A DNA stretch of 64,000 nucleotides, taken from NCBI RefSeq assembly GCF_021502675.1, contig NZ_JAKFHA010000007.1:116351-180350 (forward strand). The letters are read 5' to 3'. The notes under the pieces are model-generated. The model made no database searches. It was not told the DNA's origin and saw only the letters and a list, made by a program, of their open reading frames with translations. Position 1 is the stretch's first letter; each line of letters opens with the position of its first letter. The DNA comes from Yinghuangia soli. GTDB lineage: Bacteria > Actinomycetota > Actinomycetes > Streptomycetales > Streptomycetaceae. Below are positions 1 to 64,000 of the stretch, in pieces. A program made the position numbers and the translations under genes.

Positions 1-322
1 GGCCGGCCAGCATGATCACGGTCGGGGCGGTCTTGGCGAACCGCAGGCGCCGCGTCTCGCCGCCGAGAATCCGGACGAGCTCCTCGTTGACGATCTTGAC
101 GATCTGCTGCGCCGGGTTCAGCGCCTGCGACACCTCCGCGCCGCGCGCCCGCTCCTTGACGTGCGCGACGAACTCGCGGACGACCGGCAGCGCGACGTCC
201 GCCTCGAGCAGCGCCACCCGGATCTCCCGGGCGGTGGCGTCGATGTCGGCCTCGGAGAGCCGGCCCTTGCCGCGGAGGTTCTTGAAGGTCGCTGCGAGGC
301 GGTCGGAAAGAGTGTCGAACAC
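1..322 (-). CDS. ffh: Signal recognition particle protein Ffh (5' part only)
   Basis: The window holds the first 107 residues of the SRP54/Ffh GTPase, which binds 4.5S RNA and signal sequences and docks with FtsY at the membrane. What is visible is the N-terminal helical N domain, starting MFDTLSDRLAATFKNLRGKG and including the stretch ALLEADVALPVVREFV. The gene runs off the left edge before the GTPase motifs, so G1 to G5 cannot be checked. The GTG start at 322 fits the usual length of the N domain. It is followed downstream of glnD in the same order as in Streptomyces coelicolor. Its receptor partner FtsY is encoded at 23856-25055. Confidence 0.95.
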   Translation of the reverse strand, partial: MFDTLSDRLAATFKNLRGKGRLSEADIDATAREIRVALLEADVALPVVREFVAHVKERARGAEVSQALNPAQQIVKIVNEELVRILGGETRRLRFAKTAPTVIMLAG

Positions 323-406
323 GTCGGCAGAGGTCCTTCGTATGCGGGATGGTCTACGGTCCCCGCCAGCCTACCCGGGCCGCGCGCGACCCGGCGGCGG
401 TGCCGG

Positions 407-428
407 GCCCCGCGGGCGGCCGCGGGGC
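407..428 (-). terminator. Hairpin downstream of glnD
   Basis: A perfect 9-bp GC stem (407-415 with 420-428) and a 4-nt loop lie just beyond the glnD stop. There is no U-tract, as is common for actinobacterial terminators. It is the likely end of the amtB-glnK-glnD transcript. Confidence 0.5.
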
Positions 429-441
429 GCCGGCCGGTCGG

Positions 442-2778
442 TCAGGACAGCGCCTTCTCCAGCGTCCTGGCCACTTGGCGGGCGGTGTCGGCGGCCAGCG
501 GCTCGCCGTTGCCGTCCACCACGTAGAACGCGTCGACGGCCTCGGCGCCGTGCGTGCTGACGCGCGCCTGCCGCACGCTGACCTGCGCCTCCGCCAGCGC
601 CTTGCCGATCCGGTGGAGCAGGCCCGGGCCGTCGTGGGCGCGCACTTCGAGGACCGTGGCGGTCTCCGAGACGCCCGGGACGACCTCCACGCGCGGCGGC
701 GCGGGCGTCATCCCGCGCCGGGGCGCGTACGCGGCCTCGCGCCGCGCCAATTTGCCCGCGACGTCGAGCCCGCCGTCGAGCGCCCGGCGCACGTCCTCGC
801 GTACCGCGGCCGGGTCGGGCAGCGCGCCGAACTCGGTCTCCACGGTCCACACGGTGATGCCGGTGCCGTCCACCACGTCGGCGACCGCGGAGCGCACGGT
901 GAGCCGGTGCAGGGCCAGGACCCCGGCGGCCAGCGCCAGCAGGCCGACCCGGTCCGGGGCGGCCACGGTGACCTCGGCGCCGTACGACAGCGGCTCCAGG
1001 GTGACCGCGAAGCCGCCCTCGGCCTTGCCGGCCAGCCGCAGCCGGGCGGTGTCGATGGGCTGTGCGGCGGCTGCGGGCCGCCCGGCGAGCACGGCCCGGG
1101 CCCGGGCCACCAGGTCGCGGCACAGCGCGTCGCGGAACGCGCTCCACGCGGCCGGCCCGGTCGCGGCGGCGTCCGCCTCGGTGAGCGCGTGCAGGAGTTC
1201 GAGCGTCTCCAGGCCGCCGACCGCCTCGGCGAAGCCGGAGACCGTGAGCGGGTCGTCCAGGTCGCGGCGGGTGGCGGTGTCGACGAGCAGCAGGTGGTGC
1301 CGGACCAGTGTGGCGATGACGTCGACGTCGTCCTTTGCGAAGCCCATCCGGGTGGCGGCCTCGCGGGCGATGACCTCGCCGCTGAGGCTGTGGTCGCCCG
1401 GCCAGCCCTTGCCCACGTCGTGCAGCAGCGCGGCGACCAGCAGCAGGTCGGGGCGGGCCACCCGGCGGGTGTGCGCGGCGGCCTGCACTGCGGTCTCGAC
1501 CAGGTGCCGGTCCACGGTGAAGCGGTGCACCGCGTTGCGCTGCGGGCGGCAGCGCACGCGTTCCCAGTCCGGCAGCAGCCGGGTGACCAGGCGGCGCGAT
1601 TCGAGCGCCTCCCAGACCGGCAGGGCGCTGCGCCCGGCGCCGAGCAGCGCGACGAAGGACTCGCGGGCCGCGGGCGGCCAGGGGTCGGGCAGCGGCGGGC
1701 ATTCGACCGCGAGCCGGTCCACCGCGTGCCGGGACAGCGGGAGTCCGGCCTGCGCGGCGGCGGCCGCGGCGCGGAGCAGCAGCCCGGGGTCGCGGGCCGG
1801 CTGGGCACCGTGCGCGAGGACCGCCTCGCCGCCGTGCTCGACCACGCCCTCGGCGAGCGGGCGACGCTCGGGTCCGGCGGTCCGGCCGCGCAGCACGCGC
1901 CGGACCGGTCCGGTGCGGGCCGCGAGCACCCGGTTGACCTCGCGCCAGGTGACGTCGGAGGCGTACGCGAGGGCCCGGGCGGACTCCGAGACGCGGCGCA
2001 GCAGGGTGTCGGCGTCCAGCAGGCCGAGGGTGCGGGCCACCGGGTCCTGCTCCTGGAGCAGCAGCCGGTCGCCGGCCCGTCCGGTGGTCAGGTGCAGCGC
2101 GTCGCGGACGTCGAGGAGGGTGGTGCGGGCCGCATCGACCTCCTCGTGCGGTGCGTCGGCCACCCAGGAGGCGGCCACCGCGCGCAGGGCGGCGGCGTCG
2201 CGCAGCCCGCCGCGGGCCTCCTTGAGGTCGGGTTCGAGGAGGAACGCCAGTTCGCCGTGCTTCTCGGCGCGTTCGGCGCCGGACTCCAGGAGCGCGGGCA
2301 GCTTCTTGGGAGCCTGGGTGCGCCACGCGGTGAGCGCGGCGGTGCGGACCTGGGCGGTGAGGGCGGCATCGCCGGCCACGTGCCGGGCGTCCAGGAGGCC
2401 GAGGTGCACGCGGAGGTCGTCGTCGGCGGCCCGGCGGGCCTCGTCCGGGGTGCGCACCGAGTGGTCGAGGGCGATGCCGGCGTCCCACACCGGGTACCAC
2501 ACGGAGTCGGCGAGGGCGGCGATGTCGCCGCGGCCGTCGTGCAGCAGCAGGACGTCGAGGTCGCTGCCCGGGGACAGTTCGCGGCGGCCGTAGCCGCCCA
2601 CCGCGACCAGTGCGATCCCGGTGCGGTCGGCGCCGGCGTCCTCCAGCAGCCCGGTCAGCCAGCGGTCGGCGAGGGCGGCGAGGGCGCGGCGGCGTTCGGG
2701 GCCGCCGCCTGCGGGGTCGGCGAGGAGTTCCTCGCGGCTGCGGGTGAAGCGGACGGTCGACGGGTTCGGGTCCACCAC
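442..2778 (-). CDS. glnD: PII protein nucleotidyltransferase GlnD
   Basis: GlnD covalently modifies the PII protein GlnK and removes the group again according to glutamine and nitrogen status; in Streptomyces the modification is adenylylation rather than uridylylation. The 778-residue protein has the nucleotidyltransferase motif GGYGRRELSPGSDLDVLLLH near residues 60-80, a GlnD linker region, an HD-domain motif LLHDVGKG near residue 440, and two C-terminal ACT-like domains for glutamine sensing, the last beginning near TATVLEVRAHDGPGLLHRI. The start is GTG at 2778. It is the third gene of the amtB-glnK-glnD operon, 186 nt after glnK. Length and domain order are normal for the family, and all catalytic motifs look intact. 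Confidence 0.95.
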   Translation of the reverse strand: MVDPNPSTVRFTRSREELLADPAGGGPERRRALAALADRWLTGLLEDAGADRTGIALVAVGGYGRRELSPGSDLDVLLLHDGRGDIAALADSVWYPVWDAGIALDHSVRTPDEARRAADDDLRVHLGLLDARHVAGDAALTAQVRTAALTAWRTQAPKKLPALLESGAERAEKHGELAFLLEPDLKEARGGLRDAAALRAVAASWVADAPHEEVDAARTTLLDVRDALHLTTGRAGDRLLLQEQDPVARTLGLLDADTLLRRVSESARALAYASDVTWREVNRVLAARTGPVRRVLRGRTAGPERRPLAEGVVEHGGEAVLAHGAQPARDPGLLLRAAAAAAQAGLPLSRHAVDRLAVECPPLPDPWPPAARESFVALLGAGRSALPVWEALESRRLVTRLLPDWERVRCRPQRNAVHRFTVDRHLVETAVQAAAHTRRVARPDLLLVAALLHDVGKGWPGDHSLSGEVIAREAATRMGFAKDDVDVIATLVRHHLLLVDTATRRDLDDPLTVSGFAEAVGGLETLELLHALTEADAAATGPAAWSAFRDALCRDLVARARAVLAGRPAAAAQPIDTARLRLAGKAEGGFAVTLEPLSYGAEVTVAAPDRVGLLALAAGVLALHRLTVRSAVADVVDGTGITVWTVETEFGALPDPAAVREDVRRALDGGLDVAGKLARREAAYAPRRGMTPAPPRVEVVPGVSETATVLEVRAHDGPGLLHRIGKALAEAQVSVRQARVSTHGAEAVDAFYVVDGNGEPLAADTARQVARTLEKALS

Positions 2779-2964
2779 GGGCGCCCCTCCTCGAGGTCGC
2801 GGGCGTCGGAACGCGGACGACGCAAGCCCGCCCGCCGGATGGCGGTGCGGGCCTGCGTCTGCCGCATGGTGCGTGTGCCGTTCTTGTTCCTTCGGATCCG
2901 GTGGACGCCGGCGGGGACCGGCGGTCCGGGGGATCCGGGCGGATCGGTGAGCGGCGGGGTGGCC

Positions 2965-4610
<1,646 letters not shown>

Positions 4611-4680
4611 ACTCTGCCTCTCTTCTCCGTGTCCCCGGCCGACCTCCGGGGGCTCATGGGAAGAACCTTCGAGGCGTGAG

Positions 4681-4749
4681 GTTTCACGGCGTGTCGCGGC
4701 GTGTTTCGCACGGGTGACGGTTCCCGCACGAGTGTTTCGGGGACGTGAA
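4681..4749 (-). promoter_or_regulatory. GlnR operator upstream of amtB
   Basis: On the minus strand there are paired GlnR half-sites of the form gTnAC-n6-GAAAC. TTCAC-GTCCCC-GAAAC lies at 4734-4749, GTCAC-CCGTGC-GAAAC at 4703-4718, and an imperfect CGACA-CGCCGT-GAAAC at 4681-4696. The last two are exactly 22 nt apart, the canonical a-b/a-b spacing. They lie 70-140 nt upstream of the amtB start. GlnR control of amtB-glnK-glnD is established in Streptomyces; binding here is inferred from the match. Confidence 0.8.
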
Positions 4750-5097
4750 CGGCTCCGCATGGCCGGATGTCCGGGTCCCCGCAGGCCAGTTCGCGCCGCA
4801 CATGGGCCGCACATGGCAGGCTCGGCGGCGTCCCGGGGCACTCCCGCCGCCGGGGTGCCGCCGCGGGCGGGCGGCTCTGTGACATGGCGCGCGCGTGGCG
4901 CGCCCGCGCGCGCGAGGGGCGCCGGCCGTGCGGCCGCCTCTCTCGGACCTACGCAGCCCTACGCAGCCGTATGGAATGACATTCCGTCAGATCCGCCGGG
5001 CACAGCCCAATCACCACTGGTCAGGAGGGATGCGAAAACTCCCACCGAACGGTTGGCAAAGCCTGGCGGGCACGGTGAGACGGATCACTCGAATGCA

Positions 5098-5126
5098 TTG
5101 ACATTGATCGCACTCACTGCCGTAAT
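5098..5126 (+). promoter_or_regulatory. Sigma-70 (HrdB)-type promoter of the ABC transporter operon
   Basis: A perfect TTGACA (-35, 5098-5103) is followed after exactly 17 nt by CGTAAT (-10, 5121-5126). The surrounding 60 bp are unusually AT-rich for this window. It predicts a transcript start near 5133, about 125 nt before the permease GTG at 5259. A cACGTGTCAC motif at 5160-5169 lies within the predicted leader and recurs at 9723-9732, upstream of the first binding-protein gene. Confidence 0.7.
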
Positions 5127-5258
5127 TAATCACCGCGCTTAACTGACGGACCGTCATGGCACGTGTCACCAGCCGGAATCGCTCCCGTCATCGCGCGCGT
5201 CCCATGTGTCCCAAATACCTGTCAGCCGACCAGACCTGCGAGAGGGGGTGACGCCGTC

Positions 5259-6227
5259 GTGTGGCGCCTGCTCGGTCGCAAGGTCCTCCATCTGATACCG
5301 GTGTTGTTCCTGGTCACGCTCGCCACCACCGCCATGCCGGACATGCTGAAACTCGGCGATCCGTCCGCGACCCCGGTGGGACCCAAGCTCAGTGCCGACA
5401 TGACCCCTGAGGATGTCAAGCGGCTCGAAGCACAGTACGGATACGACGACCCGCTGTACGAGCGCTACGGAAGGTGGGTCGCAGACGCCGTCACCGGCGA
5501 CTTCGGCACCTCGATGGCGACCGACACCCCGGTGGCGGACAGCATCAAGGAACGCTATCCGGTCACTCTCGAACTCGCCCTCGTGTCGCTCCTCCTGGCA
5601 TTGGCGGTAGCCGTGCCGTTGGGCGTGTGGGCGGCGGCCAAGGCGGGCCGACTCCCGGACAAGTTCCTGGGTGGCCTGTCCTCCGGACTTCTGGCCATCC
5701 CGCCGTTCATCAGCTCGATCCTGCTGGTCTATCTCTTCGCCGCGCCGGGCAAACTCGGCCAGGTCTTCCCGAACCAGGGCTGGACCAAGGCCTCCGAGTC
5801 GCTCTCCGCGAACATCGAGACGCTGATGCTCCCGGCGATCGTGCTCGCTCTGGCGGAAATACCGCAGTTCCAGCGGTTGCTGCGCAGTGACATGCTCGGC
5901 ACGCTGCAGGAGGACTACATCCTCACCGCGCGTTCCAAGGGCATGTCGGCACCGTATGTGCTCTTCCGGCACGCGCTTCGGCCGTCGTCGTTCTCGCTCA
6001 TCACGATCTCCGGCCTGACCCTGGGCCGGCTCATCGGCGGCACGGTCATCGTCGAGTTCTACTTCGGCATCCCGGGCCTCGGGCAGAGCATCGTCGGTGC
6101 GATCACCAGCAACGACATCCCGACCGTGCAGGGCACCGTGGTCGTCATCGCGGTCGGCTACGTCCTGCTCAACACCCTGGTCGACGTCGCGTACATGCTG
6201 ATCGACCCGAGAGTGAGGGCGCGATGA
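5259..6227 (+). CDS. Oligopeptide-type ABC transporter permease (DppB/OppB-like)
   Basis: This is the first membrane subunit of a peptide/opine/nickel-family importer. The 322-residue protein starts VWRLLGRKVLHLIPVLFLVT, followed by the hydrophilic external loop found in DppB proteins (ADMTPEDVKRLEAQYGYDDP). Five further membrane segments follow. The cytoplasmic EAA-like loop is DYILTARSKGMSAPYVLFRH, which contacts the ATPases. I chose GTG 5259 because GAGAGGGGG lies 10 nt upstream. The next gene overlaps it by 4 nt (ATGA). Substrate cannot be read from the sequence; peptides are the family default, but nickel, siderophores or sugars are possible. Confidence 0.9.
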   Translation: MWRLLGRKVLHLIPVLFLVTLATTAMPDMLKLGDPSATPVGPKLSADMTPEDVKRLEAQYGYDDPLYERYGRWVADAVTGDFGTSMATDTPVADSIKERYPVTLELALVSLLLALAVAVPLGVWAAAKAGRLPDKFLGGLSSGLLAIPPFISSILLVYLFAAPGKLGQVFPNQGWTKASESLSANIETLMLPAIVLALAEIPQFQRLLRSDMLGTLQEDYILTARSKGMSAPYVLFRHALRPSSFSLITISGLTLGRLIGGTVIVEFYFGIPGLGQSIVGAITSNDIPTVQGTVVVIAVGYVLLNTLVDVAYMLIDPRVRAR

Positions 6228-7132
6228 GCCTCGTCGAAACCGAGAACAGCCTCGGCCTGACCGAGTCCGGCGTCGAGACGCCCGCGGAAGCGGCCGCCGA
6301 GCGCAAGGGCAAGAAGAAGCGTGCCGGCCTGTTGTGGTGGCTGGCCGTCACGTGGCTGAGCCTCGTGCTCGCGATGGTGGTCTTCGCGGACCTGCTGCCT
6401 GCGGAGTACGACCGCCCGGTCGGCGACGCGCACCTGCCGCCGTTCCAGTCGTGGCCGGAGTTCCTCGGCACCGACTACCTCGGCCGCAGCACGCTGTCCC
6501 GTATCGCGGCCGGCGCGCGCACCTCGCTGATCGTCTCGACGATCCCGGTGGCCTTCGGCATCCTGCTCGGCGGCCTGCTCGGCCTGGTGTCCGCGTACTT
6601 CCGCGGCACCGCCGAGACGGTCATCGACATCTTCGCGGACGCGCTGCTCGCGTTCCCGCCGCTGCTGCTGCTCCTCATGCTCGCCTCGGTGCTCAAGCCG
6701 CCGAGCGTGTGGACCATCACGATCGGCCTCGCGGTCCTCACCGTCCCCGGCTTCTACCGGCTGACGAAGGCGAACGCGATCGCCCAGTCGAAGCGCGAAT
6801 ACGTGGTGGTGGCCAAGGCGATGGGTGCCAGGCCCGGCCGGATCATGTTCAAGGAGCTCATGCCGAACACCGTCGCGACGATCCTGTCGTACGCGGTCAT
6901 CGTCATGGCCATCATGATCGTCGCGGAAGGCTCGCTGTCGTTCCTGGGCGTCGGCGTCCCGGACCCCGAGCCCAGCTGGGGCGGCATGGTCTACAAGGAG
7001 AAGGACAACCTGGAGACCTACCCGGGCCAGGTGTTCGTGCCTTGCGCCGTGCTCTTCCTGACGGTGTTCTCGCTGAACGTCATCGGCGACCGCCTGCGGT
7101 CCAAGTTCGACGTGCGCGACTCCAACCTTTAG
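6224..7132 (+). CDS. Oligopeptide-type ABC transporter permease (DppC/OppC-like)
   Basis: Second membrane subunit, 302 residues. It has a charged cytoplasmic N-terminus rich in Glu and Lys (ERKGKKKRAG), one membrane span, then the binding-protein-dependent transport domain with five spans. DppC-type landmarks are FLGTDYLGRSTLSRIAAGAR in the periplasmic loop and the EAA loop REYVVVAKAMGARPGRIMFK. It is translationally coupled to the upstream permease through an ATGA overlap. The 38-nt gap to the first ATPase contains no terminator, so all four transporter subunits probably share one transcript. Confidence 0.92.
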   Translation: MSLVETENSLGLTESGVETPAEAAAERKGKKKRAGLLWWLAVTWLSLVLAMVVFADLLPAEYDRPVGDAHLPPFQSWPEFLGTDYLGRSTLSRIAAGARTSLIVSTIPVAFGILLGGLLGLVSAYFRGTAETVIDIFADALLAFPPLLLLLMLASVLKPPSVWTITIGLAVLTVPGFYRLTKANAIAQSKREYVVVAKAMGARPGRIMFKELMPNTVATILSYAVIVMAIMIVAEGSLSFLGVGVPDPEPSWGGMVYKEKDNLETYPGQVFVPCAVLFLTVFSLNVIGDRLRSKFDVRDSNL

Positions 7133-7170
7133 TCGGCCAGACCCTAGTCTCGAAAGACGGGACCGTATTC

Positions 7171-8478
7171 ATGGAACGGAAGAAGGACGAGGGCGCGTCG
7201 ACCTCCGCTGTCACGGAACCGCCGCTGCTCGAGGTCGAGGACCTCAAAGTCCACCTGAACACCCCGCGGGGCGTGCTCAAAGCGGTCGACGGCGTGTCGT
7301 TCCGGATCGGCAACGGCGAGACCCTGGGCCTGGTCGGCGAGTCCGGCTCGGGCAAGTCGATGCTGGTGCGCTCGCTCATGGGCATCAGCCCGGCGATCGC
7401 CGAGATCAGCGGCAGCGTCAAGCTGAACGGCGCCGAACTGGTCGGGATCCCGCGCAAGAAGGCGCGGAGCATCTGGGGCAACCGCATCGCGATGGTGTTC
7501 CAGGACCCGATGACCTCGCTCAACCCGGTCGTGCGCATCGAGCGCCAGCTGACCGAGTCGATGCGCGAGCACACCTCCATATCCCGCGCGGACGCCAAGA
7601 CCCGGGCCGTCGACCTGCTCAAGCTGGTCGGCATCCCGGAGCCGGAGAAGCGCGCCAAGCAGTACCCGCACCAGCTGTCCGGCGGCATGCGCCAGCGCGT
7701 CACCATCGCGATGGCGCTGGCCTGCGACCCGGACCTGCTGATCGCGGACGAGGCGACCACCGCACTGGACGTGACCGTGCAGCGGCAGATCCTGGACCTC
7801 TTGGAGGAGATCCAGGCGGACCGCGGCATGGGCATGATCCTGGTGAGCCACGACCTGGGCGTGGTGGCCGGGCGTACCGACGAGATCGCGGTCATGTACG
7901 CCGGGCGCATGGTGGAGAAGTCGCCCACCGAGGCGCTGTTCGCGCAGCGCAAGCACCAGTACACCGAGGCGCTGCTCGCCGCGGTGCCGCGTCTGGACGT
8001 GCCCAAGTCGCAGCGGCCGAAGCCCATCCCGGGCACCCCGCCGGACCTGGTGACGTTCAAGGGCGGCTGCGCGTTCGCGGGCCGCTGCGGGGCGGCGGAC
8101 GACCTCTGCCGCACCGAGCAGCCGGCGATGATCTCGAACGGCGACGTCCTGCACCTGTTCGCGTGCCACCACCCGGTGGACGGCTCGGCCGCGGTGGACT
8201 CGGGCAAGACCGAAAAGGTCGAGACGGCCGAGAAGGCCGAGAAGACCGAAAAGGTCGAGAAGACCGAGAAGGCCGAGGCGGTCGAGAAGGTCGAGACGGC
8301 CGAGAAGGCGGAAAAGGCCGAGGCGGTCGAGAAGACCGACGACGCCGAGACTGCCGAGCCGGTCGAGGCTGCCGACGATGCTGACGAGGCCGAGACGGCC
8401 GAGAAGGCGGAAGCGGCCGGCAAGGCCGACGACGGCGAGGCCGAGGAGACGAGTCTGACGAAGGAGGTCTCGGCATGA
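7171..8478 (+). CDS. Oligopeptide-type ABC transporter ATP-binding protein (DppD-like) with Glu/Lys-rich tail
   Basis: Cytoplasmic ATPase subunit, 435 residues. The Walker A is GLVGESGSGKSMLV, the signature LSGGMRQRVTIAMAL, and the Walker B LLIADEATTALD. It is followed by the oligopeptide-transporter C-terminal domain with the cysteine set CAFAGRCGAADDLC...C, which in related DppD/OppD proteins can hold an iron-sulfur cluster. The family usually ends near residue 340. This protein continues for about 90 residues of nearly pure Glu, Lys, Ala, Val and Thr built from EKVE/EKAE/EKTE units (DNA 8205-8450). The tail carries no known motif. The next ATPase overlaps by 4 nt (ATGA). Confidence 0.9.
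   Translation: MERKKDEGASTSAVTEPPLLEVEDLKVHLNTPRGVLKAVDGVSFRIGNGETLGLVGESGSGKSMLVRSLMGISPAIAEISGSVKLNGAELVGIPRKKARSIWGNRIAMVFQDPMTSLNPVVRIERQLTESMREHTSISRADAKTRAVDLLKLVGIPEPEKRAKQYPHQLSGGMRQRVTIAMALACDPDLLIADEATTALDVTVQRQILDLLEEIQADRGMGMILVSHDLGVVAGRTDEIAVMYAGRMVEKSPTEALFAQRKHQYTEALLAAVPRLDVPKSQRPKPIPGTPPDLVTFKGGCAFAGRCGAADDLCRTEQPAMISNGDVLHLFACHHPVDGSAAVDSGKTEKVETAEKAEKTEKVEKTEKAEAVEKVETAEKAEKAEAVEKTDDAETAEPVEAADDADEAETAEKAEAAGKADDGEAEETSLTKEVSA
8205..8450 (+). repeat. Degenerate in-frame repeats coding the Glu/Lys tail
   Basis: Units such as GAGAAG(G/A)(C/T)CGAG and GAGACGGCCGAGAAGGC recur about fifteen times in frame at the 3' end of the first ATPase gene, giving EKxE and ETAEKAEK periods. 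Codons vary (GTC, GCC, ACC between GAG and AAG), so the array has diverged but kept its protein character. Confidence 0.8.
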
Positions 8479-9503
8479 CCGCCAAGACCAAGGAGGACGC
8501 GGTCCCCGCGCCCGCGGCCGACGACGACGTCCTGCTCGACGTGGCCGGGCTGATCCAGAGCTTCCGGGTGCCCGGCGGCGTGATGAACGCGGTCGCCGGC
8601 GTGGACTTCCGGTTGCAGCGCGGCCGCACGCTCGGCCTGGTCGGCGAGTCCGGCTGCGGCAAGTCGACGCTGGCCCGGGCCATCCTGCAGCTCACCAAGC
8701 CCACCGCGGGCTCGGTGGTCTTCGACGGCCAGGACCTGACCAAGCTGTCCAAGGAAGGGCTGCGCGTCATGCGCCGCCGCATCCAGATGGTGTTCCAGGA
8801 CCCGATCTCGGCGCTCAACCCGCGCCGCAAGATCAAGGACATCGTCGCCGAGGGCCTGGTCATCTCCGGTGTGCCGGAGAACGAGATCGGACCGCGTGTC
8901 GAGGCCATGCTGCGCAAGGTCGGTCTCGACCCGGCGCTGGTCTCGGAGCGCCGGCCGCACCAGTTCTCCGGCGGCCAGTGCCAGCGCATCGCGATCGCGC
9001 GGGCCATGGTCGTCAACCCGGACCTGCTCATCTGCGACGAGCCGGTGGCCTCGCTGGACGTGTCGGTGCAGGCCCAGGTGCTGGACCTGCTGGACGACAT
9101 GAAGTCGTCCACCGGGGTCTCGATGATCTTCGTGGCGCACGACCTCGCGGTGGTCCGGAACATCAGCGACGACGTCGCGGTGATGTACCTGGGCACGATC
9201 TGCGAGACCGGCGACACGGACGCCATCTACGACAGCCCGGCGCACCCGTACACGCGGGCCCTCCTGGACGCGGTGCCGGCCCCGAACCCGGGTGCCGCGC
9301 ACGCCGGTCCGGCGCTGAAGGGCGAGATCCCCTCGCCCATGAACCCGCCCAGCGGGTGCCGGTTCCGGACCCGCTGCCCGCTGGCCAGTGAGCGCTGCGA
9401 GACCGAGGTCCCGCAGCTCCGCGAGGTCGCCCCGGGGCACCGGGTGGCCTGCCACTTCCCGCTCGTCGGGGACAACGAGGAGCCGGTCGCCGCCGCGTCC
9501 TGA
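8475..9503 (+). CDS. Oligopeptide-type ABC transporter ATP-binding protein (DppF/OppF-like)
   Basis: Second ATPase, 342 residues, of normal family length. The Walker A is GLVGESGCGKSTLARA, the signature FSGGQCQRIAIARAM, the Walker B LLICDEPVASLDVSVQ, and the H-loop FVAHDLAVV. The C-terminal oligopeptide domain has the cysteine pattern GCRFRTRCPLASERC and a later C in RVACHFP. A Cys replaces the common Arg in the signature (SGGQCQR rather than SGGQRQR). It pairs with the tailed ATPase upstream, with coupled starts. No binding-protein gene precedes the permeases; six follow instead. Confidence 0.92.
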   Translation: MTAKTKEDAVPAPAADDDVLLDVAGLIQSFRVPGGVMNAVAGVDFRLQRGRTLGLVGESGCGKSTLARAILQLTKPTAGSVVFDGQDLTKLSKEGLRVMRRRIQMVFQDPISALNPRRKIKDIVAEGLVISGVPENEIGPRVEAMLRKVGLDPALVSERRPHQFSGGQCQRIAIARAMVVNPDLLICDEPVASLDVSVQAQVLDLLDDMKSSTGVSMIFVAHDLAVVRNISDDVAVMYLGTICETGDTDAIYDSPAHPYTRALLDAVPAPNPGAAHAGPALKGEIPSPMNPPSGCRFRTRCPLASERCETEVPQLREVAPGHRVACHFPLVGDNEEPVAAAS

Positions 9504-9917
9504 CCGGCTCGCGGGCGCCGCCCGCACCGTACGGACCGCACGAATCGCACCTCGGTACACGCAGCACCGGCAATCAGCGCAGCACAACCGGTACACCGGC
9601 CGTCCGCCGGGCCGCGCAGCTCCAGGGCCGCGCGACCCGGCGGACGGCTTTCCCGGCGGGGGCGCCAAATCGCCGCCAACCGTCCGGAAGACGCACGCCT
9701 GCCCTGTAACGCCGTTATAGGACACGTGTCACTCCGGCACCCGTACACCGCCCTGCACCACGCGACACCCGGCATCACCGCAGGACGCCATCCCCGCAGC
9801 ACCGCAGCACCCGCACCGCGCACCACCACAGCACGTCCCGCACGCCGCACGTCCGCACCTCCACCGGCACCACCGGTCGGCCCCGCCGACCGGGCAACGC
9901 GTTAGGACCCGTCAGCA
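9504..9917 (+). other. Intergenic region before the first binding-protein gene
   Basis: The 414 bp contain no recognisable gene. Features seen: TGTAAC at 9705-9710, a perfect palindrome GACACGTGTC at 9721-9730 followed by AC (the cACGTGTCAC motif also seen at 5160-5169), and a G-poor, CAC-rich stretch from about 9730 to 9890. Similar C/A-rich leaders precede binding-protein genes 5 and 6. This is probably a separate promoter and long leader. Confidence 0.45.
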
Positions 9918-11519
9918 GTGGTACACGCACGACCCCCGCACCGCCCGGCCCGCCGCACGTTCGGCAGGCTCCGCAAGCCGCTCCTCCTCCTCGCCGCCGC
10001 CGGCCTCGTCCTGACCGCGGGCTGCGGTTCGGACGGCGGCACGCCGCTGGCGGCCGGCACCCCCAGGCAGGGCGGCACGATGACCGTGCTGCTGCCCGGC
10101 GAGGCCCGCGGCCTCGACCCGTTCACGGCCAGCTACATCAACGTGACCGACGGAAACCGGATGGCCGCGCTGTACGACATGCTCGTGTGGACGAACCCGT
10201 CCACCGGCACCGTGCAGATGCAGCTCGCCGAGAACCTCGTGCCCACCGACGCCGTCGCCAAGACCTGGATGCTGACGCTGCGTCCGGACATCAGGTTCAG
10301 CGACGGCGAGCCGTTCGATGCACAAGCCGTCAAGACGAACTGGGACCGGCACGCGCAGCCGGAGTTCAAGTCGGAGCAGCTCGGCGCGGTGCTGGGCGTG
10401 ACCACCGAGGTCGTGGACGCCCGCAACCTGCGGATCACCCTGCCCAAGCCCAATGCGAACTTCGACCGCATGGTGGCCCGGCACCTCACCTTCATCGCCT
10501 CGCCCAAGGCGATAGCGGGCGGCAAGTCGGCCGAAGAGCCGGTGGGCGCGGGGCCGTTCGTGATGGCGCCGGGCGGTTGGGTCAAGGGCCAGTCCCTGAC
10601 GCTGGAACGCAACCCGCGCTACTGGAAGGCCAGTGCGCCGTACCTGGACCGGGTCGTCTTCAGGGTCGACCCGAACCCGGCGAACATGACGGCGGCCATC
10701 AAGAGCGGCGACGCGGACGTCTCGGTGACCGTGGACCCGCTGGTCGCCGCGGCTGCGCAGCGCGAGAACCTGGGCCGTGAGGCGGTCACCCTCTCGGGCG
10801 GCCAGATGCTCTCCTTCAACACCGCCAAGGGCCCGTTCGCGGACGCCGATGCGCGCCGCGCGACCGCCTACGCGCTCGACGGCGCGGCGATCAACCAGCA
10901 GATCTTCGACGGCACCGGCACGGTCGCCCGCGGCCTGTTCTCCGGCTCCAGCCAGCTGGCCAACGTGCAGTTGGCCGCGCCGGACAACAACCCCGCGGAA
11001 GCCGCCCGGCTGTTCGCGAAGGTGACCGCCGACGGCACCAAGCCGCTGACCGCCACGCTGGTCATCCCGAACACCCCGGCCACCGTCAAGATCGCGCAGT
11101 ACGTGCAGACCACGCTCGCCAAGTACCCGGGCGTCAAGCTGACCGTCGAGGCGCTCGACCTTCCCGCGTTCATCTACCGGTCCAACGTGGAACGCCGGTT
11201 CGACGTCAAGGTCGACCAGATCTGGATCGACGACCCCGAGCCGCGGCTGTACGGCTTCCTCAAGGGCGGCGACCCGGGCAACTGCTGCTTCTACAACAAC
11301 CCCCAGGTCGACGAAGCGCTGCAGCGCGGCCGCGTGGCGACCGACATCGGGACCCGGCGCGACGCCTACACGCAGGTGCAGCTGGCGCTCAACCGGGACA
11401 TGCCGCTGTGGGTGTACCAAGAGGCCGTCGCCGTAGGGGTTTTCTCGTCGAAAGTCACCGGTGTGCAGATGTTCAACGACGGCGTTTTTCTCTTCGACCG
11501 AATCGGCATGAAGCGGTGA
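9918..11519 (+). CDS. ABC transporter family-5 solute-binding lipoprotein 1
   Basis: Extracellular substrate receptor, 533 residues, SBP_bac_5 (peptide/opine/nickel) family. The signal peptide has an arginine-rich start (RPARRTFGRLRK), a hydrophobic core and the lipobox LTAGC, so lipid anchoring is expected. Family landmarks are GGTMTVLLPGEARGLDPF at the mature N-terminus, FSDGEPFDAQAVKTNWDRH, the hinge-region motif VGAGPFVM, and WIDDPEPRLYGF. It ends VTGVQMFNDGVFLFDRIGMK. The start is GTG 9918. It groups with receptors 2 and 3 by its TPRxGG(T/S)xTxxLPG(E/D)A N-terminus. It presumably delivers ligand to the permease pair upstream. The ligand is unknown. Confidence 0.9.
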   Translation: MVHARPPHRPARRTFGRLRKPLLLLAAAGLVLTAGCGSDGGTPLAAGTPRQGGTMTVLLPGEARGLDPFTASYINVTDGNRMAALYDMLVWTNPSTGTVQMQLAENLVPTDAVAKTWMLTLRPDIRFSDGEPFDAQAVKTNWDRHAQPEFKSEQLGAVLGVTTEVVDARNLRITLPKPNANFDRMVARHLTFIASPKAIAGGKSAEEPVGAGPFVMAPGGWVKGQSLTLERNPRYWKASAPYLDRVVFRVDPNPANMTAAIKSGDADVSVTVDPLVAAAAQRENLGREAVTLSGGQMLSFNTAKGPFADADARRATAYALDGAAINQQIFDGTGTVARGLFSGSSQLANVQLAAPDNNPAEAARLFAKVTADGTKPLTATLVIPNTPATVKIAQYVQTTLAKYPGVKLTVEALDLPAFIYRSNVERRFDVKVDQIWIDDPEPRLYGFLKGGDPGNCCFYNNPQVDEALQRGRVATDIGTRRDAYTQVQLALNRDMPLWVYQEAVAVGVFSSKVTGVQMFNDGVFLFDRIGMKR

Positions 11520-11858
11520 CCGCATCGGATACCGCCCGGACCGAGATGGACCGCACCGACGACAAGCAGTAGAAAGGGGCAGCCCCGAGGACCGCAGAGA
11601 AGCCGGACGACGCATGCCGCGCGCCGCCCGGCCCCCTGTACCCGCGGAGCGGGGGGCCGGCCCACGGCGGGCACCGCGGCACGACCGGGCTCCTCCGTAC
11701 CGTCCGTACCGGAGCCCGGCAGCACGAAGCACGGAACCAAGCACAGCCGAACCACGCACAATCCGGAGCCTCTTCGGCCGTCCATCCCCCCGACGGAAGT
11801 CCGCAGAGGCCTCGGCCCCGCGCACCACCGCCGCCCGCTGCAACGGACGGCCCGTCAG
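11520..11858 (+). other. Intergenic region between binding-protein genes 1 and 2
   Basis: The 339 bp have no recognisable gene. An inverted repeat with a 9-bp GC stem (11628-11636 with 11652-11660) may be a terminator for gene 1. The rest is C-rich. No promoter hexamers stand out. Confidence 0.4.
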
Positions 11859-13511
11859 GTGAAGGTTGGCCCGTCAGTGACTCGTACTTCCCGCGACACC
11901 CGAATACCCCTTTTTCCCCGGCGGAATACCTCGTTCCGCCGGGGCCGTCTCCTCGCCGCCACCGCCGCCCTGGGCATCCTCCTTGCCGGGTGCGGCACGT
12001 CCGACGAATCGCCGCCTTCCCCCGCGGGGACCCCGCGCAAGGGCGGATCACTCACCATCACCCTGCCCGGCGACGCGGCGAGCTTCGACCCGGCGCAGAC
12101 CTCGTTCGTCAACGTCGCGGACGGCAGCCGCATGTCGGCCGTCTACGACTCCCTGGTGTGGACCGACCCGGCCACCGGGACGGTCCAGCCGAAGATCGCC
12201 GAGAGCCTGGTCCCGGTCGGCGCGCTGGCCGACAAGTGGGAGCTGCGCATCCGGCCGGGCATCAAGTTCACCGACGGCACGCCGTACGACGCCGCCGCGG
12301 TCAAGGCGAACTGGGCCCGGCACGCCGACTTCACACTGAAGTCGTTCCAGTTCCCGGCGGCGTTCACCATCGACCACGGGCAGACCACGGTGGACCCCGC
12401 GGACCCGCTGCGGCTGCTCATCACGCTCAAGGGCCGGAACGCGAACTTCGACCGCCTGGTCGCGCGCAATCTGTCCTTCATCGTCTCCCCCGAGGCGCTC
12501 AAGCCGGAGAATGTGCAGAAGCTGCGCACCACTCCGGTGGGCGCCGGCCCGTTCCTGCTGACCGAGTGGAAGCAGGGCGAGTCCCAGCGCTACGTCCGGA
12601 ACCAGAACTACTGGCAGAAGGACAAGGGGCTCCCCTACCTCGACGAGGTGGTCATCCGGGTCGACATCGACGTCAAGCGCAGCGTCGACGGGATCGGGAA
12701 GTCCTCCGACCTGATGCTCACCGTCGACCCGGAGAACATCAAGGCCGGCAAGGACCGCGGCCTGGGCGTCGAGGCGCTGCAGCTGAACGGCGGCGCGATG
12801 GTGCTGTTCAACACCAAGGTCGGGCCGTTCTCCGACGTGAAGGCGCGCCGCGCCATGGTGCTTTCGCTGAGCAGCGCGGAGATCAATGAGCGCTTCTACA
12901 ACAGCACCGGTACACCTGCCAAGGGCATCTTCAGCTCGTCCTCGCCGCTCGCCAGCGTCCAGCTGTCGGCGCCCGAGAACGACCCCGAGACGGCCCGCAA
13001 GCTCTGGAACGAGATCACCGCGAACGGCACCAAGCCGTTCGAGTTCCGCTACATCAGCCCGTCCGCACCCACCACCGTGGACGTGGCCCGGTTCATCCAG
13101 CAGAAGCTGAGCGCCTACCCCGGCGTGAAGATGACCATCGAACAGGTGGACATCCCCACCTACATCAAGACCGTGCGCAAGGGCCTGCCCTGGGACGCGG
13201 CCGTCGGCCAGCAGTGGATCGACGACCCGGAGCCCGGTATCTGGGACACGATCCACAGCCAGAGCCTGGCCAACTCCTCCGGCTACGAAAGCCCGGAGGT
13301 CGACAAGTCCCTGGCCGCCGCGCGCCTGCAGACCGACACCGACGCCCGTCGGGACTACTACACGCAGGTGCAGATGCGGCTCAACCAGGACCTGCCCTTC
13401 TGGGTTTACCAGGAGGCCGCCGCGGCCGCCTTGTACACCTCGAAGGTCACCGGCCTCGAACTGTTCAACGACGGACTCATCCACTGGGACGTCATCGGAC
13501 TGCGCCGGTAG
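11859..13511 (+). CDS. ABC transporter family-5 solute-binding lipoprotein 2
   Basis: Receptor of the SBP_bac_5 family, 550 residues from GTG 11859. An in-frame GTG at 11877, with AAGG 11 nt upstream, is an equally possible start. Signal peptide with arginines (RRGRLLAATAALG) and lipobox LLAGC. The body shares TPRKGGSLTITLPGDAASFDP, FTDGTPYDAAAVKANW, VGAGPFLLTEW and WIDDPEPGIWDT with its neighbours, and it ends FNDGLIHWDVIGLRR. It differs from receptor 1 in the middle domain (a VRVDIDVKRSVD-type insert region), consistent with a changed pocket. It is second in the tandem array of six. Confidence 0.9.
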   Translation: MKVGPSVTRTSRDTRIPLFPRRNTSFRRGRLLAATAALGILLAGCGTSDESPPSPAGTPRKGGSLTITLPGDAASFDPAQTSFVNVADGSRMSAVYDSLVWTDPATGTVQPKIAESLVPVGALADKWELRIRPGIKFTDGTPYDAAAVKANWARHADFTLKSFQFPAAFTIDHGQTTVDPADPLRLLITLKGRNANFDRLVARNLSFIVSPEALKPENVQKLRTTPVGAGPFLLTEWKQGESQRYVRNQNYWQKDKGLPYLDEVVIRVDIDVKRSVDGIGKSSDLMLTVDPENIKAGKDRGLGVEALQLNGGAMVLFNTKVGPFSDVKARRAMVLSLSSAEINERFYNSTGTPAKGIFSSSSPLASVQLSAPENDPETARKLWNEITANGTKPFEFRYISPSAPTTVDVARFIQQKLSAYPGVKMTIEQVDIPTYIKTVRKGLPWDAAVGQQWIDDPEPGIWDTIHSQSLANSSGYESPEVDKSLAAARLQTDTDARRDYYTQVQMRLNQDLPFWVYQEAAAAALYTSKVTGLELFNDGLIHWDVIGLRR

Positions 13512-13572
13512 TCCTGGGCGCACGGCTTCGCACCACCGCACCGCGAGCACTTCCTGCACGACGAGCACCAGA

Positions 13573-13600
13573 CCCCGCGCGCCCGCAAGGGCGCGCGGGG
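13573..13600 (+). terminator. Hairpin between binding-protein genes 2 and 3
   Basis: A perfect 12-bp GC stem (13573-13584 with 13589-13600) closed by a GCAA tetraloop sits 60 nt after the stop of gene 2 and 55 nt before gene 3. It may terminate or partly attenuate transcription into gene 3. Confidence 0.6.
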
Positions 13601-13654
13601 CCGCAAGGCGCACATCCGCAGCAAGGCCACGACACAGGTGGAGGTCAGAAGTCC

Positions 13655-15271
13655 GTGATTCGGCACGACCGTAAATGGGGGACGCGCAGGCGAAGAAGCC
13701 TGCGGACGATGCGGATCGGCTGCCTCGCGGCCGTGCTCGCGGTCCTGGCCGCGTGTTCACCATCGACCGGAACAGCCCCCGACCCGAACGGAACACCGCG
13801 GAAGGGGGGGACGATGACCATGCTGCTGCCCGGCGACGCCCGCGGTCTCGACCCCTACACCGCAAGTGCGAGCAACGTCGCGGACGGCAGCCGCCTGTCC
13901 GCGCTGTACGACGTGCTGGTGTGGAGCGACCCGGCCACCGGGACCATCCAGCCCCAGATGGCGGAATCGCTGGCCCCCGAGGGGGATGCGAGCAACTGGC
14001 TGCTCACGCTGCGGCCGGGCATCAAGTTCACCGACGGCGCCGACCTGGACGCCCAGGCCGTGCAGCGCGCGTGGCAGAAGCACCTGGACGCGAAGCTGCG
14101 CTCGGTGGGCGCCACGGCCCTCATCGGCGTCACCCTCACGGTCGAGGACAAGCTCCGGCTGCGCATCAAGCTGCCCGCGCCGAACGCCAACTTCGACCGC
14201 ATGGTCGCCCGGCTCCTCAACTTCATCCCGTCGCCGAACACCCTCGAACCGGCCGCGCTGGAAGCGTCGAAGCGCCAGCCGGTCGGCGCGGGACCGTACA
14301 AGTTGCGCGAGTGGGTCGCAGGTTCCCACATGACGCTGGACCGCAACCCCGGCTACTGGCAGGCCGGCGCGGGCAAGCCGCACCTGGACACGGTGGTCTT
14401 CAGGGTGAACGCCGACACTCCCGCGGCCACCCGGATGATCGATGCGGGCGATGCCGACATCACGGTGAGCACCGACATGCTGCTCATCGAGGAGGCCCGG
14501 GACCGCGGCCTGTCGGTGGGCGACATCCCGCTGAACGGCGGTCTCATGATCGTCTTCAACATGCGGGCCGACGAGGCGTTCGCCAACCCGGACCTGCGGC
14601 GCGCCGTGGTGCTGTCGCTGAACTCGCTGGAGATCGACAAGCGCTTCTACAACGGCATCGGCGCACCCGCCAAGGGCATCTTCGACTCGTCCTCGCCGCT
14701 GGCCAACGTCCTTCTCGCCTCGCCGGAGAACGACCCGGTGGAAGCCGCCACGCTGTTCGCGAAGGCCACCCAGAACGGCCGCAAGCCGCTCAGCCTGACG
14801 TACGTCGTGCCGCGCAGCCCCAAGGCCGAGACCATCGCGGCGTACATCAAGAGCCGGGTCGAGGAGACGTCCAAGAACACCGTGACCATGAACGTCGCGG
14901 TCGAGGACATCCCGAACTTCATCAAGCGCACGTCGCTCGATGCGAACTTCGATGCCGCGGTCTTCCAGCTGTGGGCCGACGACCCGGAGCCCGGGCTCTA
15001 CCAGTTCCTGCATTCCAAGGCCATGTACAGCAACGTCATGGGCTACAACAGCCCGCTCGTCGACCAGGCGCTGACCGAGGCGCGGAACACCAGCGACCAG
15101 GAGCAGCGCGCCCAGGCGTACACGAAGGTCCAGGTGCAGCTCAACAAGGACCTGCCGTTCTACGTGTACCAGGAAGCGGTCGCCGCGTACGTCTGCGCTC
15201 CGCGGGTCACCGGCCTGCAGCTGTTCAACGACGGCGTGCTGCTGTTCGACCGGATCGGGATGCGGAAGTGA
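13655..15271 (+). CDS. ABC transporter family-5 solute-binding lipoprotein 3
   Basis: Receptor of 538 residues. The GTG at 13655 is preceded by GTGGAGGTC 10-15 nt upstream. An in-frame ATG 18 codons later (MRIGCLAAVLAVLAAC) is an alternative. The N-terminus is strongly basic (TRRRRSLRT), then a hydrophobic stretch and lipobox LAAC. Landmarks are TPRKGGTMTMLLPGDARGLD, nearly identical to receptor 1, then FTDGADLDAQAVQRAW, VGAGPYKLREW, WADDPEPGLYQF, and the end LFNDGVLLFDRIGMRK. It clearly belongs to the subgroup of receptors 1-3. The ligand is unknown. Confidence 0.9.
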   Translation: MIRHDRKWGTRRRRSLRTMRIGCLAAVLAVLAACSPSTGTAPDPNGTPRKGGTMTMLLPGDARGLDPYTASASNVADGSRLSALYDVLVWSDPATGTIQPQMAESLAPEGDASNWLLTLRPGIKFTDGADLDAQAVQRAWQKHLDAKLRSVGATALIGVTLTVEDKLRLRIKLPAPNANFDRMVARLLNFIPSPNTLEPAALEASKRQPVGAGPYKLREWVAGSHMTLDRNPGYWQAGAGKPHLDTVVFRVNADTPAATRMIDAGDADITVSTDMLLIEEARDRGLSVGDIPLNGGLMIVFNMRADEAFANPDLRRAVVLSLNSLEIDKRFYNGIGAPAKGIFDSSSPLANVLLASPENDPVEAATLFAKATQNGRKPLSLTYVVPRSPKAETIAAYIKSRVEETSKNTVTMNVAVEDIPNFIKRTSLDANFDAAVFQLWADDPEPGLYQFLHSKAMYSNVMGYNSPLVDQALTEARNTSDQEQRAQAYTKVQVQLNKDLPFYVYQEAVAAYVCAPRVTGLQLFNDGVLLFDRIGMRK

Positions 15272-15423
15272 CCCGGCGGCGCGGTGTGCCCGCCCGCGGA
15301 AAGGACGAGGCCGTGACGTAGCCGGCCCCACGCGCCTGTGAGGCGCCCTTGTGCCGGCGGCCCGCCGGAACACCACCCGCTGCGCCGGATGCCCGGCCGG
15401 CGGGTGCCGTGCGGGCCGCCAGG

Positions 15424-15445
15424 GCGCCGGCCTGTCGGCCGGCGC
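15424..15445 (+). terminator. Hairpin upstream of binding-protein gene 4
   Basis: A 9-bp stem (15424-15432 with 15437-15445) and TGTC loop, 27 nt before the start of gene 4. It could terminate gene 3 or lie in the leader of gene 4. Confidence 0.4.
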
Positions 15446-15472
15446 AGTCCCTATGTGACCTGGAGGAGTCGC

Positions 15473-17023
15473 ATGCGGAAGAACCACATGAAGAAGGCGG
15501 CCGCACTGGCCGCTGCCGGGGCCTTGGCCCTGGGACTGAGCGGCTGCGGCGACAGCGACGACGGCGGTTCGGGAGCGAAGGGCGGGGACAAGTCCCTGAC
15601 CATCCTGGCCGTGTCGGACGCCCGTCAGTTCGAGCCGTTCCACGCCACCTACGCGGCGGTCACCGACCTCAACCGCATGCTGGCCGTGTACGACGCGCTG
15701 TTCTACACCGACAACGGCACCAACAAGATCGTCCCGCACATCGGCGAGAGCCTGACCACGGACGACGGCGGCGCCACCTGGACCCTGAAGATCAAGTCCG
15801 GGGTGAAGTTCAGCGACGGCACGGACTACAACGCCGAGGCCGTCAAGGCCAACTGGGACATGCACGCCAAGAAGGAGACCGGCAGCTACCACATAGCCGC
15901 CGCGGCGAGCCTGACCAGTGAGGTCGTCGACCCGCTGACCCTGCGCATCAAGCCGCTGGCGCCGAACGCCAATCTGGACCGGCTGATCGCGCTGGAGCTC
16001 ACCTACATCGCCTCGCCCAAGTCGCTGGCCGAGGACCCGAAGGGCGAGAAGCCGGTGGGTGCGGGGCCGTTCCTGCTCAAGCAGTGGGACAAGGGCTCGC
16101 AGATGGTGTTCGAGAAGAACCCGACGTACTGGCAGGGCGCCGGCAAGCCGGCCCTGGACAAGCTGGTCATCAAGGTGCTGCCGGACATCGCCCAGCAGCT
16201 CAACACCGTCAAGGCGGGCGGCGCCGACGCGTTCTTCACCATCGACCCGGAGAAGACCGCGAACGCCAAGAAGGACGGCCTCGCGCTCACCCCGTTCACG
16301 CTGGACGGCGGCCAGATGATGGCCTTCAACAGCACGAAGCCGCCCTTCGACGACCCGCGGGCCCGCCAGGCGGTCGCACTGGCCCTGGACCCCGCGAACC
16401 TGAACGAGACGGTCTTCGGGGGCACCGCCGTGCCCGCGAAGGGCATCTTCAACTCCAAGGACCGCTTCTTCGACGCGTCCGCGGTGCAGCCGGCCCCCGA
16501 CAAGGCGGCCGCGCAGCAGCTCTTCGACACGCTGGCGGCCGAGGGCAAGCCGGTGAAGTTCACCTACCTGGTGCCGGACAACCCGGCGTCCAACAAGACC
16601 GCCGAGTACACCATGACGGCGCTCAACGGGTTCAAGGGTGTCGAGGTCAAGCTCGAGAAGATCGACGTCAAGCAGTACACGAACAAGCTGAACATCCAGC
16701 GCGACTACCAGGCCGCGCTGTACCAGGTCTGGGCCAGCGACCCAGAGCCCATCATGTTCAAGCTGCTGATGTCGAAGAGCCCGGAGAACTTCATGGGCTA
16801 CAAGAACGAGGTCGTGGACCAGGCGCTGCTGGCCGGCCGGGCGAGCGCCGACGAGGCGGTGCGCAAGACCGCGTACGCGCAGCTGCAGAAGGCGCTGGTC
16901 ACCGACTTCCCGGTGGTCGCGTACCAGGAGGCGGTCACAGTCATCGTGGCCGGTCCGAAGGTCACCGGCATCGTCGGCGTCCAGGACGGCGGCATGCTGA
17001 TGGACCGGGTCACCAAGTCCTGA
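15473..17023 (+). CDS. ABC transporter family-5 solute-binding lipoprotein 4
   Basis: Receptor of 516 residues. ATG 15473 has GGAGGAG at the right distance. The signal peptide MRKNHMKKAAALAAAGALAL ends in lipobox LSGC. The mature N-terminus lacks the TPRKGG segment of receptors 1-3 and begins KSLTILAVSDARQFEPFHAT, like receptors 5 and 6. Other landmarks are FSDGTDYNAEAVKANWDMH, VGAGPFLLKQWDKGSQMVF, PAKGIFNSKDRF and WASDPEPIMFKLLMSKS. The C-terminus is the most diverged of the six (VGVQDGGMLMDRVTKS). It is the bridge between the two subgroups. A strong hairpin follows at 17030-17076. Confidence 0.9.
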   Translation: MRKNHMKKAAALAAAGALALGLSGCGDSDDGGSGAKGGDKSLTILAVSDARQFEPFHATYAAVTDLNRMLAVYDALFYTDNGTNKIVPHIGESLTTDDGGATWTLKIKSGVKFSDGTDYNAEAVKANWDMHAKKETGSYHIAAAASLTSEVVDPLTLRIKPLAPNANLDRLIALELTYIASPKSLAEDPKGEKPVGAGPFLLKQWDKGSQMVFEKNPTYWQGAGKPALDKLVIKVLPDIAQQLNTVKAGGADAFFTIDPEKTANAKKDGLALTPFTLDGGQMMAFNSTKPPFDDPRARQAVALALDPANLNETVFGGTAVPAKGIFNSKDRFFDASAVQPAPDKAAAQQLFDTLAAEGKPVKFTYLVPDNPASNKTAEYTMTALNGFKGVEVKLEKIDVKQYTNKLNIQRDYQAALYQVWASDPEPIMFKLLMSKSPENFMGYKNEVVDQALLAGRASADEAVRKTAYAQLQKALVTDFPVVAYQEAVTVIVAGPKVTGIVGVQDGGMLMDRVTKS

Positions 17024-17029
17024 CCCACG

Positions 17030-17076
17030 GGTGCCGCGGAGCCCTCCGGCCGCTTGCCGCAGGGCTCCGCGGCACC
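17030..17076 (+). terminator. Terminator after binding-protein gene 4
   Basis: A perfect 16-bp GC-rich stem (17030-17045 with 17061-17076) with a 15-nt loop begins 7 nt after the stop of gene 4. It suggests that genes 5 and 6 are transcribed from their own promoters. Confidence 0.75.
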
Positions 17077-17125
17077 ACCCGCTACTGCGCGTGCCGTTGA
17101 TCAGTGGCACATCCGAATCTGACGA

Positions 17126-17180
17126 TGTAACAGATTCGCGTCGCGGCGTGTCTTCACCGCATCCGCCGCCTACGGTGGCC
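17126..17180 (+). promoter_or_regulatory. Conserved upstream element of binding-protein gene 5
   Basis: TGTAACAGAT at 17126-17135 and TACGGTGGCC at 17171-17180, 45 nt apart start to start. The same pair, 46 nt apart, lies before gene 6. TGTAACA is itself palindromic around its central A. It may be a promoter with its start region, or an operator. Confidence 0.5.
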
Positions 17181-17382
17181 GGACATCACCACGCACCACC
17201 TGCACATCGGTACCTCTGCACACCCGCACGTTCGTACTTCCGCACGACCGCACTGCACACCCAGCACACCTTGCACACGCTCCATCCCCCAGGCCGCCCC
17301 GGCGGCCCGGGAACCGCACGGCAGCACGATCAGGCCGGCCCCTGTCCGGCCGCCACGTACTCGCCAGGAGGAGGCAAGAACG

Positions 17383-18999
17383 GTGTCAGCACGACGTACG
17401 GCACGACCCGGGTTCGGCAAGTCGGCCCGCCGCCGCGGCAGCGGTGTCGTCGCGGCCCTGGTGGCCTTGGGGCTCGCGGCCACCGCATGCAGCGAGGACA
17501 AGAAGGACAAGGAGCCCGCGCCCCCGAACCAGGGGGCCACCGCCGAGGCGAAGCCCGGCGGCACCTTGCGGATGCTCGCGGTGCAGGACTCCGCGCGGCT
17601 CGACCCCTTCGGCACGTCCAATGTCGCGGTCGCGGACGAGCCGCGCCTCGCGGCCTTGTACGACCCGCTGTTCTACATCGACGGGAAGAGCAAGAAGGTC
17701 GCGGCCCACCTGGGCGAATCGCTTGCCACCACCGACAACGGCGCCAGTTGGACCATGAAGCTGCGGCCGGGCGTGCAGTTCAGCGACGGCACGCCCTTCA
17801 ATGCCGAAGCGGTCAAGAAGAACTACGACATGCACGCCAACTTCGCGACCAGGTCCGTGCACATCGGCGCGGCGGCCACGTTCAAGACCGAGGTCGTCGA
17901 CCCGCTGACACTGAAGCTCACCCCGCAGGGCGCGCCCAACCCCAACCTGGACCGCGCCATCGCGATCGAACTGCCGTACATCGAGGCGCCGTCGGCGCTC
18001 GACAAGGGTGCGGAGACGTACCAGGGCAGCCCGGTCGGCGCCGGACCGTTCATGCTCAAGAGCTGGACGCGCGGCTCCGAGCAGGTCTTCGTCAAGAACC
18101 CGAACTACTGGCAGAAGGACAAGGGCCTGCCCAAGCTGGACGGGTTCTCGGTCAAGCTGCTGGCCGACATCCAGCAGCAGTTCGCGAGCGTTAAGTCCGG
18201 GCAGGCCGACCTGTTCGTCAGCTCGGACCAGAAGCTCCTGGAGAAGGCCCGCAAGGAGCTCAACGCGTCGGAGTTCAAGACCGACGGCGGCCAGATGATG
18301 CAGTTCAACATGAAGAAGCCGCCGTTCGACGACATCCGGGCGCGCAAGGCGGTCACGCTGGCGCTGAACCCCGCGGACATCCCGGCCACGCTCGACAACG
18401 GCTATGTGCCGGCCAAGGGATTCTTCAACGCGGCCGGCGTGTTCGCCGACCCGAACATCTCCCAGGCGGCGCAGAACACCGCCGAGGCGCAGCGGCTGTT
18501 CGACGAACTGGCGAACGAGGGCAAGAAGCTCGAATTCTCCTACCTGGTGCCGCTCAACCCGTCGTCGCAGAAGGTCGCCGAGTTCATGCAGAGCCGGCTG
18601 CGCACCTTCAAGAACGTCAACATGACGATCGACGCGGTGGAGATCGGCCAGTACATCCAGAAGTACGCGATCAGCCGCGAGTTCCAGGGCATGCTCTTCC
18701 AGCAGTGGGTGGTCGACCCCGAGCCGACCCTCTACAGCTCGCTGTACTCCAAGAGCATGTTCAACGTCATCGGCTGGAACAGCCCGGCCGCCGACGCCGC
18801 GCTCGACAAGGGCCGGCAGAGCTCGGACCCCGCGGTCCGCAAGCAGGCCTACTCCGAGCTGCAGAAGGCGCTCGTGGACGAGCTGCCCATGTGGGTGTAC
18901 GCGGAGTCCTCGAACGGGCCGATCTTCAACGACAAGGTGACCGGCATCGAGCACTACAACTCGGGCGTCATGTTCATGGACCGGATCGGCTTCAAGTAG
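17383..18999 (+). CDS. ABC transporter family-5 solute-binding lipoprotein 5
   Basis: Receptor of 538 residues from GTG 17383 with a strong AGGAGGAGG site. The signal peptide is MSARRTARPGFGKSARRR followed by a hydrophobic core and lipobox ATAC. Mature landmarks are LRMLAVQDSARLDPF, VAVADEPRLAALYDPLFYID, FSDGTPFNAEAVKKNYDMH, VGAGPFMLKSWTRGSEQVFV and KPPFDDIRARKAVTLALNP. It is very close to receptor 6 through most of its length, including identical stretches such as NPNYWQKDKGLPK. It ends HYNSGVMFMDRIGFK. Recent duplication with gene 6 is evident. Confidence 0.92.
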   Translation: MSARRTARPGFGKSARRRGSGVVAALVALGLAATACSEDKKDKEPAPPNQGATAEAKPGGTLRMLAVQDSARLDPFGTSNVAVADEPRLAALYDPLFYIDGKSKKVAAHLGESLATTDNGASWTMKLRPGVQFSDGTPFNAEAVKKNYDMHANFATRSVHIGAAATFKTEVVDPLTLKLTPQGAPNPNLDRAIAIELPYIEAPSALDKGAETYQGSPVGAGPFMLKSWTRGSEQVFVKNPNYWQKDKGLPKLDGFSVKLLADIQQQFASVKSGQADLFVSSDQKLLEKARKELNASEFKTDGGQMMQFNMKKPPFDDIRARKAVTLALNPADIPATLDNGYVPAKGFFNAAGVFADPNISQAAQNTAEAQRLFDELANEGKKLEFSYLVPLNPSSQKVAEFMQSRLRTFKNVNMTIDAVEIGQYIQKYAISREFQGMLFQQWVVDPEPTLYSSLYSKSMFNVIGWNSPAADAALDKGRQSSDPAVRKQAYSELQKALVDELPMWVYAESSNGPIFNDKVTGIEHYNSGVMFMDRIGFK

Positions 19000-19074
19000 G
19001 CCGGCCCCGCCCCGCACCCCCGCGGCCCCGGCCGCACCGCGGGAACTGACGAGGCGTCACCTCGGGTGACCGCG

Positions 19075-19105
19075 CAGCGCCCCTCCGTCGAACGGAGGGG
19101 CGCTG
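19075..19105 (+). terminator. Terminator after binding-protein gene 5
   Basis: A perfect 14-bp stem (19075-19088 with 19092-19105) with a CGA loop, about 75 nt after the stop of gene 5. Confidence 0.85.
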
Positions 19106-19133
19106 CTGCATGTCCGGGAAACGACAAAGAAAC

Positions 19134-19196
19134 TTGACTGTGTAACAGATCGGCTTCGGATGCGTGCATGTTGGGGCAACTGCTCTTACGGTGGCC
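19134..19196 (+). promoter_or_regulatory. Conserved upstream element / promoter of binding-protein gene 6
   Basis: TTGACT at 19134-19139 overlaps the start of TGTAACAGAT (19141-19150); TACGGTGGCC follows at 19187-19196. The matching elements before gene 5 have CTGACG in place of TTGACT. No clear TATAAT-like -10 is present at 17-18 nt, so an alternative sigma factor or activator-dependent promoter is possible. Confidence 0.5.
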
Positions 19197-19257
19197 CCCA
19201 GCGCACAAGATCCGTGATCTGTCGCACACGTGTGGGGGGCGGCGCTTCGCCGGCTCA

Positions 19258-19354
19258 TGACCCGCTCGACCAGCACAATCTGCACGACCTGCACAACCTG
19301 CTCGACTGCTCGATCTGTACGACTGCTCGACCTGTACGACCTGCACGGCCAAGG
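19258..19354 (+). repeat. 9-nt degenerate tandem repeats in the gene 6 leader
   Basis: Units of the form CTG(C/T)(A/T)C(A/G)AC, such as CTGCACGAC, CTGCACAAC, CTGCTCGAC and CTGTACGAC, recur about nine times with small slips. The array lies between the conserved promoter element and the ribosome binding site. The strand is strikingly poor in G for this genome. Confidence 0.65.
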
Positions 19355-19427
19355 CTCCACAAGCACGACAGCACAATCCGACCGGCCCCTGTCCGGTCGT
19401 CATGTTCTCGGCGGAGGTGGCAAGACG

Positions 19428-21074
19428 GTGTCAGCACGACGCACGGCAGCACGACGCACCATCAGCACGGCAATACCCGCGGCGAACGGCCGAACCGGCC
19501 TCGCCCGGCTGCGCGCCCGCGGCACCGTGGTGGCAGGCCTCGCGGCCGTCGCCCTGACCGCGACCGCCTGCGGCGGCGACAGCGACAAGAAGAGCGGCGG
19601 GAACAGCGAGACGGGGGGCACCCCCAAGAACGGCGGCAAGCTCACCATGCTCGCCGTCCAGGACTCCAAGAGCCTGGACGTGTTCCGCACCTCCTACGTC
19701 GCGGTCGCGGACGAGCCCCGCCTCGCCGCGCTCTACGACCCGATGTTCTACATCGACACCAAGACCGGCGCGGTCAAGCCGCACCTGGCCGAGTCGCTGT
19801 CGACCGCCGACAACGGCGCCACCTGGACCCTGAAGCTGCGCCCCGGCGTGCAGTTCAGCGACGGCACGCCGTTCAACGCCGAGGCCGTCAAGATCAACTA
19901 CGAGGCGCACGGCAAGGCGGAGACCCAGTCCCTGCACCGCGCCGCGGCCATGATGATCAAGACCGAGGTGGTCGACGAGACCACCGTCAAGATCACCAAC
20001 CTGACCGGCCCGAACCCGAACTTCGACCGCACCGTCGCCACCGAGCTGACGTACATCGAAGCGCCTTCGGCGATCAGCAAGGGCATCGACCAGGCCGGCC
20101 AGAACCCGGTCGGCGCCGGCCCGTTCATGCTGAAGAACTGGGTCCGCGGCAGCCACCAGGAGTTCGTGAAGAACCCGAACTACTGGCAGAAGGACAAGGG
20201 CCTGCCCAAGGTCGACGAAGTCGTCATCAAGAACGTCCCGGACATCAAGCAGCAGTACAACACCGTGAAGTCCGGCGGTGCGGACATCTTCCACAGCTCG
20301 GACGGCGCGCGCCTGGAAGAGGCCGCCAAGGAGCTGCAGGTCCAGAAGATGGCCGACCTCGGCGGCCAGATGATCCAGTTCAACATGAACAAGCCGCCGT
20401 TCGACGACATCCGGGCCCGCCAGGCGCTGTCGCTGGCCTTCGACCCGGCGGACATCCCGAAGCAGCTCAACAACGGGTACGTCCCGGCGAAGAGCTACTT
20501 CAACGAGTCGTCGCAGTTCTTCGACCCGACCGCGGTCCAGCCGGCGCAGAACAAGGAGAAGGCGCAGCAGCTGCTCGACGCGCTCGCCGCCGAGGGCAAG
20601 CCCCTCTCCTTCGACTTCCTCATCCCGCAGAACCCGTCCTCGCAGGCGGTGGCGGAGTACATGCAGAGCCGCCTGGCGCAGATGAAGAACGTCACCATGA
20701 AGATCCAGTCGCTGGAGATCGGCCAGTACATCCAGAAGTACGCGATCCAGCGCGACTTCACCGCGATGCTGTTCCAGCAGTGGAACGTGGACCCCGAGCC
20801 GGTCCTGTTCAACTCGTTCCACTCGAAGAGCCTGCTCAACTTCGTGGGCTGGCGCAGCCCGGCGGCGGACGCGGCCCTGGAGGCCGGCCGCGCCAGCACC
20901 GACCCGGCGGCCCGCAAGGCGGCCTACGCCGAGCTGCAGAAGGCGATGATCGCCGACCTGCCGGTCTGGGTGTACGCCGAGTCGCTGATCGGCCCGATCT
21001 ACTCCAAGAAGGTCACCGGTGTCGAGCAGTACAACACCGGCGTCGTCTTCATGGACCGGATCGGCTTCAAGTAG
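19428..21074 (+). CDS. ABC transporter family-5 solute-binding lipoprotein 6
   Basis: Receptor of 548 residues from GTG 19428 with GGAGGTGGCAAGAC upstream. It has a long basic leader (MSARRTAARRTISTAIPAAN), a hydrophobic core VVAGLAAVALTATAC and lipobox TATAC. Landmarks are LTMLAVQDSKSLDVF, VAVADEPRLAALYDPMFYID, FSDGTPFNAEAVKINYEAHG, VGAGPFMLKNWVRGSHQEFV, KPPFDDIRARQALSLAFDP and WNVDPEPVLFNSF. The C-terminal QYNTGVVFMDRIGFK parallels receptor 5. Differences from receptor 5 concentrate around residues 150-200 and 270-310. The last gene of the transporter block, it converges on nsdA. Confidence 0.92.
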   Translation: MSARRTAARRTISTAIPAANGRTGLARLRARGTVVAGLAAVALTATACGGDSDKKSGGNSETGGTPKNGGKLTMLAVQDSKSLDVFRTSYVAVADEPRLAALYDPMFYIDTKTGAVKPHLAESLSTADNGATWTLKLRPGVQFSDGTPFNAEAVKINYEAHGKAETQSLHRAAAMMIKTEVVDETTVKITNLTGPNPNFDRTVATELTYIEAPSAISKGIDQAGQNPVGAGPFMLKNWVRGSHQEFVKNPNYWQKDKGLPKVDEVVIKNVPDIKQQYNTVKSGGADIFHSSDGARLEEAAKELQVQKMADLGGQMIQFNMNKPPFDDIRARQALSLAFDPADIPKQLNNGYVPAKSYFNESSQFFDPTAVQPAQNKEKAQQLLDALAAEGKPLSFDFLIPQNPSSQAVAEYMQSRLAQMKNVTMKIQSLEIGQYIQKYAIQRDFTAMLFQQWNVDPEPVLFNSFHSKSLLNFVGWRSPAADAALEAGRASTDPAARKAAYAELQKAMIADLPVWVYAESLIGPIYSKKVTGVEQYNTGVVFMDRIGFK

Positions 21075-21145
21075 GCCGGCCCGCGCTGCGCGGCACGGCC
21101 CGGCAGGGCGCGACGCAGCACAGCGCAGCCGCACCGCAGTTCCAC

Positions 21146-21175
21146 GGCGCCCCTCCGCACCCGCGGAGGGGCGCC
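21146..21175 (+). terminator. Terminator between binding-protein gene 6 and nsdA
   Basis: A perfect 13-bp stem (21146-21158 with 21163-21175), ACCC loop, followed by GCCCCTTTT on the plus strand. It serves gene 6 and possibly nsdA from the other side. Confidence 0.85.
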
Positions 21176-21213
21176 GCCCCTTTTGCGGCCGGTTCCGGAC
21201 CGCCGCAGCAGGC

Positions 21214-22779
21214 TCAAGGCGACGGGAACGCCGCCTCGGGCAGCTCGCCGAGGAGCCGGTCGGCCAACCGGCGTACCGGCGGCAGCTCGCCGAACAGGTC
21301 CACCGCGCTCTTCGCGGTGCGCCGCAGCCGCGAGCTCAGCCGCTCCGAGCGCACCTTGCCGGCCAGCGCCAGCGCCCCGGACGCCGCCTCGCAGGCCGGC
21401 TCGGCCTCGCGCTCCAGGACGTACACCGCGGCCAGCCCGACCCGGGACAGCGCCAGCGACCTGCGGTACTCCGCGGTGCCCTCGAAGAGCCGCACCGCCT
21501 TCTCCAGCGGCTCGCGGGCGCGTTCGGCCGGTCCGGCCCCGCGGTACGCCAGGTCGCGGTACGCATGGCCGACCTCGGAGGAGAACTCGGCCTCGCCGAA
21601 GTACCGGATCCAGTCCGGCTCGTCTCCTTCCGGTGCGTCCGCGTGCAGCTGCTCGGCGACGCTGAGCGCGCGCCGGCACTTGTCCGCCTGCCCGAGCCCC
21701 GCGTGCGCCCGGCCCTCGACCGCGTACAGCATCGCCTGGGTCCGCGGCCCGGCACTGTCGCGGGAGCCGTACTGCGCAAGATGGATCAGCTCCAGGGCGT
21801 CGGACGGCCGGTCCAGATGGATCATCTGACGGCTCATCACGCCCAGCACGTTGGCGCCCAGCGGCCGGTCTCCGGCCTCCTTGGCGGCGTGCAGCGCGAG
21901 CACGAAGTACTTCTGCGCGCCCGGCTGCATGCCGACGTCGTACGACATCCACCCGGCCAGCAGCGCGAGTTCGGCGGTGAGCCGGAACAAGCGGTCGCGC
22001 ACCGGTTCCGGATAGGCATCCTGCAGAAGGTCGGTCACCTCCTGCAGCTGGCCCACCACGGCCTTGCGCCGCAGCCCGCCGCCGCACTGCATGTCCCAGC
22101 TGCGGAACAGCCTTACGGTCTCCTCCAGTTGCTCCAGCTCGCCGAGCCCGAGGCGGCCGCGCGCCTGCGGACCGCGGGGCGGCAGCGGGGGCACCGGGAC
22201 CGGCGCCAGCCAGCGCTGCATCGGCTCGACCAGCGCCGGGCCCGCGGACAGCGCGAGCGAGGCCCCCAGGAAGCCCCGGCGGCCCAGCATCAAGTCGCTG
22301 CGCGAGAACTCGCCGAGCAGGTCGACCACCGACTCCGGGGCCCACGGCAGGTCCACGCCCGACCCGGTGAACAGCGCCCCCGGCTCCTTGAAGCCGAGGT
22401 CCTCCACCGCGACCACGCAGCCGAAGTGCTCGCTGAACAACTCGGAGATGATGCGCGGTATCGGATCGCGCGGCTGCTCGCCGTCGAGCCAGCGCCGCAC
22501 CCGCGAGGTGTCGGTGCTGACATGCAGCGCCCCGAGCCGCCGGGCCCGGCGGTTCACCTGGCGGGCGAACTCGCCCTTGGACCAGCCGGTGCGCTCGAAC
22601 CACGACGCGAGCCGGTCGTTGGGCTGCTTGCCGCCGGATATGCGGGTCCCCGGGCCCAGGGCCGGCAGGGGCGGCTCGAAGCGCGCGCCGAAGCGGCCGT
22701 CGTCGGCGGGTCCGCCGGACGGGATGCCGTACGGCTCGCCGACTGCTTGGCCGTCGGCTTCGGTCTGTGCGATCGTCAC
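21214..22779 (-). CDS. nsdA: NsdA-like TPR regulator of differentiation and antibiotic production
   Basis: NsdA is a conserved Streptomyces protein whose loss increases sporulation and antibiotic production in S. coelicolor. The 521-residue protein has a DNA-binding-like N-terminal region (LASWFERTGWSKGEFARQVN...DTSRVRRWLDGEQP) followed by helical TPR-type repeats to the C-terminus (for example QAMLYAVEGRAHAGLGQADK). The GTG at 22779 is preceded by AGGGGGAGAG. It lies beside amtB in S. coelicolor but is 16 kb from it here. Divergent from the primase-like gene. The identification rests on architecture and synteny. Confidence 0.85.
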   Translation of the reverse strand: MTIAQTEADGQAVGEPYGIPSGGPADDGRFGARFEPPLPALGPGTRISGGKQPNDRLASWFERTGWSKGEFARQVNRRARRLGALHVSTDTSRVRRWLDGEQPRDPIPRIISELFSEHFGCVVAVEDLGFKEPGALFTGSGVDLPWAPESVVDLLGEFSRSDLMLGRRGFLGASLALSAGPALVEPMQRWLAPVPVPPLPPRGPQARGRLGLGELEQLEETVRLFRSWDMQCGGGLRRKAVVGQLQEVTDLLQDAYPEPVRDRLFRLTAELALLAGWMSYDVGMQPGAQKYFVLALHAAKEAGDRPLGANVLGVMSRQMIHLDRPSDALELIHLAQYGSRDSAGPRTQAMLYAVEGRAHAGLGQADKCRRALSVAEQLHADAPEGDEPDWIRYFGEAEFSSEVGHAYRDLAYRGAGPAERAREPLEKAVRLFEGTAEYRRSLALSRVGLAAVYVLEREAEPACEAASGALALAGKVRSERLSSRLRRTAKSAVDLFGELPPVRRLADRLLGELPEAAFPSP

Positions 22780-23110
22780 CGGTCTCTCCCCCTGGGCACG
22801 CCGTACCGTCCACCCGGAAGATCCGCACGGACCGTGCGCAATGTCCCGTATGCCGAAAGTAGGCGGCAAGCCCGGCTCCCGGGGTGGGAACGGCAAAACG
22901 CCACTGTTCGCCACCCCTTGCGCCAGGGGTCCGCCCGGCGGGTTGGCGCTTGACTGGACGATGGCCGGTATCCGGCCGGGATCGTCCCGACGACGCGCGT
23001 GCGCAATCCGTCCCGGTGCCGCCCCGCAGGTCCGCCGCGGGGGCGCGGCGAGCAGGCCGCGGGGACGCCGCCGGGCCGTAACCAAAAGTGACGGGAGCCG
23101 TTGGGAGGTC
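22780..23110. other. Divergent intergenic region nsdA / primase-like gene
   Basis: The 331 bp must hold promoters for both genes. TTGACT near 22950 could be a -35 for the plus strand, but no convincing -10 follows at normal spacing. Short GC palindromes occur. I see no gene. Confidence 0.35.
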
Positions 23111-23782
23111 ATGGACATCATGCTCGGATCGCGCCGACGCACCCGGACTGCCTTGTGGCAGGCGGTGTCGGAGTATGTCGAGCAGCGGCGCTGGCCCGTC
23201 ACGCAGGGTACCTACCTGGTGCGGGACGGCCGCAGCACCCGCTGTTCCTGCGGCCGGGTCGGCTGTGCCGCGCCCGGCATGCACCCCTCGGACCCGCAGT
23301 GGTCCGCCCACGCGACCAACACCCCCGCCGCGGCCCGCTATCTGTGGTCGCAGTGGCCGGACAGCACCGTGGTCCTCCCCACCGGCCACGCCTTCGACGC
23401 CATCAGCGTCCCGCGGCACGCCGGACAGCGCGCACTGGTCCGCCTCGAGCGCATGGGCACCCCGCTCGGCCCGGTGCTCGGCACCCCCACCGGCCGCCTG
23501 TTCTTCCTGGTGGCCCCCGGCGCGGCACCCGAACTCCCGCATCTGCTCTACCAGATGGGCTGGGACGACGCCGAGCTGGACCTGCGCTGCCACGGGGCCG
23601 GCGACTACATCTTCGCGCCGCCCTCGCCGCTGGGCATGCTGGGCACCGCGGAGTGGATCCGCCCGCCGGCCGACGACGAGACGACGCCGCTGCCCGAGGC
23701 CCGGCTGCTGCTCGGCACGCTCGCGTACGCGTGCCACCGCAACAGCGCCCGTACCGGCAGCGGGATGTGGCTGGCCTCCTGA
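23111..23782 (+). CDS. Primase-polymerase-like (Prim-Pol N-terminal domain) protein
   Basis: A 223-residue protein conserved next to nsdA and ftsY in Streptomyces. It resembles the N-terminal domain of bifunctional DNA primase/polymerases. The region CSCGRVGCAAPGMHP is a Cys/His cluster typical of that domain. The rest has the alternation GHAFDAISVPRHAGQRAL and FFLVAPGA of the fold. Catalytic acidic residues of a true Prim-Pol are not obvious and no helicase domain follows, so a non-catalytic or regulatory role is possible. GGAGG lies at 23104-23108, which favours the in-frame ATG at 23120 (11 nt) about as well as 23111 (2 nt). Confidence 0.75.
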   Translation: MDIMLGSRRRTRTALWQAVSEYVEQRRWPVTQGTYLVRDGRSTRCSCGRVGCAAPGMHPSDPQWSAHATNTPAAARYLWSQWPDSTVVLPTGHAFDAISVPRHAGQRALVRLERMGTPLGPVLGTPTGRLFFLVAPGAAPELPHLLYQMGWDDAELDLRCHGAGDYIFAPPSPLGMLGTAEWIRPPADDETTPLPEARLLLGTLAYACHRNSARTGSGMWLAS

Positions 23783-23804
23783 GGCCCTCGCACCGCAGAC
23801 GCAA

Positions 23805-23839
23805 TGAGGGGCCGCCCGAACGCATCGGGCGGCCCCTCA
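23805..23839. terminator. Bidirectional terminator between primase-like gene and ftsY
   Basis: A perfect 15-bp stem (23805-23819 with 23825-23839) with a 5-nt loop, midway between two convergent genes. Confidence 0.9.
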
Positions 23840-23855
23840 CCATTTGTCCCTCGGG

Positions 23856-25055
23856 TCAGTCCCCGATCAGCGCGTCCACGAATGCGGCCGGGTCGAACGG
23901 AGCCAGGTCGTCCGGGCCTTCGCCCAGCCCGATCAGCTTGACCGGGACGCCCAGCTCACGCTGCACCGCGACCACGATGCCGCCCTTGGCGGTGCCGTCC
24001 AGCTTGGTCAGCACGATGCCGGTGATCTGCACGACCTCGGCGAACACCCGGGCCTGCACCAGGCCGTTCTGGCCGGTGGTGGCGTCCAGCACGAGCAGCA
24101 CCTCGTCCACCGGGCCGTGCTTCTCGACGACCCGCTTGACCTTGCCGAGCTCGTCCATGAGGCCGGTCTTGGTGTGCAGCCGGCCCGCGGTGTCGATCAG
24201 GACGGTGTCGACGCCCTCCGCGATGCCTTCCTTGACCGCGTCGAACGCGACGCTGGCCGGGTCGCCGCCCTCGGGGCCGCGCACGGTGTGCGCCCCGACG
24301 CGCTCGCCCCAGGTCTGCAGCTGGTCGGCGGCCGCGGCGCGGAAGGTGTCCGCGGCGCCCAGCACGACCGTGCGGCCGTCGGCGACGAGCACGCGGGCCA
24401 GCTTGCCGGTCGTGGTGGTCTTGCCGGTGCCGTTGACGCCGACGACCATCACGGTCGCGGGGCGGCCGTCGGTGCGCTTGGCGGTGTCCAGCGAGCGGTC
24501 GTAGTCCGTGCCGACCAGGGCGAGCAGCTCCTCCTGGAGCAGCCCGCGCAGTTCGGCCGGGGTGCGGGTGCCGAGCACCTTGACGCGGGTGCGCAGCCGC
24601 TCGACCAGCTCCTGGGTGGGGGCCACGCCGACGTCCGCGGTCAGCAGGGTGTCCTCGATCTCCTCCCAGGTGTCCTCGTCGAGGTGCTCGCGCGACAGCA
24701 GCGCGAGCAGCCCCTTGCCGAACGTGGTCTGGGAGCGGGCCAGCTTGGCGCGCAGCCGCACCAGGCGCCCGGCGGTCGGCTCGGGGACGTCGAGGGCGGG
24801 GGGCGCCTCCTCGACGGTGTCGGGGACGGCGGGCGCCTCGGCGGGCGGGGCCGCGGCATCCGGCAGGTCGACGGTCTCGACGCCGCGCCGCGGGGCCTCC
24901 GGCAGCGCTGCGGCATCCTCGCCGACGCCCGGCTCGACGGGGGTGCGGGGCGGGGGCGGGGCGACGGAGCCGCGGCGGCGGGAGCCGACGACGAGCCAGC
25001 CGGCGGCGCCCAGCACCACGACCGCGAGGACGATGGCAAGGATCAGAATCTCCAT
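23856..25055 (-). CDS. ftsY: Signal recognition particle receptor FtsY
   Basis: SRP receptor GTPase that receives ribosome-nascent chain complexes carrying Ffh at the membrane. 399 residues: an N-terminal membrane helix (MEILILAIVLAVVVLGAAGWLV), an acidic proline-rich linker to about residue 105, then the NG domain. Motifs are GVNGTGKTTTTGKLA (G1), DTFRAAAADQL, DTAGRLHTK (G3), TKLDGTAKGG (G4) and GLGEGPDDL. The membrane anchor at the start is typical of actinobacterial FtsY. The ATG at 25055 begins the hydrophobic helix directly; no strong ribosome binding site is visible. Confidence 0.96.
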   Translation of the reverse strand: MEILILAIVLAVVVLGAAGWLVVGSRRRGSVAPPPPRTPVEPGVGEDAAALPEAPRRGVETVDLPDAAAPPAEAPAVPDTVEEAPPALDVPEPTAGRLVRLRAKLARSQTTFGKGLLALLSREHLDEDTWEEIEDTLLTADVGVAPTQELVERLRTRVKVLGTRTPAELRGLLQEELLALVGTDYDRSLDTAKRTDGRPATVMVVGVNGTGKTTTTGKLARVLVADGRTVVLGAADTFRAAAADQLQTWGERVGAHTVRGPEGGDPASVAFDAVKEGIAEGVDTVLIDTAGRLHTKTGLMDELGKVKRVVEKHGPVDEVLLVLDATTGQNGLVQARVFAEVVQITGIVLTKLDGTAKGGIVVAVQRELGVPVKLIGLGEGPDDLAPFDPAAFVDALIGD

Positions 25056-25260
25056 AGGAGCTTCAGTCTCCCAGACGGTCCCGATCCCGATCGAATCCGC
25101 CACCCGAAGCCGCACCTGCCGGATCAGCGGCAATCACAGTCTGTCAACCGTTGAATCCTGACGGCCTGTCAGATAGCTTGCCGGGGCCAAGCATGCGCCC
25201 AGGTCGGCCGCCGCGGGAGACGCACGGGTCGACGGGTTGATCGGAAGGTGTGCAGCCCCC

Positions 25261-26253
25261 ATGGCAGTGACGAATCTGCGGTTCAACCAGGTGACGCCCG
25301 GACTGGACCGTGCCGACGTGGCGTCGCGCTACCAGGCCACCATCGAGATGGCGAAGTTCGCCGATGCGAACGGCTTCGACATGGTGACCCTCGAGGAGCA
25401 CCACGGTGCGGAGAACGGGTGGAGCCCGTCCCCGCTCAGCACCGCGGGCGCCATCTTCGGAGCCACCGAGCGCATCGGCGTGATCATCTCGGCGCTGCTG
25501 GCCCCGCTGTACGACCCGATCCGGCTGGCCGAGGACATCGCCGTCCTCGACAACATCTCCGGCGGCCGCCTCTCCATCGTGGCCGGCCTCGGCTACCGGC
25601 CGGAGGAGTACGCGGCGATCGGCAAGGAGTGGAAGCGCCGCGGCAAGATCCAGGACGAGGTCCTGGAGACGCTGCTCAAGGCGTGGACCGGCGAGCCGTT
25701 CGAGTACCGCGGCGAGACCGTCCGGGTCACCCCGCGGCCGTTCACCGACCCGCACCCGATGCTGATGATCGGCGGCACCGCCAAGGCCTCGGTCCGCCGC
25801 GCGGTCCGCCTGCGCCTGCCGTTCTTCGCCGCGGCCCCGCTGCCCGAGCTCGAGCAGTACTACTACGAGCTGGCCGCCGAGGAAGGCTTCGAAGGCGGCT
25901 TCGCGATGCTGCCGTCCGCGGCCACCACGATGATCTACTGCACCGAGGACCCGGACAAGGCGTGGGCGGAGTACGGCTCGTACTTCCTGCACGAGGCCGA
26001 GACCTACGCGGCGTGGCAGACCCCCGACATCGCGTCGGTCATGGAGTCCGAGGCGCACACCGTCGAGGCGCTCCGCGAAGAGGGCATCTACGCGTGCCTC
26101 ACCCCCGACGAGTGCATCGAGCGCGCGAAGACCGGCGGCCTGACCGACGCGCTGATCCTGCACCCGCTGGTCGGCGGCCTGCCGATCGACGCGGGCTGGG
26201 CCAGCCTGCAGCTGTTCAAGGACAAGGTCCTGCCGCACAACAAGCCCGAGTAG
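25261..26253 (+). CDS. LLM-class flavin-dependent oxidoreductase
   Basis: A 330-residue luciferase-like monooxygenase family protein, a TIM barrel using FMN or coenzyme F420. Recognisable segments are FDMVTLEEHHGAENGWSPSP near residue 40, DPIRLAEDIAVLDNISGGRL, GYRPEEYAAIG and PHPMLMIGGTAKASVRRAV. The LLM F420-type possibility is of interest because the F420 gene cofC lies in the same window, but the cofactor cannot be settled from sequence. The ATG at 25261 follows GGAAGGTG at 12-nt distance. Substrate unknown. Stands alone between ftsY and smc, with a strong terminator after it. Confidence 0.88.
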   Translation: MAVTNLRFNQVTPGLDRADVASRYQATIEMAKFADANGFDMVTLEEHHGAENGWSPSPLSTAGAIFGATERIGVIISALLAPLYDPIRLAEDIAVLDNISGGRLSIVAGLGYRPEEYAAIGKEWKRRGKIQDEVLETLLKAWTGEPFEYRGETVRVTPRPFTDPHPMLMIGGTAKASVRRAVRLRLPFFAAAPLPELEQYYYELAAEEGFEGGFAMLPSAATTMIYCTEDPDKAWAEYGSYFLHEAETYAAWQTPDIASVMESEAHTVEALREEGIYACLTPDECIERAKTGGLTDALILHPLVGGLPIDAGWASLQLFKDKVLPHNKPE

Positions 26254-26294
26254 CAGCGCCGGTGCCGCCCCGGCACCGCGCCCGCACACCACGC

Positions 26295-26328
26295 CGAAGG
26301 GCACCCCGGAATCCCGGGGTGCCCTTCG
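26295..26328. terminator. Terminator between the LLM oxidoreductase gene and smc
   Basis: A perfect 15-bp stem (26295-26309 with 26314-26328) and 4-nt loop between convergent genes. Confidence 0.9.
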
Positions 26329-26387
26329 CGTCGTCCGCTCCCCCGGCCCGGTGCCGGGCCGGCCGCTCTCCCGGTCGGAGCCCCCGC

Positions 26388-29300
26388 TCAGACCGCAGCG
26401 GTCACCGACTCCGAGCCCGTGATGGTCACCTTGTCGTCCTCGCGGGCCAGCCGCTGGCTGATCACCGTGGTGACGCCGTCGCCGCGCATCGACACGCCGT
26501 ACAGCGCGTCGGCGACCTCCATGGTGCGCTTCTGGTGGGTGATGACGATGAGCTGCGAGCTCTCCCGCAGCTCGGAGAAGATCCGGATCAGCCGCTGCAG
26601 GTTGGTGTCGTCGAGCGCGGCCTCGACCTCGTCCATCACGTAGAACGGGCTGGGCCGCGCCTTGAAGATGGCCACCAGCAGGGCCACCGCGGTCAGCGAG
26701 CGCTCGCCGCCGGACAGCAGCGACAGCCGCTTGACCTTCTTGCCGGGCGGCCGGGCCTCGACCTCGATGCCGGTGGTCAGCATGTCGTCGGGGTTGGTGA
26801 GCACCAGGCGCCCGTCGCCGCCCGGGAACAGCCGGGAGAAGACGCCCTCGAACTCGCGTGCGGTGTCGTGGTACGCCGAGGTGAACACCTGCTCGACGCG
26901 CTCGTCGACCTCCTTGACCACGGTCAGCAGGTCGCGCCGGGTGTTCTTGAGGTCCTCCAGCTGCTCGGTGAGGAACTTGTGGCGCTCCTCCAGCGCCGCG
27001 AACTCCTCCAGCGCCAGCGGGTTGATCTTGCCCAGCTGCACGTACGCCTTTTCCGCGGCGGCCAGGCGCTTCTCCTGCTCGGGGCGCACGTACGGGCGCG
27101 GCTGGGCCTCCTTGGAGTCCGGGTCGCGCACCTCCCCCTCCGCGGGCGGCGTGGGCGGCACCAGCTGGTCGGGGCCGTACTCGGCGATGAGGCCGGCCGC
27201 GTCCATGCCGTGCTCTTCGAGCGCCTTGGCCTCCAACTGCTCGATGCGCAGCCGCTTCTCGGTGCGCAGCATCTCGTCGCGGTGCACCGAGTCGGTGAGC
27301 TTCTCCAGTTCGCCGGCCAGCTCGCGCACCCGGCTGCGCTCGCGGGCGAGCTCCTGCTCGCGCTCGGCGCGGGCCCGCTCGGCGCTGCTGCGCTCGGCCT
27401 CGGCGCGGGACAAAGAGGCCTCGGCGTACCGCAGCAGGGTCTGCGTGCCGGCCAGCACCGCGCCGGCCACCCGGGCCTCGACGGCCATCCGCTCGCGGCG
27501 CTCGGCGGCGCGGGCCCGCGCCTCGCGTTCCATGCGGGCCCCGCGGTCCAGCGAATCGGCGCGCCCGGACAGCGCCTTGACCTGCTCCTCGTGGGTGCGC
27601 AGCGAGAGGCGCGCCTCCATCTCGGCCTGCCGGGCGGCGGTGGCCTCGGCGGCCATCCGGTCCCGGTCGGCGGAGTCGGGCTCCTCCTCGTCGGGCATCT
27701 CCTCGGCGACTTCGAGGCGGGCGGACAGCTCTTCGTACGCCAGGGTGTCCTGCTCCTTGGCGGCCTCCGCCTTGGCCACGGCACTCGCCAGCCGCTCGGC
27801 CTCACCGACCGCGGCGCGGGCCTGGCCGCCGAGGCGCCCCAGTTCCTTGGCGGCCGCAGAACGCCGCTTCTCGGCCTCCCGGCGCTCCGCGGTGAGCTGT
27901 TCGACGGCGGCGGACGCGTCCTTGCGCGCCGCGGTGGCGGCGGCCAGCGCGTCCTTCGCGGCCGCGCAGCGCCCGACCAGGGCGGCGAGCCGCTCGGCGG
28001 CCTCGTCGACCGCGGCCTGCACCTCCAGGAGGCTGGCCGCGGAGGCCGAGCCGCCGGACGCGAAGTCGGCGCCGACGACGTCGCCGTCGCGGGTGACCGC
28101 ACGTACTCCGGGCAGCGCGTGGACGAGGTCGGCGGCCGCGGCCAGGTCGTCGACCACGGCGACCTTGTCGAGCAGCCGGTGGACCGGCCCGGCGAGTTCG
28201 CCGGGCACGGTGAGCAGCCGCACCGCGTACGTCGCGGAGGCCGGCAGCGCGGGCCAATCGGCCGGGTCCGGTACGGCACTTCCGCCGCCCGGGCCGCCGC
28301 CGACCAGCAGTCCGGCGCGGCCGGCGTCGTCCTTGCGGAGCAGCCGCAGGGCATCGACCGCGGTGCCCACGTCGCCGACCGCGACCGCGTCGGAGGCGGC
28401 ACCCAGCGCCGCCGCGACCGCCGCCTCGGCGCCGTGCTGCACGGTGACCAGGGCCGCGACGGTGCCCAGGACGCCGTTGAGCCGGTCCCCCGCGGCCAGC
28501 AGCGCACCGGCCCCGTCCTTGCGCGTCAGGCCGAGTTCCAGGGCTTCCTTGCGGGCCGTGACGGCGGCGCGTTCGCGCTCGGACTCCTTCTCCACCTCGC
28601 GGGCCTCGGCCAGGGCCTCTTCGGCGGCGGACAGCATCTCGCGGGCCGCCGCGAGCCGGGCCTCGACGTCGCCGCCGCCCTCCTCGCCTTCGTCGCCGCC
28701 GCCCACTTCGGCCTGCAGCGCGTCGTACTCCTGCTGGGCGGCCTCGGCGCGGCTGCGCGCCCCGGTCAGCGACTCGGTGAGGCGGCCGATCTCGGCGTCG
28801 GCGCCGGCCACCCGGCTGCGTGCGGCGCCGACCTGGCCGGCCAGCCGGGCCAGTCCCTCGCGGCGGTCCGCGATGGCCCGCGCGGCGGCCTTGAGGCGCT
28901 TCTCCTCCTCGCCGACCGCGCGTTCGAGGTCCGCACGCCGCTCGGCGGTCTCGGCGAGCTGGACCATCGCCTCTTCGAGGGCTTCCTTCAGCTCCGCCTC
29001 GGTCTCGCGGATCCGGGCGGCCTCGCGCTCCATGTCCTCGGGATCGCGGCCGCGGCGCTCGTCGGCGGGCGGCGCACTCGCATGCTTGACGCGCTGCTGG
29101 GCCAGGCCCGCGGTACCGCGCACGCGCTCGGCCAGCGAGGAGAGTTCGTACCAGGTCTCCTGGGCGCGGGCGAGGCGCGGCGTGAGCGCCTTCACCTCGG
29201 CTTCGAGGGCCGCCTCGCGGGCCTGCACCTCGCCCAGTTCGCGCTCCACCGCGGTACGCCGCTCGCGCAGCGCGGCCTCGTCGGCGATCTCCTCTTCGAG

Positions 29301-30020
29301 GTCGGTGCGCAGGATGACGAGGTCGTCGGCGAGCAGCCGCAGCCGGGCGTCGCGCAGGTCGGCCTGGATCGCCGCGGCGCGGCGGGCGACCTGGGCCTGC
29401 CGGCCGAGCGGCTTGAGCTGGCGGCGCAGTTCGTTGGTGAGGTCGGCGACGCGCGTGAGGTTGGCCTGCATCGCGTCCAGCTTGCGCAGCGCCTTTTCCT
29501 TGCGCTTGCGGTGCTTGAGGACGCCGGCCGCCTCCTCGATGAACGCGCGGCGGCCCATCGGGTCGGCCTGCAGCACCGAGTCGAGCTGGCCCTGGCCGAC
29601 GATGACGTGCATCTCGCGGCCGATGCCGGAGTCGGAGAGCAGCTCCTGGATGTCGAGCAGCCGGCAGGTGTTGCCGTTGATCGCGTACTCGGAGCCGCCG
29701 TTGCGGAACATGGTCCGCGTGATGGTGACCTCGGTGTAGTCGATCGGCAGGGCGCCGTCGGTGTTGTCGATGGTCAGGCTGACCTCGGCGCGGCCCAGCG
29801 GCGGACGTCCCGCGGTGCCCGCGAAGATGACGTCCTCCATCTTGCCGCCGCGCAGCGACTTGGCGCCCTGCTCGCCCATGACCCAGCTCAGGGCGTCGAC
29901 GACGTTGGATTTCCCGGAGCCGTTGGGACCGACCACACAGGTGATGCCCGGCTCGAACCGCAGCGTCGTCGCGGATGCGAAGGACTTGAATCCGCGGAGG
30001 GTGAGGCTCTTGAGGTGCAC
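26388..30020 (-). CDS. smc: Chromosome segregation protein SMC
   Basis: Condensin ATPase that, with ScpA and ScpB, extrudes and compacts DNA loops; in Streptomyces it acts in sporulation chromosome partition. 1,210 residues, full length. The N-terminal head has Walker A GPNGSGKSNVVDALSWVMGE. A long coiled coil follows to about residue 480, then the hinge (about 500-660, including GDVVGADFASGG). A second coiled coil leads to the C-terminal head with signature LSLLSGGERSLTAVALL and Walker B FYVMDEVEAALDD. The GTG start at 30020 gives the canonical MHLKSLTLRGFKSFA. No scpAB genes are in this window, as usual in actinobacteria. Confidence 0.97.
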   Translation of the reverse strand: MHLKSLTLRGFKSFASATTLRFEPGITCVVGPNGSGKSNVVDALSWVMGEQGAKSLRGGKMEDVIFAGTAGRPPLGRAEVSLTIDNTDGALPIDYTEVTITRTMFRNGGSEYAINGNTCRLLDIQELLSDSGIGREMHVIVGQGQLDSVLQADPMGRRAFIEEAAGVLKHRKRKEKALRKLDAMQANLTRVADLTNELRRQLKPLGRQAQVARRAAAIQADLRDARLRLLADDLVILRTDLEEEIADEAALRERRTAVERELGEVQAREAALEAEVKALTPRLARAQETWYELSSLAERVRGTAGLAQQRVKHASAPPADERRGRDPEDMEREAARIRETEAELKEALEEAMVQLAETAERRADLERAVGEEEKRLKAAARAIADRREGLARLAGQVGAARSRVAGADAEIGRLTESLTGARSRAEAAQQEYDALQAEVGGGDEGEEGGGDVEARLAAAREMLSAAEEALAEAREVEKESERERAAVTARKEALELGLTRKDGAGALLAAGDRLNGVLGTVAALVTVQHGAEAAVAAALGAASDAVAVGDVGTAVDALRLLRKDDAGRAGLLVGGGPGGGSAVPDPADWPALPASATYAVRLLTVPGELAGPVHRLLDKVAVVDDLAAAADLVHALPGVRAVTRDGDVVGADFASGGSASAASLLEVQAAVDEAAERLAALVGRCAAAKDALAAATAARKDASAAVEQLTAERREAEKRRSAAAKELGRLGGQARAAVGEAERLASAVAKAEAAKEQDTLAYEELSARLEVAEEMPDEEEPDSADRDRMAAEATAARQAEMEARLSLRTHEEQVKALSGRADSLDRGARMEREARARAAERRERMAVEARVAGAVLAGTQTLLRYAEASLSRAEAERSSAERARAEREQELARERSRVRELAGELEKLTDSVHRDEMLRTEKRLRIEQLEAKALEEHGMDAAGLIAEYGPDQLVPPTPPAEGEVRDPDSKEAQPRPYVRPEQEKRLAAAEKAYVQLGKINPLALEEFAALEERHKFLTEQLEDLKNTRRDLLTVVKEVDERVEQVFTSAYHDTAREFEGVFSRLFPGGDGRLVLTNPDDMLTTGIEVEARPPGKKVKRLSLLSGGERSLTAVALLVAIFKARPSPFYVMDEVEAALDDTNLQRLIRIFSELRESSQLIVITHQKRTMEVADALYGVSMRGDGVTTVISQRLAREDDKVTITGSESVTAAV

Positions 30021-30353
30021 CCGCCGCAGCGTACCGGCCCGCCCCGCGCAGGGGGTCGCAGAACGGACATCCTGCCTGCGTGTCGGCCGGTGTGTGACAT
30101 GGGATATGACGGGGTATCACATCAGCACGGCGGCCGACCGCGATTCGGCCCATGGTCATACCGGGGCCGGGACGGCACCAGCCGAGGGGGATTGCGAGGG
30201 GGCGGCGGGGGTAGCGCAGAGTCGAGAGGCCGAAGGCCTCGCGTGCGGGATACCGCGGAACATGCGGAGTGCGGTTGTCGCCTCCGGGCCGGGAGACCGG
30301 CCCCGGAAACGACAAAGGGACGCCGGAGGCGTCCCTGGTTTATCGGATCGAAC
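30021..30353. other. Region between smc and the small coiled-coil gene
   Basis: The 333 bp contain the terminator at 30316-30336 and otherwise no recognisable gene. The smc promoter must lie here, but I see no clear hexamers. Confidence 0.4.
30316..30336 (-). terminator. Terminator of the small coiled-coil gene
   Basis: A 9-bp stem (30316-30324 with 30328-30336) and GGA loop, 18 nt beyond the stop of the 64-residue gene. Confidence 0.7.
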
Positions 30354-30548
30354 TCACGCCCGGGAGAGCGCGGGTTCGACCGAGGTCACGTCGAACCGAT
30401 CATCCGCGGCGGCGTAGAGCGCGTCGTTCTCGGCCTGGACACGGACAAGCTCCGTCTCCAGGTCACGGACACGCTGCTGAAGCCGTCGCATCTCGGAGAC
30501 CAGCCGGGGGTCGGGGCCGCCGACGTAACCGAGAAGCGCCTTCGCCAT
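30354..30548 (-). CDS. Small conserved coiled-coil protein
   Basis: A 64-residue protein, MAKALLGYVGGPDPRLVSEM followed by a heptad-like helix (RRLQQRVRDLETELVRVQAE) and an acidic end. The ATG at 30548 has a strong GGAGG 10 nt upstream. Similar short proteins occur at this place near smc in Streptomyces. The helical part could dimerise. Function unknown. A terminator follows. Confidence 0.8.
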   Translation of the reverse strand: MAKALLGYVGGPDPRLVSEMRRLQQRVRDLETELVRVQAENDALYAAADDRFDVTSVEPALSRA

Positions 30549-31127
30549 TAGAGGGTCCTCCACGCTGAGTGACCGACCGGCATCTGCGGGTCGAAAGTAC
30601 GCACCCGGCCACGTGGCTCCTGATAGGGTGCGCGGGCTTCCAGCGTCGCACCAAAAGCGCGGCAGGTCAATATGATCACGGCGCGATAACTGAACCGTCA
30701 CCCGGTCGGCGGTGTGCTCACGCGGACGGGACGGCTCCTGTCTGGCTGTACGAGATCATCAATTCTCTTGCCAGTCAAGAACATATTCGAGACCCGCCAA
30801 CCGTGCGGGGCTCTTTCCGCTGCCGAGTTGTCGATCTTGGTATCCCGCCCCGTGCGCCACCGCAGTCGCACCCGTTGCCGCCGGTCCCTCGGATCGCCCT
30901 GGCCACGGGCTTCCCAGGGGGTTCGGCACGTACCGGACACGCCCACCCGGCGATGGCGTATCAGCAGCCACACGACACGTGCCGTGCTCTAGAGTCGCCT
31001 GCGCAAGCTCACCCCTTCGAGTGAGCACGAGTGAGACCAGCGCCCCGCGCGGCGCGGCGTCCAGGGCCCTCCGCGGCCCGCGCGGCGCCCGCGCACTGCG
31101 TCCCCCGCAGAGGACCGAGGAGAGGCC
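30549..31127. other. Divergent intergenic region before the CAP-domain gene
   Basis: The 579 bp are somewhat less GC-rich between about 30650 and 30900. No recognisable gene, RNA or repeat was found. Open frames here lack a family match and a ribosome binding site. Promoters for the small gene (minus) and the CAP gene (plus) are expected. Confidence 0.4.
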
Positions 31128-32015
31128 GTGGCCCGGCACAGCCGTCGCTCCGCACCCGCACTCGCACCCGCACCGCCCCCCGCAGCGCCGCCCGCAGCGC
31201 CGCCCCGCGCCCGCCGCGGGCACCGGCGCAAGAAGCGCCGCAGCGGACCGCTGCGGGCCGCCGTGTTCGTGCTCGGCATCGGGCTGGCCGCGCTCGGCAC
31301 GCACATCGGCATCGGCTTCGTCGACGACGGCCCGGGACGCACGCAGATCGCCGGCACGTCGGCCGGGGTCACGCCCACCGGCACCGCCACCGGTCTGCCC
31401 GACACCGGCGGCGCAGGCTCCGAGGCCGCCGCGGGCGGGCCCGGGGCCGCGGTCCAGGCCGACCCGGCGGCCGGGCAGGCGTCCGGTCCGGCGCAGTCCT
31501 CACCGCCGCCCGCACCCGCCGCGACCGAGACGCCCGCTGCGAGCACTCCCCCGGCGAGCACGCCGCCGGAGACCGCCGCGCCCAGCCCCCGCATGCCCGT
31601 GCCCGTCCCGTCCGCGAGTTCCTCGCCGCCGGCCGACGCCGGGGCCTACGAGGAGCAGGTCCTCGCCATCGTCAACAACGAGCGCGCCGCGGCCGGCTGC
31701 GGGCCGCTGCAGGCCGACACCGGGCTGCGCGACCTCGCCCGAGCGCACAGCGCGGACATGGCCGACCGTGCCTACTTCTCGCACAACACCCCCGAAGGCA
31801 CGACGCCGTGGGAGCGGGCCTCCGCGGCCGGGGTCGGGTATCTGGCCGCCGAGAACATCGCCCGCGGGCAGAAGACGCCCGAGGCGGTCATGGCCGCGTG
31901 GATGGACAGCCCCGGGCACCGGCGCAACATCCTCGACTGCAGCTTCGACAAGCTGGGCGTGGGGGTGCGGACCGGCAGCGGAGGGCCGTGGTGGACCCAG
32001 GAGTTCGGCCGCTGA
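31128..32015 (+). CDS. Membrane-anchored CAP/SCP-domain protein
   Basis: A 295-residue secreted or anchored protein of the CAP (SCP/PR-1/YkwD-like) superfamily. The basic, proline-rich N-terminus is followed by a signal anchor (AAVFVLGIGLAALGTHIGIG), a 90-residue Pro/Ala/Thr-rich spacer, and the CAP domain from about residue 175. That domain contains VLAIVNNERAAAGCGPL, the active-pocket histidine in DLARAHSADMA, YFSHNTPEG, AAENIARG and the second histidine in SPGHRRNIL. The role of bacterial CAP proteins is mostly unknown; cell-wall association is usual. The GTG at 31128 follows GAGGAGAGG. Confidence 0.85.
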   Translation: MARHSRRSAPALAPAPPPAAPPAAPPRARRGHRRKKRRSGPLRAAVFVLGIGLAALGTHIGIGFVDDGPGRTQIAGTSAGVTPTGTATGLPDTGGAGSEAAAGGPGAAVQADPAAGQASGPAQSSPPPAPAATETPAASTPPASTPPETAAPSPRMPVPVPSASSSPPADAGAYEEQVLAIVNNERAAAGCGPLQADTGLRDLARAHSADMADRAYFSHNTPEGTTPWERASAAGVGYLAAENIARGQKTPEAVMAAWMDSPGHRRNILDCSFDKLGVGVRTGSGGPWWTQEFGR

Positions 32016-32031
32016 CGCAGGCCGTGCCGCG

Positions 32032-32095
32032 GGGCCGTGTCCCCGCGGGCCGTGTCCCACGGTCGAGTCGCAGGGCCTTGTCTCGGGGCCGTGTC
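32032..32095. repeat. Four short repeats GGGCC(G/T)TGTC
   Basis: The 10-mer occurs at 32032, 32047, 32073 and 32086 (third copy with T), in the gap between the convergent CAP and mutM genes. No simple hairpin accounts for it. Confidence 0.6.
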
Positions 32096-32121
32096 TCGGG
32101 GCCGGAAGCGGGGCTGCGCGG

Positions 32122-33000
32122 TTACTTGACCACGCGGCGCGGGCGCGGCACCGGCTGGCACTTCATGCAGAAGTAGCTGCTGCGGTTCATGAAGGTGATG
32201 CGCCGGATCGGCGTCGCGCAGCGGTTGCACGGCTCGCCCTCGCGCCCGTAGGCGTCCAGCGAGCGCGCGAAGTAGCCGCTCTCGCCGTTGACGTTCACGT
32301 ACAGGCTGTCGAACGATGTGCCGCCCACCGCGAGTGCGTCGGTCATCACGTCGCGGACCGAGGCCAGCAGAAGCGTGGTCTGCGGCTTGGTGATGGTGGC
32401 CGTCGAGCGGTTGCCGTGCAGGCGCGAGCGCCACAGGGCCTCGTCGGCGTAGATGTTGCCGATACCGCTGACCAGGGACTGGTCGAGCAGCGCACGCTTG
32501 AGCTCGGAGTCGCGGCGGCGCAGCGCGGCGTGGAACGCGTCGTCGTCGAACTCCGGGTCCAGGACGTCGCGGGCGATGTGCCGGATGGACGGCGGCAGCT
32601 CGGCGCCGCCGCGTTCGACCGAGACGCCGCCGAAGGTGCGCTGGTCCACGAACCACAGCTCGTGGCCGCCGTCGGTGAAGGTGAAGCGCACGTGCAGGTG
32701 CTTCTCGCGCGGCGTCTCCGGGTCCTTGAGCAGCAGTTGGCCGCTCATGCCGAGGTGCGCGAGCATCGCGTCCTCGGGAGCCGACGCCTCGGGCGCGGTC
32801 AGCGGGAGCCAGAGGTATTTGCCGCGGCGCAGCGCACCGGATACCCGGGCACCGCGCAGCGCCGCGGCGAAGTCCTCGGCGCCGGCCGTGTGCCGGCGTA
32901 CCGCGCGCGGGTGGCCGACCTCGACCTCGGCGATGGTGCGGCCGACGACCCAGCGCTCCAGTCCGCGGCGCACCACCTCGACCTCGGGCAGCTCGGGCAC
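32122..33000 (-). CDS. mutM: Formamidopyrimidine-DNA glycosylase MutM
   Basis: Base-excision repair enzyme that removes 8-oxoguanine and formamidopyrimidines and nicks the abasic site. 292 residues. After the initiator, [14 protein letters not shown] provides the catalytic N-terminal proline and glutamate. The middle H2TH region includes [20 protein letters not shown], and the C-terminal zinc finger is [11 protein letters not shown]...CMKC. The GTG at 33000 is fixed by the need for Pro at position 2. It follows rnc by 67 nt in the same direction. Confidence 0.95.
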
Positions 33001-33067
33001 GGTCGACCTCCGGGGTACGGCGCTTCGAAGCGGTGTCGAATCGCGCTGTCGAAAGGCGGTGGGGCGC

Positions 33068-33817
33068 TCAGTTGGCCTTGGAGGCCTCGGCGGCAGTGCC
33101 GTTGACCGGCGTGGTGCCGTCGCCGTACTGCGCGCGGATGGCCCGCCAGGCGCTCTCCGCGGCCTGCTGCTCGGCTTCCTTCTTGCTGCGGCCGACGCCG
33201 GTGCCGTAGTCGACACCGCCGACGCGCGCGAGCGCGGTGAAGGTCTTCTCGTGGTCCGGTCCGGTCTCGGAGACCACGTATTCGGGCACGCCGATGCCGG
33301 TCGCGGCGGTCAGCTCCTGGAGGCTGGTCTTCCAGTCCAGGCCCGCGCCGAGTCCGGCGGACGCCTCGATCAGCGGGTCGAACAGGCGGTGCACCAGCTC
33401 GGAGGCGGCGTCCAGGCCCTGGTCGAGGTAGACCGCGCCGATGATCGCCTCGAGGGTGTCCGCGAGGATCGACGACTTGTCGCGCCCGCCGGTGCCCTGC
33501 TCGCCGCGGCCCAGCCGGATGAACCGGCCCAGGTCGAGCTTGCGGCCGACGCCCGCGAGGGCGCGCGAATTGACCACCGCGGCACGCAGCTTGGCGAGCT
33601 GCCCTTCGGGCAGCTCGGGGTGCGCGCGGTAGAGAGTGTCGGTGACCACGAGGCCGAGCACCGAGTCCCCGAGGAATTCGAGGCGTTCGTTGGTCGGCAG
33701 GCCACCGTGTTCGTACGCGTACGAACGATGTGTGAGTGCACGCTCCAGAAGAGCGGCGTCGACCGTCCAGCCGAGCCGCTCTTCCAGATCCGTGTACTTC
33801 GCAAGCGAGTCCGTCAC
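33068..33817 (-). CDS. rnc: Ribonuclease III
   Basis: Double-stranded RNA endonuclease for rRNA and mRNA processing; in Streptomyces it also affects antibiotic production (absB). 249 residues. The signature [15 protein letters not shown] lies near residue 43, the second metal-binding region [20 protein letters not shown] near residue 115, and a C-terminal double-stranded RNA-binding domain ends [17 protein letters not shown]. The start is GTG 33817. It is in the gene order DUF177 - rpmF - rnc - mutM common to actinobacteria. Confidence 0.96.
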
Positions 33818-33837
33818 CGGGACGACCTACCCGGGGT

Positions 33838-34011
33838 TCAGACCTCGAGGACCTGGCGGCGGTTGTAGGTGCCGCAGGTCGGGCAGGCGATGTGGGCCAG
33901 CTTGGGCTGACGGCAGCTGTCGCAGGTCACCAGGTTGGGCGCGACGGCCTTCCAGTTGCTGCGGCGGTGGCGGGTGTTGCTGCGCGACATCTTCCGCTTC
34001 GGAACAGCCAC
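33838..34011 (-). CDS. rpmF: 50S ribosomal protein L32
   Basis: A 57-residue ribosomal protein, [20 protein letters not shown], with a zinc-ribbon CDSC...CPTC (zinc-binding C+ form). GTG start at 34011, only 2 nt after the DUF177 gene, so probably co-translated with it as in most bacteria. It ends RRQVLEV. L32 and the zinc-form L28 (41302-41487) are both in this window; zinc-free paralogues under Zur are usual elsewhere in Streptomyces genomes. Confidence 0.95.
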
Positions 34012-34013
34012 GG

Positions 34014-34589
34014 CTACTTCTCCTGGTTCTCATCGGCGCCACTGGCGCCGTTGTCGTCGGCTTCGGCAGTCGATCCGCCGAAGATGCCCTGCAAGGCCGC
34101 CCACCGGGGGTCGGCGCTGTCGTGGGAATGCCCCGGATGTTCGTCGAGCAGGACCCCGCACTGGAGGCACAACCCGCCGCAGTCCTCACGGCACACCGGC
34201 GCGAGCGGAAGTGCGAGCACCACCGCGTCGCGCAGCACCGGCTCCAGGTCGAACAAGTCGCCCACGAGCCGGGGAGCGTCGTCTTCCTCCGCTTCGCTGT
34301 CCGGGTAGACGTACAGCTCCTGGAACTCCACCGTGAGCTCTCGCTCGAGCGGCTCCAGACACCGTGCGCACTCACCGGCCAGCGGCACTTCGGCGACGCC
34401 GGAGACCAACACCCCTTCCATGACCGCTTCGAGCCGGAGGTCCAGCTCGAGCGGCGCACCTTCGGGGACGCCGATCACCTCGATCTTCATGTCCGCCGGG
34501 GCCGGCACGTCGAGGGACGCCTTGCGCATGGACCCAGGCCGACGGCCCAGCTCGCGTGTGTCCACGACGAGCGGGTTGCGGGGGTCCAA
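34014..34589 (-). CDS. DUF177 (YceD-family) protein
   Basis: A 191-residue protein of the DUF177 family, which accompanies rpmF almost universally and has been linked to 23S rRNA and 50S assembly. Conserved features are the [21 protein letters not shown] segment, reading as ECARCLEPL then VEFQELY, and the cysteine pair [10 protein letters not shown] near residue 135. The acidic C-terminus is variable. The start is TTG 34589 in the typical [19 protein letters not shown] context. An in-frame stop lies six codons upstream, so the start must be here or at the CTG at 34598, close after GAGGTAGGA. Confidence 0.88.
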
Positions 34590-34821
34590 GCGGTCCAGAG
34601 CGTCCTACCTCATGCGGTGCCACCTCCCCCGGGAACGAAGGAGGTGCGGCGGTCATAATTGTCGGCCCCGGGGTCGCCTGTGTTTCTGGCATCCCGAGCA
34701 GGGCCGGTCCACAAGACTATCGCAACTACGGCCCGGGGCCCCAAACGGCCCCGGACCGCCCGGCCCCGCCCGTCCTCGTCTCCGAGGAACGTGCAGGTCA
34801 GGCCGGATGTCGCGGAGCTTG

Positions 34822-35745
34822 TCAGCCGCCTTGGCGGCCGTCCGGATTGAACTGCCGGACGTCGATCAGGCTGGTGTCGAAGAAGCTCGTCTCGTCGAGC
34901 GCCGCATCGTACCGCTGCTGCACGTGTCCACCCTGCTGCGGCACGCCGCCCTGGGTGTGCTGACCGGGCTGCCCGGGCTGGCCGTACGGGGCCTGCTGCT
35001 GGTACTGCGGGATCTCGTAGCCGCCGGACTCGTAGCCGCCCTGGTCGTAGACCGGCTGCTGCGGCTGGCCGTAGCCGTTGTCGTAGTAGCCCTGCTGCGG
35101 CTGCGGCACCTGCTGCGCGGCGGGCGCGTATCCGGGCTGCTCGGGGTAGCCCTGCTGGGCCGGGACCGCAGCGGCCTGGCCCAGGAAGGGCGCGTCGCCC
35201 TCCTCGGCGTCCAGCCGGGCCTGCAGGCTGCCGACCTGGTGCTGGCCGGTGCCCCCGGCCTCGTCCTGCGCCTTGAGGTACTCGCCCAGGTCGTCGATCG
35301 CCTTGCGGCCGCGCATCTTGTCGCGGCCGCGGCCGACCGCGGACAGGGTCTTGGTGAGGACGACCTCGAAGTTGGCGAGCTTCTGGTCGACGTAGTCGTC
35401 GGCCTCGCCGCGGATGCGCTCCGCCTCCAGGCGTGCCCCGGTCAGGATGCGCTCGGCCTCCGCGTACGCCTCGCGGGCCACGTCCGTGTCGGCGATGAGC
35501 GCACCGCGCTCCTCGCGCGCCCCGGAGACCACGCGCTCGGCCTCGCGGCGGCTCTCCTCGAGGACCGCGTCGCGGTCGCCGATGATGCGCCGCGCCTCGT
35601 TCATCTCCTCGGGCAGGAGGTTCTTGACCTCTTCCAGGCGGGCGACGACCTCGGCCCGGTTCACCACGCAGGAGGCCGACATCGGCATCGAGCGGGCGCT
35701 TTCGACCAGAGCGATCAGCTCGTCGAGTTTGGGCGATACGTCCAC
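34822..35745 (-). CDS. DivIVA/SepIVA-like coiled-coil cell division protein
   Basis: A 307-residue protein with a Streptomyces-type N-terminus (MDVSPKLDELIALVESARSM). A long coiled coil runs from about 35 to 130 (EEMNEARRIIGDRDAVLEES; AYAEAERILTGARLEAERIR). A Gly/Gln/Tyr/Pro-rich disordered tail follows (QQGYPEQPGYAPAAQQ) and the end is LIDVRQFNPDGRQGG. The position between DUF177 and coaD corresponds to the mycobacterial septation factor SepIVA (Rv2927c), and streptomycete homologues are usually named cell division initiation protein. Function here is inferred. The GTG at 35745 has GAGAGAGC upstream. Confidence 0.8.
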   Translation of the reverse strand: MDVSPKLDELIALVESARSMPMSASCVVNRAEVVARLEEVKNLLPEEMNEARRIIGDRDAVLEESRREAERVVSGAREERGALIADTDVAREAYAEAERILTGARLEAERIRGEADDYVDQKLANFEVVLTKTLSAVGRGRDKMRGRKAIDDLGEYLKAQDEAGGTGQHQVGSLQARLDAEEGDAPFLGQAAAVPAQQGYPEQPGYAPAAQQVPQPQQGYYDNGYGQPQQPVYDQGGYESGGYEIPQYQQQAPYGQPGQPGQHTQGGVPQQGGHVQQRYDAALDETSFFDTSLIDVRQFNPDGRQGG

Positions 35746-35805
35746 GGGCGTTGCTCTCTCTCCAGATGCCGGGGCCGACACCACAGCGTACGAGCAGAAA
35801 CCGCG

Positions 35806-36288
35806 CTACTTGTCGGCCAACCGTTCGGTGAGACGGCGCAGCACGGTCGGCGGGACCAGTCCGGACACATCGCCGCCGTACGTCGCGACCTCCTTGATGA
35901 GGCTCGACGAGAGGAAGCTGTAAAGCGGGTTCGTGGCCACGAACAGAGTCTCGACCTCGGTCAGACCGTAGTTCATCTGGGCCATCTGGAGCTCGTAGTC
36001 GAAGTCGGTGACCGCACGAAGGCCCTTGATGATGGCCGGGATGTCGCGGCGCCGGCAGAAGTCGACCAGCAGGCCTTCGAAGGCCTCGACCTTGACGTTG
36101 CCGTAGTGCGCGGTGACTTCCTCGATCATCTCGACGCGCTCGTCGACGTCGAACAGGCCGGACCGCTTGGTGCGGTTGAAGCCGATCGCGACGTACACCT
36201 CGTCATACAGGGTGGACGCCCGGCCGATGATGTCCAGATGCCCGTTGGTGACCGGGTCGAACGACCCGGGGCAGACGACTCGACGCAC
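35806..36288 (-). CDS. coaD: Phosphopantetheine adenylyltransferase
   Basis: Penultimate enzyme of coenzyme A synthesis, joining ATP and 4'-phosphopantetheine to dephospho-CoA. 160 residues. The nucleotidyltransferase motif is CPGSFDPVTNGHLDII, then the GLRAVTDFDYELQMA region and FVATNPLYSFLSSSLIKEVA. The GTG at 36288 gives the usual MRRVVCPGSFD beginning. It is downstream of rsmD, a pairing conserved across bacteria. Confidence 0.96.
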   Translation of the reverse strand: MRRVVCPGSFDPVTNGHLDIIGRASTLYDEVYVAIGFNRTKRSGLFDVDERVEMIEEVTAHYGNVKVEAFEGLLVDFCRRRDIPAIIKGLRAVTDFDYELQMAQMNYGLTEVETLFVATNPLYSFLSSSLIKEVATYGGDVSGLVPPTVLRRLTERLADK

Positions 36289-36347
36289 GGGTTCTTCCCC
36301 TCGATCGCGGGTACTTGAGGCTCCCTCTGGGCTCGTGCCGAGCCACG

Positions 36348-36917
36348 TCATGAGCGCGCGGCGCGACCGTACCAGAGGGTCGCCTCGCCGTATTTACGGG
36401 ACCTGATCTCCTCGAATCCGGGCGGCCAGGCGAACACGCCGCCGCGGGTGGCCCGCTCGGCGGTGACGAGTGCGTCCGCGGTCAGCCAGCCGTTCTCCCG
36501 GAGCGCGGTCAGCAGCGCGGCGACGTCGGCATCCGGCAGGACGTACGGCGGGTCGAGGAAGACCACGTCGTACGGCTCGGGCGGGGCCGGTTCGGCGGCC
36601 AGCCGCTCGGCGCGCGCGGCGCGCACCTCGGCACCGGGCAGCGCAAGCGCCGCCACGTTCGCCCGCACGACCTTCACCGCGCCCGCGTCCGCCTCGACCA
36701 GCAGGGCGTGCGCGGCGCCGCGCGACAGGGCCTCCAGGCCGACCGCGCCGGATCCGGCGAACAGGTCGAGCACGCGCGCGCCGTGCAGGCTGCGGCGCAG
36801 CGACACCAGGGTCGAGAACAGCCCTTCGCGGGCCCGGTCCGAGGTCGGCCGGGTGCCCTCGCCGGGCGGGACGGAAAGGCGGCGGCCGCCGGCCGCCCCG
36901 CCGATCACGCGCGTCAT
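36348..36917 (-). CDS. rsmD: 16S rRNA (guanine966-N2)-methyltransferase RsmD
   Basis: Methylates G966 of 16S rRNA in the assembled 30S subunit. 189 residues. It has MTRVIGGAAGGRRLSVPPGE, the target-loop region RPTSDRAREGLFS, the SAM-binding motif VLDLFAGSGAVGLEALSRGA, and the catalytic DPPY in VVFLDPPYVLPD. It ends about 60 nt before coaD, same direction, and follows recG by 66 nt. Confidence 0.95.
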   Translation of the reverse strand: MTRVIGGAAGGRRLSVPPGEGTRPTSDRAREGLFSTLVSLRRSLHGARVLDLFAGSGAVGLEALSRGAAHALLVEADAGAVKVVRANVAALALPGAEVRAARAERLAAEPAPPEPYDVVFLDPPYVLPDADVAALLTALRENGWLTADALVTAERATRGGVFAWPPGFEEIRSRKYGEATLWYGRAARS

Positions 36918-36983
36918 CGGCGGGCCCCGGGGCCGGGCGTCGGCTGTGCGTTCATGGGGACCACGCTACTTGCCGCGGGCCGG

Positions 36984-39251
36984 TCAGCCCTTGTCGAGGT
37001 ACTCCGCACGGTCCTCGTCCAGGAGGCTCGCCAGCGCACTGCGCAGCTCGGGGTGCGCGGCCAACTCCGGGTCGCGGGCCACGATCTCGGCGGCCTCGTC
37101 GCGGGCCGCCACGATGACGTCCTCGTCCCGGACCACCGCGAGCATGCGCAGCGACGAGCGGCTGCCGGACTGCGCATCGCCCAGCACGTCGCCTTCGCGG
37201 CGCTGTTCGAGGTCGATGCGGGACAGCTCGAAGCCGTCGAGCGTGGCCGCGACCGCGTCCAGCCGCTCGCGCGCCGACGTCGCCGCGGGCATGTCGCTGA
37301 CCAGCAGGCACAGCCCGGGCGCGCTGCCGCGGCCGACGCGGCCGCGCAGCTGGTGCAGCTGCGAGACGCCGAACCGCTCGGCGTCCATGATCACCATGAC
37401 CGTGGCGTTCGGGACGTTGACGCCGACCTCGATGACCGTGGTCGCCACGAGGACGTCCACCTCGCCCGCTCCGAAGCGGCGCATGATGTCGTCCTTGGCG
37501 TCCGGCGCCATGCGGCCGTGCAGAATGCCGATGCGCAGCCCCTTGAGGGGCCCGGCCTGCAGCCCCGCGGCGACGTCGAGCACCGCCAGCGGCGGCCGCT
37601 TCTCCTCGCCGCCGCCTTCTGCGTCCGCCCCCATGTCGTCCGGGTCGTCCAAGTACGCCTCCGGCGGCAGATCGGCATCGTCCGCCGCCTTCTTCGCCTT
37701 GCCCTTCCCCTTTTTCTTCTTCGGATCGTCCTCTTCGTCCCCGATCCGCGGGCACACCACATAGGCCTGGTGGCCCTTGCCGACCTCCTCGCGCAGCCGC
37801 TCCCAGGCCCGGTCCAGGAAGTTCGGCTTCTCCCGCGCGGGCACCACATGCGTCGCGATCGGCGAGCGTCCGGACGGCAGTTGGTCCAGCACCGAGGTCT
37901 CCAGGTCGCCGAACACCGTCATCGCCACGGTCCGCGGGATCGGCGTCGCGGTCATGACCAGCAGGTGCGGCGGCCGCTCGGCCTTCCCGCGCAGCGCGTC
38001 CCGCTGCTCCACCCCGAACCGGTGCTGCTCGTCCACCACGACCAGCCCGAGGTCGTGGAACTTCACCTTGTCCTCGATCAGCGCATGCGTCCCGATGACG
38101 ATCCCGGCCTCGCCGGTCACCAGGTCCAGCAGCGCAGCCCGCCGCGCCGGCACCCCCATCGACCCGGTCAGCAGCGTCACCTTGGTCCCCACCTCGGACC
38201 CGCCCAACATCCCCGGCCCCTCCGCCAGCGGCCCGAGCATCTCCACAATCGACCGATGATGCTGCTGGGCAAGCACCTCAGTAGGCGCCAACATCGCCGC
38301 CTGCCCCCCGGCATCCACCACCGTCAACATCGCCCGCAAGGCGATCATCGTCTTGCCCGATCCGACCTCGCCTTGGAGGAGGCGGTGCATGGGGTGGTCG
38401 GCGGCGAGGTCTTCGGCGATTTCGGCGCCTACCTTGACCTGGCCTTCGGTGAGGGTGAAGGGGAGGCGGGCGTCGAAGGCGGTGAGGAGGCCGTCGTCGG
38501 AGGCACGGCGGGGGACGGCGGTCTGGGATTCGGCGGCGCGGCGGCGCTGGGCGAGGGCGACCTGGAGGACGAAGGCCTCGTCCCATTTGAGGCGGTCCTT
38601 GGCGGCGGTGACCTCGCCCCAGGAGGACGGCCGGTGGATCCACTGCAGGGCCTGGCGCAGGCCTGGCATGCCGCGTTTTTCGAGGAGCTCCGGGGGGAGG
38701 GGGTCGCCCACTTCGCCGAGGGTGTCGAGGGCGACTTGGGCGCACTGGGCGAGCTTCCAGGACGGCATCGCGGCGGCGGCCGGGTAGACCGGGATGAGGG
38801 CGCCCGCGAACAGCTTGGCGACGCCGTCGCCGTCCTCGTCATCCTGGTCCATCAACTGGTAGTCGGGCTGGTTGAGTTGGAACTCGTCGCGGAAGCGGGC
38901 GACCTTGCCGGCGAAGAGGCCGCGCATACCGGGGCGCAGTTCGCGTTCGCGCCAGGCCTGGTTGAAGAAGGTCAGTTTGAGGTTGCCGCGGCCGTCGGTG
39001 ATGACGACTTCGAGGAGGTTGCCGCGGCGGTTGCGGAACTGCCGGGCGGTGACCTTGGCGATCTCGGCCATGACGGTGATGTGCTCGTCGACTTCGAGGC
39101 GCGTGAGGTCGGTGAGGCGGCCGCGCTCCGCGTACCGGCGCGGGTAGTGCCGCAGCAAGTCCCCGACGGTGTCGAGGGAGAGGGACTTGGCCAGCACCTT
39201 CGCGGTCCGGTCCCCGACCAGTTTGGCCAGCGGTTCATCGAGGCGGGACAT
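36984..39251 (-). CDS. recG: ATP-dependent DNA helicase RecG
   Basis: Branch-migrating helicase for fork rescue and recombination. 755 residues. An N-terminal wedge/OB domain (about 60-150), Walker A LLQGEVGSGKTMIALRA near residue 300, the DEQH box VVVDEQHRFGVEQR, helicase motif III TATPIPRT, and the C-terminal TRG motifs VGRGSAPGLCLL. Between helicase motifs III and IV a Lys-rich then acidic insert occurs (DDPKKKKGKGKAKKAADDAD and on to residue about 555). It interrupts an otherwise standard core and is probably a surface loop. ATG at 39251. Confidence 0.95.
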   Translation of the reverse strand: MSRLDEPLAKLVGDRTAKVLAKSLSLDTVGDLLRHYPRRYAERGRLTDLTRLEVDEHITVMAEIAKVTARQFRNRRGNLLEVVITDGRGNLKLTFFNQAWRERELRPGMRGLFAGKVARFRDEFQLNQPDYQLMDQDDEDGDGVAKLFAGALIPVYPAAAAMPSWKLAQCAQVALDTLGEVGDPLPPELLEKRGMPGLRQALQWIHRPSSWGEVTAAKDRLKWDEAFVLQVALAQRRRAAESQTAVPRRASDDGLLTAFDARLPFTLTEGQVKVGAEIAEDLAADHPMHRLLQGEVGSGKTMIALRAMLTVVDAGGQAAMLAPTEVLAQQHHRSIVEMLGPLAEGPGMLGGSEVGTKVTLLTGSMGVPARRAALLDLVTGEAGIVIGTHALIEDKVKFHDLGLVVVDEQHRFGVEQRDALRGKAERPPHLLVMTATPIPRTVAMTVFGDLETSVLDQLPSGRSPIATHVVPAREKPNFLDRAWERLREEVGKGHQAYVVCPRIGDEEDDPKKKKGKGKAKKAADDADLPPEAYLDDPDDMGADAEGGGEEKRPPLAVLDVAAGLQAGPLKGLRIGILHGRMAPDAKDDIMRRFGAGEVDVLVATTVIEVGVNVPNATVMVIMDAERFGVSQLHQLRGRVGRGSAPGLCLLVSDMPAATSARERLDAVAATLDGFELSRIDLEQRREGDVLGDAQSGSRSSLRMLAVVRDEDVIVAARDEAAEIVARDPELAAHPELRSALASLLDEDRAEYLDKG

Positions 39252-39355
39252 GGCGCGGACGTTCTCCCTGACTGGCCGGCGACGGAGATACCGCCGACGC
39301 TACCGGGCGGGGCGGACAGTGCGGCGCATTCGGGCCGGGAGGGCTGCCGGGGGAG

Positions 39356-40988
39356 CTATTCGACGCCGATGAGGAGCGGGTAGAGGGACTGGCCGCCGGT
39401 GTAGACGACCGCGTCGACCTCGGGGCGGCCCACGCGCATCGCGCCGACCAGGGAATCCGCGACGGTCTGGTCGAGCTGGGCGCCGGTGACCAGGGTGACG
39501 AGTTCGCCGCCGCCCGCGAGCATGCGGTCCAGGACGGTCTTGCCGGTCTCGGCGAGGTCCTGGCCGATGACCGCGATGTCGCCGTCGATGATGCCGAGCA
39601 CGTCGCCGGCCTGGCAGACGCCGGCCATCGTCCACGCCTCGCGAGTGGCGGTGGTCAGCGCGCCGTAGCGGGTCGCACCGGCCGCCGAGGTCATGCCGAC
39701 CACGTCCTGGTCGAAGCGGCGGCCGGGTTCGTGCACGGCCAGTGCCGCGATGCCCTGGACCGCGGCCTTGGTCGGGACGACCTGGACCCGGAGGCCGAAG
39801 GCGTGGGCCTGCTCGGCGGCGACCGCGGCGACCGCGTGGCCGTCCGCGTCGTTCGGCAGCAGGACGACCTCGCGGGCGCCGGTGGCCCGGATCGCCTCGA
39901 CCAGGGCGCCGGTGGACGGGGCGCGGCCCGGCCCGGCCTCGATGATGTGCGCGCCCGCCTCGGTGAACAGTGCGGCCAGGCCGTCGCCTTGGACGACCGC
40001 GACGATCGCGCGGCCGGTCGCGGGCGGCTCGCGGTGCACGGCGTCCGCGACCGCGAGGTGGGTGATGCGGATGCGGTGCGGGCGCCCGGCCTCGACGCCG
40101 GCCTCGACCGCGGCGCCGGCGTCGTCGACGTGCACGTGGACGTTCCACAGGCCTTCGCCGCCGACCACCACGAGCGAGTCGCCGAGGACGTCGAGCCGGT
40201 CGCGCAGCGGCGGGATCGCCTCGTCGGGGGCGTCGAGGAGGTAGATGACCTCGAACGCGGGGGCCTGCGGCTCGTCGTCCGGCACGGTGTCCGGGACGAA
40301 GCGCAGCGGGACGGGGACATGCGTGCGCGGTGCGGACGCGGGGCGTTCGCCGGTGACGACGGAGACGAGCGCGTCGTAGAGCACGCACAGCCCGCGGCCG
40401 CCGGCGTCGACCACGCCGGCCCGGCGCAGGACGTCCAGCTGCTCGGGGGTGCGCGCAAGCGCCTCGCGGGCGGCGGCGGCCGCGGCCCGCACGACCGCGG
40501 TCAGGTCGTCGCCGGCCTCTTCGGTGCCGACCGCGGCGGCCCGGGCGACGGTGAGCATGGTGCCTTCGACGGGCCGGGAGACGGCTTCGTACGCGCCGTC
40601 CGCGGCCCGGCGCAGCGCGCGGCGCAGGACCGGGCCGCCGGCACGCTCGACGCCCTCGGCAACCGCTTCCTGGTACTCGGCCTCGATCTGGTCGGCCATG
40701 CCGCGCAGCAGCTGGCTGAGGATCACCCCGGAATTGCCGCGGGCGCCCATGAGCGCGCCGTGCGCGAGGGCGCGGATGGTCTCCGGCAGGCCGGGGCCCT
40801 CGGCGGTGTTCTCGCGCCCGAACAGCGCCTCGATCTCGGCGGTGCCGGCTTCGAGGGTGAGGAAGAGGTTGGTGCCGGTGTCGCCGTCGGGGACCGGGTA
40901 CACGTTGAGGGCGTCGATCTCCTCGCGGGCGCGCCCCATCTGCTGTAGCCCGGCCCGGCACCAGCGGCGGACCGCCGGAGCGTCCAGC

Positions 40989-40999
<11 letters not shown>
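39356..40999 (-). CDS. DAK2/DhaL-domain, DegV-associated phosphatase-like protein (YloV/FakA-like)
   Basis: A 547-residue protein with an N-terminal DhaL domain ([36 protein letters not shown]) that binds ATP and metal, a middle region, and a C-terminal domain. In firmicutes the homologue FakA is the ATP-binding subunit of fatty acid kinase and partners with DegV-like FakB. No FakB gene is here. I chose the TTG at 40999 because GAGG lies 7 nt upstream and it places [17 protein letters not shown] at the start. An ATG at 41095 would add 32 unconserved residues. It is followed downstream by recG, as in most actinobacteria. Confidence 0.82.
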
Positions 41000-42455
<1,456 letters not shown>

Positions 42456-42520
42456 GCTTGTCAGCTTATCGACCGGCTCGTACGGCATCGCGGCCCCGCC
42501 CCGGCAGCCACCCGTCCGGA

Positions 42521-43465
42521 TCAGCCGAAGTGGTCCCAGCCGCCCGTGCCGGACCATTCCTCGCCGTCCACGGTCACCCCGCGCCCCTCCGTCACCCGCC
42601 CGACCACGCGCCAGCGCGCGGTCAGCGGCGTGCCGGCCGGGAAGGTCGCGACCAGCGCGTGGTCCTCGCCGCCGGTGAGCACCCACTGCAGGGGGTCGGC
42701 GCCGAGGGCGCGCCCGACGTCGCGCATCTGCGCGGGGATGTCGAACAGCTCGCCGGACAGCTCGACGCGGACTCCGGAGGCCCGGGCCAGGTGGCCGAGG
42801 TCGCTGATCAGGCCGTCGCTGACGTCGAGCATCGCGGTGGCGCCCAGCTTGGCGGCCGCCGGACCCGCGGCATACGGGGGCTCGGGGCGCCGGTGCGCCT
42901 CGACGAACGCGCGCGGGTTGCGGTGCCCGTGGCTGAGGATCGCGAGCCCGGCCGCGGACCAGCCGAGCCAGCCGGCCACCGCCACGACGTCGCCGGGCCG
43001 CGCGCCGGAGCGGGTGACCGGGGGGCGGCCTTCGAGGTCGCCGAGTGCGGTGATGGAGATCATGATCGCGCTGCCGCGCACCACGTCGCCGCCCGCGACC
43101 CCGGCGTCCACCACGGCGCACTCGTCGCGCAGCCCGTCGTACAGTTCGAGCGCCCAGGCCACCGGGAGCTCCGCGGGGCCCACGAGGCCGATCAGGAGCG
43201 CCGTGGGGCGGGCGCCCATCGCGGCGACGTCGGCGAGGTTCTGGGCGGCCGCCTTGCGGCCCACGTCGTACGCGGTGGACCAGTCGCGGCGGAAGTGCCG
43301 GCCTTCGACCAGCAGGTCGGTGGTGGCCACCACGCGGCCGTCGGGCGCCGCGACCACGGCCGCGTCGTCGCCGGGACCGAGCGGCACGTGCGGGCCGACC
43401 GGCACGCGTTCGGTGAGCGCGCCGATGAGTCCGAACTCGCCGAGATCCCCCAGCGTCCCACTCAT
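42521..43465 (-). CDS. thiL: Thiamine-monophosphate kinase ThiL
   Basis: Last step to thiamine diphosphate: ATP-dependent phosphorylation of thiamine monophosphate. 314 residues. It has [29 protein letters not shown] (ATP/metal site), [15 protein letters not shown], the [19 protein letters not shown] segment, [20 protein letters not shown] and [15 protein letters not shown]. All PurM-fold metal-binding aspartates are present. ATG at 43465, 65 nt before thiD. Three 18-bp repeats lie immediately upstream (43482-43535). Confidence 0.95.
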
Positions 43466-43481
43466 GCGGTGCGCCCCTGTT

Positions 43482-43535
43482 CTGTCGAATCCGTCGGGAC
43501 TGTCGAGTCCGTCGAAACTGTCGAATGTGCCGGAT
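43482..43535. repeat. Three 18-bp tandem repeats upstream of thiL
   Basis: CTGTCGAATCCGTCGGGA, CTGTCGAGTCCGTCGAAA and CTGTCGAATGTGCCGGAT run head to tail 17 nt upstream of the thiL start, in what should be its promoter or leader. Half-units of GTCGA recur at 9-nt intervals within them. Confidence 0.75.
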
Positions 43536-43733
43536 CTGCCGACCGTGTCCAGTTTCCGGCGAATACCGGTCATGTTCCGGTCATGCATGTTGTCAGGATG
43601 ATGCGGGCGCGGCAGCCATGTGGTCGTGCGCGGTCGCGCGGTCGACAATGGTTGCATCCGCCGCGTCCGTGCGCGCACGGTACGGTGGCGGCTCCGGAAG
43701 GTCCCCTCGATCCTGGCGTGCCGGGAGGCCCTG

Positions 43734-43970
43734 GTGGTACAGGCATACATCCTGATCCAGACCGAGGTCGGTCGGGCAGAGGCAGTGGCCCGGGCGATCG
43801 CGGAACTGCCCGGCATCACCGCAGCCGAGGACGTGACCGGGCCGTACGACGTGATCGTGCGCGCCGAGGCCGCCGACGTCGACGAACTGGGCCGTCTCGT
43901 GGTCGCCCAGGTCCAGCGCGTCGAAGGCATCACGCGGACCCTCACCTGCCCGGTGGTGCACCTCGCCTGA
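43734..43970 (+). CDS. Stand-alone Lrp/AsnC ligand-binding (RAM) domain protein
   Basis: A 78-residue protein consisting only of the regulator-of-amino-acid-metabolism domain: MVQAYILIQTEVGRAEAVA, PGITAAEDVTGPYDVIVRAE, VAQVQRVEGITRTLTCPVVH. No helix-turn-helix precedes it. The GTG at 43734 has GGGAGG at 5 nt. Such stand-alone domains assemble into Lrp-like rings and may bind amino acids or modulate full-length Lrp proteins. Divergent from thiL. Confidence 0.85.
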   Translation: MVQAYILIQTEVGRAEAVARAIAELPGITAAEDVTGPYDVIVRAEAADVDELGRLVVAQVQRVEGITRTLTCPVVHLA

Positions 43971-44040
43971 CGCGTCCGGAGCGCTCGCCGCGCCCCGCCC
44001 CGATGCCCGGGCCGGCTCCCCCGGTCCCTAGGATCGGTCC

Positions 44041-44649
44041 GTGACCGACTCCGATTCCCCCGCCTCCGGTCCGGTGCGCGCGGCCGCGCCCGCCGAGGCG
44101 GCGGCGCCCGGCCCGGGCGCCCCGCGCAAGTCCCGCCTGCTGCGCTACGGCCTGCCGGCCGCGGTGGTCGCGGGCGGTCTGCTGCTGACCCTGGTGGCGG
44201 CCCTGGACGGCGACGACCCGGCCCGGGTCAAGCTGCCGCAGCCGCCCGAGGAGGTCCGCGGGAAGATCGAGGCGATGTGCCGCGAACTGGACCGGCAGCT
44301 GCCGTCCGACGTGCTGGGCAACAAGTCCCGCAAGACGGTGCCCGCCTCCGACCTGACCGCGGCGTGGGGCGACCCGGCCGTGGTGCTGCGCTGCGGGGTG
44401 CCCAAGCCGGTCTCGCTGCGGCCGGACGACCCGAACTACGATCCCGCGCAGAACACCGCCGGGGTGAACGGCGTCGACTGGACCTTCACGTTCCTCGGCG
44501 AGGGCAAGGGCGTCCGGTTCACCACGCTGCACCGCGAGGTCAACGTCGAGGTGACGGTCCCCGCGTCGTTCAACCAGGCGCCCGGCGTGCTGACCGCGTT
44601 CGCGGAGCCGCTCAAGCGCACCGTGCCGGCCACCATGGGCGAGGGCTGA
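44041..44649 (+). CDS. DUF3515 membrane-anchored protein
   Basis: A 202-residue actinobacterial protein of unknown function. A proline/alanine-rich cytoplasmic head, one membrane helix (GLPAAVVAGGLLLTLVAAL, about residues 38-56), then an external domain. The external domain has RKTVPASDLTAAWGDPAVVL and RCGVPKPVSL near residue 110, and DWTFTFLGEGKGVRFTTLHR. The single extracytoplasmic cysteine lies in LRCGVPKP, with another in EAMCREL. Starts GTG 44041. Conserved beside ddl in Streptomyces, which may hint at an envelope role. Confidence 0.82.
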   Translation: MTDSDSPASGPVRAAAPAEAAAPGPGAPRKSRLLRYGLPAAVVAGGLLLTLVAALDGDDPARVKLPQPPEEVRGKIEAMCRELDRQLPSDVLGNKSRKTVPASDLTAAWGDPAVVLRCGVPKPVSLRPDDPNYDPAQNTAGVNGVDWTFTFLGEGKGVRFTTLHREVNVEVTVPASFNQAPGVLTAFAEPLKRTVPATMGEG

Positions 44650-44674
44650 CCCCCGGCCCGCACCGGGCCGGGGG
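44650..44674. terminator. Terminator between DUF3515 gene and ddl
   Basis: An 11-bp GC stem (44650-44660 with 44664-44674) and CAC loop between convergent genes. Confidence 0.8.
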
Positions 44675-44684
44675 GCGAAAAGCC

Positions 44685-45863
44685 TCAGCGCAGCAGGCTG
44701 TTGGTACGGCCGAGCGCGGCCTGCACGAGGCGGTCGACCAGTGCGGGGTAGTCGACCCCGGTGGCCTTCCACATCTGCGGGTACATCGAGACCGGCGTGA
44801 AGCCCGGCATCGTGTTGACCTCGTTGATGACGTACGAGCCGTCCTCGAGCAGGAAGAAGTCCACCCGGGCCAGGCCTTCGCAGGACAGCGCCTCGAAGGC
44901 GGCCACCGCGAGGCGCTGCGCCTCGCCGGTCTCGGCGCCGGTCAGCTTGGCCGGCACGTCGAGCTCGGTGCCGTTGTCCGGCAGGTACTTCGCGGCGAAG
45001 TCGTAGAACTCGTGGCCGCCGCCGACCCGGATCTCGGCGGGCAGGCTGGCCCGCGGGCCGTCCTCGAACTCCAGCACGCCGCACTCGATCTCGCGGCCGC
45101 GCAGCATGCCCTCGACGATGACCTTGGGGTCGTGCGTGCGGGCTTCCTCGACCGCCGCGTCGAGGTCCTCGATGCGGTGCACCTTGGTGATGCCCATGCT
45201 CGAACCGGCCCGGGCGGGCTTGACGAACACCGGGAAGCCGAGCGCCGCGACGGCGTCGCGCGAGGTCTGCGGGTCGCGCTCCCAGTCGCGCGGCCGGATC
45301 GTCACGTACGGGCCCACCGGAAGGCCGAAGCCCTCGAAGACCCGCTTCATGTACTCCTTGTCCATGCTGACCGCGCTGGCCAGCACGCCGGATCCCACGT
45401 AGGGCACGCCGGCCAGTTCGAGGAGCCCCTGGATGGTGCCGTCCTCGCCGTACGGGCCGTGCAGCAGCGGGAAGACGACGTCGACCTCGCCGAGCAGCTT
45501 GGCCACCTCGCCCTGCGCCACGACGGTGATCTCGCGCTGCGTCGGGTCGGCGGCCAGCACCACCGAGCCGCCCGGCTCGGCGATGCCCTCGACGTCGGGC
45601 AGGTCGCCGGACGGGCCGATCGCGAGGCGCTCGGCGGCGTCCGCGACCAGGGCCCAGCGGCCGTCCTGGGTGATGCCGAGGGGCAGCACGTCGTACTTGG
45701 CGCGGTCGATCGCGGCCAGCACGCTGCCCGCGGTGACACAGGAGATCGCGTGCTCCGAGCTGCGCCCGCCGAAGACCACCGCGACGCGGGGCCGCGTGTC
45801 GGGGGCCGCGGGAGCGGCAGGGATGTGGTTCACGTCGTTCATTGCGTCGTCTGCGTCTTCCAT
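44685..45863 (-). CDS. ddl: D-alanine--D-alanine ligase
   Basis: ATP-grasp enzyme making the D-Ala-D-Ala terminus of peptidoglycan precursors. 392 residues. It has VAVVFGGRSSEHAISC near residue 30, LLHGPYGEDGTIQGLLELAG, VKPARAGSSMGITKV (ATP site), and the C-terminal ARVDFFLLEDG and NEVNTMPGFTPVSMYP. A 50-residue extension relative to E. coli DdlB includes the N-terminus MEDADDAMNDVNHIPAAPA. ATG 45842 is an alternative start. It follows gpsA with a 55-nt gap. Confidence 0.95.
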   Translation of the reverse strand: MEDADDAMNDVNHIPAAPAAPDTRPRVAVVFGGRSSEHAISCVTAGSVLAAIDRAKYDVLPLGITQDGRWALVADAAERLAIGPSGDLPDVEGIAEPGGSVVLAADPTQREITVVAQGEVAKLLGEVDVVFPLLHGPYGEDGTIQGLLELAGVPYVGSGVLASAVSMDKEYMKRVFEGFGLPVGPYVTIRPRDWERDPQTSRDAVAALGFPVFVKPARAGSSMGITKVHRIEDLDAAVEEARTHDPKVIVEGMLRGREIECGVLEFEDGPRASLPAEIRVGGGHEFYDFAAKYLPDNGTELDVPAKLTGAETGEAQRLAVAAFEALSCEGLARVDFFLLEDGSYVINEVNTMPGFTPVSMYPQMWKATGVDYPALVDRLVQAALGRTNSLLR

Positions 45864-45918
45864 GGTGTCGAAAACCCTATAGCCACACGTGTTCGATCGC
45901 GGGGATGCGGGCCGCGGG

Positions 45919-46932
45919 TCAGCCGTCGACGTCGTACCGCTCGGGCTTGGCGGAGCGCGACATGAGCTCCTTCATGCACAGGTACGGCGACTTCCCGTCC
46001 TGCACGATCGACACCACGGTGTCGACGATCGGCATCTCGACGCCGTGCCGCCGGGCCAGATCCTGCACGGCCACGCAGGACTTCACGCCCTCGGTGGTCT
46101 GCCGCACCGCCGCGGTGGCCTCGGCCATCGTCATGCCGCGGCCGAGGTTGACCCCGAAGGTGTGGTTGCGGGACAGCGTCGACGTGCAGGTCGCGACCAG
46201 GTCGCCGAGCCCGGCGAGGCCGGCGAACGTGTGCAGGTCGGCGCCCATCGCGGCGCCCAGCCGGGAAGTCTCGGCCAGGCCGCGGGTGATGAGCGAGGCC
46301 TTGGCGTTGTCGCCGAGTTCCATGCCGTCCGCGACGCCCGCGGCCAGTCCGATCACGTTCTTGACGGTGCCGCCCAACTCGCAGCCGACCACGTCGGTGT
46401 TGGTGTACGGGCGGAAGTACGGCGCCATGCAGGCGGCCTGGAGCCGCCGCGCGACGTCCTCGTCGGCGCACGCGACCACGCTGGCGGCGGGCAGCCGGGC
46501 GGCGATCTCGCGGGCCAGGTTGGGGCCGCTGACCACCGCGACGCGGTCCGCGCCGAGGCCGGCGACCTCGCCGATGACCTCGCTCATCCGCTTGGCGCTG
46601 CCCAGTTCGATGCCCTTCATGAGGCTGACCAGGACGGCGTCGGGCGGCAGCAGCGGGGCCCAGGCGGTGAGGTTGGCGCGCAGCGTCTGGGACGGCACCG
46701 CGAGCACCACGAAGTCGGCGCCCTCGGCGGCCTTGGCCGGGTCGGTGGTCGCCGAGATCGAGTCCGGCAGGCGTACGCCGGGGAAGTAGTCGGGGTTCTC
46801 GTGCCGGGCGTCGATCGCCTCGACGAGTTCGGGGCGGCGGCCCCACAACGTGACCTCGGAGCCGGCATCGGCCAGCACCATCGCGAACGCGGTCCCCCAC
46901 GAGCCGGTGCCGAACACCGCGCAGCGCGTCAT
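45919..46932 (-). CDS. gpsA: Glycerol-3-phosphate dehydrogenase [NAD(P)+]
   Basis: Makes sn-glycerol 3-phosphate for phospholipids from dihydroxyacetone phosphate. 337 residues. Rossmann motif AVFGTGSWGTAFAMVLADAG at the N-terminus, VVSGPNLAREIA, and the catalytic lysine region CELGGTVKNVIGLAAGVADG with LGDNAKASLITRGL. The C-terminal region contains GLGDLVATCTSTLSRNH. The ATG overlaps the plsC stop by 4 nt (ATGA), which couples glycerol-phosphate supply to acylation. Confidence 0.96.
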   Translation of the reverse strand: MTRCAVFGTGSWGTAFAMVLADAGSEVTLWGRRPELVEAIDARHENPDYFPGVRLPDSISATTDPAKAAEGADFVVLAVPSQTLRANLTAWAPLLPPDAVLVSLMKGIELGSAKRMSEVIGEVAGLGADRVAVVSGPNLAREIAARLPAASVVACADEDVARRLQAACMAPYFRPYTNTDVVGCELGGTVKNVIGLAAGVADGMELGDNAKASLITRGLAETSRLGAAMGADLHTFAGLAGLGDLVATCTSTLSRNHTFGVNLGRGMTMAEATAAVRQTTEGVKSCVAVQDLARRHGVEMPIVDTVVSIVQDGKSPYLCMKELMSRSAKPERYDVDG

Positions 46933-47729
46933 GCGGCGCCGTCCTCGACGGGCTTGCCGCCGTCCGCCGCGGCGCTGCCGCCGGTGGTGCCTTCGGTGCC
47001 GTTCTCGGTGCCGTTCGCAGCCGCGGCCTTGCCCTTGCGGCGCTGCTCGCGCGGCGGCGCGGGCTCGTCGCGCAGCTTGACGAGGAGTTCGGTGACCGCG
47101 TCCATGATGCGGTCGGTGGCGCCGCGCAGGACCTCGGCGGTCATCTCGCGGCCGCGGAACTCGTCGAGGTCGACCGGCGGTCCGGCGAGCACCTTGATCT
47201 TCTTGCGGGGCAGCAGCTTCGGGCGCTTGCCGTACGGCGGGAGGATGTCCTGCGCGCCCCACTGCGCGACCGGGATGACCGGGGCGCCGGTGCTGAGCGC
47301 GATGCGCGCCGCGCCGGTCTTGCCCGGCATCGGCCACATGGCCTTGTCGCGGGTGATCGTGCCCTCGGGGTAGACCGCCACGCAGTCGCCGCGTTCCACC
47401 GCCTCCACGGCCGCCCTGAAGGCCAGCGCGGCGTCCGCGGAGTCGCGGTACACGGGGATCTGGCCGGCGCCCTTGATGATGCGCCCGACGACGGGGATCT
47501 TGAACAGCGAGGACTTGGCCAGGAAGTGCGCCTCACGGCCCGAGTCGTACTGGAAATGCGCGTACGTCAGAGGATCGACGTAACTGATGTGGTTGACCGC
47601 GGTGACGAAACCGCCCTCGGCCGGGATGTGCTCCATGCCGCGCCATTCCCGCTTCGTGAACAGCAGGAGAAGGGGTTTGACCACCACGACCACGACGCGG
47701 TACCAGAAGCCGATCCTTCTGCGGGCCAT
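46929..47729 (-). CDS. plsC: 1-acyl-glycerol-3-phosphate acyltransferase (PlsC family)
   Basis: Membrane acyltransferase of phospholipid synthesis. 266 residues. It has an N-terminal hydrophobic segment (YRVVVVVVKPLLLLF), the HX4D motif NHISYVDPL near residue 45, the acceptor-binding motif VAVYPEGTITRD near residue 117, and a charged low-complexity C-terminus rich in Gly, Asn and Ala. The ATG at 47729 follows GGAGG at 9 nt. Coupled to gpsA by an ATGA overlap. Acyl donor and exact step (G3P or lyso-PA) are not decided by sequence. Confidence 0.9.
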   Translation of the reverse strand: MARRRIGFWYRVVVVVVKPLLLLFTKREWRGMEHIPAEGGFVTAVNHISYVDPLTYAHFQYDSGREAHFLAKSSLFKIPVVGRIIKGAGQIPVYRDSADAALAFRAAVEAVERGDCVAVYPEGTITRDKAMWPMPGKTGAARIALSTGAPVIPVAQWGAQDILPPYGKRPKLLPRKKIKVLAGPPVDLDEFRGREMTAEVLRGATDRIMDAVTELLVKLRDEPAPPREQRRKGKAAAANGTENGTEGTTGGSAAADGGKPVEDGAA

Positions 47730-48002
47730 CAGTAGCGAGCCTCCTGAGTCGTGTTGCGCCGTGTCCCTGCTCACACAATCGGCGCCCGGGCTGAGCGGAT
47801 GCCGATTATGTACAAGGGAACACCATGGTGTGATCTCACCCGGGCGATACCCCCGGGCCCCGGTCGACCTCCGTAGTTTCCCGTGTGAATCGTCGCAATG
47901 TCGAGAAAGGCGCTCGTCCACCGGACCGGCGCACTCCGGATCACTGCCGGTGGGCGGCCCCGGGCAGGCGCCGCCGGAGCGCGGAAAGGGCAGGGAACGG
48001 CA

Positions 48003-48701
48003 ATGCGGGAACCCCGTGTGATCCCCGGCCTCGCGGCCCGGCCCGGACTTCCCGTCGTCCCGCCCGCAGCGCGCCGCTGGCAGCTGGTCGTCCCGGTGAA
48101 GCCGCTGCCGCTGGCGAAGAGCCGGCTGGCGCCGGCCACCGGCGAGCACCGCGGAGAGCTCGCGCTCGCCTTCGCGGTCGACACCGTGAGCGCGGCGCTC
48201 GCCTGCTCCCGGGTGGACGGCGTGCTCGTGGTCACCGACGATGCGGCGGTCCGCGCCGCGGTGCGGGCCGCGGGTGCGGAGACCGTCGGCGATGTGGGCG
48301 GCGGCCTCAACCGGGCGCTGGAGCACGGCGCGGTGCATGCCGCGCGGCGCCGCCCCGGTGCCGGGATCGCCGCGCTGTCCGCCGACCTGCCGGCCCTGCG
48401 CCCCGAGGAGTTGGACCGGGTGCTGGCCGAAGCGGGCGCCCACCGCCGGGCGTTCCTCGCCGATGCGGCGGGCATCGGCACGACCCTCCTGGCCGCCGCG
48501 CCGGGCATCGCGCTGGCCCCGGGCTTCGGGGGCGCCTCGCGCGCCCGGCACCGCGCTTCGGGGGCGTATGAACTCGGGCCGGCCGACGTCGACTCGGTAC
48601 GCCGCGACGTGGACACTGGTGCGGACCTGGCCCGGGCGGTCGAACTGGGCGTGGGTCCGCGCACCTGGGCGGTCCTGCCGCTGCTGACCGCAGGCTGCTG
48701 A
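48003..48701 (+). CDS. cofC: 2-phospho-L-lactate guanylyltransferase CofC
   Basis: Activates phospholactate or phosphoenolpyruvate with GTP in coenzyme F420 synthesis. 232 residues from ATG 48003, preceded by AAAGGGCAGGG. Landmarks are VPVKPLPLAKSRLAP, FAVDTVSAALAC, VLVVTDDAAV, LSADLPALRPEEL and APGFGGASRARHRASGA. Conserved in this position beside plsC and gpsA in Streptomyces. A longer in-frame start at 47898 is possible but lacks a ribosome binding site and conserved sequence. Divergent from plsC. Confidence 0.9.
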   Translation: MREPRVIPGLAARPGLPVVPPAARRWQLVVPVKPLPLAKSRLAPATGEHRGELALAFAVDTVSAALACSRVDGVLVVTDDAAVRAAVRAAGAETVGDVGGGLNRALEHGAVHAARRRPGAGIAALSADLPALRPEELDRVLAEAGAHRRAFLADAAGIGTTLLAAAPGIALAPGFGGASRARHRASGAYELGPADVDSVRRDVDTGADLARAVELGVGPRTWAVLPLLTAGC

Positions 48702-48729
48702 GCGCCGGCGGCCGCCGCGGGCCGAGGAC

Positions 48730-48761
48730 GCTGCGGGGGCGCTGCGGGGGCGCTGCGGGGC
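48730..48761. repeat. Three 11-bp tandem repeats GCTGCGGGGGC
   Basis: Head-to-tail copies at 48730, 48741 and 48752 (the last one G shorter), between cofC and the small OB-like gene. Confidence 0.75.
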
Positions 48762-48794
48762 GGGTCTGCAGCCTGCGGCGGCTACGCTCGGGGC

Positions 48795-49013
48795 ATGCAG
48801 GGAACCGTGCACACTTTCGACGCCGCGACGCGCTCCGGCACCGTGCTGCTCGACGACGGCACCGCGCTGGCCTATCCCGCTTCGGCGTTCGACGCGTCGG
48901 GGCTGCGGCTGCTGCGTCCGGGCCAACGCGTACGCCTCAAGGTCGAGGGCGAAGGACCGGAACGGGCCGCGGTCTTCCTGACCATCGCCACACTCTCCGA
49001 CCCGTTCGTGTGA
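48795..49013 (+). CDS. Small cold-shock/OB-fold-like protein
   Basis: A 72-residue protein, MQGTVHTFDAATRSGTVLLD, then DDGTALAYPASAFDASGLR, LLRPGQRVRLKVEGEGPERA and FLTIATLSDPF. The pattern GTV...G.VLLDDG and the GQRVRLKVE strand resemble a cold-shock domain, but the RNP motifs KGFGFI and VFVHF are absent. It is therefore a diverged OB fold. It is conserved near cofC and hupS in Streptomyces. RNA binding is unproven. Confidence 0.8.
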   Translation: MQGTVHTFDAATRSGTVLLDDGTALAYPASAFDASGLRLLRPGQRVRLKVEGEGPERAAVFLTIATLSDPFV

Positions 49014-49882
49014 ACACCCGTACGGCCTAAGCCTGCTCGGCGGCACCGGGACCGAACAGGCCCTGGCACGGGGAAAATCAGCGCGTGGACAACCGAAGTC
49101 GCCGCCTAGGCCGGTGGATCGGCGCCGCGCAGGGCGAACTCCGGTGCAGATACGGGAAACCGGCGGGTTCCGACGCCAGTTCCCTTGCCCCCGCGCAGGG
49201 TTCATTCCGACTGCGCGGGCCCTGCGCCGTACGAAAGAGCACCCGTACGGCCGCAACGCGCCTGAGGGGCCTGGCGGCCCCGCACGGCCCTGTGCGGCAC
49301 CGCATGTGCGCCAGCAGACCATATCCGCCCGCACCGGGGCTCGTACGGCCGCTCCAGACCGGGAAATCGGCTCCCGGACCGGTGCGCGGCCCGGCCGGGC
49401 CGCGAACGCGCGGGTCCCGCACCGTGTCTCCGCGGAGCGCAAGCTTCACTCCTGCCGGGGCCCACGAACACCCATGTGGCGCAACCGGAGTAAGCCGTCG
49501 ATCGGTGAACCCCTCGGTACCGGACCGGATCCGCGGGCCGGTCGAGCGACGAGCCGCACTGCGGGCCACCGGGTCCCGGTCGGGGTCTCGCGGTCGCCCC
49601 GGGTGGGCCGGAACCGCCTGCCGCGGCCGCCGCGGCCCCTGTGGCGGGCGTGGCGGGCGGCGGCGTGCCCTCGGCTTCCCGCAGGCCTGAAGCGGGAGTT
49701 CTCCCCCTCCCGGGCCGGAACGCGCGACGGGCCGGACCCTCGGGGAGGGTCCGGCCCGTCGCGCTTTGCCGCAGTTCCGGCTCGGGTCCGGTCCGTGCTT
49801 CGGACCGTCGCCGGGGACCGATGGGGATCCCGGTGCTGCAGGACCTCGGGTCGGGATCCGCGTCGGCTTTGGCGCGGTGGTG
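49014..49882. other. Large region without a convincing gene before hupS
   Basis: The 869 bp contain open frames on both strands, but none has a family match, ribosome binding site or typical composition. Visible structure: GA(A/G)CACCC motifs followed by (G/A)TACGGCC or a variant at 49012, 49237 and 49466, about 227 nt apart; GGGAAA-type motifs near 49071, 49156 and 49361; and the hupS terminator at 49722-49764. It may be decayed or encode an untranslated RNA. Confidence 0.45.
49722..49764. terminator. Long hairpin downstream of hupS
   Basis: A perfect 19-bp stem (49722-49740 with 49746-49764) with a CGGGG loop, the longest uninterrupted GC stem in the window, about 120 nt after the hupS stop. 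Confidence 0.9.
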
Positions 49883-50494
49883 TTACTTGGCGGCGCGCTT
49901 GGTCGCCGTCTTCTTGGCCGTGGTCTTCTTCGCCACGGTCTTCTTGGCGGCGGGCTTCGCCGCGACCTTCTTGGCGGTGGCCGTGGCCTTCTTCGCCGGC
50001 GTCGCCTTCTTCGCGGCGGCCGTCTTGCGGGTCGCGGCCGGCTTGGCGGCAGCAGCCGTCTTGCGGGTCGCGGCCGGCTTCGCGGCGGCAGCCGTCGTCT
50101 TCTTCGCGGCAGCCGCGCGGGTGGTGGCCTTCGCCGCGGTCTTGCGGGCCGGCTTGGCGCTGCTGGGACGCGGGGTCGGGCTGGCCTTGGCGGCCGCGCT
50201 GCCCGACTTCGGCATCTTCTTGGTGCCCGAGGTCAGGTCCTTGAAGCCCTGGCCGGGACGGAAGCGCGGGATCGCGGTCTTCTTGACCCGGACGCGCTCA
50301 CCGGTCTGCGGGTTGCGTGCGTAGCGGGCGGCGCGCTCGACCTTCTCGAACGAGCCGAACCCCGTGATGGACACGCGGTCTCCGCCCGCGACCGCGCGGA
50401 TGATGGCGTCGAGGACGGCGTCCACCGCGTCTGCGGCGGCCGCACGGCCACCCAGTCGGTCCTGGACCGCCTCGACAAGCTGAGCCTTGTTCAC
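49883..50494 (-). CDS. hupS: HU-family nucleoid protein with Lys/Ala tail (HupS)
   Basis: Histone-like DNA-binding protein; HupS of Streptomyces compacts spore nucleoids. 203 residues. HU domain 1-93: MNKAQLVEAVQDRLGG, VSITGFGSFEKVERAARYAR, NPQTGERVRVKKTAIPRFRP. From 100 onward the tail is Lys/Ala/Thr/Pro-rich and repetitive; KPAATRKTAAAA occurs twice, then KKATPAKKAT and so on, resembling eukaryotic linker histone tails. GTG 50494 has GAAGGGGAAG upstream. The tail DNA is repetitive but in frame. Confidence 0.95.
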   Translation of the reverse strand: MNKAQLVEAVQDRLGGRAAAADAVDAVLDAIIRAVAGGDRVSITGFGSFEKVERAARYARNPQTGERVRVKKTAIPRFRPGQGFKDLTSGTKKMPKSGSAAAKASPTPRPSSAKPARKTAAKATTRAAAAKKTTAAAAKPAATRKTAAAAKPAATRKTAAAKKATPAKKATATAKKVAAKPAAKKTVAKKTTAKKTATKRAAK

Positions 50495-50572
50495 GTCTTC
50501 CCCTTCGAAAACCGATGCCGTATCAGATAGTCCGGCATTGGGCACGCTAAGCGCCCAATTGTGCTGAAGCAA

Positions 50573-50890
50573 TTACCGAACGGACGAATCACCCTTGTGT
50601 CGCAACGGATTACAGATCTCGGCGGTGTCCGCGGCTCCCGCGGCATCCTCGTCGAGCTCCTCCATGAGCTTGGTCAGACGCCGTGCGGCGTCCGCCAGAT
50701 CGTGCTTTGCGGCATCGGTGACGACCAGGAGGCGGCGTACCAGCGCCACTTTCGCGCCGTCCGGTATGTCGAGCTTACGCACCCGTGCATGCGCCTCCTT
50801 CAACCGGGTGGCGAGTTCGGCGTATAGCCCGACTTCGTCAGGGCTGTCTGGATGCTGTGCTTGCTCCACACCGTGATTGTGACAGCTCAT
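50573..50890 (-). CDS. Small helical protein of unknown function upstream of hupS
   Basis: A 105-residue protein: MSCHNHGVEQAQHPDSPDEV, then an amphipathic helical region (LYAELATRLKEAHARVRKLD; VRRLLVVTDAAKHDLADAAR; RLTKLMEELDEDAAG) and a polar C-terminus. Histidine and cysteine in MSCHNH could bind metal, but this is speculative. ATG 50890. Conserved beside hupS in Streptomyces as far as I recall. No family assigned. Confidence 0.7.
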   Translation of the reverse strand: MSCHNHGVEQAQHPDSPDEVGLYAELATRLKEAHARVRKLDIPDGAKVALVRRLLVVTDAAKHDLADAARRLTKLMEELDEDAAGAADTAEICNPLRHKGDSSVR

Positions 50891-50949
50891 CCGACAATGA
50901 GCCTGTTGAGCCGGATCGGGGGAACCCTCTTGCCCCGTCCGGGAAAAGC

Positions 50950-51054
50950 CGGAAGCGGGGGGGGGGGGGGGGGGTCCGCCGCCGCCCGCACGCACCGGGG
51001 GCGCCAACCCGGGGGGGCCCGCCGGGGGTGGGCGGCCCCCCCCCCCCGCTTCCG
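50950..51054. repeat. Inverted repeat with G18 and C12 homopolymers
   Basis: CGGAAGC followed by 18 G (50957-50974) pairs with 12 C (51036-51047) followed by GCTTCCG (51048-51054). The 60-nt loop is itself GC-rich with G7 and C3 runs. It lies beyond the leuD stop. The uneven run lengths suggest slippage or a sequencing or assembly artefact, but the flanking 7-bp arms are exact. Confidence 0.85.
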
Positions 51055-51174
51055 CAAGGCAGTTGGCCTACCTCCGGGTTGCTCCCGCAGTGGCCGGATT
51101 TTGCGTGCCGGAAGGCCCGCCCGGCAGGGCTCGGACCTGCCCGAAGACCCGTCCGGAGAGCCGCTCGAAGGGGC

Positions 51175-51768
51175 TCAGACGCTCTGCGTGCGGGGCAGCC
51201 AGGACGGCCGGCCGGCCTCGAACGCGGTGACGTCTTCCTCGTGCCGCAGGGTCAGTCCGATGTCGTCCAGACCCTCCAGCAGCCGCCAGCGGGTGTAGTC
51301 GTCGATCTCGAAGTCGGCGACCACATCGCCCGCTCGGACCTGCCGCTCGACCAGGTCGACGGTGACCTCGACGGCCGGGTCGGCCTCGGTCAGCGCCCAC
51401 AGGGCGTCCACGGTCTCCTGCGGGAGGACGACCGTCAGCAGGCCGCCCTTCAGCGAGTTGCCGCGGAAGATGTCCGCGAAGCGCGAGGAGATGACGGCCT
51501 TGAAGCCGTAGTTCTGCAGCGCCCAGACGGCGTGCTCGCGGGACGAGCCGGTGCCGAAGTCCGGTCCGGCGACCAGGACCGAGGCGCCCTGCCGGGCCGG
51601 CTCGTTGAAGACGAACTCCGGGTCCTTGCGCCAGGCCTCGAACAGCCCGTCCTCGAAGCCGGTCTTGGTGACCTTCTTGAGCCAGTGCGCCGGGATGATC
51701 TGGTCGGTGTCGACATTGCTGCGGCGCAGCGGGATGGCCGTACCGGTGTGCGTGGTGAACGGTTCCAT
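51175..51768 (-). CDS. leuD: 3-isopropylmalate dehydratase small subunit
   Basis: Swivelling subunit of isopropylmalate isomerase in leucine synthesis. 197 residues. It has [63 protein letters not shown] and [16 protein letters not shown] 51768, five bases after the leuC stop, so a single transcript. All conserved loops are intact. Confidence 0.97.
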
Positions 51769-51773
51769 GGCGA

Positions 51774-53195
51774 TCAGACTCCTGCGGGCACGGCGGCGTC
51801 GAGGTCGGCGGGGGCGGCCAGGTGGCCCAGGACCGCCGTGGCGGCGGCCACCTGGGGCGAGACGAGGTGGGTGCGCCCGCCCTTGCCCTGCCGGCCTTCG
51901 AAGTTGCGGTTGGACGTCGAGGCGCTGCGCTCGCCCGGGGCCAGCTGGTCCGGGTTCATGCCCAGGCACATCGAGCAGCCCGCGTAACGCCATTCGGCGC
52001 CGGCGTCGGTGAACACCTTGTCCAGGCCTTCGCTGACGGCCTCGATGGAGACCCGGACCGAGCCCGGGACGACCAGCATGCGCACGCCGTCGGCGACCTT
52101 GCGGCCGCGCAGGATGTCGGCGACCGCACGCAGGTCCTCCATGCGGCCGTTCGTGCACGAGCCGATGAAGACGGTGTCGACCTTGATGTCGCGCAGCGGC
52201 TGGCCGGCGGTCAGGCCCATGTACTCCAGGGCCTTTTCGGCGGCGTTGCGCTCGGACGGGTCGGCGAACGAGGCCGGGTCCGGCACCTTCGCGGAGAGCG
52301 GCGCGCCCTGGCCCGGGTTGGTGCCCCAGGTGACGAACGGCGTGAGCTCGGCGGCCTCGATGACCACCTCGTGGTCGAACGCGGCGTCCTCGTCGGTCTT
52401 CAGCGAGGACCAGTACTCGACCGCGGCGTCCCAGTCGGCGCCCTGGGGCGCGTGGTCGCGGCCCTTCAGGTACGCGAACGTCGTGTCGTCCGGGGCGATC
52501 ATGCCGGCCCGGGCGCCCGCCTCGATGGACATGTTGCAGACGGTCATCCGGCCCTCCATCGAGAGGTTCCGGATCGCTTCGCCGCGGTACTCGATGACGT
52601 AGCCCTGGCCGCCGCCGGTGCCGATCTTGGCGATGACGGCGAGGATCAGGTCCTTGGCCGTGACCGCGGCGGGCAGTTCGCCGTTGACCGTGATCGCCAT
52701 GGTCTTGAACGGCGCCAGGGGCAGCGTCTGGGTGGCCAGCACGTGCTCGACCTGGCTGGTGCCGATGCCGAACGCCAGCGCGCCGAACGCGCCGTGCGTC
52801 GAGGTGTGGCTGTCGCCGCACACCACGGTCATGCCGGGCTGGGTCAGGCCCAACTGCGGTCCGACGACGTGCACGACGCCCTGCTCGACGTCGCCGAGCG
52901 AGTGGATGCGCACGCCGAACTCCGCGGCGTTGCGCCGCAGGGTCTCCAGCTGCACACGGGACACCGGGTCCGCGATGGGCTTGTCGATGTCGAGGGTGGG
53001 GGTGTTGTGGTCCTCGGTCGCGATCGTGAGATCGGTCCGGCGGACCGGGCGGCCGGCCTGGCGGAGGCCGTCGAAGGCCTGCGGGCTGGTCACCTCGTGC
53101 AGCAGGTGCAGGTCGATGTAGAGCAGGTCGGGCTCACCTTCAGCACGACGCACGACGTGTGCGTCCCAGACCTTCTCTGCGAGTGTCCGTCCCAT
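51774..53195 (-). CDS. leuC: 3-isopropylmalate dehydratase large subunit
   Basis: Iron-sulfur subunit of isopropylmalate isomerase. 473 residues. It has [20 protein letters not shown], the [16 protein letters not shown] segment, [21 protein letters not shown], and the cluster cysteines in [13 protein letters not shown] and [10 protein letters not shown], with [20 protein letters not shown] at the C-terminal side. ATG 53195 is preceded by GGAGGGAC. Divergent from ndgR, which regulates it in S. coelicolor. Confidence 0.97.
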
Positions 53196-53311
53196 CGCTG
53201 TCCCTCCGGTCGGCGTCGTTGCCGACTTTCCTGTGTCGTATTCCGCGGGAGCTCTGCGCGCTGCCCACCCGCAGCACCTGGCCCCGCGGTTCGAACTCTG
53301 CCACCAAGACC

Positions 53312-53353
53312 GTCCGATACGGACTTGCGTCTCGTCATCTGAGACGGCAATAT
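53312..53353. promoter_or_regulatory. Candidate NdgR operator and ndgR promoter
   Basis: Two inverted repeats lie between leuC and ndgR: GTCCG-ATA-CGGAC (53312-53324) and CGTCTC-n7-GAGACG (53328-53346). A promoter TTGCGT (53325-53330), 17 nt, CAATAT (53348-53353) overlaps them and would start transcription at about the A of the ndgR ATG (53360). IclR-type regulators bind such palindromes in their own divergent promoters. Confidence 0.55.
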
Positions 53354-53359
53354 CAGAGC

Positions 53360-54085
53360 ATGGACAACTCTAGCGGAGTCGGCGTGCTCGACAAGGCCGC
53401 TGTCGTGCTGGCCGCGCTCGAAGCGGGGCCCGCGACGCTGGCGGGGCTTGTCGCCACGACCGGACTGGCCCGACCCACTGCCCACCGCCTCGCCGTGGCG
53501 CTGGAACACCACCGCCTGGTGGCCCGCGACATGCAGGGGCGCTTCGTCCTCGGACCGCGCCTGGCCGAGCTCGCCGCGGCCGCGGGCGAGGACCGCCTGC
53601 TGGCCGCCGCGCACCCGGTCCTCGCGCATCTGCGCGACGTCACCGGCGAGAGCGCGCAGCTCTACCGCCGCCAGGGCGACATGCGCGTCTGCGTGGCGGC
53701 CGCCGAGCGCCTCTCCGGCCTCCGGGACACCGTGCCGGTGGGCAGCACGCTGCCCATGAAGGCCGGCTCGGCCGCCCAGTGCCTGCTGGCCTGGGAGGAG
53801 CCCGAGCGGCTGCACCGCGGCCTGCAGGGCGCCCGGTTCACCGCCACCACGCTGTCCGGCGTGCGCCGGCGCGGCTGGGCGCAGAGCATCGGCGAGCGCG
53901 AGCCGGGCGTGGCCTCGGTCTCCGCGGCGGTCCGCGGCCCGAGCAACCGCGTGGTGGCCGCGGTGTCCGTCTCCGGGCCGATCGAGCGCCTGACCCGGCA
54001 CCCGGGCCGCCTGCACGCGCAGGCCGTCATGGAAGCCGCGGCCAAGCTGTCCGACGCGCTGCGCAAGGCGCAGGTCGACGTCTGA
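53360..54085 (+). CDS. ndgR: IclR-family regulator NdgR
   Basis: Regulator of branched-chain amino acid synthesis, quorum and antibiotic phenotypes in Streptomyces. 241 residues. The N-terminal winged helix-turn-helix contains [20 protein letters not shown] and [18 protein letters not shown]. The C-terminal effector domain contains [20 protein letters not shown] and [13 protein letters not shown]. The ATG at 53360 has no ribosome binding site, and the promoter -10 is at 53348-53353, so the mRNA is probably leaderless. Divergent from leuCD. Confidence 0.93.
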
Positions 54086-54093
54086 GAACGCCA

Positions 54094-54127
54094 CCGGCGC
54101 GCGTCCTCCGCGGAGGGCGCGCGCCGG
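54094..54127. terminator. Terminator after ndgR
   Basis: A 17-bp stem with one G-T pair (54094-54110 with 54111-54127), nearly loopless as written, between convergent genes. Confidence 0.75.
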
Positions 54128-54162
54128 GTAACGAGATGGTCACGTAGCGGTCAAGTGACCGC

Positions 54163-54714
54163 TCAGCCGCCGGGGCGGAAGGTCTTCCAGCCGTCGCCCC
54201 ACTGCTCGTCGGCAGCCTCCGGCGCGGACTTCGCGGGCGGCTTGGCGGCGCCCTTGCGGACCGGCTTCGCGGGCCGCTCGCCGGCCGGGCGGCGGGCCGC
54301 CGGAATGCTCTTCGCCGCGTCCTTCGCGGGCTTGCGCGACTCGCCTGCGGCGGCCGGCGCCGGCTTGTTCACGACCGGGTTCCCGACCGGCGCGGTGGGC
54401 AGCGGACTCGGCGCGGTCATGGGGTTGGGCGGGACCGCCGGAAGCGGTGCTTCCGCTCCGGCTCGGCCTTGTTCGATTCCGTGGACGAAGCTGTCGAGCC
54501 GGCTCCGCACGTCCTTCGGATCGCGCGACAAGCCCATGGGAAGACCGGGGACGAGCCCCGGTACGGCGTCGACGGCGGCACCCGGGACCAGATTCGCCTG
54601 CGGCATGCGCCGCGGCAGCCCCGTGTGGGTCATGCCCTCAACCACCGGCTCACGCGAGGCCTGCGCCGCGCGCCGCCTGTTGTCGTCCACCGAACCCCCA
54701 TCTCGGTCCGCCAT
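54163..54714 (-). CDS. Orphan CvnA-tail-like protein
   Basis: A 183-residue protein without a recognisable globular domain. Residues about 35-105 carry THTGLPRRMPQANLVPG and LSRDPKDVRSRLDSFVHG then IEQGRAG. These match in order the extreme C-terminus of the CvnA kinase-like protein (GLPRRVPRANLVPGG and LSRTPDDVRGRLTNFRRGIQ), encoded 2 kb away. The rest is Pro/Ala/Lys-rich, ending QWGDGWKTFRPGG. Starts GTG 54690 and ATG 54732 or 54744 are also possible. It is separated from cvnD by a strong terminator, so it has its own promoter. It may be a remnant of a second kinase gene or a stand-alone adaptor using the same motif. Confidence 0.7.
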   Translation of the reverse strand: MADRDGGSVDDNRRRAAQASREPVVEGMTHTGLPRRMPQANLVPGAAVDAVPGLVPGLPMGLSRDPKDVRSRLDSFVHGIEQGRAGAEAPLPAVPPNPMTAPSPLPTAPVGNPVVNKPAPAAAGESRKPAKDAAKSIPAARRPAGERPAKPVRKGAAKPPAKSAPEAADEQWGDGWKTFRPGG

Positions 54715-55032
54715 GCCCGCGGCCGCGCCCATGATCGGCCGCATCTCGATTGGGCAACGGAATCTGTCGACCCGACAGTAGCAACGCCCGGGTTCGCATG
54801 GGGGTTCCGGGGTCGGCCACCGCGGACGTTGTCACCAAGCTGTGAAACTTGTCCCTCTGACAACATCCCGGCGCCGCCCGGACGAGACCCGGAACGGCGT
54901 GCGCAGCAGGCCCAGCGGCCGGGAATTCCACCGCAAATGCCGTCGGCGGAACGGTCCGGACACCCCGGAAAGCCCAGAAAACGGAAATCGGGCGGACTCC
55001 GGAGAGTCCGCCCGATCCACTGTCTCCGCCGA
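54715..55032. other. Region between cvnD and the CvnA-tail-like gene
   Basis: The 318 bp contain the conservon terminator (54987-55016) and about 200 bp of relatively AT-richer DNA (54740-54960) that should hold the promoter of the tail-like gene. No gene is seen. Confidence 0.45.
54987..55016 (-). terminator. Terminator of the cvnABCD operon
   Basis: A perfect 12-bp stem (54987-54998 with 55005-55016) and 6-nt loop. Reading on the minus strand it is followed by TTTCCGTTTTC, a rare U-rich tail for this genome. Confidence 0.9.
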
Positions 55033-55626
55033 TTACCGCAGGCGGGCCATCAGCGCGTGCTCGACGAGCGTGATGAGCGTCGACTTGGCCGATTCGCGGC
55101 GCCGCGCGTCGCAGCTGACGATCGGCGTCTCGGGACCGATCTGCAGCGCCTCGCGGACGTCGTCCGCGTGGTGCGTCTGCACACCGTCCCAGCAGTTCAG
55201 CGCGATGATGAACGGCAATCCGCTGTTCTCGAAGTAATCGATAGCGGGGAAGCAGTCCGCCAGGCGCCGCGTGTCCACGATGACCACCGCGCCGATGGCG
55301 CCGCGCACCAGGTCGTCCCACATGAACCAGAACCGGTGCTGACCCGGCGTACCGAACAGGTACAGGATCAGGTCCTCGTCCAAGGTGATACGGCCGAAGT
55401 CCATCGCGACCGTCGTGGTCCCCTTGTCGGGGGTTGCCGCGATGTCGTCGATGCCCTGGCTCGCGGAGGTCATGACCGCCTCCGTGCGCAGCGGGGCGAT
55501 CTCGGAGACCGCTCCCACCAGCGTCGTCTTGCCCACGCCGAAGCCGCCGGCGACGACGATCTTCGCGGAGGTCGTGGAGGACCGCGGCGCCGGGACCGGT
55601 CCCGGGCTAGAGCTTGCGAAGTCCAC
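55033..55626 (-). CDS. cvnD: CvnD, small GTPase of the conservon
   Basis: A 197-residue Ras-like/MglA-related GTPase. It has KIVVAGGFGVGKTTLVGAVS (P-loop GGFGVGKTT), a threonine switch in DKGTTTVAMDFGRI, YLFGTPGQHRFWFMWDDL (G3, GTPGQ), and a guanine-specificity region FIIALNCWDG. With CvnB and CvnC it forms a membrane-associated complex on CvnA that resembles G-protein signalling. The GTG at 55626 lies inside cvnC (20-nt overlap), so translation is coupled. Last gene of the operon. Confidence 0.94.
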   Translation of the reverse strand: MDFASSSPGPVPAPRSSTTSAKIVVAGGFGVGKTTLVGAVSEIAPLRTEAVMTSASQGIDDIAATPDKGTTTVAMDFGRITLDEDLILYLFGTPGQHRFWFMWDDLVRGAIGAVVIVDTRRLADCFPAIDYFENSGLPFIIALNCWDGVQTHHADDVREALQIGPETPIVSCDARRRESAKSTLITLVEHALMARLR

Positions 55627-55981
55627 TGAGCACCCTTTCGAGCAGCGTCACGTCCGGCTGCCCCTGGTCGTTCCCCGGCTGATGAATGACCACGAGTCCG
55701 GCCTCGGCGAGGTCCGCGACCAGTACGCGGGCCACGCCGAGGGGGATGGAGATCAGGGCCGAAATCTCGGCGACCGACTTGACCTGCCGGCACAGATCGC
55801 AGATGCGCTGGTGCTCGGGCAGCAGGCCAGGTGGGTTCGCCACCTGGGGCGTGGTGGTGACCAGCGCCTCCAGCGCAAGCTGGTAGCGCGGCCTGGTCCG
55901 TCCACCCGTCATGGCATACGGGCGTACCAGGGTCTCGTGGAAGTCCTGGTCCCCGTGATCGGACATCTCCGGATGCGTCAT
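55607..55981 (-). CDS. cvnC: CvnC, DUF742 protein of the conservon
   Basis: A 124-residue winged-helix-like DUF742 protein. It has LVRPYAMTGGRTRPRYQLAL, EHQRICDLCRQVKSVAEISA and LGVARVLVADLAEAGLVVIH. In conservons it links the GTPase and roadblock protein to the kinase-like CvnA. The cysteine pair CDLC is noteworthy. ATG 55981 overlaps cvnB (ATGA) and its end overlaps cvnD. Confidence 0.94.
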   Translation of the reverse strand: MTHPEMSDHGDQDFHETLVRPYAMTGGRTRPRYQLALEALVTTTPQVANPPGLLPEHQRICDLCRQVKSVAEISALISIPLGVARVLVADLAEAGLVVIHQPGNDQGQPDVTLLERVLSGLRKL

Positions 55982-56400
55982 CGCGGCAAGGCACCTTGGA
56001 GTTCTGCGCGCAGGGCCGGGGTCAGCACGGTGCCGGCCCGGTCGACCAGCAGCGCCATCTCGTAGCCGATGAGGCCGATGTCGCACTCCGGCGAGGCCAG
56101 TACGGCCAGCGAGGACCCGTCGGAGATCGACATGATGAACAGGAAGCCCCGTTCCATCTCGACCACCGTCTGGGTGACGTGCCCGCCCTCGAAGATCCGG
56201 GACGCACCCTGGGTCAGGCTGGTCAGCCCGGACGCCACCGCGGCGAGCTGGTCCGCGCGGTCCCGGGGGAACCCCTCGGACAGGGCGAGCAGCAGGCCGT
56301 CCGCGGAGACCACGACCGTGTGGGAGACACCGGGGGTGTTGTCCACGAAGTTCGTGATCAGCCAGTTCAGGTTCTGCGCGGCCTGGCTCAACTCAGTCAT
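55978..56400 (-). CDS. cvnB: CvnB, roadblock/LC7-domain protein of the conservon
   Basis: A 140-residue roadblock/longin-type protein, the presumed regulator of the CvnD GTPase cycle. It has MTELSQAAQNLNWLITNFVD, GVSHTVVVSADGLLLALSEG, LAAVASGLTSLTQGASRIFE and IGYEMALLVDRAGTVLTPAL. ATG 56400 overlaps cvnA's stop by 4 nt. Confidence 0.95.
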   Translation of the reverse strand: MTELSQAAQNLNWLITNFVDNTPGVSHTVVVSADGLLLALSEGFPRDRADQLAAVASGLTSLTQGASRIFEGGHVTQTVVEMERGFLFIMSISDGSSLAVLASPECDIGLIGYEMALLVDRAGTVLTPALRAELQGALPR

Positions 56401-59400
56401 GCCTGCTCCTGGTTGTTCTCGTCACGAGGCTGGGGGGCCATTCCCCCGGCAGTGCGACCCTGCTGAATGCCCCGGCGGAAGTTGGTCAGTCGGCCGCGGA
56501 CGTCGTCGGGGGTACGCGACAGTCCGGGAGCGCCCGGCGGCGGAACCGGCGCCGCGCCACCGGGGGTGCCCGGTGCGGACGGTGCGGCGGGCCCGCCGGT
56601 GCGGGCACCCGGGACCGGTCCGGCGGCCTGGGGCGCGTTGCCCCCGACCCCGCCCGGCACCAGGTTGGCGCGCGGGACGCGGCGCGGCAGACCCGCACCG
56701 GTCGTTCCGCCCGAGGCGGGCTCGCGTGCGGCCTCGGCCGCCCGCCAGCCCTCGTCGCCGGCCGAGTACCAGCCGGACGGGGCCTGCTCCGCGGCCGGCC
56801 GACCCGGCTGCGCGGCAGGCTGCGTCAGCGGCTCCGCCGGGGCGGCGTGCGCCGCCTGGCGCAGCGGCTGCTGCGGGATGCCCTGCGTCTCGGCCGGTGC
56901 GGCCGGACCGGCGTGCGAGCGGCGGGGCAGCGACGCCTGCTGGGGCGCCTGCTCCGGAGCGCGCTGCGGAAGCGGCGGGTTGGTGGCCGCCGGCGACCGC
57001 CGGTCGAGGGTCTGCGGGTCGGGCGCGGCGGGCGACGCGAGGGCGTCGGGCGCCTCCGCGTAGTCCTCGGCACCCGGCCGCGAGGTGCGGACCTGGGCGG
57101 CGCGCATGCGGCCGCCGCGGCCGGTCCGGCGGTGGAACCAGTCGGACTCGAGCGTCTCGAAGATCGGCGAGCGCTCGTCCTCGGCCGCCATCGGCAGCGC
57201 GGGGGCGTCGAGCGCGTCGACCGGCTCGGGCTGCGCGGCCAACTGGCGTGCCTGGGGCAGCTGCTGGGGCGCCTGGCGGAGCGGCTGCGGTGCCTGCGGC
57301 GCGGCCGGCAGGCCCTGGGCACGCACCGGCTGCGCCTGGCCGAACTGGCCCTGCGGCGCCGGGCGGCCCTGGTCGGGCCGGGCGAACTGGCCGGTCTGGC
57401 CCTGCTGGCCGGGCTGGCCCGCCTGACCCGGCTGGCCGCCGTCGCGGTACAGGGCCCGGGGGTCCTGCTGCGCGGCGCGGCCGTCCGCGGGCTGCCGGCG
57501 CTCCGGCATGCCCGGCTGGCGCAGCGCGGGCAGCGCGTCGCCGGACTGCGGGCGGACGCCGCCGTTGTCGCCCGGCTCGGGGCGGCGCTGCGGGGCCTCG
57601 TAGGCGGGCACCTGCGCGGGCGGGGCGACCGGCGACAGGCTGTCGTACTCCGGCCCCGACCACGCGGTGGCGCGCTGCGGGTCGACGGCCGGCTGGGCGC
57701 CGGTGTCACCACCGCGACGGGGCAGGCCGGCGCCGCGGTCGTTGCCGCTGTGCTCGGCCGGCTCCTGGTCGAAGCGCGGCTGCTGGTACGGCTGTTCGTA
57801 GTCCGGCCGGCCGAAGCCGCCGGTCTGCGGCGCGGCGTAGTCGGCCTGGACCGGCTGCACCTGCGTCTGGTCGTACTGCGGCCGGTCGTAGAGCGGCTGC
57901 TCCGGCTGCGGCTCCGGGGCGCCGAACGGCGACGGGAACTGCGCGGTGCCGCCGCCCGCCGGGCGGGCGTCGTCCAGTCCGCGGGGGGACTGCGGGGACA
58001 CCGGCGCGAACGGGTTGTCGGCGTCCGACTGGGCCGGGAACGGCGTGCCGGGGAACGGGGTGTCGTGCGTCGCGGGCCCCTCGGCGAAGGCCGAGGCGGG
58101 CTCGTACGCGCCGGGCTGCGCGGGCACCTGCGGGGCGCCGCGCTGCGGCAGCGGGCGCGGGGGCTCGCTGCGGCCCGCGTCCGGACCCGGCCGCTGCGGA
58201 CCGGCCGCGGCGGCGGGCAGCGCCTGCATCTCCTGGGACGAGGTCAGCGCGTCGGGCTCCCAGCCCGGCGCCACGGCCGGACGGCCGCTGTTCTTGTCCC
58301 AGTTGCCGCCCGGGCGGTCGCCCTGGATCAGCTCGATGGGCAGCATGACCAGTGCGGTCGTGCCGCCGCCGTCGCCGGGGCGGAGCTGGACGCGGATGCC
58401 GTGCCGGGTCGACAGGCGGCCGACCACGAAGAGGCCCATGCGCCGGGATATGGAGACGTCGACGACGGGCGGCCTGGCCAGGCGCTGGTTGGCGTCCGCC
58501 AGGTCGTCACCGGTCAGGCCGATGCCGTTGTCGTGGATCTCGATCAGCGCGCGGCCGTCCGGGAGGATGTGGCCGGTGACGCGGACCTTGGTGTGCGGGC
58601 TGGAGAACGTCGTGGAGTTCTCCAGCAGCTCGGCCAGCAGGTGGACGAGGTCGTTGACCGCGCGGCCGGCGATGTCCGTGGTGGGCAGCGCGCCGAGCTC
58701 GACGCGCTCGTACTGCTCCACCTCGGACGCCGCGGCGCGGAGGACGTCGACCAGCGGGACCGGGCGGGTCCAGCGGCGGCCCGGCTCCTCGCCGGCGAGG
58801 ACCAGGAGGTTCTCGCCGTTGCGGCGCATGCGGGTCGCGAGGTGGTCCAGCTTGAACAGGTTCGCCAGCTGGTCCGGGTCGGCCTCGCGGTTCTCCAGGT
58901 CGGAGATGAGCGCGAGCTGGCGCTGGATCAGGCTCTGGCTGCGGCGCGACAGGTTGACGAACATCGAGTTGACGTTGCCGCGCAGGAGGGCCTGTTCGGC
59001 CGCGAGGCGGACCGCTTCGGCGTGCACCGCGTCGAACGCGCGGGCCACCTGGCCGACCTCGTCGCGGGAGTGCACCGAGATGGGTTCGACGGTGAGGTCG
59101 ACGTCTCCCGGTTCGGATTCGGAGAGGCGGCGGACCGTCTCGGGCAGCCGCTGCTCGGCGATCTCCAGGGCGCTGCGGCGCAGCGTGTTCAGCGAGCGCA
59201 CCAGCGAACGCGCCACGATGACACCGAGGATGATGGTGAAGAGCAGCGCCGCGACGACGAGGATCGTGTTGATCAAGGCTTCCTTGCGGGCCTCGTCGCG
59301 CAGTTCGTCGGCCTTGCCGAGGAGCAGGTCGCCCATGGTGGTCTCGAGCGACATCAGCGCCACGAGCTTGCCGGACGACATCTTCCACCAGGCTTCGGCG

Positions 59401-60377
59401 CTGAAGTCCGGCATGCCCTTCGCCAGCGGGCTGTTGCTGCTCTTGCCGGCGGCGTCGGTGGTGACCATGGCGTCGCGCATCTGGAGGAAGTACGCCGCGA
59501 CGTCGCCGCTCTTGCTGACCCGGGTGGCTTCCTCGTACGCCTTGACGAGTTCCTCGGGCGCGATGCTCTTGAACGCGCGGATCGCGTCGCCCTCGCCGGC
59601 GTTGAGGGCCTTGAAGCCCTCGGGAGCGTCCGGGAAGACGTCGGCCGACCTGGAGCCGTAGGCCGCACCGGCCGCGCGCTGCGCGGAGGCGTACGCCTTG
59701 AGCTCACCGAACAGGCCGAGTGCGCGGGCCCCCTGGATCAGGTTGGGGTCGCGGGTGATCTCGGGCGCCTGGCGATTGATCGCCAGCAGGTTCTCGATGA
59801 TGTCCTGGTACTGCTTGATCGTGATGAACGGCATGCTCGAGTACGCGTCCTTGCGGACCGACCCGAGCGCGGCCATCCGGCTCTCGATCGTGTTGACCGT
59901 CGCCTTGATGAGCGGCAGGTCTTCCAGGTCCATCTTGGCGACCGCGGCGCGGAAGCGCTCGTACTGGTCGTTCGTGCGCTTGTAGTAGTCCTGGACCGTC
60001 TGGTTCCCCTTGGCACCGGGTTCCTTGGTCAGGATCGGCGCGGTGTTGTCGCGCTCCTCCTCGAGGACGGCCACGAGCGTCGTCGACTGGTCGATGACGT
60101 CGCCGGCCTTCTGCACGACGTCCATCTCCCGGGTCTTGTCGACCGAGGACTGGATGCGCAGGCCGCCGAGCAGCGCTGCGACGACGACCGGCAGCAGCAG
60201 CAGCGCGGTGATGCGCGTGCGGATGCGCCAGTTCTTGATGGAGAACAGCAGTTTCAACCGCGAAGGAGCCGCGGGGGCTCGACTGGCGGTGAGTTCCTGG
60301 GGTGGGCGCATGTCTGCGGGCCCGACAGCGGCCGGGGCTTCCGCGGAGTCCTGCTGCCTCTTCCGACGTCCCTGCAC
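56397..60377 (-). CDS. cvnA: CvnA, sensor histidine-kinase-like membrane protein with long disordered tail
   Basis: A 1,326-residue sensor. Membrane helix 1 (ITALLLLPVVVAALLGGL, about 55-73), an external nitrate/nitrite-sensing-type (NIT) helical domain to about 365, and helix 2 (ILVVAALLFTIILGVIVA). A HAMP follows, then a dimerisation region with LFKLDHLATRMRRNGENLLV. The ATPase domain has N box ELLENSTTFSSP, G1 DNGIGL and G2 GLFVVGRLS. From about 690 to the end (half the protein) it is Pro/Gln/Ala-rich with three GLPRR-type motifs and the terminal ANLVPGG and VRGRLTNFRRGIQQG. GTG 60377 is chosen by distance; upstream starts are possible. First gene of the conservon. Confidence 0.9.
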   Translation of the reverse strand: MQGRRKRQQDSAEAPAAVGPADMRPPQELTASRAPAAPSRLKLLFSIKNWRIRTRITALLLLPVVVAALLGGLRIQSSVDKTREMDVVQKAGDVIDQSTTLVAVLEEERDNTAPILTKEPGAKGNQTVQDYYKRTNDQYERFRAAVAKMDLEDLPLIKATVNTIESRMAALGSVRKDAYSSMPFITIKQYQDIIENLLAINRQAPEITRDPNLIQGARALGLFGELKAYASAQRAAGAAYGSRSADVFPDAPEGFKALNAGEGDAIRAFKSIAPEELVKAYEEATRVSKSGDVAAYFLQMRDAMVTTDAAGKSSNSPLAKGMPDFSAEAWWKMSSGKLVALMSLETTMGDLLLGKADELRDEARKEALINTILVVAALLFTIILGVIVARSLVRSLNTLRRSALEIAEQRLPETVRRLSESEPGDVDLTVEPISVHSRDEVGQVARAFDAVHAEAVRLAAEQALLRGNVNSMFVNLSRRSQSLIQRQLALISDLENREADPDQLANLFKLDHLATRMRRNGENLLVLAGEEPGRRWTRPVPLVDVLRAAASEVEQYERVELGALPTTDIAGRAVNDLVHLLAELLENSTTFSSPHTKVRVTGHILPDGRALIEIHDNGIGLTGDDLADANQRLARPPVVDVSISRRMGLFVVGRLSTRHGIRVQLRPGDGGGTTALVMLPIELIQGDRPGGNWDKNSGRPAVAPGWEPDALTSSQEMQALPAAAAGPQRPGPDAGRSEPPRPLPQRGAPQVPAQPGAYEPASAFAEGPATHDTPFPGTPFPAQSDADNPFAPVSPQSPRGLDDARPAGGGTAQFPSPFGAPEPQPEQPLYDRPQYDQTQVQPVQADYAAPQTGGFGRPDYEQPYQQPRFDQEPAEHSGNDRGAGLPRRGGDTGAQPAVDPQRATAWSGPEYDSLSPVAPPAQVPAYEAPQRRPEPGDNGGVRPQSGDALPALRQPGMPERRQPADGRAAQQDPRALYRDGGQPGQAGQPGQQGQTGQFARPDQGRPAPQGQFGQAQPVRAQGLPAAPQAPQPLRQAPQQLPQARQLAAQPEPVDALDAPALPMAAEDERSPIFETLESDWFHRRTGRGGRMRAAQVRTSRPGAEDYAEAPDALASPAAPDPQTLDRRSPAATNPPLPQRAPEQAPQQASLPRRSHAGPAAPAETQGIPQQPLRQAAHAAPAEPLTQPAAQPGRPAAEQAPSGWYSAGDEGWRAAEAAREPASGGTTGAGLPRRVPRANLVPGGVGGNAPQAAGPVPGARTGGPAAPSAPGTPGGAAPVPPPGAPGLSRTPDDVRGRLTNFRRGIQQGRTAGGMAPQPRDENNQEQA

Positions 60378-60643
60378 TAGCTTCGCAACCTCTTGTGACC
60401 AGTCGTTGACCCGCCAGGATCGGCGAGGCTTGTGTGCGGAGATCCCGGACGGGACCGCGCTTGGGAACCACCCCCGTGGTCGCAGGCATTTCAGCACAGC
60501 CCAAGGGCCGCAACAAGATAGCGGGGTCCGGAAAAATGCTGATAGCGGAGAACTGGGCGAGACAATCCGTTCGCCCGATCTTGACCCGTTATTACCGGTC
60601 GTATTCGGACAAAAGGACCCAGGTTTGACGGGAATCCATAGAG

Positions 60644-61015
60644 GTGAACATCACAGGTTCGCCTGGGAACCCGATTACTCCGTGCACCTGCAACAGTACC
60701 GTGCGTATAACTTCGGCAATCCTCGGCATCGAAGGCCGGGAACTGCGGATACCGACGCACGTAACCATCAGTAACCTTGATATTCAAGTGGACGCGCAGA
60801 TTGCCCGCGCAGTTCCGATCGAATTCGAAGGGGCGGACGAGTCCGACATGAGCCTGAGCACCCACCGTACGAACACTGCGAACCCGCGTCGTACGCAGCT
60901 CGACACCGTGCCGGTCCGCCCCGAGGGGCTCGACGAGGACACCACGCCGGCCCCGCTGGAGACCGGCCCGACCGCCAACCCGCGGCGCACCAACCTGATG
61001 GAGCTGCAGGGCTGA
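60644..61015 (+). CDS. Small protein with two ANPRRT repeats, unknown function
   Basis: A 123-residue frame whose 3' part (from ATG 60848, 55 residues) looks most coding-like: MSLSTHRTNTANPRRTQLD, then TVPVRPEGLDEDTTPAPLE and TGPTANPRRTNLMELQG. The ANPRRT(Q/N)L motif occurs twice, about 35 residues apart, the second copy at the very C-terminus. The first 68 codons have lower GC at third positions and may be leader, so the start may be 60848 or GTG 60788. Divergent from cvnA. No family recognised; a peptide precursor or an interaction motif protein are both open. Confidence 0.5.
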   Translation: MNITGSPGNPITPCTCNSTVRITSAILGIEGRELRIPTHVTISNLDIQVDAQIARAVPIEFEGADESDMSLSTHRTNTANPRRTQLDTVPVRPEGLDEDTTPAPLETGPTANPRRTNLMELQG

Positions 61016-61097
61016 AACCGCGGCGCTCCGCGCACGGGGGCCGGGATAGCCTGGGAGCGGCCATCCGCTCCCCGAGGAATCCCGAGGTCCCGGTCCC

Positions 61098-61883
61098 GTG
61101 CGCATCGTCAGGTTCTCCACCGGTGACGAGTCACCGCAGTTCGGCGTGCTGGCCAGCCGGCGCGACCAACCGAGCGAACTCGTGGTCGCCGAACTGGACG
61201 GCGGGCCGTACGACGGCATCGCGCTGAACGGCCGGACCCACGCCTTCGCGGACGTGCGCCTGCTGGCTCCCACGCTGCCCACCAAGGTCGTGGCGATCGG
61301 CAAGAACTACGCCGACCACGCCGCCGAGATGGGCGGCGACGTCCCCGCGGTGCCGATCGTCTTCCTGAAGCCGTCCACTTCGGTGACCGGCCCGGGCCAG
61401 GACATCGAGTACCCGGGCATCTCCGACGAGGTGGGGTACGAGGGCGAGCTGGCCGTCGTGATCGGCCGCATGTGCCGCGACGTACCGGCCGAACGGGTGC
61501 CCGAGGTGATCTTCGGCTACACGTGCGCCAACGACGTCACGGCCCGCGACCTGCAGCGCAGCGAGGGCCAGTGGGGCCGGGCCAAGGGCATGGACACGTT
61601 CTGCCCGCTGGGTCCGTGGATCGAGACCGAGCTGGACCCGTCCGACCTCGCCCTGACCACCACGGTCAACGGCGAGCTCCGGCAGTCCGGCCGCACCTCG
61701 CAGATGGTCCGCGGCATCACCGAACTGGTCGTCCACGTGACGGCCGCGATGACGCTGCTCCCCGGTGACGTGATCCTCACCGGGACCCCCGCGGGCGTCG
61801 GCCCGCTCCAGGTGGGCGACGAGGTCGCCGTCACCGTCGAAGGCATCGGAACTCTCACCAACAGGGTGATCAAGCGTGGCTAG
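61098..61883 (+). CDS. Fumarylacetoacetate hydrolase family protein
   Basis: A 261-residue metal-dependent hydrolase or isomerase/decarboxylase of the FAH family. The N-terminal region ([20 protein letters not shown]) precedes the catalytic domain, which has [37 protein letters not shown], metal-binding glutamates in [26 protein letters not shown], and [12 protein letters not shown]. Size and single catalytic domain suggest an acylpyruvase or 2-hydroxyhepta-2,4-dienedioate-type enzyme rather than tyrosine degradation. GTG 61098. Its end overlaps gltX by 8 nt. Confidence 0.88.
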
Positions 61884-63378
61884 CGAGCCCCAGGGCGCCG
61901 ATGTGCGCGTCCGTTTCTGTCCGTCCCCAACCGGCAACCCGCATGTCGGGCTGGTCCGCACGTGCCTGTTCAACTGGGCCTTCGCGCGGCACCACGGCGG
62001 CACTTTCGTCTTCCGCATCGAGGACACCGACGCCGCGCGCGACTCGGAGGAGTCGTACGAGCAGCTGCTCGACGCGCTCAAGTGGCTCGGCTTCACGTGG
62101 GACGAGGGCCCCGAGGTCGGCGGCCCGCACGCCCCCTACCGGCAGTCGCAGCGCATGGACATCTACGCGGACGTCGCCAAGCGCCTGCACGAGGCCGGCC
62201 ACGCGTACGAGTGCTTCTGCACCGCCGAGGAGCTGGAGGCGCGCCGCGAGGCCGCCCGCGCGGCCGGCAAGCCGTCCGGGTACGACGGCGCGTGCCGCGA
62301 CCTGAGCGCCGAGCAGGTGGCCGCCTACCGCGCCGAGGGGCGCGAGGCGATCCTGCGCTTCCGGATGCCGGACCGCACCATCACGTTCACCGACCTGGTG
62401 CGCGGCGAGCTGTCCTTCGAGCCGGAGCACGTGCCGGACTACGGCATCGTGCGCGCGAACGGCAAGCCGCTCTACACGCTGGTGAACCCGGTCGACGACG
62501 CGCTCATGGAGATCACCCACGTGCTGCGCGGCGAGGACCTGCTGTCCTCGACGCCGCGGCAGATCGCGCTGTACGCGGCGCTCGCCGACATCGGCGTGGG
62601 CAACGGCACGACGCCGCAGTTCGGGCACCTGCCGTACGTCATGGGCGAGGGCAACAAGAAGCTCTCCAAGCGCGACCCGCAGTCGTCGCTGAACCTGTAC
62701 CGCGAGCGCGGGTTCATCCCCGAGGGCCTGCTCAACTACCTGTCGCTGCTGGGCTGGTCGCTGTCCGCGGACCGCGACATCTTCTCCATCGAGGAGATGG
62801 TGGCGGCGTTCGACATCAAGGACGTCAACGCCAACCCGGCGCGCTTCGACCTCAAGAAGTGCGAGGCGGTCAACGCCGACCACGTGCGCGCGCTGGACCC
62901 GGCGGACTTCCGGGACCGCCTGGTGCCGTTCCTGCAGGGCGCCGGGCTGCTGCCCGCGCAGCCGTCCGCCGAGCAGCTCGAACTCCTCGGCAGCGCAGCG
63001 CCGCTCACCCAGGAGCGCATGGTCGTGCTGCGCGAGGCGGTCGGGATGCTCGGCTTCCTGTTCGTCGCGGACGCCGACTTCACGCGCGACGAGGCCGACG
63101 TGGCCAAGGTGCTGACCGCGGACGCCGCGCCGGTGCTGGAGGCCTCCGTCACCGCGCTCGAGTCCGTCGAGTGGGCCACCGACCCGATCCAGGCCGTGCT
63201 GCGCGAGGCGCTCGTGGACGGGCTCGGTATCAAGCCGAAGAACGCCTTCACGCCGCTGCGCGTCGCGGTGACCGGCCGGCGCGTGTCGCCGCCGCTCTTC
63301 GAGTCGATGGAACTCCTGGGCCGCGAGAAGACGTTGGCCCGGCTGCGCAGCGCGCTCGCGGTGACCGCCGCGGGCTGA
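61876..63378 (+). CDS. gltX: Glutamyl-tRNA synthetase
   Basis: Class I synthetase, 500 residues. HIGH-type motif [20 protein letters not shown], the [13 protein letters not shown] region, the KMSKS-type motif [16 protein letters not shown] near residue 260, and a helical anticodon-binding domain to the end ([20 protein letters not shown]). Actinobacteria lack GlnRS, so this enzyme is expected to charge tRNA-Gln with Glu as well, for later amidation by GatCAB. The GTG at 61876 lies inside the preceding gene. The tRNA-Gln and tRNA-Glu genes follow directly downstream. Confidence 0.96.
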
Positions 63379-63392
63379 CGCCCGAGCAGCAT

Positions 63393-63436
63393 CCCGGGAA
63401 CACCCCGGGAACACCCCGGGAACACCCGAGGAACAC
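63393..63436. repeat. Four 11-bp tandem repeats CCCGGGAACAC
   Basis: Copies at 63393, 63404, 63415 and 63426; the last is CCGAGGAACAC. Just after the gltX stop and before its terminator. Confidence 0.9.
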
Positions 63437-63440
63437 CCCT

Positions 63441-63485
63441 GCAGGCCGGCGGGGCCGCGGCACGACCGCGGCGCCGCCGGCCTGC
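63441..63485 (+). terminator. gltX terminator
   Basis: A 12-bp outer stem (63441-63452 with 63474-63485) enclosing a second CCGCGG/CCGCGG stem. Confidence 0.8.
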
Positions 63486-63742
63486 GGCGTTCTCCGGGAC
63501 CGGCGGCCGGTGCGGACGTACGGGCGGACGCGCGCGGCACCGCTGCGGCGCACGCCTGCACCAGCCCCGCACACCTCGGTGTACGACCGTTCTGTCCGCT
63601 TAGATCCCGGTGTGCGGGCACCCTTGAGGGGCCTTCCGGAACCCGTTTTGGTCCGGCCCGCCTGATCGGGTAAAGTTCTACTCGTTCCGCCCCGCAGGGG
63701 GCCGGGACAAGCCAGCAAGATCCCCCGCAAGGGGTTCTGCAT

Positions 63743-63814
63743 TGGGGTATGGGGTAATTGGCAGCCCGACTGGTTCTGGCCCAGTTAGTCTAGGTTCGAG
63801 TCCTGGTACCCCAG
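63743..63814 (+). tRNA. tRNA-Gln (CTG)
   Basis: A 72-nt cloverleaf. Acceptor TGGGGTA pairs with TACCCCA, anticodon stem ACTGG/CCAGT with loop TTCTGGC (anticodon CTG), T-loop GGTTCGAGTCC, discriminator G. The 3' CCA is not encoded. Confidence 0.96.
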
Positions 63815-63878
63815 CTGTGTCACCGCAAGGACGACACGGCTGACGATCACCGCCAAGTGATCATCAGTTTCCGAGTAT

Positions 63879-63951
63879 GGCCCCGTTGTGTAGCGGCCTA
63901 GCACGCCGCCCTCTCAAGGCGGTAGCGCGGGTTCGAATCCCGTCGGGGCTA
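63879..63951 (+). tRNA. tRNA-Glu (CTC)
   Basis: A 73-nt cloverleaf. Acceptor GGCCCCG pairs with CGGGGCT, anticodon stem CCGCC/GGCGG with loop CTCTCAA (anticodon CTC), T-loop GGTTCGAATCC, discriminator A. The 3' CCA is not encoded. Confidence 0.96.
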
Positions 63952-63973
63952 CTCAGGAAATACGTAGCAGTAC

Positions 63974-63992
63974 CCGTCCCCCTCGGGGACGG
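63974..63992 (+). terminator. Hairpin after the tRNA genes
   Basis: An 8-bp stem (63974-63981 with 63985-63992) and 3-nt loop, 23 nt after tRNA-Glu. Likely transcript end unless further tRNA genes lie outside the window. Confidence 0.6.
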
Positions 63993-64000
63993 CGCTAGGG

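Follow-up and report, generated by a model that had tools for sequence, protein, structure and literature searches.

Organization of the receptor locus

The window considered here, a 64-kb stretch of the Yinghuangia soli genome, encodes an ABC transporter of the peptide/nickel class, with genes for two permeases and two ATPases, and behind it six tandem SBP_bac_5 receptor genes (9918-21074); more paralogues of the receptors lie elsewhere in the genome. The locus is bordered by an ammonium-transporter/P-II gene pair and by a gene for an SRP54-type GTPase, probably ftsY. The SBP_bac_5 assignment was made by Pfam match for five of the six receptors, and receptor 3 (13814-15271) was placed with them by its reading frame and its position in the receptor tree. 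The array is syntenic in Yinghuangia seranimata (G001, NZ_JASAOI010000038.1) and in genomes G005, G020 and G030, and its order recurs in a second genus (g4), probably Embleya, which has five receptors. The receptor cluster yielded no candidate regulator gene.

Receptor 5 (17383-18999) and receptor 6 (19428-21074), both on the plus strand, are each preceded by the same pair of short sequences. The box TGTAACAGAT lies at 17126-17135 and 19141-19150 on the plus strand, and a second 10-mer, TACGGTGGCC, at 17171-17180 and 19187-19196. The start-to-start distance between the two is 45 nt before receptor 5 and 46 nt before receptor 6, and the box begins 257 and 287 nt before the respective GTG start codons (17383 and 19428). 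A position check confirmed these spacings, as given in the initial annotation, and the pair had a mean count of 0.00 in 100 shuffles of the window. A scan of the 9.7-Mb genome (G000) for the exact pair returned two places only, upstream of receptors 5 and 6. On its own, TGTAACAGAT has three exact copies in the genome and 27 matches with at most one mismatch, compared with 31 for a reversed control; the single 10-mer is not widespread, and a wide regulon was rejected because the near-matches do not exceed the control. Of the near-matches, 26 could be read, the other (L152) lying at a contig edge. A TANNNT hexamer follows at 44-46 nt in four of those that were readable; three of these precede receptors of the clade to which receptors 5 and 6 belong, and the fourth (L137) has no receptor match and, by hand count, no TG of the kind described below.

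Distribution and conservation of the block

When 297 genomes of the family were scanned, the motif was found at 10 places in eight of them, with one place for the control. Two places each fall in the Y. soli and Y. seranimata genomes and one in each of three g4 genomes; the remaining three are single places in G021, G108 and G230, where no receptor gene was recognised by eye. The looser pattern GTAACAGA-N34-38-TANNNT, applied to seven genomes of the two genera, gave eight matches (control 0), all eight preceding receptors of the receptor 5/6 clade. A fourth g4 genome, G037, falls outside this pattern; its receptor 6 orthologue is 65% identical and its leader reads TGTAACGATGTAACAAAT, with the box in the form TGTAACAAAT 46 nt from TACGGT. 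In genome G002 the motif is missing and no close receptor was found (best 37% in the protein search). Orthologues were identified by searching with proteins in sets of 51 and 2 genomes; the block was present upstream of all six receptor 6 orthologues found, in both genera, of both receptor 5 genes, and of one dispersed paralogue.

The dispersed copy, G000:C50, was newly found through the looser pattern and belongs to a distant orphan receptor on another contig. Its neighbourhood (L124, 2195-14436) includes amidohydrolase, GntR/FCD regulator, luciferase-like, acyl-CoA dehydrogenase and enoyl-CoA hydratase genes, and no permease was detected among the seven neighbouring proteins scanned. The C50 leader aligns with that of receptor 5 with a local score of 27, reached by 16 of 500 shuffles, and with that of receptor 6 with a score of 23, reached by 89 of 500, in an alignment that does not lie at the block; both comparisons are weak when taken alone.

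Between the window and g4, the receptor 6 leaders have the block and the ribosome-binding region in common, with little else alignable. The local alignment of the window receptor 6 leader scores 44 against that of G005 (shuffle maximum 30) and 49 against that of G037 (shuffle maximum 34), and the window receptor 5 leader scores 30 against the G005 receptor 6 leader (shuffle maximum 28), with 0 of 500 shuffles reaching the score in each case. Within the window, the best local match between the receptor 5 and receptor 6 leaders is a C-rich repeat rather than the block (score 28, matched or exceeded in 47 of 500 shuffles); the case for the block is carried by the exact pair and by the other genomes. 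C-rich repeats of the CTGCACGACCTG type occupy 19270-19350 in the receptor 6 leader and are largely missing from the short receptor 6 leader of Y. seranimata. The persistence of the block in two genera, amid leaders that are mostly unalignable, supports the proposal that it is selected promoter or operator sequence, as does the varying position of its -10 element, 49 to 241 nt ahead of the start codon in five genes.

In a tree of 44 receptors the nine carriers of the block fall inside a single clade of 13 rows with support of 100/100; this tree used the reading 13814-15271 for receptor 3, and three g4 receptor 4 rows contained stops, which were written as X. The carrier label changes three times on the tree, compared with 8.4 times in shuffles, none of which (0/500) was as low. 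Neither TGTAAC nor GTAACA was found in the fetched flanks of the four non-carriers of the clade, which form the dispersed pairs C48/C18 and C34/C25. In the simplest history the block would have been gained once at the base of the clade, multiplied through duplication and lost twice.

Anatomy of the probable promoter

The initial annotation had noted that no ordinary -10 element is present. This holds for an E. coli-type promoter scan of 16900-19500, which returned no promoter-like sites. Two studies report that Streptomyces promoters have a TANNNT -10 element, a TGAC -35 element and spacers of mostly 18-19 nt (PMC4895711, PMC6742748). By this measure TACGGT, at 17171-17176 before receptor 5 and 19187-19192 before receptor 6, is a predicted -10 element. 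TANNNT is found in nine of nine copies of the block, a count in which the looser pattern itself demanded TANNNT, but eight copies had been found earlier through TACGGT or by protein search. A TG dinucleotide stands exactly 22 nt upstream of TANNNT, also in nine of nine, which corresponds to TGNN followed by an 18-nt spacer. In the window it lies within weak -35-like hexamers, GTGTCT for receptor 5 (17148-17153) and GTGCAT for receptor 6 (19164-19169). The intervening sequence differs greatly among receptor 5, receptor 6 and C50, and the constancy of the TG-to-TANNNT distance is therefore informative. Because TACGGT fits TANNNT and the 22-nt distance is of the housekeeping type, the alternative sigma factor that had been invoked to account for a missing -10 element is not supported.

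The block resembles Streptomyces housekeeping (HrdB-type) promoters, as these are described in the sources above, in its TANNNT -10 element, the TG at -35 and the 18-nt spacer. It differs from them in that the AC of TGAC is not kept at the -35 position, which reads TGCA, TGTC or TGCC across the copies, and in having a conserved box at a distance from the -10 element of 44 nt in C50, 45 nt for receptor 5 and 46 nt for receptor 6. The distance from the -10 element to the start codon was measured in five genes and is 49, 106, 117, 212 or 241 nt.

In g4 the upstream element is an 8-bp direct repeat, TGTAACGA/TGTAACAG, with the half-site TGTAAC. In Yinghuangia the first half of the repeat is fainter, as TCTGAC 8 bp before the receptor 5 box (17118-17123, plus strand) or CTTGAC 8 bp before the receptor 6 box (19133-19138, plus strand), and it is lost in C50, whose box reads GGTAACAGAT. 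From the exact pair, the genome scan and the alignment of the copies, we regard TGTAACAGAT before each of the two receptors as a putative regulator site. A perfect palindrome around the receptor 5 box, CGAATCTG/CAGATTCG, was rejected as the conserved element, since by eye the receptor 5 leader of Y. seranimata keeps ATCTG/CAGAT only and that of receptor 6 has none of it.

A TGTAAC upstream of receptor 1 (9705) had been listed as a partial further copy of the motif. The hexamer exists, and it is one half of a different element, the imperfect 17-bp inverted repeat CTGTAACGCCGTTATAG (9704-9720; CTGTAAC-GCC-GTTATAG), so that it was rejected as a third copy of the block. The same repeat occurs without mismatch, and much nearer the gene, before receptor 1 of Y. 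seranimata. A two-mismatch search for CTGTAAC-NCC-GTTATAG gave 12 sites in five genomes (control 2). Similar sites of the form CTGTNACACCGTTACAG occur in both genera next to unrelated genes, among them cupin, luciferase-like and acetoacetate decarboxylase genes. This is a separate, operator-like element.

A proposed promoter and its alternatives

We propose that each block serves its own receptor gene as a promoter, with a housekeeping -10 element, a weak -35 element and an upstream activator site, and that the copies have one origin and would be switched together; we put the probability of this reading at roughly 0.7. TACGGT would serve as the housekeeping-type -10 element, and the weak -35 element would be supplied by the NTG hexamer 17 nt upstream. 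Transcription would start 7 nt after the -10 element, which places the box at about -58 to -49. TGTAACAGAT, together with the fainter half-site 8 bp further up, would then bind a regulator acting in trans. This would most likely be an activator, given the poor -35 element and the position of the box, which is usual for activators. The dedicated activator of the initial annotation remains plausible.

The same anatomy is also compatible with the box being the operator of a repressor acting over a housekeeping promoter, and sequence cannot tell activation from repression. A box placed well upstream of a weak -35 element would, however, suit activation better, and we regard repression as unlikely.

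A promoter for an ECF-type sigma factor would have its -35 element at TGTAAC and its -10 element at CGTG, 15-16 nt downstream, with TACGGT being transcribed. TGTAAC resembles CGTAAC, the -35 element for sigma BldN, and CGTG follows TGTAAC in eight of nine copies. Unlike promoters of the BldN kind, however, the block has no -10 element at a fixed distance: TGTAAC and CGTG are separated by 15 nt before receptor 5 and 16 nt before receptor 6, whereas the distance from CGTG to TACGGT is constant, and C50 has no CGTG at the expected place. The variable distance and the C50 copy thus argue that TGTAAC and CGTG are not a -35/-10 pair, and the retention of TANNNT in every copy is a further point against a transcribed TACGGT. 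An ECF sigma factor accordingly appears improbable as the reader of the block.

GlnR is an obvious candidate for the regulator, since amtB is adjacent and the GlnR half-site is given as GTnAC in PMC3087709; a highly similar sequence is recognised by MtrA, according to PMC9045223 (see also PMC10704036). Either protein would tie the receptors to the neighbouring amtB/P-II genes. We scored the locus with a matrix built from 39 published GlnR sites, with amtB as a positive control. Two strong sites on the amtB side score 14.4-17.1 in all five genomes in which this stretch was scored, and their recovery indicates that the test works; in the window they lie upstream of amtB on the minus strand (4703-4749; 17.1 and 15.4), and the four other genomes have them at the equivalent location. 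The sequence GAAAC-n6-GAAAC at 19118-19133, just upstream of the receptor 6 box, is GlnR-like (13.9) and the third best site in the first 24 kb after the two amtB sites, but it is not kept in Y. seranimata or g4. Around the receptor 5 box the best score reaches 2.7 for the window and 1.9 for Y. seranimata, and the receptor 6 box area in the other five genomes scores 3.9, 2.2, 3.9, 11.3 and 6.0. The block is like the GlnR/MtrA boxes in its GTAAC half-site and in having GlnR sites nearby at amtB, but it lacks the GTnAC-n6-GTnAC/GAAAC period, no such box is kept in the orthologues, and the g4 repeat is of 8 bp and not 11. These results do not support GlnR as the protein that reads the box, and we consider it quite improbable; the same outcome is expected for MtrA, which is reported to recognise a highly similar sequence. 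An effect of GlnR on receptor 6 of this strain is possible. Elsewhere in the window, two overlapping GlnR-like sites (13.9 and 13.2) lie between converging predicted genes at 54128-54154.

A leader RNA element, such as a riboswitch or attenuator, might be entertained given that the leaders of this strain, as counted from the predicted start, measure about 200-230 nt, but we give it almost no weight, because the -10-to-start distance is variable (49 nt from the start of the -10 element to the start codon for receptor 6 of Y. seranimata) and covariance-model searches of 9400-21300 gave no Rfam matches up to an E-value of 0.1.

Implications

The activator-dependent promoter proposed above may have arisen once, at the base of the receptor 5/6 clade, and then been carried along by gene duplication. 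Because the block would have been inherited in this way, receptor 5, receptor 6 and the C50 receptor are expected to switch together. More tentatively, it is possible that a dedicated activator reads (TGTRAC-N2-)TGTAACAGAT and that its private regulon consists of receptors of this clade only, including C50 on another contig. In searches of papers open without subscription for TGTAAC with Streptomyces binding, for GTAACAGAT with promoter, and for Yinghuangia ABC transporter, no account of the motif appeared among the matches listed. The block reads as a lineage-restricted, probably activator-dependent promoter common to duplicated receptor genes, newly described here and itself of an ordinary kind.

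For annotation of high-GC actinobacteria more widely, any reading of a missing -10 element calls for a comparison with TANNNT before an alternative sigma factor is proposed. For Yinghuangia and its relatives, the block provides a testable cis-element for a lineage-specific receptor expansion, in which six tandem receptors stand beside one ABC importer and two of them share a common promoter with a remote paralogue. If a private regulon of the kind suggested above exists, a single ABC importer would have been re-equipped with several co-regulated receptors.
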